Shown in pieces: positions 1 through 29,168 of a stretch of DNA of 29,168 nt. A program made the translations under genes and the position numbers. The notes beneath the pieces are model-generated. The model worked only from the letters and a program-made list of their open reading frames with translations, searched no databases and was not told the origin of the DNA. Source of the DNA: a virus; IMG/VR virus record IMGVR_UViG_3300030385_000985, positions 1 through 29,168 of that record; one strand, written 5' to 3'. Positions within the stretch are counted from its first letter, which is position 1. Each line of letters starts with the position of its first letter.

Positions 1-27
1 CCCCCCCGCACGAGACGGAGACGATCC

Positions 28-654
28 ATGGACGCGAAGACGAAGGAACTGCTGCCGTGCCCGTTCTGTGGCACAGACCCCGGCGAGGACGATGCCAACG
101 ATGGCAACGGCGGGTCCTATTGGTCGATCGTGTGCGACAACTGTGGCGCCACTATCGAGTGCAGCTCTGACAGCTACGACTATGACGCCGCACGCCAAGA
201 CGCTGCCGCCGCATGGAACCGCCGCGCCGCCCCCCAGCCCGCCGCATCCGACGTGCCCCATGACGTGGTGCGGGCTGCGCAGATGTTACTGTGGTTCCGC
301 GACAAAGGCATGGAAACGACCGCTGATGAGGCTTGGGCGGCATTGCGTGACGCCCTCGCCACCCCCGCCCCATCCACCTCGACAGAGGGGCTGGCAAAGC
401 ACATGCCGAGCCGCGAACGGATGATGGAGAAGATTGCCGCAGACCCCGACGATGCATCGTGTGAGGCCGGCAGCTTCGCCTGCCTTGACCCGTCCTCGAC
501 AGAGGAAGCGCTGAGGGCAGAGAACGCGCGGCTTCGCCAGAAGCTGGAGTTCTATGCGAACCCCGAGGTCTATCGACCTCACCCCCACGGCCTAGCCTTT
601 GATGATCGCGACCTGAGCTACATCGCTCGCGCCGCCCTCTCCGAACCCCGCTGA
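28..654 (+). CDS. Lar-like restriction alleviation zinc-ribbon protein
   Basis: 208 residues. The N-terminal 65 residues match the Lar (restriction alleviation) zinc-ribbon pattern: LLPCPFCG with C11 and C14, a second knuckle CDNCG with C36 and C39, and the closing WNRRA. In the Rac prophage, Lar modulates type I restriction-modification so that incoming DNA is better protected; many phage relatives are recognised only by the ribbon, so the function here is inferred. Residues beyond 70 are a low-complexity linker and a C-terminal segment (ENARLRQKLEFYANPE) often seen in phage early proteins, probably helical. The start is supported by a GGAG-type ribosome binding site a few bases upstream. 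It is the first complete gene of the rightward early operon. Confidence 0.75.
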   Translation: MDAKTKELLPCPFCGTDPGEDDANDGNGGSYWSIVCDNCGATIECSSDSYDYDAARQDAAAAWNRRAAPQPAASDVPHDVVRAAQMLLWFRDKGMETTADEAWAALRDALATPAPSTSTEGLAKHMPSRERMMEKIAADPDDASCEAGSFACLDPSSTEEALRAENARLRQKLEFYANPEVYRPHPHGLAFDDRDLSYIARAALSEPR

Positions 655-677
655 ACGCCAGAGGAAGGAATCCGACC

Positions 678-941
678 ATGGCACAGGAACAGCGGCTCTA
701 TCGCGGCTTTCCCGATCAGGCCGCCTACTACGACTGGAAGCGGCGCCATGAGGCCGACCTGATCGACGCCGAACGCGATGGCTCCGCAGAACGGGAGCGC
801 CAACGCGAAGACGCAGCACGGTTCAACGCCCTGCCGTCTCTGGACCAGATCGAGCGCCGCCACGGCAAGGCCGCTCGCGACCGCATCGCAGCCCTGAACC
901 TTCCCCAGCACCGCGCGGATTTCGCGCAAGCAGCGGAGTAG
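678..941 (+). CDS. hypothetical early phage protein
   Basis: 87 residues with no family that I recognise. It is rich in charged residues (long ERERQREDAARF helix-like stretch) and has no cysteines or membrane segments, so it is probably a small soluble helical protein. A clear purine-rich ribosome binding site (GAGGAAGGAA) precedes the ATG. It follows the Lar-like gene by 23 bases and is followed by the next gene after 7 bases, consistent with one operon. Confidence 0.6.
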   Translation: MAQEQRLYRGFPDQAAYYDWKRRHEADLIDAERDGSAERERQREDAARFNALPSLDQIERRHGKAARDRIAALNLPQHRADFAQAAE

Positions 942-948
942 CGCCACC

Positions 949-1281
949 ATGGACGATTTCGACTTCATTCGCGAGACCATGCGCGCCATCGGCGAACAGT
1001 CTCTGAGCATAGCACAGGAAGCGGCGATCATGGCCGCGCCGGCAGTCACCGCGCCGATCATCGATGACGTGGATCAGGCTCTGCATCGGCACGCGATCGT
1101 CAGGGAGACGCTCAAGGCATTCGGCCGCCAGGACGAAGAATGGCGCGACATCTACAGCACCGTCTGGATCGCCTGCCGCAACATCAAGGAGGGCTGGGAT
1201 CAGGTCACTCCGTACGCAGACATCAACCGCGCAGAGGCCGTCCTACGGGATGCCGAGATGCGCGAACGGAGGGCAGCATGA
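949..1281 (+). CDS. hypothetical early phage protein
   Basis: 110 residues, acidic N-terminus (MDDFDFIRETMRAIGEQ) and predicted mostly helical. It resembles no family I can name. The only candidate ribosome binding site is the GCGGAG at the end of the preceding gene, about 9 bases away, so translation may be coupled to that gene. Its stop codon overlaps the next start codon as ATGA. Confidence 0.6.
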   Translation: MDDFDFIRETMRAIGEQSLSIAQEAAIMAAPAVTAPIIDDVDQALHRHAIVRETLKAFGRQDEEWRDIYSTVWIACRNIKEGWDQVTPYADINRAEAVLRDAEMRERRAA

Positions 1282-1610
1282 GCGACCTGTCGAAGCTGAG
1301 CAATGCGGAACTATCTGCGCTTCTGGAAAGCTGCTCACAGTCTGCCGACTTCCACGCGATGGGGCATATTGCGCCGGCCATCCGCGAAGCCGCCTCTCGC
1401 CTCCAGGCACCGGCAGTAGCCGAGGAACCGGTGGCGTGGGCGCGGAAATGGTTCGTCGAGGGTGAGAAGCCCTACAAAGCTCGGAATGAAAACGGGCGAA
1501 TGGCTTGGGTCAAGAAGTTCACCTTCAGGGAAGTCACCGCTTCCAAAGTCTTCGCCGACGACGTTCCGCTGTACTGCTCCTCCGCTCGCCGCACTGGAGG
1601 CTCCGAATGA
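1278..1610 (+). CDS. hypothetical early phage protein
   Basis: 110 residues. The ATG at 1278 was chosen because it forms the 4-base ATGA overlap with the preceding stop, the usual sign of translational coupling; the open frame extends further upstream but only inside the preceding gene. The first half is helical (MSDLSKLSNAELSALLES), and the C-terminal half (EEPVAWARKWFVEGEKPYK) resembles the short substrate-like segments common in phage early hypothetical proteins. Function unknown. Confidence 0.6.
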   Translation: MSDLSKLSNAELSALLESCSQSADFHAMGHIAPAIREAASRLQAPAVAEEPVAWARKWFVEGEKPYKARNENGRMAWVKKFTFREVTASKVFADDVPLYCSSARRTGGSE

Positions 1611-1798
1611 GCGCCGAGGACATCAGCCTCGCCGAACAGCGCGACGAGCTGAAGCTGATCGGCATCGAGCGGGCGGCGCACGTCGCCAACATTCGCCGCG
1701 CGGGAAGGCTTGCGGAAGCTGACTTGGCCGCATCCCGGCTGCCGAAGCTCCGCGCCGCCTACGCCACCATCCAGAACATGGTCAAGGAAGGATCATAG
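1607..1798 (+). CDS. small helical hypothetical protein
   Basis: 63 residues from the ATG at 1607, again an ATGA overlap with the gene before. The sequence is almost wholly helical and charged (IRRAGRLAEADLAASRLPKLR). It lies directly upstream of the ERF gene with a 1-base gap, so it may be co-translated with the recombination genes. No function can be assigned. Confidence 0.55.
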   Translation: MSAEDISLAEQRDELKLIGIERAAHVANIRRAGRLAEADLAASRLPKLRAAYATIQNMVKEGS

Positions 1799-1799
1799 C

Positions 1800-2558
1800 A
1801 TGTCGAACGCTGTTGCACACCACGAGCCCGAAGACCTGCGGGCACAGAACACTTCCATGGTCTCGATGATCGAGCGCATCGTCATGGACCCTTCCGTGCC
1901 GATCGACCGCCTCAAGGAAATGCTCACGATGAAGGAGCGCATGGAGGACCGTGCTCGCGAGGACGAGGACCGGCAGGCCAAGAAGGCGTATTTCGCCGCC
2001 ATGTCGCAGTGCCAGTCCGAACTGCCAGTCGTCACCAAGACGCAGAAGAACAGCCACACCAACTCGAAATACGCCGACCTTGCGGCGATCGAAACGCAGG
2101 CGATGCCGATCATCCACCGGCATGGCTTCGCGGTCTCGTTCCAGCCGGACGGATACAACGACAAAGGCGAGCTTCGCATCCTCTGGGAGATTTCCCACGC
2201 TGGGGGACACTGCCGCAATGGCGTCGGCGAGATCCCCGTGGACGGAGCCGGGTCGCAGGGCAAGGTCAACAAGACAGGCACGCAGGCTTTCGGCAGTACG
2301 GCCACCTATGGCCGCCGCTATCTTCTCTGCATGCTGTTCAACATCAGCACCGGCGAGGATGACGACGGCAACAAGCCGAAAGAGCCCGTGAAGAAGATCA
2401 CCGATGAGCAGGTGATGGAACTCCGCGACCTGATCCTGAGCGTCGAGGCCGACGAGAAGAAGCTGCTCGCCTACATCAAGCTCGACAGCCTCAACGACAT
2501 TGCCGCCGACCGCTTCGATGACGTGGTCGCAGTCGTCAACCGCAAGCGGAAGGGCTGA
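1800..2558 (+). CDS. erf: ERF family single-strand DNA annealing protein
   Basis: 252 residues from the ATG at 1800. The core from about residue 55 to 190 carries ERF family signatures: a conserved NSKYADLAAIETQ segment, a central strand-rich region with HAGGH, and the hallmark TQAFGSTATYGRRYLL followed by an acidic EDDDGN tail. ERF proteins (from phage P22 Erf) are ring-forming annealing proteins that pair complementary single strands during phage recombination and genome circularisation. The C-terminal 60 residues (KITDEQVMELRDLILSVEAD) form the helical segment often found after the ERF core. The YqaJ-type exonuclease 0.5 kb downstream would supply the single-stranded substrate, as Exo does for lambda Bet. 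ERF calls by motif are usually reliable. Confidence 0.9.
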   Translation: MSNAVAHHEPEDLRAQNTSMVSMIERIVMDPSVPIDRLKEMLTMKERMEDRAREDEDRQAKKAYFAAMSQCQSELPVVTKTQKNSHTNSKYADLAAIETQAMPIIHRHGFAVSFQPDGYNDKGELRILWEISHAGGHCRNGVGEIPVDGAGSQGKVNKTGTQAFGSTATYGRRYLLCMLFNISTGEDDDGNKPKEPVKKITDEQVMELRDLILSVEADEKKLLAYIKLDSLNDIAADRFDDVVAVVNRKRKG

Positions 2559-2560
2559 TC

Positions 2561-3094
2561 ATGGAATGGCGTCCAATCCACGGTTTCGAAGGATATTACG
2601 AGATCTCCGACGAGGGCTCAGTGCGTGGTCTCACGCGCACCCTATCCGACGGGCGCCTGCATCGAGGTGCCCCCCTGGCGGTCAAGACTAGCAAGTCCGG
2701 GCACAAGAGCGTCCGGCTTTGCAAGGCAGGAGCGCATCATTGGAAAGGTGTTCACTGCCTTGTCCTAGAGGCTTTCGTCGGCCCCTGTCCCGACGGGATG
2801 GAAGGCGCCCACAACAACGGTGACGCAACAGACAACAGGTTGGCGAACCTTCGCTGGGACACTCGGAAGGGAAACCACGCCGATAAGCGCCTGCACGGGA
2901 CGATGGCCGAAGGGGCGCGCAACGGCAATTCGAAGCTGACCCAATCCGACGTGGACCAGATTTTCGGCTTCCGCCAAGAGGGCGAGAACCTGTCTCGCAT
3001 CGCGGCCAGGTTCGGCGTCACGGCGGCCAACATTTCCAGCATCCTATCCGGCAAGACTTGGAAATCGGGAGGGCGTCCCAATGCAGATATTTGA
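2561..3094 (+). CDS. NUMOD4/HNH homing endonuclease
   Basis: 177 residues. Residues 3-24 are a NUMOD4 DNA-binding module (WRPIHGFEGYYEISDEG). Residues about 60-110 are an HNH_3 nuclease domain with VHCLVLEAF, H-NNGD and DNRLANLRWDT. Residues 123-167 (LTQSDVDQIF ... ISSILSGKTW) look like a resolvase-type helix-turn-helix. This order is typical of free-standing homing endonucleases, which cut a related genome lacking the gene and spread by recombination. It sits between erf and the exonuclease gene and overlaps the latter by 14 bases, so it looks inserted into a recombination operon without breaking it. An ATG follows the erf stop by 2 bases. Confidence 0.85.
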   Translation: MEWRPIHGFEGYYEISDEGSVRGLTRTLSDGRLHRGAPLAVKTSKSGHKSVRLCKAGAHHWKGVHCLVLEAFVGPCPDGMEGAHNNGDATDNRLANLRWDTRKGNHADKRLHGTMAEGARNGNSKLTQSDVDQIFGFRQEGENLSRIAARFGVTAANISSILSGKTWKSGGRPNADI

Positions 3095-3698
3095 GCATAT
3101 TGAACAGGGGAGCGACGAATGGATTGCTGCCCGTCTAGGCATCCCCACGGCCAGCATGTTCAAGGCCATCATGGCAAAGGGCGAGGGCAAGACACGCCGC
3201 ACCTACTTGCTGAAGCTGGCGGGAGAAATCCTGACCGGGCAGCCCATGGATAACTTTACGAACAAACACATGGAGCGCGGCCACGAGATGGAGGGTGAAG
3301 CCCGAGAGCTTTACGCGTTCATGTCCGGCGCGGACGTTTCGCAAGTCGGGTTCATTCGCAGCGGGCAGAAGGGTTGCAGCCCCGATGGCATGATCGGCAC
3401 GGACGGTCTGCTGGAGATCAAGACTAAGAAGCCCGAGATACTGATCGACGTGCTTCTGAAGGACGAGGTTCCGCCGGAGCACAAGGCTCAGTGTCAGGGC
3501 CAGCTATGGGTGGCCGAGCGCGAATGGATCGACTTCGCCGCCTACTGGCCGGGGCTGCCGATCTTCATCAAGCGCATGACCCGCGACGAGGAATACATCG
3601 CCAAGGTCGCGACCGCGGTGGACCAGTTCAACGCCGAGTTGGCCGAACTGGTGGAGCGTGTCCGCGCCTACGGCCAGCCGATGCAGGAGGCTGCGTGA
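3081..3698 (+). CDS. YqaJ/lambda-type alkaline exonuclease
   Basis: 205 residues, close to the usual length of phage exonucleases in the YqaJ superfamily. The N-terminal QGSDEWIAARLGIPTAS box, RGHEMEGEARELY at 66-78, and the PD-(D/E)xK core GCSPDGMI ... LLEIKTKK (D102, E112, K114) are all present, followed by HKAQCQGQLWV. The family degrades the 5' strand of double-stranded ends and leaves a 3' single strand for an annealing protein, here presumably the ERF product encoded upstream. The gene starts inside the end of the HNH gene and ends in a TGATG overlap with the next gene. Confidence 0.9.
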   Translation: MQIFEHIEQGSDEWIAARLGIPTASMFKAIMAKGEGKTRRTYLLKLAGEILTGQPMDNFTNKHMERGHEMEGEARELYAFMSGADVSQVGFIRSGQKGCSPDGMIGTDGLLEIKTKKPEILIDVLLKDEVPPEHKAQCQGQLWVAEREWIDFAAYWPGLPIFIKRMTRDEEYIAKVATAVDQFNAELAELVERVRAYGQPMQEAA

Positions 3699-4018
3699 TG
3701 AACGGCGACAACCGCCCTCTGTCCGAACAATTCCGCCTTATCGCCAAGGACTGGTGCGACCTCGACAGCGCGGCCCGCATCCTTGAGGAAACGAAGACGG
3801 CGGTCCTCTCCCAGCGCATGAAGGCCCTTGGCGACAAGCCTGCGGCCCATGCCGAGCGCGACGTGAAGGCCTCGCCGGAATGGCACGACTTCATCCAGCG
3901 CATGGTGGACGCGCGGTCTGCGGCCAACCTCAAGAAGCTGCAACTCGAATACCTGCGGATGCAGCACTCGGAGCGCCAGAGCTTCGAGGCGACGGCCCGC
4001 GCCGAACGGAGGCTGTGA
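3698..4018 (+). CDS. hypothetical protein downstream of exonuclease
   Basis: 106 residues from the ATG at 3698, which overlaps the exonuclease stop as TGATG. It is strongly helical and charged, with KASPEWHDFIQRMVDARSAA followed by a basic heptad-like C-terminus. Genes of this size and helical type often accompany phage recombination pairs, but I do not recognise a named family. The end overlaps the next gene in the same TGATG manner. Confidence 0.6.
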   Translation: MNGDNRPLSEQFRLIAKDWCDLDSAARILEETKTAVLSQRMKALGDKPAAHAERDVKASPEWHDFIQRMVDARSAANLKKLQLEYLRMQHSERQSFEATARAERRL

Positions 4019-4194
4019 TGGTTCTGCACGTGACCGATATCGAGCGAATCCAGCGATACGAACCGGGGTTCAAAACCGCCGACGCTCGCCGCCGTGACCG
4101 CATCCGCAAGGCGACGCACGAGGGGTTGCTGCGCGCTGTTGAAGCCGCCGGCAAGTCCGAGGCGTGGAATGAAGGAGATGAGGCAAATGGCTGA
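4018..4194 (+). CDS. small basic hypothetical protein
   Basis: 58 residues from the ATG at 4018 (TGATG overlap with the gene before). The middle is very basic (DARRRDRIRKATHEGLLRAV), which could suit nucleic-acid contact, but that is only composition. It overlaps the following gene by 8 bases. Confidence 0.5.
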   Translation: MVLHVTDIERIQRYEPGFKTADARRRDRIRKATHEGLLRAVEAAGKSEAWNEGDEANG

Positions 4195-4477
4195 CCAGCA
4201 GAAGGTCAATGTCCACGAGCTGGCCGCGCTGCCATATGGCCACGCCGAGATCGAACTGAAGAAGGCCGGCATGTGGTGCGAGCGCCTTGGCGGCGAAGGC
4301 GAGATGAAGAGCTATCGCGTCCGCGTCACCGGTAGCGCTCGGGTGGTCCAGTACGTCACCGTCGAGGCTCGCTCGGAAGAGAAGGCCGAGGACGCAGCGA
4401 TCGAGGTCGCCGACAAGGATGGTGACTGGGAGATCACCGGCTACGACATCGCAGAGGACGCGGAGGTAATGCCCTAA
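4187..4477 (+). CDS. hypothetical protein
   Basis: 96 residues from the ATG at 4187. This start was preferred because GGAG at 4173-4176 lies at a workable distance; an in-frame upstream ATG (MKEMRQMADQQ) would overlap the previous gene more. Residues 40-75 (YRVRVTGSARVVQYVTVEAR then EEKAEDAAIEVADKDGDWEI) form a strand-helix pattern like the small DpnD/PcfM-type or similar early phage domains with alternating strands and a helix; this is a weak resemblance. Ends in a TAATG overlap with the HNH gene. Confidence 0.6.
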   Translation: MADQQKVNVHELAALPYGHAEIELKKAGMWCERLGGEGEMKSYRVRVTGSARVVQYVTVEARSEEKAEDAAIEVADKDGDWEITGYDIAEDAEVMP

Positions 4478-4842
4478 TGGCTAAGCGCGCGTCCCTATCC
4501 CGCGTCAAGCGCCTCGCGATCTTCGAAGCACACGGCGGCATCTGCCATCTGTGCGAGCGCAAGATCCAAGCCGGCGAAGCCTGGGAGGTCAGCCACGACC
4601 GCCCGCTGGAATTGCTCGGTGCCGACGACGACGAGAACCGCAAGCCGGCGCACAAGTCCTGCCATGCGGTTCAAACGCGAGAGCATGACATCCCGAGGAT
4701 TGCCAAGGCGAAGCGGCAGAAGATGGCGGCCCTCGGCATCCGCAAACCGTCCACCTTTCCCGGTGGCCGCAACAGCCGTTTCAAGCGCACAATGTCCGGC
4801 AAGGTCGTGGACCGCCAGACAGGAATGGAGGTCGGACGATGA
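4477..4842 (+). CDS. HNH endonuclease
   Basis: 121 residues. A compact treble-clef HNH domain: CHLC (C23, C26), WEVSHDRPLELLGADDDENR (H40, D41, N54) and AHKSCH (H59, C62, H63). The arrangement is that of stand-alone phage HNH proteins, which act as nickases or in DNA processing; it lacks the NUMOD module of the first HNH gene and so is probably a resident early function rather than a mobile gene. The C-terminus (NSRFKRTMSGKVVDRQTG) is basic. Overlaps the next gene by ATGA. Confidence 0.75.
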   Translation: MAKRASLSRVKRLAIFEAHGGICHLCERKIQAGEAWEVSHDRPLELLGADDDENRKPAHKSCHAVQTREHDIPRIAKAKRQKMAALGIRKPSTFPGGRNSRFKRTMSGKVVDRQTGMEVGR

Positions 4843-5177
4843 GCTCGCCGCGCGCTTATACCCCCGAGACCTTGGCGGTGCGCTGGCAGTGCAGCCCCCG
4901 CCATATCCGCAACATGTGCCGATCCGGCGAATTGCCGTCGTTCCGCGTGGGGGGCAAGCTGCTCCGCATCCGGTTCAACGATGTGGAGGACTTCGAATGC
5001 CAGACTGGCGCATCACCCGATACCGAGGCAAGTTCGCCCTCACATTCGACGAACTCCAACCTGACGGAACTGCGAAGCGCAGAAGGTTCGGCCTCGAAAC
5101 CGACGATCGAGCGGAAGCAGAGCGCCGAGCGCCGTCAGCGTTTGCGGCAGTCACTCGCCCTGGCGGGACAACGGTAG
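4839..5177 (+). CDS. helix-turn-helix protein, possible excisionase
   Basis: 112 residues. Residues 8-52 match the small winged helix-turn-helix of excisionase/MerR-like proteins: YTPETLAVRWQCSPRHIRNMCRSG, then ELPSFRVGGKLLRIRFNDVE, ending DFE. Its position immediately upstream of the integrase fits a recombination directionality factor (Xis), but regulation of the operon is equally possible. From residue 54 onward the sequence is low-complexity Ser/Glu/Arg and is encoded inside the integrase gene, a 181-base overlap in another frame; the functional part is probably the first 55 residues. ATGA overlap with the HNH gene before it. Confidence 0.65.
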   Translation: MSSPRAYTPETLAVRWQCSPRHIRNMCRSGELPSFRVGGKLLRIRFNDVEDFECQTGASPDTEASSPSHSTNSNLTELRSAEGSASKPTIERKQSAERRQRLRQSLALAGQR

Positions 5178-5992
5178 CCGAGCTCTGGGACGGATACACC
5201 CGCGACCGCGCGGGCCGCGCCGTGCTGGGAACCATGAAGCACACATGGAAGGCGCTGGCGCCGCGGTTCGGAAAGACCGAAGGCGAGCTCGTATCCATCG
5301 CGGATTGCCGAGCTCACATCGAGGCGCGGCGAAAGGCCGGGCGTTCGGACGGCACGATCCACACCGAGCTCGGTCACCTCCGCATGGTTCTGAAATGGGC
5401 CGAGGCTCATAAGCTGATCGGTCGAGCTCCAGCGATTGAGCGCCCGGCCAAGCCGGAACCGAAAGACGCCTACCTGACGCGCGGCGAAGTCTCCGCGATG
5501 ATCGCGGCGGCGAACAAGCCGCACATCGTTCTGGCCATCCGCCTTTTGATCGGCACAGGAGCTCGCGTCACCGCCGCGCTAGAGCTCACATGGGACCGTG
5601 TCGACTTCGATCGAGGCATGATCCACCTGCGCAATCCATTCGACAAGACGCGGCGCAAGGGGCGCTCGTCAGTGCCAATGAACGGGAAGCTTCGCGCTGC
5701 ACTCACATCGGCCAAGGCAGGCGCACAGACGCCGTTCGTGATCGAGTGGGCCGGACGCCCGGTCAAATCCATCAAGCGCGGCCTGCGGGCTGCCGCGACC
5801 GCCGTAGGGCGCCCCGACGTGTCGGCGCACATGCTTCGGCATTCATCCGCCGTGTGGCTGGCAGAGGACGGGCATTCGATGGACGAGATCGCGCAGTTTC
5901 TTGGTCATGGCGACGGCAGGATGACCGCGAAGGTGTATGCTCGGTATTCGCCCGATCACCTCCGCTCGCTCGCCTCGTCGTTGGAATTTTGA
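4997..5992 (+). CDS. int: tyrosine-type site-specific integrase
   Basis: 331 residues from the ATG at 4997, chosen because GGAGG sits 7 bases upstream; the open frame extends further upstream only through the HNH and HTH genes. Residues 1-45 resemble an arm-binding domain, 57-150 a SAM-like core-binding domain, and 160-331 the catalytic domain. Catalytic residues are visible: R190 (GTGAR), K221, HMLRH with H278 and R281, H304 (LGHGD) and the probable nucleophile Y314 (KVYARYSPD). It should recombine the phage attP just downstream with a host tRNA gene. The stop codon is followed after 5 bases by the first arm-type repeat. Confidence 0.93.
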   Translation: MPDWRITRYRGKFALTFDELQPDGTAKRRRFGLETDDRAEAERRAPSAFAAVTRPGGTTVAELWDGYTRDRAGRAVLGTMKHTWKALAPRFGKTEGELVSIADCRAHIEARRKAGRSDGTIHTELGHLRMVLKWAEAHKLIGRAPAIERPAKPEPKDAYLTRGEVSAMIAAANKPHIVLAIRLLIGTGARVTAALELTWDRVDFDRGMIHLRNPFDKTRRKGRSSVPMNGKLRAALTSAKAGAQTPFVIEWAGRPVKSIKRGLRAAATAVGRPDVSAHMLRHSSAVWLAEDGHSMDEIAQFLGHGDGRMTAKVYARYSPDHLRSLASSLEF

Positions 5993-5997
5993 TGTTT

Positions 5998-6025
5998 GCG
6001 AAGTGCCCTCCGGTTCAATGAACCT
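5998..6025 (+). repeat. left arm-type repeat of attP
   Basis: Direct repeat copy 1. It begins GCGAAGTGCCCT and contains the palindrome GGTTCA-A-TGAACC. The second copy lies at 6205-6234 in the same orientation on the other side of the tRNA-like core. Paired repeats around a core next to int are the usual layout of integrase arm-binding sites; binding is inferred. Confidence 0.6.
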
Positions 6026-6042
6026 CGAAAGGAGAACAAACA

Positions 6043-6423
6043 GTGCAAATCATGCCGGAAAAGACCAATAGCGAAGCGCCCTTTCCCCAGCAGAGCAGGG
6101 GTTTCCATGGGGGGAAAGACGTTGACATCGAAGGGGTCACAGGTTCAATCCCTGTCACGCCCACCATCCGAACCCCTGCAAATCAAGGCTTAGGCCAATC
6201 CGGTGCGAAGTGCCCTACAGGTTCACTTGAACCTGACGCACTGATCGAGCGGTGGCGTTCGGCCTTCAAGCGCGCCAATGGCTGGGAAGCACCGAGGGTG
6301 TCCTATGCCAATGGCTGGTTCGTGATCGACAGCATTTTCCAGCCCCGGAGACGCCGCGCTAAGCTTGAGCGCATGGCGGAGCGCTTAGAGAGCCGCCAGC
6401 CGGCCCCGAGCAGCGGATTATGA
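6043..6423 (+). CDS. hypothetical protein with reading frame through attP
   Basis: 126 residues from a GTG at 6043, with GGAG 8 bases upstream (6031-6034), a good ribosome binding site. An ATG at 6052 is an alternative. The N-terminal 60 residues are encoded by the attP region itself, and the tRNA T-arm gives an IPVTP-like stretch typical of read-through of tRNA sequence. Only the C-terminal half from about residue 66 (ALIERWRSAFKRANGWEAP, then SYANGWFVIDS) looks like a folded, conserved phage protein. If translation really starts at 6043, integration would split the gene. The real gene could instead be only the C-terminal half with a start I cannot identify. Confidence 0.45.
   Translation: MQIMPEKTNSEAPFPQQSRGFHGGKDVDIEGVTGSIPVTPTIRTPANQGLGQSGAKCPTGSLEPDALIERWRSAFKRANGWEAPRVSYANGWFVIDSIFQPRRRRAKLERMAERLESRQPAPSSGL
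6120..6166 (+). other. attP: attP core: 3' half of a tRNA (probably tRNA-Val GAC)
   Basis: From 6122 the sequence folds as the 3' half of a tRNA: anticodon loop TTGACAT (6122-6128, anticodon GAC), 3' anticodon strand CGAAG, variable loop GGGTC, T-arm ACAGG-TTCAATC-CCTGT (6139-6155), acceptor 3' strand CACGCCC, discriminator A and encoded CCA (6164-6166). The bases upstream complete only two anticodon-stem pairs (6120-6121), and no D-arm or 5' acceptor (expected GGGCGTG) is present, so it is not a tRNA gene. Tyrosine integrases often cross over in the anticodon loop, and the retained half restores the host tRNA. An 8-base inverted repeat (CTTTCCCC/GGGGAAAG, 6081-6118) adjoins the core. Confidence 0.8.
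6205..6234 (+). repeat. right arm-type repeat of attP
   Basis: Direct repeat copy 2: GCGAAGTGCCCTACA followed by the palindrome AGGTTCA-CT-TGAACCT. It shares its first 12 bases exactly with the copy at 5998 and differs by small insertions afterwards. A near match to the IHF consensus (AATCAAGGCTTA, spacer one base short) lies between the core and this repeat at about 6181. Confidence 0.6.
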
Positions 6424-6424
6424 T

Positions 6425-6456
6425 ACCGCACCGCGGCCCGAGTTCCCTGCGGTTTT
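6425..6456 (+). terminator. possible intrinsic terminator after the attP-spanning gene
   Basis: ACCGCA (6425-6430) pairs with TGCGGT (6448-6453), followed by a short T run and TTCC. The 17-base loop contains CCGCGG. It begins 1 base after a stop codon on the + strand. The stem is only 6 bp, so the call is tentative. Confidence 0.4.
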
Positions 6457-6532
6457 CCTCCCAAACGAAGGGCAAAGGTGGTAAGATGTTTCAATGGCAT
6501 AGCAGCCAAATGCCAACTGCGGGACGCGACCG

Positions 6533-6766
6533 ATGAGCATCATTCAGGTTCTTCGCTGGGTGAAGAAGGCCCAGCGATGGCACGGCGAAGCCAACTCCCG
6601 GTTCGGCCACCATTATGAGGACGCTATCCACGAGGGGTTTATCCGCGTCGAGCCATCCGAGGTGTTCATGAACGCCGGGTATCGCGATGTGCGGCAGCGC
6701 ATCTCACTGACGCCTGCTGGGATGTCTGCCGTCAACGGTGGCACCCCGCAGTCTGGGAATGGATAG
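6533..6766 (+). CDS. hypothetical protein, possible winged-helix
   Basis: 77 residues. The C-terminal ISLTPAGMSAV resembles the wing-and-helix end of small phage or MarR-like winged-helix domains, and the N-terminus is basic and helical (VLRWVKKAQRWHG), but nothing is decisive. It is separated from the attP region by a probable terminator and an approximately 100-base non-coding gap. The stop overlaps the region of the next gene's start. Confidence 0.5.
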   Translation: MSIIQVLRWVKKAQRWHGEANSRFGHHYEDAIHEGFIRVEPSEVFMNAGYRDVRQRISLTPAGMSAVNGGTPQSGNG

Positions 6767-6776
6767 AGAGGACGAG

Positions 6777-6959
6777 ATGAGCGAGAAGGACAAGGCCGAC
6801 CGCGATATGCTGCTGCACGGCGTCGGCGTTATGATGATGACGGCGGATGGGCCGAAGCACATCCCGCTTGACGAGTTCTATGCGAAGCCGGACCCCGACG
6901 AAGCGCGGGAATGGCAGCGCAGGTTCGAAGCGACTGCAACCGACACCACGAACGAGTGA
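6777..6959 (+). CDS. small acidic hypothetical protein
   Basis: 60 residues from the ATG at 6777, which has GAGAGGA about 5 bases upstream; an in-frame ATG at 6759 overlaps the previous gene. The protein is acidic and soluble, with DGPKHIPLDEFYAKPD near the middle. No family recognised. Confidence 0.5.
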   Translation: MSEKDKADRDMLLHGVGVMMMTADGPKHIPLDEFYAKPDPDEAREWQRRFEATATDTTNE

Positions 6960-6960
6960 A

Positions 6961-6992
6961 GCCCGCCGCGCTCAATCAAGAGCACGACGGGC
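6961..6992 (-). terminator. hairpin, possible minus-strand terminator
   Basis: GCCCGCCGCGCTC (6961-6973) and GAGCACGACGGGC (6980-6992) form a 13-bp stem around a 6-base loop. Two positions are C-A mismatches if read as + strand RNA but G-U wobbles if read as - strand RNA, which favours function on the leftward transcript. The downstream tract on that strand is only moderately T-rich. It lies about 400 bases beyond the last leftward gene, so it could stop late transcription before it runs into the integration region. Confidence 0.35.
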
Positions 6993-6997
6993 TGGGT
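6980..6997 (+). repeat. 18-bp direct repeat, copy 1
   Basis: GAGCACGACGGGCTGGGT occurs here and again exactly at 7352-7369. Each copy sits just after the end of a + strand gene. This copy forms one arm of the hairpin at 6961-6992. Confidence 0.6.
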
Positions 6998-7014
6998 GGG
7001 GATAGGAGATGAGG

Positions 7015-7353
7015 ATGCTGAAGGGTCTTTGGGCGCTAATGACTGGCCTGCGGGGGCACGCAGAAACCGAACGGAAGCGAGAGGCCGAATATGCTGCCTT
7101 TGAGCAGGCCCGGCGAGTAGCCGAAGCCACCCTTGAAGCTGAGGGTTTCCGGGTTTGGCTCGCATCTGTCGGGGATTGCCAGCGCCGCGATCTGGTTGAG
7201 TTCGCGACGATCCACAGCGAGCACAGGTGGACGATCGATCCGCGCGATCAAGACCCCCTGTTGAACGCCAATGGTCTCTACTGGCGCCCGGTGGAGTATG
7301 CCGAGTTCGACGAGCTACCGCCGAAGCGGGCCATCAGCCATTCGCTGCATTGA
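7015..7353 (+). CDS. hypothetical protein
   Basis: 112 residues from the ATG at 7015. An ATG also exists at 7009, but the AGGAG at 7004-7008 would then abut the start; with 7015 the spacing is a normal 6 bases. The N-terminus has a short hydrophobic stretch (LKGLWALMTGL) followed by a long charged helix (ETERKREAEYAAFEQARRVAEA) and a mixed C-terminal half with HRWTIDPRDQDPLL. Function unknown. It is the last rightward gene and converges on the late operon. Confidence 0.5.
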   Translation: MLKGLWALMTGLRGHAETERKREAEYAAFEQARRVAEATLEAEGFRVWLASVGDCQRRDLVEFATIHSEHRWTIDPRDQDPLLNANGLYWRPVEYAEFDELPPKRAISHSLH

Positions 7354-7369
7354 GCACGACGGGCTGGGT
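7352..7369 (+). repeat. 18-bp direct repeat, copy 2
   Basis: Exact second copy of the 18-mer at 6980-6997. It overlaps the stop codon of the preceding gene. AGCACGAC within it is also complementary to GTCGTGCT at 7393-7400, in the end of the convergent leftward gene, with a long 32-base loop. Confidence 0.6.
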
Positions 7370-7389
7370 ATATCGGCAGTGAGTGACGG

Positions 7390-7755
7390 CTAGTCGTGCT
7401 TCTGGTCTCGGCGCTTCTCCAGTAGCTCGCGAAGGCCGCGGATTTCCTCCACCAGCTCGCGCTTGATCACGTTGAACTGGTCGAACGTCACGAAGTCCCG
7501 CGCGGTCGATACCTGATAGTTCTGGAACTTCTCCTTGTGCGTCTCGATCTTGAGATCCACAGCGGCGATCCTCGTCTCGGCAGCGTTGATGCGCTCGTTC
7601 AGTTCCTTGTCGAGATGATCGATCTTCTTGGAATTCGCGAGGGACCGGGAGCGCAGGTCAAACCACGACCCCAGCACCGTCGCCATCATGGTCAGGAAGG
7701 CCATGACCTGTGGCGCTGTAAAAGACAGATCATCCATTCCGGCGATGGCACTCAT
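7390..7755 (-). CDS. membrane-anchored coiled-coil protein, possible lysis accessory
   Basis: 121 residues. A single hydrophobic segment lies near the N-terminus (about residues 14-31, FTAPQVMAFLTMMATVLGSW), followed by a long heptad-rich helix from about 38 to 116 (KIDHLDKELNERINAAETRI, then LRELLEKRRD). The shape, a short membrane anchor with a coiled coil, recalls inner-membrane spanins and XhlA/Rz-like lysis partners, and the gene closes the lysis cassette. No lipobox or outer partner is visible, so a spanin role is not established. The start is uncertain: no good ribosome binding site precedes 7755, and Met7 is an alternative. It is the last gene of the leftward late operon. Confidence 0.6.
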   Translation of the reverse strand: MSAIAGMDDLSFTAPQVMAFLTMMATVLGSWFDLRSRSLANSKKIDHLDKELNERINAAETRIAAVDLKIETHKEKFQNYQVSTARDFVTFDQFNVIKRELVEEIRGLRELLEKRRDQKHD

Positions 7756-7876
7756 GGGGCGGGTCTCGCATTATCATGCCATTAACCACCGGCCCGCATT
7801 GTGTACGGAGCCGGCGCCCTCTCTTCAGGGTTTCGGTCAGCGGGTCGGAGGTGCGCCTACACCGCCGGCCCGCGCT

Positions 7877-7963
7877 TCAGATGGGGGCCGAAGCCAGAGC
7901 GATTATGGATATCGCGATGAGCCCAACGACGATGCCCCAGAACATCCATGACAAGACGCTCAA
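7877..7963 (-). CDS. very small membrane peptide overlapping endolysin end
   Basis: 28 residues if started at TTG (7963-7961), which forms a 4-base TTGA overlap with the endolysin stop, analogous to ATGA coupling. An ATG at 7945 would give a 22-residue version. Almost the whole peptide is one hydrophobic helix (WMFWGIVVGLIAISIIALAS). A single-helix membrane peptide directly after an endolysin could be a pinholin-like or regulatory lysis factor. Short hydrophobic frames can arise by chance; the coupling overlap is the main support. Confidence 0.35.
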   Translation of the reverse strand: MSVLSWMFWGIVVGLIAISIIALASAPI

Positions 7964-8904
7964 GGCTTGGCCTCTGGCGGTGCCGCGTTTGCCGGCGCAA
8001 GGAACGTGCCGATCAGACCGCCGACGAGCGTCGCCAGCATGTCGATCTGCGTTCCGCTAATTGCGCCATCGGGGATGAACTCGTTCGCGACAGCCCATGT
8101 GACCAGTGCGCCGATTAGCGAGCCGAACAACTTCGAGAAGCGTGCCGGATCAAAGCGCGACTTTGCGACAGGGACCGTAGGCTCTTGTCCTGCCCCGCCC
8201 GTGGTGTCTGGGGGCAACTGAGGTTGGGTTGTAGGAACTGGCACACTTGCGCCCGTATCGGCTTCCACGACCTCGCCAAAGCCCGCCACGCGCAATGCCG
8301 TGAAGAACTGGCGGTGCGCCTTCGCGATCTTCGCGTCGGTGCCGTCCTGGCCGTTAACGATGCGGCGCGGGTTCTGAGAGACCGGAGCATCCAGCGCAGC
8401 GGGGAAATCGAAGTCGGACAGCTTCTTGCCGGTAAAGCGACCTTCGGACATGCCCACCACCGCGATGTCTGCGCCGATGGCAGGGTCGAGCGCAAACGAC
8501 GGGTTGCCTACCAGATCCACGCCGAGGCGGTCGCCCATGCGACGATAGTTGTCCTCATGCGTCAACTGCACAGGCCCACGACCGAACCAGCCTTCGCGCC
8601 AGTACGGCTGCCGCACCCACGAAAGCTGACCAGCAGCGAAAGCGCGATCAAGGCGCGCGATCACCGTTGCATCGGACGGGTTCTTGTCCTTGTGCGAGGC
8701 GAAGACCGTCTCCTTGATCGGGAGCATATAACCCCCGGTCTCGTGCCAGACCTGCGCCAGGATATTAGCGACGTGGTGGGGATCGCTGACCCCGTTGCGC
8801 CGGCAGGATGCGAGGATGGCTTCGCACCCGTCGACGGCGCTCTGGGGCAGCCGCCCGTTGAACACGGACGCGCGAATGCTGGCGAAGAATTTGCCGAGGT
8901 CCAT
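7960..8904 (-). CDS. GH19-type endolysin with C-terminal holin-like membrane domain
   Basis: 314 residues. Residues 1-210 form a GH19 (chitinase-like) lysozyme domain: ANILAQVWHETGGYM with the probable catalytic E55, and WFGRGPVQLTHEDNYRRMG at about 106-124. It would cleave peptidoglycan glycan strands. Residues 211-248 are a Pro/Thr-rich linker (VPVPTTQPQLPPDTT). The last 65 residues carry two hydrophobic helices (FGSLIGALVTWAVANEF and MLATLVGGLIGTFLAPA) separated by a short polar turn, like a two-helix phage or GTA holin. The two functions are usually on separate genes, so this reads as an endolysin-holin fusion or a membrane-tethered endolysin. Translation is probably coupled to the 18-codon frame upstream (TGATG overlap). 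Confidence 0.85.
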   Translation of the reverse strand: MDLGKFFASIRASVFNGRLPQSAVDGCEAILASCRRNGVSDPHHVANILAQVWHETGGYMLPIKETVFASHKDKNPSDATVIARLDRAFAAGQLSWVRQPYWREGWFGRGPVQLTHEDNYRRMGDRLGVDLVGNPSFALDPAIGADIAVVGMSEGRFTGKKLSDFDFPAALDAPVSQNPRRIVNGQDGTDAKIAKAHRQFFTALRVAGFGEVVEADTGASVPVPTTQPQLPPDTTGGAGQEPTVPVAKSRFDPARFSKLFGSLIGALVTWAVANEFIPDGAISGTQIDMLATLVGGLIGTFLAPANAAPPEAKP

Positions 8905-8960
8905 CAGCCCCTCCCCTCATGCAGGCGCACGAAAGCGCGCCCCTGTGCGGACGTGTCCAT
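8904..8960 (-). CDS. 18-codon leader frame upstream of endolysin
   Basis: ATG at 8960 with an excellent ribosome binding site (AGGAGAACC), giving MDTSAQGRAFVRLHEGRG, then a stop that overlaps the endolysin start as TGATG. No other good ribosome binding site for the endolysin is seen except GAGGGGAGGGG within this frame. It probably serves translational coupling or tuning of endolysin expression; the peptide itself need not have a function. It starts about 20 bases after an intrinsic terminator. Confidence 0.45.
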   Translation of the reverse strand: MDTSAQGRAFVRLHEGRG

Positions 8961-8981
8961 GGTGGTTCTCCTGTGGTGGCA

Positions 8982-9008
8982 AAGAAAAAGGCCCGCCGAA
9001 GCGAGCCC
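8982..9008 (-). terminator. intrinsic terminator before lysis cassette
   Basis: On the - strand, GGCTCGC-TTCG-GCGGGCC (7-bp stem with a TTCG tetraloop, + positions 8990-9007) followed by TTTTTCTTT. This is a textbook rho-independent terminator. It separates the repeat-rich secreted protein gene from the endolysin leader frame. Confidence 0.85.
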
Positions 9009-9037
9009 TTGGTTCCGGTTAGAAGTGACTGTGTGCC

Positions 9038-10168
9038 CTAGCGGCTTTCCAGCGCCTCGATACGAGCCTCAAGCTGCGCGATTGTCGCCAGTGCTTGTGC
9101 TAAAGCATCTGAAGACGTGACCTTGCCGTGCGCGTCGATCTGCATGACGCCAGGAGCGCCAACTTGCGAAGGAGCGATAAAAAAGCTGTCACTTTCCCCG
9201 ACGTTGACATCCTTGCCCAATCCCGTGGCATTCTTCACGCTGGGTTCTGCCTGCGCGTTGGTGCCGATGAGGACGATGTCTTTGGTATTCGCTGATAGGC
9301 TACCGGCACGATCACCGAGGAAGACGGAACGCACGGCCTTCTTCGCCGACATGCCGGCCTTGTTTCCAATCATCACCGATAGCGCTGCACCAGCCGCATA
9401 GCCACCGGCGAACCGACCCAGCATAATGGATCGTGTAGCATCATTTGCTTCGTATGCAGCGAATGTTCCAGCGGCTACGAGATGACTGGATCGGTGGGCA
9501 TACTCACCTGCTGCGTAGCCGAAAACATTTGCGTATTGGAGGCCCGCCACGAAACGCCCAGCGGCGTACCCGATCAACGTCGAGTAATTCACGCTCTTGG
9601 CCGCGTACCCCGCCGACCCGCCGATGTTTATGGCGTGGTCGCCATCTGCGAGGTTACGTCCCGCACTCGCCCCGATGTTTACGCTTGACGGTGAATAGAC
9701 AGCGTACTCTCCAGCTGCTGAACCAACATTAGTAGAGTACGGGGACCGCCAAACCTTGCGGCCGGTCCACGTTCCTAACGCGACAGTGTTGTCGGATTGA
9801 TAAATTTCCCGGCCGGCAAAACTCCCACTGATCACTGCTGTGGAGGCGTCGTCCCCAAATACTTGGTGTGCCTCCACGCAGGGAGGCATCGCCTTTATCC
9901 CAACACTCTGTTGTTCCAGCCGCTTCCTCGCCACCGTGATCTCACGTGTTGGGAAATTCACGAGTGCCTCGCGCAACTCAATGCTGTTGGACACCAACTC
10001 CTTCTGATAATCGGCATTGATACATTCTTGTAACGCCTTGGCATCGGACATTTGCTTTGTGAGCGTGCTGGCCGACACAGCCAACTGTTTAGCGCTCATC
10101 GCCTCGGCCGCCCCTGACGCCATGATTGCAGCGAGGAAAACCAATGCTTTTGCGACTTCGTACTGCAT
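9038..10168 (-). CDS. secreted beta-roll repeat protein (adhesin or fibre-like)
   Basis: 376 residues. Residues 1-23 look like a Sec signal peptide (hydrophobic ALVFLAAIMASG, then AAEA). Residues 24-105 are mostly helical and hold the only two cysteines (C49, C97), suiting a disulfide outside the cytoplasm. Residues about 111-325 contain roughly twelve repeats of 17 residues with the pattern hydrophobic-x-G-x-x-AG (for example VNIGASAG, INIGGSAG, TLIGYAAG), as in YadA-type heads and in S74-type tail fibre repeats that fold into a left-handed beta-roll. The end (LAQALATIAQLEARIEALE) is a coiled coil, suggesting a trimer; no S74 autoprotease domain is seen. The signal peptide is unusual for a virion fibre: it may be a lysogenic-conversion surface protein. 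Confidence 0.65.
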   Translation of the reverse strand: MQYEVAKALVFLAAIMASGAAEAMSAKQLAVSASTLTKQMSDAKALQECINADYQKELVSNSIELREALVNFPTREITVARKRLEQQSVGIKAMPPCVEAHQVFGDDASTAVISGSFAGREIYQSDNTVALGTWTGRKVWRSPYSTNVGSAAGEYAVYSPSSVNIGASAGRNLADGDHAINIGGSAGYAAKSVNYSTLIGYAAGRFVAGLQYANVFGYAAGEYAHRSSHLVAAGTFAAYEANDATRSIMLGRFAGGYAAGAALSVMIGNKAGMSAKKAVRSVFLGDRAGSLSANTKDIVLIGTNAQAEPSVKNATGLGKDVNVGESDSFFIAPSQVGAPGVMQIDAHGKVTSSDALAQALATIAQLEARIEALESR

Positions 10169-10237
10169 CTAGCTTCCACCCCACCCTGTTAATGCCACTT
10201 GGGCTTACACATCGGGCGGCGGTGCATCAATCGCTCG

Positions 10238-12298
10238 TCAGATATCTCCGCCGATGACCGCGAAACCGAGCGTAAATGCCACGTCCAGTGCAGCGCCTGC
10301 CGAGTCGTAATTATAAATGCTAAACCCCGATGTCGTCAGCCCATCCGCCGTTGGCCGGTTTGCCTTTCCGTTACCCCCGAACACGACAATGTAGTCGGCG
10401 CTTGGCAAGGCTTCCGTAAAGCTGACCGTGTAAAGACCTGTGCCAACGCGAGTTACGGCAGAAACGAGATGGCCCTTGGTTCCGACCAAGCCCGCGTTGT
10501 TCATCTGCGCCCAGCGCGCGACCGCTCCAACCTGACCCAGATTTTTATCATCGCTGTCGCGTTTGAGGGTCAGGCGCCGGAAGGCGGCAGCCACGTTCAA
10601 GTCCCACTCAAAGTGCCGTCCCGAGCGGGATGACGCCGGCAGTGCATAGTTATTGGCTAGGCCGAAGCGAACGCGCGTCGTGTCTCCATAAGGCTGATTT
10701 GTGCCAACAGGGTCGGCAGCGCCGACACCAGCGTATCCGCCCAAGCCGACGTTGATGTGCTGAAAGTCAGCCGATTGCAGGCCAATACCAATCGCACCAC
10801 TCACCTGTCCCCATGAAATCGGAGCGTTGGCTGTCTGCACTTCACTGATCGACGTAACAACATCAGTTGTGGTGAAGACAATCGTCTCGCCAACCTCGCC
10901 GATATTCTCGACCAACTGAACCGTCTCGCCAACCTCAAACACGCCATGCTGCCAAAACAGGTCGAGGGAACTATTCTGACCCTCTTTCAGCCAGCCAATC
11001 GCACCAGACGTCGTGCCGCTGATCACAGCCATCCCGCTGAACGGCAAATCACCTTGCTGGCCGAGCCCGAGGGCGGGCGAGAAGCTATTGGCGTTGATCC
11101 CGAAAAGACGAACAACTCGGTTCCAAGTTTGGATCGTGAAGTTGTTGAAGCGCGTCGGCGCTCCGTACATCTTATAAAGCATGTAAACAGCATCCCAACC
11201 AGAATGCTGCCAGAGATTGGACATGCGGGCCGGATTGTTAGCGGTCGGGACGCGAACCTGCCCCGCGCCAAGGAATGCGTCATGGAGAGCAAGATGGTTG
11301 TCTAGGCCGGTGGTCCGCGATGGATGGTAACTGCCCCGGATGCCCTCTTCATTCACAATGCCTGCGTCGTTGGCGTTCGCAATGAACAGCGTCCATTCGT
11401 TCGTAACGTAGGACGTGAGGTTGTTCGGGGTCACGTCATCGCCGCGCCAGTACCACATATTGAAGCGCTGCACGCCTGTGATGTTTTTCCAATTGAACTG
11501 CACGCCGCGGTTGTTGACGATCGTGCCGCCGACATTCGCGCCCCGAGCGCCGATCACATCGATTGCGTCCTGCACGATAGCCGACTGGTCCGCAACGGAC
11601 CCTGTGTCAGCACCCAGCATCGCCGTCCAGATGACTTCCTCTGCGATTTCCCACCACGCACCGTCAGCCGATTGGAACTTGCCCGGATGCGAGGGCTCGA
11701 AGGCCACACGATTGTAGAGGGCGCCACCGCCGTCGCCAGCAGCCGAATATCCAAGGACTGTTATCCCACCGGTCACCGGATCAATCGTCGCACCAGATGC
11801 AAGTGCGATGGTATCGTAAGTGTTCCCCGAGCCTGCCGGCCCGGTCTGCCCACGCTGGCCCGCAGGCGTAAAAGTCAGAAGAACCGTGTCGCCGTCCTCA
11901 AACGGACTGGTCTCGCTTGCAGCGACATTCGACACAGTGATGTTGCGATACCCGGCCGGGCTTGCCAGCGCCGTAACAGCGAAGGTCAGCCATTTTGTCG
12001 GATCGCCTACCGCATAGATACGGATGTGCCCCTTCGTCGCGCTCGTGCTGTCGTCGAAGGCATCCAGGAGCCCAGAGACATCCGCACCGTTCACATCAAG
12101 AGTATCGGCACGGATCGTCAGGGCCGCGTCCTGCTGTGTGGCTGACAGCCGCAACTTGCCATTACCCGGATCGCCGTCCGTGATGGTTGTCGAGAACACG
12201 TAGCGGATTGCCAGTGCGCCCAAATCCACGTCGAGATTGACGGTGCGAGACGCGAAGGAGGGAACCGTCAGCGTGTTGGCTGGGCGGATTTCAAGCAT
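10238..12298 (-). CDS. tail fibre / receptor-binding protein
   Basis: 686 residues. The N-terminal 140 residues form a strand-rich virion-attachment domain (MLEIRPANTLTVPSFASRTV). A short collagen-like Gly-X-Y piece follows (AGQRGQTGPAGSG, about 146-158). Then comes a transition segment with GYSAAGDGGGALYNR, typical of pectate-lyase-like spikes, and a long region rich in Asn, Gly and aromatic residues ending in a compact beta domain (YIVVFGGNGKANRP). It probably recognises the host surface. GGAG lies 8 bases before the ATG, and a terminator immediately precedes that. By eye, this gene and the following one are less GC-rich than the structural genes, as expected for an exchangeable host-range module. 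Confidence 0.8.
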   Translation of the reverse strand: MLEIRPANTLTVPSFASRTVNLDVDLGALAIRYVFSTTITDGDPGNGKLRLSATQQDAALTIRADTLDVNGADVSGLLDAFDDSTSATKGHIRIYAVGDPTKWLTFAVTALASPAGYRNITVSNVAASETSPFEDGDTVLLTFTPAGQRGQTGPAGSGNTYDTIALASGATIDPVTGGITVLGYSAAGDGGGALYNRVAFEPSHPGKFQSADGAWWEIAEEVIWTAMLGADTGSVADQSAIVQDAIDVIGARGANVGGTIVNNRGVQFNWKNITGVQRFNMWYWRGDDVTPNNLTSYVTNEWTLFIANANDAGIVNEEGIRGSYHPSRTTGLDNHLALHDAFLGAGQVRVPTANNPARMSNLWQHSGWDAVYMLYKMYGAPTRFNNFTIQTWNRVVRLFGINANSFSPALGLGQQGDLPFSGMAVISGTTSGAIGWLKEGQNSSLDLFWQHGVFEVGETVQLVENIGEVGETIVFTTTDVVTSISEVQTANAPISWGQVSGAIGIGLQSADFQHINVGLGGYAGVGAADPVGTNQPYGDTTRVRFGLANNYALPASSRSGRHFEWDLNVAAAFRRLTLKRDSDDKNLGQVGAVARWAQMNNAGLVGTKGHLVSAVTRVGTGLYTVSFTEALPSADYIVVFGGNGKANRPTADGLTTSGFSIYNYDSAGAALDVAFTLGFAVIGGDI

Positions 12299-12314
12299 GG
12301 TGTGCTCCGGGCAT

Positions 12315-12337
12315 GAAAAAGCCCGATCGAGGCGGGC
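12315..12337 (-). terminator. intrinsic terminator before the tail fibre gene
   Basis: On the - strand GCCCG-CCTCGAT-CGGGC (+ 12321-12337) followed by TTTTTC. The stem is only 5 bp but GC-only and the T run is good. It lies between the small virion protein gene and the tail fibre start, with the ribosome binding site of the fibre about 10 bases beyond the T run. Confidence 0.65.
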
Positions 12338-12363
12338 GGTCAGTCAGCGAGTTGTGGGTAGGC

Positions 12364-12765
12364 TCAGGCGGTGGAGTCGTTCGCGGGGAAGACGATGATG
12401 TCGCCGGTCCAGATGATCTTGGAGACTTCGCCGAGCAGTTCGTCGTCCCACGTGATGCGGAAGAACTGTTGCCACGTGCCGACAGGCAGGGAGGCTTCGA
12501 CGCTGGCTTGATCGAGGAAAAACGAGACCAAACCCAGAGAGGCGTTTTCCTTTCGGATGCCTGCGGAGGCTTCCGAAGTCAGTAGCTTCAGCAGAACCGA
12601 ATGATCCAGCGTCGGGCGCGCGAACAGTTCCAGGGTGTAGCTGGTCACGTCGAACGGCAGACCGGCGTTGTCCACGAGCTGCGGCAGGGCGTCGTACCAG
12701 TCCTCGCCATGCCAGACGCGGATGGTCGCGGAGTGCGGACGCTCCGTCACGATAGTGTCGGCCAT
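12364..12765 (-). CDS. small virion-associated protein (possible fibre or tail-tip accessory)
   Basis: 133 residues from the ATG at 12765 (MADTIVTERP), chosen because GAGAGG precedes it and the longer frame runs into the hub gene. It is strand-rich, with VWHGEDWYDALPQLVDNAG near the N-terminus, and resembles the small beta-sandwich (BppU/distal-tail-like) N-terminal domains that occur near siphovirus fibres. Its place between the tail hub and the fibre suits an adaptor. No family named with confidence. Confidence 0.6.
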   Translation of the reverse strand: MADTIVTERPHSATIRVWHGEDWYDALPQLVDNAGLPFDVTSYTLELFARPTLDHSVLLKLLTSEASAGIRKENASLGLVSFFLDQASVEASLPVGTWQQFFRITWDDELLGEVSKIIWTGDIIVFPANDSTA

Positions 12766-12773
12766 GATGCCTC

Positions 12774-14639
12774 TCAGACGATGATGATTTCGTTGTCGCC
12801 AGACCACTGGCCTATCGCCTGGGGACCGGCGATGACGCGGATGCGAATCTGATAAGCCCCGACCGCCACGGTGCCGCTCTCGGCGCTGTCGCGCGTTTCG
12901 GCGACAGTCATTGCCGTGTACTCGCTACCCGCACCGGCGCGATACTCGACCTCGTAGGATCGGTTGAGCGCTTGGCTCGGTGTCCAGTCTGCGCGGATGG
13001 CCGGGCCGGCAATCTGCGACAGGGTGATCTCTGGCGGCTCAAGACTAAGATCGGGCGACGTGTCAGGCGGGACAGATGTCGATGTGCCCTCTTCCGCCGT
13101 CGTCCAGTTGTAGGCAGCGGCGTTCGCAGAGCGAAGTGACAGGCGCACGCCGCTGAAGTCTGGCAGCAGCTCCGGGCCACCCTCGACCCAATACGGCCCG
13201 TTGATGTTCAGCTCGGGCCAGTTCAGCGTGATGACGCGCTCGCCGATGACGTTGAGGCCGACCAGATTGGTGACGACCTCGCCGACCCAATCGCTGTTCT
13301 CTCTCGCCATGCGGATCTTCGCGAGGCGGCGCGCCTGGCTATGCGAAGGGATCTGGACGAGATCCGCCGGGACCGTGACGAGCTGCCCGGTCGCGGCAAT
13401 GTCATCCACGTCCTGCCAAGGCGTGCCCTCGTTCTCCACATAGTCGAGCTGCGGGTCCAGATACTGGATCGACAGTTCGTTGAACCGCGACATCGCATCC
13501 GGTGGCGCGAAGTTCGTTTCGAGGACATGCCCCTGATCCGCGTCGATCGTGACAGTCGGCGCCACCCACTTGCCGCCGCGGATCGCCTGCTTGCCATCCT
13601 GTCGCGGGTAAAGCTGTGCGTCGCAGGATTCCAGAAGACGCGCCAGAATGTCCTTGCGGGGATCGGTCATCGCAACCGAAGTTGCGATCCGATAGCGACG
13701 CTCAGTCCCGCCGGCTGCCAGAGGGACAGCTTCATCGCATGTGTTCGCCAAGGTGATAAAGCTCGGCAGGTGCATCTTCGCGATGGGCCGGTCGTAGCCG
13801 TCCTCATGCGTGAGATAGTCGAGAATGACGAGCGCGGGATTGTCGCTCCATTCCCACGTCGCCTTGTTGTTTTGCCTGTGAGCACCGCTGCCGCCGGCTA
13901 CCGTGGAATCCTTGCGCGGGTCGTAGAGCTTGGCCCCTCGCAAGAGAGCCGACACCTGCGGCTCACCGCTCGGATAATGCGACTGGAACTCGTCGTCAGG
14001 CCCGGTCCTGAAATAGGCGACGATATAGGCGGTGCCCCGGAGCCGGTGGTTTGCGGTCCATTCGGAGAACGTCCCTGTCAGGAAGCCGTCTGCCCCTTGA
14101 TCATCCGTGCCCACATGAAGTGCAATACGCGCCAAGGGGTTGGAGCCGTTGGCATATGGCGCGGTCTGAACCCAACCGGCACCATCGATCGCCATAGCGT
14201 TGTCGTTCAGGTAGATCTGCTCGAACCCGTCGATCTCGCGAGACGACAACATGACGGCCTTGTAAAGAGCCCCGCCCCGGCTCTCGTAGAAAGCCAGCGA
14301 TCCACTCGTCTTGACCCGGCCATAATGCCAGATCCGAGGTGGGATCGACTGCCGGGCCTCCACCTGACCGTCGCTTGGCTTTGGCTGCGAAGGGCGGTTC
14401 AGCAGCGAGGCAATGTAGGAAGCACCGAGGCCGAGCGCGATCGTGCCAACGGTCGAGGCAATCGAGCCAAGCACGCCCACGCCGATGATGGCATTGCCGA
14501 CCGCGATCGGGGCACCGGCAGCGACCAGTGCCGATGCGATCGGGAAGAATACCGGCGCCGCCTTCGCCGGGATAGCGACAAAGGTCAGCGACGCCAGGAC
14601 CGTCGAGACGGTCAGCGCAGCGCGAACGGATCGCAGCAT
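12774..14639 (-). CDS. tail tip / central hub protein (J-like)
   Basis: 621 residues. The start is a hydrophobic, signal-like segment (MLRSVRAALTVSTVLASLTF ... AKAAP) followed by a Gly/Ala-rich hydrophobic stretch to about residue 80 (VGTIALGLGASYIASLL), often seen at the start of lambda J-type tip proteins. The middle (SIPPRIWHYGRVKTSG, later YDRPIAKMHLP and ARRLAKIRMAREN) matches the tip-attachment/phage-tail_3 pattern of siphovirus hubs. The C-terminal 100 residues look like a fibronectin type III domain (ITLSQIAGPAIRADWTPSQ ... YEVEYRAG). It should form the distal hub that penetrates the envelope. It directly follows the NlpC-like gene, the GTA order of gp14-gp15. Confidence 0.8.
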   Translation of the reverse strand: MLRSVRAALTVSTVLASLTFVAIPAKAAPVFFPIASALVAAGAPIAVGNAIIGVGVLGSIASTVGTIALGLGASYIASLLNRPSQPKPSDGQVEARQSIPPRIWHYGRVKTSGSLAFYESRGGALYKAVMLSSREIDGFEQIYLNDNAMAIDGAGWVQTAPYANGSNPLARIALHVGTDDQGADGFLTGTFSEWTANHRLRGTAYIVAYFRTGPDDEFQSHYPSGEPQVSALLRGAKLYDPRKDSTVAGGSGAHRQNNKATWEWSDNPALVILDYLTHEDGYDRPIAKMHLPSFITLANTCDEAVPLAAGGTERRYRIATSVAMTDPRKDILARLLESCDAQLYPRQDGKQAIRGGKWVAPTVTIDADQGHVLETNFAPPDAMSRFNELSIQYLDPQLDYVENEGTPWQDVDDIAATGQLVTVPADLVQIPSHSQARRLAKIRMARENSDWVGEVVTNLVGLNVIGERVITLNWPELNINGPYWVEGGPELLPDFSGVRLSLRSANAAAYNWTTAEEGTSTSVPPDTSPDLSLEPPEITLSQIAGPAIRADWTPSQALNRSYEVEYRAGAGSEYTAMTVAETRDSAESGTVAVGAYQIRIRVIAGPQAIGQWSGDNEIIIV

Positions 14640-15029
14640 TCAAACTCTCCAAGCTGCGAGGATCGGCACCCGCCGAAAGCGAAGACCGCCCGGCCCGATG
14701 CATGCGGTGAAGTCGCCGGTCACGATGGCGCCTAGCTCGCCCTCTGGGGCGTCCACGAGCGCGATATCACCGCGGCTGGCGGCATTGGTGCGCCGGATGC
14801 CCAACGGCGCCACAGCGGCTCCTATGAGCGCTTCCCGCGATCCGTGCTCCGCGATGATCCGATAGGCCGCGATCTGCGTGGCGTAGCGGCTGCGAAACTG
14901 CGCCGCCGGATTGACGCCATGGCGAACCGCGACCCACTCGCCGAGCCATGACAGGCAGTCGGCACCGTCACCCGCCCATGAAAAAGGCCGCCCAGCGGCG
15001 GCCTTCAGGAACGTCGATAGATCGTCCAT
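14640..15029 (-). CDS. NlpC/P60-like (DUF6950-type) tail protein
   Basis: 129 residues from the ATG at 15029 (MDDLSTFLKAA), located just after the stop of the preceding gene; the longer open frame overlaps that gene. GRPFSWAGDGADCLSWLGEW has the Asp-Cys pair of NlpC/P60-related tail peptidases, and GDIALVD ... ILAAWRV at the end is typical of the DUF6950 branch. That branch often lacks the His of the catalytic dyad, and no obvious partner His follows here, so it may be structural rather than active. A strong terminator-like hairpin is encoded within codons 9-18. Position before the hub gene matches GTA gp14. Confidence 0.7.
   Translation of the reverse strand: MDDLSTFLKAAAGRPFSWAGDGADCLSWLGEWVAVRHGVNPAAQFRSRYATQIAAYRIIAEHGSREALIGAAVAPLGIRRTNAASRGDIALVDAPEGELGAIVTGDFTACIGPGGLRFRRVPILAAWRV
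14981..15005 (-). terminator. intragenic terminator-like hairpin in NlpC-like gene
   Basis: On the - strand AAGGCCGCC-GCTG-GGCGGCCTT (9-bp perfect stem, + 14984-15005) followed directly by TTTC, so five T in a row in all. It meets every sequence criterion of an intrinsic terminator but lies inside a coding frame, near the N-terminus. It could be a coincidence of the K-A-A-A-G-R-P-F coding. Confidence 0.5.
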
Positions 15030-15031
15030 GT

Positions 15032-15598
15032 TCAAAAAACGGGCCAAGCCACTTTCTTCAGTTTCAGCGTCGGGATGAACTGGCACCCAAGATCACCGGG
15101 GAAGCGCGCTTGCTGATCGCGGTCGGACCAATAGGCGAAGGCGGCAAGGTTGCGCGTTGTCCAGATTGTCTCTGCCGTCAGGCTGATGGACCGCTCGGAC
15201 GGGCCTTTGGCGCCATAGCCGATCGTGTCCATGATGAGCTGGCGAACGACCCATTTGCTGCCGAGCGGCTGCATGGTCTCGACATCGAGGAACAGCCCGT
15301 AGATCGTCACGTCGCGCCCGCGCACGCTGTCACCGGAGCGGGCCAGCGTCACGAACTCGGGATCAACACCCGACAGCGCGAACGTCACCTTCTCGGCGTC
15401 GTCGTTCTCGCCGAAGCTGATGGACGAGATCGAGCCGAGTTCGCCGGTCCCGAGCCATTCAAAGCCATCGAGATCGAGGTAGCCGGTGCCGTTCCAGACG
15501 CGGCGAATGCCCTCAGCAAAGTCGAACTCGACGAGGTTGACGAGATGGACGACCCGACCAGCCATCGCTGCCTGCTGGAGAGCGGAAAAGTCTGCCAT
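15032..15598 (-). CDS. tail tip protein (GTA gp13-like position)
   Basis: 188 residues. Sequence such as HLVNLVEFDFAEGIRRVWNG, then WLGTGELGSISSISFGEND, and SLTAETIWTTRNLAAFAYWS resembles baseplate or tail-tip proteins in the DUF2163-like group, which in GTAs and siphoviruses follow the distal tail protein. It is largely beta. Overlap with the gene before is TGATG, and it ends 2 bases before the NlpC-like start. The role as an adaptor between distal tail ring and hub is inferred from gene order; I am more sure it is a tail protein than of the exact family. Confidence 0.65.
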   Translation of the reverse strand: MADFSALQQAAMAGRVVHLVNLVEFDFAEGIRRVWNGTGYLDLDGFEWLGTGELGSISSISFGENDDAEKVTFALSGVDPEFVTLARSGDSVRGRDVTIYGLFLDVETMQPLGSKWVVRQLIMDTIGYGAKGPSERSISLTAETIWTTRNLAAFAYWSDRDQQARFPGDLGCQFIPTLKLKKVAWPVF

Positions 15599-16275
15599 CA
15601 GATGCTCTCTACGAAGTTCAGATCGACGAAGCCCCAGCGCGCCACTTCCAGATCGAGGCGCCCTTCGTCATCGGAAGTCAGGCGCATCTCGCAAGTCGGA
15701 CGTGTGAAGTCGACCGCCTGCCCCATGATGACCGCGTCACGCAGCGGGGGCATGATCGAGAACGTCGTGGCGTTGACGACTGCCGTGATCAGGTGCAGGC
15801 GCCCTGGCGCTGGCGAGAAGTATTGCCCCGCGCGAATGGTAGAGCCCTGGCTGACGGTGATCTGGACCGTTGTAGAGCGCCGAGCCGCTGCCGCCGCGAA
15901 CGTCGCGTTGACCTGACTCTGCGGTGGGATCTCCGGGTCTTCAAACTGCGTGCCGTCAAGTCGCTTGCGGCGGGTAAAGGTCGGGTCGAGCGTGCGCCCG
16001 TAAGCGTCGACCGGCCAGTTGGCCCGAAACCAGTCAAAGGCCGGGACAAGGACCGTGCCTGCCCGTCCGCGTAGCCCGATATGGAACGCACGCCACGCAA
16101 GGATGGCGTCGTCGTTCTTGATGGGGATGCCGGACAGTTGCGCGGCCCAGCGCCCGGCACCCGATGCTACGATCTGTTCCTGCCCATTCGTGGCCGCGCC
16201 GCCGGATCGGCTGACGTTCTGAATGCTGAAGGAGATGTTGCGCGGGTAGATGTCCGCCGGCCAAGCTGTCGCCAT
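15598..16275 (-). CDS. minor / distal tail protein
   Basis: 225 residues from the ATG at 16275 (MATAWPADIYP), which has GGAGGA 9 bases upstream and follows the tape measure stop by 1 base. Features: ISFSIQNVSRSGG near the N-terminus, a central WRAFHIGLRGRAGTVLVPAF, a probable flexible loop at 120-150, and RLTSDDEGRLDLEVARWG near the end. Gene order (tape measure, this gene, tip proteins) points to the distal tail ring protein; the sequence is not a clear DUF2460 member. Confidence 0.65.
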   Translation of the reverse strand: MATAWPADIYPRNISFSIQNVSRSGGAATNGQEQIVASGAGRWAAQLSGIPIKNDDAILAWRAFHIGLRGRAGTVLVPAFDWFRANWPVDAYGRTLDPTFTRRKRLDGTQFEDPEIPPQSQVNATFAAAAARRSTTVQITVSQGSTIRAGQYFSPAPGRLHLITAVVNATTFSIMPPLRDAVIMGQAVDFTRPTCEMRLTSDDEGRLDLEVARWGFVDLNFVESI

Positions 16276-16276
16276 G

Positions 16277-18400
16277 CTATCCGGTCCTCCGCTGGCGATC
16301 TTGCTGGAGTTGAGGGAACTGGCGAGCGGATTGCTGCATCGCCGATTGGCTCGCTGTCTGCGCCTCGCGACGGGAGACGCTGGTAACAAACGGCATCAGG
16401 TTGCCGGAACTGTCTGCATCAACGCCGACCGTTACGTGGATCGAGCCGCCACCGCCTGCGCCGATGTTCTCGTTGGCAATGATCGAGCCGGAACGTCCTG
16501 GCGCGAACAGTTCAGGACCGTTCTCGCCGACGACATACGCCTTACTGCTGGACACCGGGCCGCCGGCAGCACGGAAGCCACCGAACAGCCCGCCCAAGAG
16601 CGAACCAATCAGGCCACCCCCGCCACCGGAGCCGCCACCCATCAGCGCCTGAAAGCCCTGATTGAGCAGCATGTCGCCGAGGCTCGACAGCACGTCCGCG
16701 AGAACGTCCTTCAGCTTCTTGGAACCGTCGATCAGGCCCTTGAAGGAACTGCTGATCGTCTGGCTGATGTTCTGGCCGATCTGGCCCAGAGACGAGAGGC
16801 TGTCCTTGCTGGCGTCGGTCTCCTTGCGAAGCCCCTTCCAAGCGTCGGCAGCCTTCTTGCCTGCCCCGGCCAAGCCACCGCCCTTGCCGCCACCGGAGCC
16901 GCCGCCTGCTTCGCTACCGCCGACCGCCGCGGCAGCCTCTTCCGCAGATCGCGTGAAGCTCTGTGCGGATTCGGTTGCGCTGTCGAAGGACGAGGCAATC
17001 GCGCCCACGTAATCCTTCTGAGCGCCAGCGAACGCCGCAGATGCGGCACCAGCAGCACCAGCCGCCGCGCCTGCATAGGGGTTGGAGACGCCGTCCATGC
17101 TCGGGGGCAGGATGTTGATTGGCGCGTCGAGCATCGGGATCGCGATGCCGGCGTCACGCAGCGTTCCATTGATAGAAGCGATGACGCCGTTGACTTCGGC
17201 GATTGCCGTGCGGCCCATGTTCTGAATGCCGCGCACGAAAGCGTCGGCGGCCTGATACGCGATATCGCCCATGGCGGCAGGGAACTGGCGCCACGTCGCC
17301 ATGATGGCTTCGAACGCACCGACCATCGCGCCGATGATCGCGTTTGCCCCGGCTTTGAAGACGCCGACGACATCGACGCCGATCGCCTGCTTGATCTCGT
17401 CGCGGAAGTGGTAGACCGCCGTGATGGCGACCGTCAGGCCCACGACCAGAGCGCCAAGCGGATTGGCCGCCGCAGCGACCGCCACCGCACGGAGCGCGCC
17501 CACAAGCGCCGTGCCGAGCGCTGTGGCTGCACCGTAGATCGCAGCGATGATCTGTGGGCTGATCATCAGCGCCAGGGAGCCGCCGGCCACCGCTGCATAT
17601 TCGGCGACGGTCGGCAGGTAGGTCAGCATCTCGACTAGGCCGCGCGCCGCGGCGACTAGCGCCTCAGACACGACGACCAGCGCCGGCAGGAGTGCGGAGG
17701 CCAGCGCCGTCGTCACGCCCTGCGCCGCATATCCGATGCGCGAGATATTGTCGTTGAACGCCTCAGCGCGCTTGCCGGTCTCTGCACTGATCGTCAGGCC
17801 AAAGGCGTCGGCCTCGTCGGTCAGTTCCTTGAGCGCCGCCGACCCGCCATTGAGGAATGGGATCATGTCCGCGCCGGAGCGGCCCATCAACTGCATAGCG
17901 AGCGCGGTCTTCTGCGCTCCATCAGGCATGGTGGCGAACTTGTCACCGATCTCGCCCATGATGTCGGTGGCCGACTTCAGGCTGCCGTCCGCACCCTTGA
18001 CGTTGATGCCAAGCTGCTTAAACGCCTTGGCGCCCTCGCCGGTCCCCGCGGCCGCATCCGACATATTGCGGGAAAGCCGCTGCACGCCGGTCTGAAGCTG
18101 GCCCATCGCCACGCCGGACAGATCCGCCGCATACTTCAGGCGCGACAGTTCCTCGATCGGAATGCCGATCTTCGCTGCCGTTTTGCTCAGCTCGTCAGCA
18201 TCATTGATGATGCCGCGGATCGCGACACCGATGCCGGCAATGGCGGCGACCGCCGCAGCCGCAGCCGCAACGAACGCCGTCTTCATCATCTGCCCAACCT
18301 TGGACAGCGTTCCCTGTGCGCCCTGAAGCCCCTTGTCGAAAGCGGCGGAATCCAAACCGAGATTCACGCGGAGCGCGCCGATAACCGCCGATCCAGCCAT
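16277..18400 (-). CDS. tail tape measure protein
   Basis: 707 residues. The N-terminus NLGLDSAAFDKGLQGAQ with the Ala-rich stretch that follows, then ADELSKTAAKIGIPIEELS at about 70, is the standard opening of tape measure proteins. A hydrophobic Ala-rich region lies at 240-340, and the C-terminus has Gly-rich linkers (GGSGGGGGLIGSLLGGLFGG) and a final VGENGPELF motif common in these proteins. It sets tail length and is ejected through the tube; with about 0.15 nm per residue this predicts a tail near 100 nm. The start codon abuts the stop of the upstream HNH gene (TAA-ATG). Confidence 0.92.
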   Translation of the reverse strand: MAGSAVIGALRVNLGLDSAAFDKGLQGAQGTLSKVGQMMKTAFVAAAAAAVAAIAGIGVAIRGIINDADELSKTAAKIGIPIEELSRLKYAADLSGVAMGQLQTGVQRLSRNMSDAAAGTGEGAKAFKQLGINVKGADGSLKSATDIMGEIGDKFATMPDGAQKTALAMQLMGRSGADMIPFLNGGSAALKELTDEADAFGLTISAETGKRAEAFNDNISRIGYAAQGVTTALASALLPALVVVSEALVAAARGLVEMLTYLPTVAEYAAVAGGSLALMISPQIIAAIYGAATALGTALVGALRAVAVAAAANPLGALVVGLTVAITAVYHFRDEIKQAIGVDVVGVFKAGANAIIGAMVGAFEAIMATWRQFPAAMGDIAYQAADAFVRGIQNMGRTAIAEVNGVIASINGTLRDAGIAIPMLDAPINILPPSMDGVSNPYAGAAAGAAGAASAAFAGAQKDYVGAIASSFDSATESAQSFTRSAEEAAAAVGGSEAGGGSGGGKGGGLAGAGKKAADAWKGLRKETDASKDSLSSLGQIGQNISQTISSSFKGLIDGSKKLKDVLADVLSSLGDMLLNQGFQALMGGGSGGGGGLIGSLLGGLFGGFRAAGGPVSSSKAYVVGENGPELFAPGRSGSIIANENIGAGGGGSIHVTVGVDADSSGNLMPFVTSVSRREAQTASQSAMQQSARQFPQLQQDRQRRTG

Positions 18401-19270
18401 TTAGCGGGCTCCTTTGATTAGGTTATCAGACGCCCACAGCGGCTGAAGGTTTGTGTAGTGGCAGGCTTCGGATAACTGCGCCCGATCGGTAAGGTCGAAC
18501 GATGCCAGAGGCGTTTTGTGGTCAAGATGCCATTCCCGGCAACCACCCCAACCCCGTCCCCAGTTCTCCCAAGTCATGCCTTCGAGGAACTGGCTTTCGA
18601 TGTACGCATGAAGCCCTTCAGTCGATATTCCGACCAACTGTGTGACACTGCCGTTTTTCGCTTGACGCTTCAGGGCCTTGTGAACGCGGGAGCGGACAGA
18701 GGCCATTATGCGATACCGAACGTCGGAAGCGCGCCTATCGGCTGCCCGCTGCCTATAGTATGGGCGCATCGCCTCTTTATTCTGTCTGAGCCATTCGCGG
18801 GTCGCCGCGTTGCACTTCTCCCGAAACTCAGGATCAGATTGGCGCTTCTGCCGCTGCCATTCCCGAGACTTCTTGTTCAGTTTCTCGCGAAGGTCGGGAT
18901 CAGTTAGGCGCTGCGCCTTGATCCTTTCGTTCCGGGCAGTCTCTAAAGCTCTCGCCTTGTCTGGGTTTTCAGCTTTCCATCGCTTCGCATCTTCGCGGGC
19001 TTTGGTCTTATCGCGTGCTGCATACCGCCGCTTTTCGAAGTCGCTGCCGGCGCCACGATTACGTTCGTGATTGCGCTTTTCCCAGACAGCAACCTTGTCA
19101 GGATTGGCCGCGCGATAGGCTCGCGTCTGAGCCCTCTGGCACTCACGGCAGAACCGCCGCTGGAGGACTTTTCCCCTGCATCGGTAGTTGTCGAAGTGCG
19201 CGAAAGTTGCGGGCTTCTCAGCGCCGCATTTCGTGCATGTTCGGATTGTGGTATTGGAATCGTCAGCCAT
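18401..19270 (-). CDS. HNH endonuclease with zinc ribbon and basic coiled region
   Basis: 289 residues. Residues 10-50 hold a zinc knuckle pair (CTKCG ... CRECQ). Residues 50-190 are very basic and helical with imperfect repeats (NPDKVAVWEKRN, NPDKARALETAR). The C-terminal 90 residues form an HNH domain: FLEGMTWENWG, WHLDHKTPLASF, YTNLQPLWASDN. This architecture belongs to free-standing phage HNH homing endonucleases. The gene interrupts the tail chaperone-tape measure neighbourhood, which is usually contiguous, so it looks like a mobile insertion. It shares the GMTWEN and DHxTPLASF motifs with the HNH gene near the capsid. Confidence 0.85.
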   Translation of the reverse strand: MADDSNTTIRTCTKCGAEKPATFAHFDNYRCRGKVLQRRFCRECQRAQTRAYRAANPDKVAVWEKRNHERNRGAGSDFEKRRYAARDKTKAREDAKRWKAENPDKARALETARNERIKAQRLTDPDLREKLNKKSREWQRQKRQSDPEFREKCNAATREWLRQNKEAMRPYYRQRAADRRASDVRYRIMASVRSRVHKALKRQAKNGSVTQLVGISTEGLHAYIESQFLEGMTWENWGRGWGGCREWHLDHKTPLASFDLTDRAQLSEACHYTNLQPLWASDNLIKGAR

Positions 19271-19300
19271 TTCGGGCGCCTCAATCGCTCGTTTAGGTCA

Positions 19301-19336
19301 GGGCCGGAGCCGGTGCTGGTAACACCGCTTCGGCCC
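19301..19336 (-). repeat. inverted repeat upstream of HNH gene
   Basis: GGGCCG/CGGCCC (6 bp) and the inner CGGTG/CACCG (5 bp) form an interrupted stem with a 7-base loop. It is not followed by a T run on the - strand, so it is not a classical terminator. It lies about 30 bases upstream of the HNH start, in a roughly 100-base non-coding spacer, and could influence HNH expression. Confidence 0.5.
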
Positions 19337-19372
19337 GTTTGATTCTACCACCTCACCCTTACATCGCAAGCA

Positions 19373-19699
19373 TCATGCCGCTTCCTGCTGGTCAGCGTGA
19401 AGCTTTCCACGCCGGTAGATTGCGCCCATCGCGTAGAGAATGCGATGAGCCAGAAGCTCGTCCATCGGCTGCCATGTGCTGGCCGAGATCAGCGCGATTG
19501 CTTCCGTCGCCGCGACACCGCCACGACCATTCAACTGGTCAAGTGTCTGGCTATGGTTAGTTGCGCTTTGCCGTTCCGAGGCGTCGGTGAACAGTTCCCA
19601 CGGGATCTGCCGGACATGAACGATGCGCTCTCCGCGGCGAATCCTGAGATCAAGATCACTGGAAAGCATGATGCGCATTGTTTTATTCGCCGCCGCCAT
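19373..19699 (-). CDS. hypothetical protein between tail chaperones and tape measure
   Basis: 108 residues. Contains MRIMLSSDLDLRIRRGERIV and a middle SATNHSQTLDQLNGRGGVAA; no family recognised. Its place between the chaperone pair and the tape measure gene (separated from the latter by the HNH gene) suggests a tail assembly or minor tail function. It begins 6 bases after the chaperone T-domain stop. An ATG 7 bases earlier (MSNGGGE) ends after seven codons and was not chosen. Confidence 0.6.
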   Translation of the reverse strand: MAAANKTMRIMLSSDLDLRIRRGERIVHVRQIPWELFTDASERQSATNHSQTLDQLNGRGGVAATEAIALISASTWQPMDELLAHRILYAMGAIYRRGKLHADQQEAA

Positions 19700-19705
19700 T
19701 GCTCA

Positions 19706-20026
19706 TCACCCTTTCCGCCGGCCCGAGAGCCACGACCTGACCACTGCCTCAATCTGTTCGGGCAGCATCTTCTGAGGCCGGGCGGGTTTGTCGCTCGGCA
19801 TCATGTCTTTGAGTTTGGGGAACTTCTTTGCCCGGTAGAGCGCAGCGGTTGTCCAGCCGAGCCATGCCCGGCCTTCCTGTTCCTGCTTCGCCCTGCGGGT
19901 CCGCCCATCGACGACCGCAGAGAACATCCGGGGGGTCTGACGCCAGAAGTCTTCCGGCGGCAGGCCGAACTCCCCCGCCCATGTGCCGTAGAGGCTTAGC
20001 CAGTCCGGCCCTTCCGGCTCTTCGGA
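19706..20026 (-). CDS. tail assembly chaperone T-domain, made by probable -1 frameshift
   Basis: About 106 residues in the frame -1 to the first chaperone gene. It contains DWLSLYGTWAGEFGLPPEDFW, matching the GTA rcc01693-like (Phage_TAC_6) chaperone, then a basic middle and LPEQIEAVVRSWLSG. No ATG, GTG or TTG start occurs before the conserved part; the first Met is after DFWRQTP. The frame is open back to 20152, overlapping the end of the first chaperone gene, so the simplest reading is a fused product made by -1 frameshifting, as in lambda G/GT. No canonical X-XXY-YYZ heptamer was found; CCCT, CCCG and GGGC are the best slip positions. Confidence 0.7.
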   Translation of the reverse strand, partial: SEEPEGPDWLSLYGTWAGEFGLPPEDFWRQTPRMFSAVVDGRTRRAKQEQEGRAWLGWTTAALYRAKKFPKLKDMMPSDKPARPQKMLPEQIEAVVRSWLSGRRKG

Positions 20027-20346
20027 GGGCGGCTGCTGGACGTGCCGACCTCCGTAGCCGGGAATGACGCCTGGAACGCCTTGGCGACAAGCTGTCCGGC
20101 ATCGCCAGCGCCGACCGCCGTGATGATGTCGCCGGCCTCTTCCACGCTCACATCATGGTAGCGCTTCAGGCCGATCTGGAAGACCTTGCGAAATGCCGAC
20201 GCCTTCGCGCCCATCACTTCGCCGAGGTCTTCCATTTTGATGTCGAATTCTTCCTCGATCGCGACGATCGCGTTGAAGTCGAACACCAGCGTGTATTCGG
20301 CGCCGTCCGCCTCGAAGGCGACCTCGCCCTTGATCGAGTTCGCCAT
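19996..20346 (-). CDS. tail assembly chaperone, G-like (GTA gp10-like)
   Basis: 116 residues from the ATG at 20346 (MANSIKGEV), which overlaps the tail tube stop as TAATG. The sequence (EYTLVFDFNAIVAIEEEFDI, then LGEVMGAKASAFRKVFQIGL) is that of the GTA gp10 / Phage_TAC_11 chaperone. It coats or folds the tape measure protein before tail tube polymerisation and is not in the virion. The last 20 codons are Ser/Lys/Arg-rich and lie in the overlap where frameshifting is proposed. Confidence 0.82.
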   Translation of the reverse strand: MANSIKGEVAFEADGAEYTLVFDFNAIVAIEEEFDIKMEDLGEVMGAKASAFRKVFQIGLKRYHDVSVEEAGDIITAVGAGDAGQLVAKAFQASFPATEVGTSSSRPPKSRKGRTG

Positions 20347-20774
20347 TAGGCAGCCGCCGTCCACGTCTCAGCACCCGAAGGCGCAACGGTGATCGTCGCC
20401 GTCATCTTGTCGTCGATGGGGATCGCCTTCGAATAGCTGAGCAGGACAGCATCGAAGCTGACGGTGACGCCATTCGGGAACTCGATGGTGTGGGTGCGGG
20501 TCTCGCCGCTGGTGCGGAGATCGCGCAGGAAGATATCGGTGGCGCTGCCCGGCACCCAGTTGATGGTGAAGCTTGCCTCGCCGGGATCAATCAGGCCAGC
20601 GATGAACTCGCGACGACGATCGGGGCTCTGCATGTGAGTGACATCGACGCGATCGGTCGATTCCTCGCCGGGGGTGATCTCGACCACCTCGCCGATCTCG
20701 ACAAGAGCGCCGGGGCTCTCGCCATCGTCGATCGAATATTTGCTGTTGTAGCCAATCATTGCGTCGGTTGCCAT
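20346..20774 (-). CDS. major tail tube protein
   Basis: 142 residues, usual length for lambda gpV/HK97-type tube proteins. MIGYNSKYSIDDG at the start, the central RREFIAGLIDPGEASFTINW and the final TITVAPSGAETW mark the tube fold. It forms the rings of the non-contractile tail. Clear ribosome binding site (GGAGA). Directly followed by the chaperone gene as in other siphoviruses. Confidence 0.88.
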   Translation of the reverse strand: MATDAMIGYNSKYSIDDGESPGALVEIGEVVEITPGEESTDRVDVTHMQSPDRRREFIAGLIDPGEASFTINWVPGSATDIFLRDLRTSGETRTHTIEFPNGVTVSFDAVLLSYSKAIPIDDKMTATITVAPSGAETWTAAA

Positions 20775-20777
20775 TGG

Positions 20778-21173
20778 TCAGGTCTCCTGATGCCAGATGA
20801 TGAAATCGAGGCTGACGCGGTGGAAGTCTTCCCCGCCCGAGCCCTGTTCGTAGGATTGCCGCTCGCTATCGAGGAACGACCCATGAAGGCGGATGCCGCC
20901 GATGGTGGTTTGAAGGCCGCTCAGCGCGGCAGCGACAGCGCGCGAAACGCCGATTGCGGAACCGTAGGTTTTGCCCCAGCAATCGATTTGAATGCGGCTA
21001 TCAACGAGACCTGAAGCGCCTGCCATCATGTAGTCGCGTGTGCCGCCGACGCGGGTGAGAACCACGGATGGTGACGCTTGCGCCTGCGGGCGGGCGTTCC
21101 AGTTGACGCGGTTACCGACGAGCGCCGTCAGCCCGGCGTCGGCCAAGAGATAGGCGGACAGAGCCTCTTCCAT
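20778..21173 (-). CDS. DUF3168-type tail completion protein
   Basis: 131 residues with MEEALSAYLLADAGLTALVG at the start and VVLTRVGGTRDYMMAGAS in the middle, both DUF3168 family features; ends in VSLDFIIWHQE. In GTAs and HK97-like phages this protein caps the tail or joins it to the head. Its order, after the gp10-like gene and before the tube gene, is standard. Confidence 0.82.
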   Translation of the reverse strand: MEEALSAYLLADAGLTALVGNRVNWNARPQAQASPSVVLTRVGGTRDYMMAGASGLVDSRIQIDCWGKTYGSAIGVSRAVAAALSGLQTTIGGIRLHGSFLDSERQSYEQGSGGEDFHRVSLDFIIWHQET

Positions 21174-21176
21174 TGA

Positions 21177-21638
21177 TCAGCCCTTCCTGGCGAGCCGTGC
21201 CATCTTGCGGGCGTGGCGCTGTGCGGCCTTCTGGATCTCATTCCAGATATCCGTCTTGATGCTTTCGAGGACGCCGTTCTTCTCGGCATCCCAGGCGGCT
21301 CGCATGAACGGCTGCGGGCTATGATCGACCGTCCCGAATTCCTGCGTGATCGCCTGCGGCAAACCACCAGCACCAACGAACATCTCGACCGAAGCCTTGT
21401 CGCTCTTGAACATCTTGCGGTGAACACCGCGCTGCCGGCGGGTGAGCTTGGTGCCGACGCCGATGCTCTCGCGGAGCGCGCCCTCGTCCACCGGGGCTTT
21501 CGATGCTGCGCTGTCGGCAACCGGCTGCGCTGCCTTCTTGAGTGCCCGGCGCAGTGCCGCCTTACCGGTCGACCGCGGCAGTTCCTTCAGCGCAGCCTCA
21601 AGCTCGCGAAGACCCTCGACCTTGACCGTCTCGGCCAT
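21177..21638 (-). CDS. HK97 gp10-like tail/neck protein
   Basis: 153 residues. EGLRELEAALKELPRSTGK, then VADSAASKAPVDEGALRES and the TVDHSPQPFMRAAWD segment are the family's signature blocks (HK97 gp10-like). The protein sits at the head-tail interface. TGATG-like overlap with the head closure gene upstream (shared base 21638). Confidence 0.88.
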   Translation of the reverse strand: MAETVKVEGLRELEAALKELPRSTGKAALRRALKKAAQPVADSAASKAPVDEGALRESIGVGTKLTRRQRGVHRKMFKSDKASVEMFVGAGGLPQAITQEFGTVDHSPQPFMRAAWDAEKNGVLESIKTDIWNEIQKAAQRHARKMARLARKG

Positions 21639-21970
21639 CAGTCAGCCCTTGCGTTTGCGGTGATCTCCAGGCCCTCGCGGCGCCCGATTTCCTTGGCGGC
21701 TACGACATCGTAAACACGCCCCCCGAACAGAACTCTGTCCTTCGGGTTGAAGTCTGCGACCGCCGATGACCAGCGCACCTGGAACCTCGTCGTGACTTCT
21801 GCGCCGACCTCCTGCGCCGACCAACGCTCGCCATCGCGGATGTCTTCCTTCGAGGCCCAAACGGGAGGGCAGATCGGCGCCCAATCCATGATTGGATCAT
21901 TGAAGGCATCGCGGCCAACTTCGGTGAACCGCTCCAACGTAATACGGCGATCCATGCGGCCCGCGTCCAT
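21638..21970 (-). CDS. head closure / head-tail adaptor protein
   Basis: 110 residues with MDRRITLERFTEVGRD at the start, WASKEDIRDGERW and VRWSSAVADFNPKDRVLFGG: the SPP1 gp16/HK97 head-tail joining family (PF05521). It closes the connector after DNA packaging. The first residues overlap the previous stop; Met6 (MDRRIT) is a possible alternative start. Confidence 0.87.
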   Translation of the reverse strand: MDAGRMDRRITLERFTEVGRDAFNDPIMDWAPICPPVWASKEDIRDGERWSAQEVGAEVTTRFQVRWSSAVADFNPKDRVLFGGRVYDVVAAKEIGRREGLEITANARAD

Positions 21971-22560
21971 CAGACGGTCATCCGTCGATAGGGTGCGATC
22001 AGCGCATTGACCGTCGTGCTCATGTCGATCCGACCAGATCCCCGCTCCGAGACGGTGGCACGGTTCTCATACAGATCGCCGACCATCAGCAAGATCGCAG
22101 AACGCAGCGACGCCGGCACGTCAGCAGGTTCATCGCCGAAGCCAGCGGTGAATGTCACGCGGACAGACCCCGCGTCCATGCGCGCCGAAGGCCAGACGGT
22201 ATCCAGCGAGGCGGCAACGTAAGCGCTCATGTGGTCGGACAGAATGCGGAACGACCCGCTGTCCACCGTCTGCTCGACGCCATCGGCATCGTCGTATGTG
22301 ATCGCGGCTGCTGAGACGTTCGGCAGAGGCAGGCGAAGGATGCGGCAGAAGCCGTCGAAGTCCTGGCGCCATTCCTGATTGATCAGCGCGCGGCCGAGGA
22401 CTCCGCTGTAGCCGTCGAGGTGAGCCGTAGCCGCCTCGATGTAGGTGGTGATCAGGCTGTTCTCGTCGTCATGATCGACGCGGAGGTGTTGCTTCACGTC
22501 GGCCAGCGCGACGGGGAGCGCCGCCGGCGCCGTGATGAGAACCGGCGGGCGCGAGATCAT
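21970..22560 (-). CDS. head-tail connector (HK97 gp6-like)
   Basis: 196 residues. ALADVKQHLRVDHDDENSLI with the following helix and the C-terminal PASLRSAILLMVGDLYENR are the gp6/QLRG-type connector signatures. It forms the ring below the portal. Starts on the base where the Ig-like gene ends (22560). Confidence 0.88.
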   Translation of the reverse strand: MISRPPVLITAPAALPVALADVKQHLRVDHDDENSLITTYIEAATAHLDGYSGVLGRALINQEWRQDFDGFCRILRLPLPNVSAAAITYDDADGVEQTVDSGSFRILSDHMSAYVAASLDTVWPSARMDAGSVRVTFTAGFGDEPADVPASLRSAILLMVGDLYENRATVSERGSGRIDMSTTVNALIAPYRRMTV

Positions 22561-22898
22561 TACGCTGCCGCCACTGCGGCGGTGGCCGCGCTCGTTTCGG
22601 ACGCGGAGCCGGTCCAGTTCGTGCCGGTGACCGTCACAGTTATGACTGCGCCCACGTCGTCGGCGACAAGGTCATAGGTTGATCCGGTCGCGCCTTCGAT
22701 CGCCGCGGCGTCGCGCTCCCACTGATAGGTCAGCACCGGCGCTTCCCGACCGGTCCAAGTACCGTCGACCGCAGTCAGGGTCTCGCCCTCGGTCGCAGTG
22801 CCGGTGATCGTCGGCGCGACCGTATTCTCTGGCGCGAGCGGCAGGCCACCCGTCGCCCCGATGAAGCCGGCCATCGTGCGCTGCTTTGAATACCGCAT
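22560..22898 (-). CDS. Ig-like domain protein, possible capsid decoration
   Basis: 112 residues. From residue 24 the sequence is a single Ig-like (BIG-type) domain: NTVAPTITGTATEGETLTAV, then TYQWERDAAAIEGATGSTYD and VGAVITVTVTGTN. Such domains decorate phage capsids, tubes and fibres and are thought to bind carbohydrate or the cell surface weakly. Its place between capsid and connector genes favours the head. The start at 22898 lacks a convincing ribosome binding site; Met9 (MAGFIGATGG) may be used. Confidence 0.7.
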   Translation of the reverse strand: MRYSKQRTMAGFIGATGGLPLAPENTVAPTITGTATEGETLTAVDGTWTGREAPVLTYQWERDAAAIEGATGSTYDLVADDVGAVITVTVTGTNWTGSASETSAATAAVAAA

Positions 22899-22902
22899 AG
22901 CC

Positions 22903-23118
22903 CTAGCGCCTCTTGTTCTTCGATGCCCGCGCGGCCTTGTTCGCCGGGGCTGCTTCCATCTTGTTTTTCAGCGCCGGCTCTGCCTTCTTGGCTTCCGGCT
23001 TCGCACGCTCAAGCACAGTTCCGATGAGGTGACTCACCTCGGTTTCGTCGGCTTCCCGGTCATCGCCCGGCTCATAAGGCTTGTCGCCAATGTGGTAGCG
23101 AATGACTTTGAACATCAT
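22903..23118 (-). CDS. small basic head-region protein
   Basis: 71 residues from the first of two tandem ATG codons (23118), with GGAG 8 bases upstream; a longer frame overlaps the HNH gene. MMFKVIRYHIGDKPYEPGDD at the start is ordered, the remainder is a Lys/Ala/Glu tail (PALKNKMEAAPANKAARASK). The N-terminal part resembles small head proteins near the capsid gene of HK97-like phages, function unknown. The basic tail could bind DNA or capsid. Confidence 0.65.
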   Translation of the reverse strand: MMFKVIRYHIGDKPYEPGDDREADETEVSHLIGTVLERAKPEAKKAEPALKNKMEAAPANKAARASKNKRR

Positions 23119-23129
23119 GGCGGTGGCTC

Positions 23130-23756
23130 CTAGAGAAGGTGGGTTCGCGTGCCGCTCTTGCGCTGATTGTGGCGAGCCCAAAGGGGACGAAGGTTCGAAA
23201 GAGACCACGCGGCTTTGAAGTCGGCGTCGTCAGGTCCAGAGAACGTGAAGGAGGCGAGCGGCGTGATGTGGTCGACGTGCCAGAGCCTTCGGTTTTCCCA
23301 TGTCATACCCGTTGAGAACTGACGCTCCAAATGAGCCATCAGGTCATCGAGGCTGTAATCCACCAGCCGCTGCCAACCGCGCCCGCCTTTGCCGCTCTGG
23401 AGCGAGGCGTTGATCGCACGAGACATCCGCTCTGAAATGTTGCGGCGGCGGTCACGTTTCCGGGCTTCCCTATGCCAGCGGTTGAACCGCCCGGAAGCAC
23501 AAGGAGCGCAGAATTTCATAGCCCCCGATTTGAGTACGAAGGCCGCACCGCAGTGCTGACAAGGGACAGAAGATCCGACTTCCCGTGCGCCCTTGGCCCG
23601 TATCTTAGCCAAAGCCGCAGCGCGACCCGCGGCCTTCTCGCGTTCATGGCGACATGCGTCGCAATAGATTTTCTTCGAAGACCGGCTGAGGAAATCAGAC
23701 CCGCAGGTCCGGCATTCCCGTGGCCGCATAACTGCTTTTCGAACGATCTTTGTCAT
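23130..23756 (-). CDS. HNH endonuclease next to the capsid gene
   Basis: 208 residues from the ATG at 23756 (MTKIVRKAV); an in-frame ATG at 23769 lacks a ribosome binding site. Two zinc knuckles (CRTCG ... YCDACRHE and CQHCG ... CAPCA) precede a basic region (REARKRDRRRNISERMSR) and an HNH domain (FSTGMTWEN, WHVDHITPLASF, LSNLRPLWARHNQ). It is related to the HNH gene near the tape measure gene. Its place between the capsid and a small head gene is typical for a mobile homing endonuclease. An 11-bp perfect inverted repeat covers its start codon. Confidence 0.85.
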   Translation of the reverse strand: MTKIVRKAVMRPRECRTCGSDFLSRSSKKIYCDACRHEREKAAGRAAALAKIRAKGAREVGSSVPCQHCGAAFVLKSGAMKFCAPCASGRFNRWHREARKRDRRRNISERMSRAINASLQSGKGGRGWQRLVDYSLDDLMAHLERQFSTGMTWENRRLWHVDHITPLASFTFSGPDDADFKAAWSLSNLRPLWARHNQRKSGTRTHLL

Positions 23757-23787
23757 ATCGGCGCACCCCATTTGGATGCGCCGATAT
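23755..23787 (-). promoter_or_regulatory. hairpin covering the HNH start codon
   Basis: On the - strand ATATCGGCGCA (23787-23777), an 11-base loop containing GGGG, and TGCGCCGATAT (23765-23755) form a perfect 11-bp stem. The HNH start codon ATG (23756-23754) begins inside the 3' arm, and the candidate ribosome binding site GGGG lies in the loop. A stem at this place should reduce translation from long late transcripts, as hairpins do for several T4 endonuclease genes. Confidence 0.65.
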
Positions 23788-23816
23788 TATCCGCGTTGCG
23801 CTGAAAAAGCCAACGA

Positions 23817-25139
23817 TTACGCGACGAAACCCAAGTCACCAAAGATGAAGGCTTCCGGCCGATACACCGCCAGAGCCAGACGCTCTTCGGCGAGGATCGT
23901 GACGAGGTTCTTCGTGAAGTCGTCGTTCACGTAGCCCGTCTCGACGCGGGCATCCCAGCGATCGAAGACCTGCGCGCCGAGCTGGAACGCGCCGGTCAGG
24001 AACTTGTCGATCGAGATGGCCTGGGTCGTCACCACCGGCAGGCTCCAGAGCGTCGGCTGAGCCGTGCCCTGCGGAACACCGATGATGTAGTCGCCGCCGG
24101 CATTCTTGGTCAGTTCGATGCGCGCCCAATCGGTGGGGTGCATGACGTGACCGGTCGCCGGGTATTCGGCCAGCGCCGCCTGGAGCATAGCGAGACGCAT
24201 CGTGTCGATGGCCGTCGCCGCCGAAGGCGTGAACGGTGCCGAGTAGGCGGTCGCCTGCGGGATGATGCCGTTCAGGTTCTGGCCGGTGCCGTCGCCGTTG
24301 AGAAGCTGCGCTTCCTCGACATAGGCGAGGCCGTACAGCAGACGCTGGTCGATGATCGAGCGAAGCTGCGACACGTCCGACAGAGCCTGACGCGAAGCCT
24401 TCATCCAGTGCGCGATCACCTTCGCCGAGGTCGAGACCAGATCGAACTTCAGATCCGATTCCGGCTTGGCTGCGCCTTCCGCGACCGGGGCCGCGTTGTT
24501 CGTGAAGCCCGTCTCCTTGACGTACTCCAGCGTGTTGCCGTCCATCTGACCCTGGGTGAGCAGATCGCGGACGGTCATGCGGCGCTGCGCGAGCGGCATG
24601 ATGCTCGGCAGGCGGGTCTGGTTCACCGCATCGCCGACCGAGCCGGCAGCATCGGTGGTCGCCGTGGTCAGCGTCGCCTTGACGTTGAGATCGGCAGCGC
24701 GGGCGCTCTTGGAGAAGCCGGTTGCCTCGAAAGCCTTGTAGCCCTCGCTCTCGACGAACTGCTCGCCGATCGACTTGCGGCGCTCGTGCTCATCGCCGCC
24801 GCCGCGGGACATCTTCTGCTCGATGCCCGAAGCCTGTTCGGCCAGCTCGTTCATCTTGACGAGGGCCTCATCGACCGTCTGCTTCAGCGAGGCCGACAGT
24901 TCTTCGCCAGCCTTGGCCTTGCCGAGCGCTTCCTCGGCGACCGCCTTCACCTTGTCGACGGCTTCGCTGTGCGCGGCCTTGACTTCGGCTGCGAGCTGTT
25001 CGGCCGTCTTCTGGCCGCCGCCGTTCGGCTTGTCCGGTGCCTCGAAGGCAATGCGGGGCAGAAAGCGGTGGGTGTCTGCGAAACTGGCGACGCGCGCCAG
25101 GGAGCCGCCGGTCAGGGCAGCGTGCTTGAGTTCCGTCAC
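23817..25139 (-). CDS. HK97-fold major capsid protein
   Basis: 440 residues, beginning at GTG (25139) with a near-perfect AAGGAGG 5 bases or so upstream, the strongest ribosome binding site in the window and suited to the most abundant protein. Residues about 40-125 are a charged coiled-coil delta/scaffold domain (EQLAAEVKAAHSEAVDKVKA) that the protease should remove. From about 145 the HK97 fold follows: RMTVRDLLTQGQMDGNTLEY, APVAEGAAKPESDLKFDLVS, ASRQALSDVSQLRS, LLNGDGTGQNLNGI, and the terminal EERLALAVYRPEAF. GGCCTGACGGCC plus ATTTT before the gene is a weak hairpin. Confidence 0.93.
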   Translation of the reverse strand: MTELKHAALTGGSLARVASFADTHRFLPRIAFEAPDKPNGGGQKTAEQLAAEVKAAHSEAVDKVKAVAEEALGKAKAGEELSASLKQTVDEALVKMNELAEQASGIEQKMSRGGGDEHERRKSIGEQFVESEGYKAFEATGFSKSARAADLNVKATLTTATTDAAGSVGDAVNQTRLPSIMPLAQRRMTVRDLLTQGQMDGNTLEYVKETGFTNNAAPVAEGAAKPESDLKFDLVSTSAKVIAHWMKASRQALSDVSQLRSIIDQRLLYGLAYVEEAQLLNGDGTGQNLNGIIPQATAYSAPFTPSAATAIDTMRLAMLQAALAEYPATGHVMHPTDWARIELTKNAGGDYIIGVPQGTAQPTLWSLPVVTTQAISIDKFLTGAFQLGAQVFDRWDARVETGYVNDDFTKNLVTILAEERLALAVYRPEAFIFGDLGFVA

Positions 25140-25169
25140 GGGAACCTCCTTACTTGGGGAAAATGGCCG

Positions 25170-25862
25170 TCAGGCCGTGAGAGCGCGCAGGAATGCGAGC
25201 CCGTCGTTCTCCGCTTCGGCAGGTTCCCCCTGCCCCTTCAGGTGGACGCGCGCGGCACGCTCCGCCTGTGAATTCGAGAAGCCCAATCCCTTGAGCCAAG
25301 TCTCGAATTCCCGCTCTGTCAGCCGGCCCCCGGCCTTCAGACGATCGTTGAGTTCATGCGCCGCCTTCGCAGCTTTCACGCTGGAGACGACAGCATTCTC
25401 GTTGGCGCCGATCGACACGACGGACACCTCATGCAGATCGAGCTTTTCCAGCGTCCAGATCCCGGTGTCCGTGTCGACGGAGTATTCCTTGATGCGATAG
25501 CCGATCGACAAGCCATCGATGTCGCCTTCCTTCAGAAGCGCATAGGCTTCCTTGGCGCGCTGCACGTTCATGTTCAGCTTGCCGCGCATCAGCAGCCCGC
25601 GGTCGTCTTCCTCGGCAGCAAGCCACTTGCCGATCGGCTCCGATGGGTCGTGCTGCCAGAACATCTTCGGCATCGTGCCCTTGGCCGAATGAGCCGCAAG
25701 GCTCTCCGAGTAGGCACCCTCCGCGATCACGTCGCCGTAGCTGTCGGGCTCGCCGCCGAAGGTCGAACCGTAGCCCTCGAATTCGCCGCTCTTGTCCAGC
25801 GCCTTGATGTCGAGCACCGGCGCCGCCTGCTTGATCAGCAGGGCTGCATCCTTGGTCTTCAT
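25170..25862 (-). CDS. HK97-family prohead protease
   Basis: 230 residues. FEGYGSTFGGEPDSYGDVI at the start is the family hallmark; catalytic residues are visible as H71 in FWQHDPSEPIG and S119 in GLSIGY. It cleaves the capsid delta domain during head maturation. The C-terminal 60 residues are a Lys/Glu-rich helical extension. It sits between portal and capsid genes in the usual order, with a 4-base gap after the portal stop. Confidence 0.92.
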   Translation of the reverse strand: MKTKDAALLIKQAAPVLDIKALDKSGEFEGYGSTFGGEPDSYGDVIAEGAYSESLAAHSAKGTMPKMFWQHDPSEPIGKWLAAEEDDRGLLMRGKLNMNVQRAKEAYALLKEGDIDGLSIGYRIKEYSVDTDTGIWTLEKLDLHEVSVVSIGANENAVVSSVKAAKAAHELNDRLKAGGRLTEREFETWLKGLGFSNSQAERAARVHLKGQGEPAEAENDGLAFLRALTA

Positions 25863-25866
25863 CTCG

Positions 25867-27096
25867 TCAATTCCCTTGAGGCTGCGGTAGGGCTGGCGCC
25901 TGCCCGGCGTCAGTTATCGGCACGTTCTGGGACTGCATCCGCGGCACGTCGCCACCTTCGACCGGCGGCAAGTTCTCGCGAGAACGGACCTCGTTGATGG
26001 TCATCCAGCCGTTGTTGAGAGCCGACTGATAGAACGCCGACCGGCCGCCGCTGTCGGCCCGTAGAAGGCCCTCGATGTTGAACTCGATGATGATGCCGGC
26101 GGCGCGATCTGCGGGCGTCAGAAGCTGTTTCTCGAATGCCTGCTCAATGCGCTTGAGCCGATGGCGCAGCGAGAACTTCAGGAAGCCGAGCGTCTGCTGT
26201 TCAAGGCCGGTGCCCCAGCTCGTCGACTTCTCAGTGTGGCCGATCATGAACGGCGGCACCCCGAAGAACCGGCATATCTCTTCGACAGAGAAGGACCGGC
26301 TCTCCAGCATCTGTGCGTCTTCCGCACTGAGCGAAACCGTGCTGAGATCCGTGTCGCCCTCCAAGATGAAGGGGCGCCCGGCGTTGACGGCGCCGAGGTA
26401 CTTCTCAGCCAGGCGGGTCTCGGTGAGGTCGCGCTGTTCCTTCGTCAGCCAGTTCTTGAACTTCAGAACGACCGAAGGCCGAAGGCCATTGCGGAACATG
26501 CTGGCCGCGGCTCGATCCGTAGCGGTGGCGAGCGAGAAGGCGTTGCGCCCGAACTGGAGCGTTGACATGCCACTGATGGAGTCGCCGCCCGGCCCGCGCA
26601 CATGCAGGATATTGGTCTCTGCTTCCGTGAACTGGCGCCCCTTGTCATCAGTCCAGCGGTATTCCAGAGCGCCGCTTGGGAGCCGACGAACCGCCATCCT
26701 GTCCGGCGGGATCGGGACCAGCGAGACGATGCGAGCGCCCTCGCGGCGAACCCTTGCATACGAATTGCCACGCAGCTCGATCGACGAGCACAGGAAATCG
26801 AGGAAGTCGACCGCAGTCTGCTCGAAGTTCGGGCTGTCATGGAGAATGCGATAGAGCGGATGATTGCGCGCCACCTCGCGGGCGCCGTCTGCTCGTGTGC
26901 GATAGACCATCAACGGCAACGAGGCGACGGTGCCGCAAAGCAGATTGCGACAGGCCCACACGGCCGACAGCGAGAGCGCGGTGTGGTCGTTGACCACCTC
27001 GCCAGCGTCGCCGCGGTGAGAGCCATCAACCCAGGCGTCGGGTTCTCGAATGACGAGGCTGCGAACATAGTCCGCCATCTTGCGAAGCACGTTCAC
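25867..27096 (-). CDS. HK97-type portal protein
   Basis: 409 residues, start GTG at 27096 overlapping the terminase stop as GTGA. HTALSLSAVWACRNLLCGTV, ASLPLMVYRTRADG, then LYRILHDSPN and LRGNSYARV are standard portal motifs; SFSVEEICRFFGVPPFMIG and SLRHRLKRIEQAFE complete the core. It forms the dodecameric vertex through which DNA is packaged. The C-terminus (RSRENLPPVEGGD) is the typical wing-clip end. Confidence 0.92.
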   Translation of the reverse strand: MNVLRKMADYVRSLVIREPDAWVDGSHRGDAGEVVNDHTALSLSAVWACRNLLCGTVASLPLMVYRTRADGAREVARNHPLYRILHDSPNFEQTAVDFLDFLCSSIELRGNSYARVRREGARIVSLVPIPPDRMAVRRLPSGALEYRWTDDKGRQFTEAETNILHVRGPGGDSISGMSTLQFGRNAFSLATATDRAAASMFRNGLRPSVVLKFKNWLTKEQRDLTETRLAEKYLGAVNAGRPFILEGDTDLSTVSLSAEDAQMLESRSFSVEEICRFFGVPPFMIGHTEKSTSWGTGLEQQTLGFLKFSLRHRLKRIEQAFEKQLLTPADRAAGIIIEFNIEGLLRADSGGRSAFYQSALNNGWMTINEVRSRENLPPVEGGDVPRMQSQNVPITDAGQAPALPQPQGN

Positions 27097-28805
27097 GCCG
27101 CATCCACCAAGCTTGCGAAGAAGTCGTTCATCTTGCCGGCTCCCTCGTCAATCGTCATCCATCGAGCCAGCGCCATCATGTGCGCCACTGGCCCGTCGAT
27201 CTTGTTCTCTGGCCGGTTCTTGCGAGGATAGACGTTGTCCTTCGCATCCGGCTTGGCGACTACGTTGGACAGCATCCACGTGAACACCGGATCGCCGTTG
27301 TGGACGATCTTCCGCGACCGGATCAGGCCGTCCATCTGCTTCATCGCAGGCGAGAAGTTCAGCACCAGAGGCCGGACTTCGACGACAGGAACGCCCTCTT
27401 GCGAAAGCTCCGACATCATCATCATCGCTTGATGCGGATCGAAGGCGATCTCCTCGACCTGGAACTGTTTCGTCAGCCCGATCAGGTCGTCGCGGATCGT
27501 CACGTAGTCGATCATGTCACCGTCGGTCTGGGTCAGCCAGCCGGCTTTCTCCCATCCGCGATAGTGTTCGTTCTCGCCCTGCTCGATTGTCGCTTCCGGC
27601 AGGTAGTAGCGCCCGAAACGGGCAAAGCCGTCGCCGTGCTGGAACGTGATCTCGACCGCGGCGATGTCAATCGTAGAAGCAAGGTCGACGCCGATGCGGC
27701 ACGGCTGGCCGGCGAAGTCTTCGATCTTGAGCGAAGGGTCTGCGCTCTCCGTCCAGCGCTGTATGTTGAAGTAAGCGTCACGCGCCTGCACCCAGAGGTT
27801 CAGATGCTTGGTCTTGAAGATACCGACCTTGCGCGGGTTGTTGATCGCGTCGCGCTGCCGAGCGCGTAGGAACTCGCCCTTCACGCTCACGTCGAGGTTC
27901 GGGTTCGCCTTGCGGAGAGCGGCTTCGCTCGTCCAGTCGTCATCCGCATCGACTGTGTAGATCAGAGCGAAGAGTTCGTCGTTCTCGACCAGCCCTTCCA
28001 GCACCTTCTGCGCGTCTTCCATAGCCGCGAAGCATGGCCCGGCTAGGTTGTCGCCTGCGGTCGTGATGATTAGCAGCAGCGGCTGCTCACGGGCGCCCAT
28101 GCCCGTTTCCATCGTGTCGACCTGAACGTCTGTATCGTGCTCGTGGTACTCGTCGATGATCGCGCAGGTCGGGGACGAACCATCGCCCGGCTTGCCGATC
28201 ACCGGCTCAAACTTCGATCCGTTCCCCAGGATATGCAGGTTCGATGCGTTGACCGAGAGGCCAAACGCCGACTGAAGCGCTGGGGTTTTCTGCGCCATCA
28301 GACGCGCCGGCCCGAACACTTCCCAAGCCTGACGCTCTGTCGTGGCGCCCGAGTAGACCTCGGCACCATGCTCGCCGTCCGCTGTCAGCATGTAGAGACC
28401 GACACCGGCAGCCCATGTCGACTTTGCGTTCTTGCGCGGCTCCAGAATGAGCGCCTTGCGAAACCGCCGCAGACCGTCCCGCTTGCGGACCCAGCCGAAC
28501 AGAGCCGCTGTCTTGAAGCACTGCCACGGCTCAAGCTGAAGCTTCAGCCCCTTGCGAGCCCACTCGCCTTTCGAATGAGGCAGCAGCTCCAGAAACCGGC
28601 AGACCTTATCAGCCTTCGCCGGATCGAACCGGTAGGGGAATGCCTTGTCCTTCTGCTCCGCAAGGTCGTCGAGATGCCGCTGGCAAGCGAGCCGCACCCA
28701 TTTGCAGGCGAGGATCTTGCCGGCGGCGACATCGCGCGCGTAGCGGTTGGCCCTGTCGACGTAGCTCGCCGGCTTATCCGAGCGCCTTGAACGGGTTGTC
28801 TTCAT
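27093..28805 (-). CDS. terL: terminase large subunit
   Basis: 570 residues. ATPase motif with P-loop variant LILEPRKNAKST (about 119-130) and Walker B CAIIDEYHEH (D218, E219). The C-terminal RNase-H-like nuclease has IGVDLASTIDIAAVE (D374) and EEIAFDPHQA. It translocates phage DNA into the prohead and cuts the concatemer. The whole is of the HK97/P27-associated type 1 kind. It overlaps the small subunit gene by 32 bases and ends in a GTGA overlap with the portal gene. Confidence 0.93.
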   Translation of the reverse strand: MKTTRSRRSDKPASYVDRANRYARDVAAGKILACKWVRLACQRHLDDLAEQKDKAFPYRFDPAKADKVCRFLELLPHSKGEWARKGLKLQLEPWQCFKTAALFGWVRKRDGLRRFRKALILEPRKNAKSTWAAGVGLYMLTADGEHGAEVYSGATTERQAWEVFGPARLMAQKTPALQSAFGLSVNASNLHILGNGSKFEPVIGKPGDGSSPTCAIIDEYHEHDTDVQVDTMETGMGAREQPLLLIITTAGDNLAGPCFAAMEDAQKVLEGLVENDELFALIYTVDADDDWTSEAALRKANPNLDVSVKGEFLRARQRDAINNPRKVGIFKTKHLNLWVQARDAYFNIQRWTESADPSLKIEDFAGQPCRIGVDLASTIDIAAVEITFQHGDGFARFGRYYLPEATIEQGENEHYRGWEKAGWLTQTDGDMIDYVTIRDDLIGLTKQFQVEEIAFDPHQAMMMMSELSQEGVPVVEVRPLVLNFSPAMKQMDGLIRSRKIVHNGDPVFTWMLSNVVAKPDAKDNVYPRKNRPENKIDGPVAHMMALARWMTIDEGAGKMNDFFASLVDAA

Positions 28806-29168
28806 TGCGCTTCGATGCCGATACCCTGGATTTAGCCGCCGGCCCGAGCCCCAATTCAGCGCGCAGCGATTGCGCCCGCTTCATCGCGTCCGATCGCATC
28901 GCCACTTCCGGCCGCGGGCGGAACATCGTGTCGCCGGCTGCCGTCGTCGTGGTGTAGGTTCGCCCGAGGTCTTCAATGATGCCGGTGGTGATCTCGACTT
29001 CCTCGACGCACGAGGCGTAGTCGGCGATGACGTTTCCCCACTCCAGGCTCAACGTCCCCATGCGCTCCATTGAGGCACAAGTCTCGAAGAAGATCACCGT
29101 CGCCCGCTCTGAAAGCCAGTCCGCGGGCTGCGGTGTGCCGACTTCAGCCTGCGGCTCGTCGGGGTTCA
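28774..29168 (-). CDS. terminase small subunit, P27 family (5' end beyond window)
   Basis: The frame runs off the right edge; 131 codons are visible. The sequence up to the edge continues coherently (ADWLSERATVIFFETCASME), so the GTG at 29097 is internal and not the start. RMGTLSLEWGNVIADYASCV is a P27-type small terminase pattern, and the end (RAELGLGPAAKSRV ... NPFKALG) is the typical tail. It recognises the packaging site and directs the large subunit. Confidence 0.8.
   Translation of the reverse strand, partial: NPDEPQAEVGTPQPADWLSERATVIFFETCASMERMGTLSLEWGNVIADYASCVEEVEITTGIIEDLGRTYTTTTAAGDTMFRPRPEVAMRSDAMKRAQSLRAELGLGPAAKSRVSASKRNEDNPFKALG

Follow-up and report, generated by a model that had tools for sequence, protein, structure and literature searches.

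A probable intact attP at tRNA-Val(GAC) in an uncultured lambda-like phage of alphaproteobacteria

The site that follows the integrase gene in an IMG/VR virus record of 29,168 bases, taken whole and referred to here as the window, is very probably (about 95%) an unbroken attP belonging to a temperate, lambda-like siphovirus that has hosts of the Aurantimonadaceae/Rhizobiaceae type and inserts at tRNA-Val(GAC). Sequence comparison also supports reading the DNA of the window as an unintegrated junction, as carried by a free, circular or tandem phage copy. The earlier note on this DNA had described an integrase followed by the 3′ half of a tRNA, running from a GAC anticodon loop to the encoded CCA without its 5′ half, and this arrangement is found exactly, with the integrase ending at 5992 and the tRNA half at 6122-6166 (Table 1). 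Phage genes stand on both sides as it had stated, with Erf, exonuclease and excisionase to the left and GH19 endolysin, tail, head, TerL and TerS to the right. A complete tRNA or host genes near 6120, which it had named as evidence against its reading, are absent from the 29,168-base window, in which ARAGORN finds no complete tRNA and gene family searches find no host gene. Because terS is cut off at the right end, the record is probably a fragment of a genome, and the lack of a suffix-prefix overlap or end repeat in the window itself is therefore compatible with a circular source. The window also contains four HNH/endonuclease VII-type genes (2561-3094, 4477-4842, 18401-19270 and 23130-23771), two of which lie within the late operon.

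Table 1. Features of the putative attP and its surroundings in the window.
Feature	Position	Strand	Evidence or remark
Genes left of attP: Lar-like, Erf, RecE-like exonuclease, excisionase, integrase		+	
Excisionase-like gene, possible Xis	4839..5177	+	HTH_17; PHROG phrog_66/1840 excisionase, E~1e-5; Pfam HTH_17, 1.5e-9
Tyrosine integrase, 331 aa	4997..5992	+	PHROG phrog_1, E=1.4e-49; Pfam PF00589, E=2.1e-19
Complete attP (P arm, core, P′ arm)	~5998..6234	+	Arm motifs on both sides; matches to A. glaciei attR and attL
Distal P-arm site (putative): GCGAAGTGCCCT + palindrome CGGTTCAATGAACCT (6011-6025)	5998..6025	+	Kept in relatives
ORF with GTG start	6043..6423	+	AGGAG shortly upstream; stays open across core and P′ arm and continues into the coding stretch 6241-6423
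Proximal P-arm site (putative): GCGAAGCGCCCT	6071..6082	+	Kept in relatives
attP/attB identity block, 50 bp	6120..6169	+	Alignment to A. glaciei attR stops at 6169, that to attL starts at 6120
3′ half of tRNA-Val(GAC), anticodon loop to encoded CCA	6122..6166	+	Exact 45-base match; no 5′ half
P′-arm site (putative): GCGAAGTGCCCT + palindrome AGGTTCACTTGAACCT (6219-6234)	6205..6234	+	Matching arm in A. glaciei attL, none after attR
Genes right of attP: GH19 endolysin, tail, head, TerL, cut TerS		-	

The attP is about 240 bp long and adjoins the integrase gene, whose end lies about 130 bp before the core. The 45-base tRNA-Val(GAC) half is the sole match in the window at up to three mismatches and is not found in any of 100 shuffles. 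The arm motif GCGAAGTGCCCT, searched over the whole window at up to one mismatch, occurs at 5998, 6071 and 6205 only, all inside attP, whereas chance would give a mean of 0.25 copies and three or more copies arose in one of 100 shuffles. Two of its sites lie to the left of the core and one to the right, and the two outer copies are adjoined by the palindromes CGGTTCAATGAACCT and AGGTTCACTTGAACCT. This layout, with two sites in the P arm, then the core, then a single site in the P′ arm, is that expected of an attP. The arm sites do not figure in the earlier note.

The target is seen occupied in Aureimonas glaciei, which harbors a prophage whose integrase is the closest to that of the window (91% identical) and whose att core is present twice in the genome. 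At attL, a complete tRNA-Val(GAC), identical to the window core over all 45 bases, is followed by the P′ arm of the window (window 6120-6235, 85%). At attR, the integrase and P arm of the window (4854-6169, 81%) lead into a bare tRNA 3′ half and then into host DNA, and the attL and attR alignments overlap only in 6120-6169. The prophage is split over two assembly contigs, its ends being linked via the att sites and the host flanks, and these flanks, when joined, match one unbroken stretch in another Aureimonas (G006), an empty attB with 87% identity over 346 bp and the whole tRNA gene inside. By this comparison the integration site, the target gene and the direction of integration are established, in agreement with the tRNA-Val(GAC) that the earlier note had proposed, and the related prophage at a matching tRNA for which it had suggested searching is thus at hand. 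Behind the A. glaciei attL, the genes J, T2, T1, neck, Ad1, protease and TerL are ordered as in the window, and int stands before attR. As the integrated relative carries its late genes behind attL and int before attR, what lies left and right of attP in the window follows the plan of one phage, and the junction of the window is therefore best read as unintegrated, which bears out the earlier proposal of a free, extrachromosomal or tandem source, since attR and attL each match one half of attP. TerL was not found in int-related viral records, so the evidence for collinearity comes from A. glaciei and from the endolysins in two viral relatives (L003 and L009). Matches to a TerL query are phages with related packaging genes, and none of the fetched loci has this core, which argues for separate histories of int/attP and the late genes.

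In the proposed mechanism, the integrase is expected to bind predicted core sites around the anticodon stem-loop together with the three putative arm sites listed in Table 1, and the arm repeats probably serve as binding sites for Int/Xis. The integrase would catalyze recombination between attP and the 3′ half of the host's tRNA-Val(GAC) gene, with a crossover that probably falls in the anticodon loop, at the left end of the identity block. Integration would join the host 5′ half to the phage core and so yield a whole tRNA at attL, beside the lysis/tail end, while the displaced tRNA 3′ half would come to lie at attR, beside int.

An intact attP is what free phage DNA must show. Among the int-bearing loci compared, about a dozen related viral contigs have an intact attP with a P′ arm after the core, so the site is usual rather than odd; the earlier view that the window is not an ordinary prophage thus holds as regards the unintegrated junction but not as regards any unusualness. 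In sequence alone, free, circular and tandem DNA look alike, and a lysogen with tandem prophages, or with two different prophages at one tRNA, would be expected to give a junction identical to this attP-like site. Tandem islands at tRNA genes are known, the 3919 islands of Islander including 125 tandems with at least two members (PMC4383910), and one bacterial assembly (L191) has an intact attP-like site. Such an origin is nevertheless improbable here, as the same numbers make tandem arrays a small minority of tRNA islands, the 29 kb hold no host gene and have the gene order of a single lambda-like genome, and many related viral contigs share the intact junction, two of them seemingly circular. 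We infer that the contig derives from a free genome, virion or excised, and not from a tandem array. It is less probable still that the junction is an assembly chimera in which reads from attL and attR were joined through their common tRNA half. The core is indeed a repeat common to attL, attR and attB, and a separate contig, 3300030106_006737 (8,608 bp, 100% identical to window 6356-14943), stops some 115 bp past the right end of attP, but both phage arms flank the core in true attP order and the P-core-P′ structure recurs in at least eight relatives from other samples. That the tRNA 3′ half is an unused fossil, a degraded tRNA unrelated to integration of which only half is present, is hardly credible, as it is precisely this half that serves as att core in relatives, for which attL, attR and empty attB are all seen, and arm sites stand on either side of it.

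Other relatives display further states of the site. Two loci, L002 and L003, share 9030 bp without a difference, ending at the last core base, and diverge beyond it. In a third, L152, a complete tRNA is present, and the 9039 bp that lead from the core into the phage are the same as in L003. Judged by these alignments, L002 is the attR, L003 the attP and L152 the attL of one more distant phage, each on a metagenome contig. Between int and the P arm, L003 (10982-11512) and also L002 carry about 530 bp with an HNH-endonuclease-like ORF, an insert that is missing from the otherwise very similar L004. The two contigs that look circular by their ends, both with an intact attP, are L007, which has a 99-bp end repeat, and L008, which has a 1.3-kb end overlap at 99.5%. 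The latter (IMGVR_UViG_2847680403_000004) is a 43-kb contig, to judge by its name probably from an isolate assembly, and represents an excised or extrachromosomal copy. Among the bacterial-genome loci with int 5′ of the core, a P′ arm after the core is found in L191 only (G642 contig 76), where arms on both sides of the core make up an apparent intact attP or tandem junction. Searches of viral contigs with the start of the window's P arm or the pattern of its P′ arm gave no match to further attPs. In Aureimonas G002, a 3-kb segment between two tRNA-Val core copies (L127 1460-4470) contains glycosyltransferase-like and flippase-like ORFs and a P′-like arm adjoining a whole tRNA, and is perhaps a decayed prophage or small island. 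In G383 contig 20 (L131), a related integrase adjoins an inverted Val-GAC core that lacks the 5′ tRNA half, in contrast to the near-identical relatives L132-L134.

Across the integrase family, the targets comprise tRNA genes for Val-GAC, Val-UAC, Val-CAC, Met-CAU and Pro-CGG. Relatives that integrate elsewhere had been named in the earlier note as contrary evidence; the closest relatives target Val-GAC, in keeping with its reading, but more distant ones use the other tRNA genes. On a tree of 42 related integrases, in which several forks are moderately supported and the change counts are accordingly approximate, the target tRNA changes at least five times and largely tracks integrase clades, and the orientation of attP relative to int changes at least seven times. 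Close relatives in which attP, arms and core together, lies in opposite orientation relative to int include L005/L007, L013/L015, and L012/L018 versus L008/L009.

The ORF that begins in the P arm runs through the attP itself. No in-frame ATG, GTG or TTG occurs between the core and the conserved part of this ORF (6043-6423), so that its only canonical starts lie to the left of the core. After 6241 the GC3 pattern is that of the window genes, and the codon score of this stretch is highest in the frame of the ORF. The ORF has no family similarity in PHROGs or Pfam, and matches to the 6241-6423 domain are limited to the identical contig, a weak one in one genome and a weak one in Loktanella phage pCB2051-A. 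In the A. glaciei prophage at attL (L026 from 1500), a gene with a SLOG domain (PF10686, 4.4e-20), unrelated to the 6241-6423 stretch of the window, stands behind the P′ arm; it likewise has no ATG, GTG or TTG at the expected start and is in the same frame. A tentative reading, which we regard as doubtful, is that this lineage of Aureimonas phages has a small gene spanning attP, starting at GTG 6043 with its ribosome-binding site in the P arm and read through the tRNA half and P′ arm into an exchangeable 3′ domain, so that only excised or virion DNA would carry it whole, integration would split it and it would act only in the unintegrated state. In that same doubtful reading, the exchangeable domain would be an unnamed short one in the window and a YspA/cpYpsA-related SLOG (PF10686) in A. 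glaciei. A protein-level role for the attP leader finds no support: the leader is not conserved as protein, its differences from A. glaciei fall about evenly on the three codon positions (5/8/7), and L003 and L005 have separate starts, the next gene after the P′ arm in both having its own ribosome-binding site and ATG. The P′-arm part of the leader is not coding-like.

Taken together, a single contig gives, for an uncultured phage, the tRNA gene that it targets, the limits of its attP and the likely host group, Aureimonas and related Rhizobiales. An intact attP can be used to recognize unintegrated DNA among virus contigs, and int together with attP 5998-6234 would be a candidate module for integration at tRNA-Val(GAC) in alphaproteobacteria.

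Several known systems can be compared with this site. Tyrosine integrase and tRNA target are shared with the tRNA-dependent lysogeny of Fionnbharth (PMC10865867), a system ruled out here by the long core, which would rebuild the tRNA, and by the absence of a phage tRNA gene from the window. The ORF through attP resembles the repressor gene of mycobacteriophage BPs, which contains attP and provides integration-dependent immunity (PMC4557955), and the integrases of Mx8 and SSV, which extend across attP (cited in PMC4383910), in that integration would split it; it differs from these in that the candidate is small and appears to be neither repressor nor integrase. If true, an attP-spanning gene of this sort would place another kind of gene, besides repressors and integrases, under the control of integration. 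Repeated flips of attP relative to int, as in this integrase family, are known in kind: mycobacteriophages Omega and Gaia are reported to carry inverted attPs (PMC10865867) and share with the present phages an attP in either orientation relative to int, the difference being that here the orientation changes repeatedly within one integrase family. As a whole, the site is of an ordinary, well-known kind, the tRNA-targeting attP of a tyrosine integrase. It is most like subsite A of Islander (PMC4383910) and attP/attB-4 of mycobacteriophage Boilgate (PMC10865867), which are tRNA attP sites with an anticodon-loop crossover, in its core formed by the tRNA 3′ half from the anticodon loop, the 50 bp identical to attB, the arm-type repeats on either side of the core, an attP of about 240 bp beside int and a tRNA rebuilt at attL, whereas it differs from them in its alphaproteobacterial tRNA-Val(GAC) target and in an arm motif of this phage family's own.
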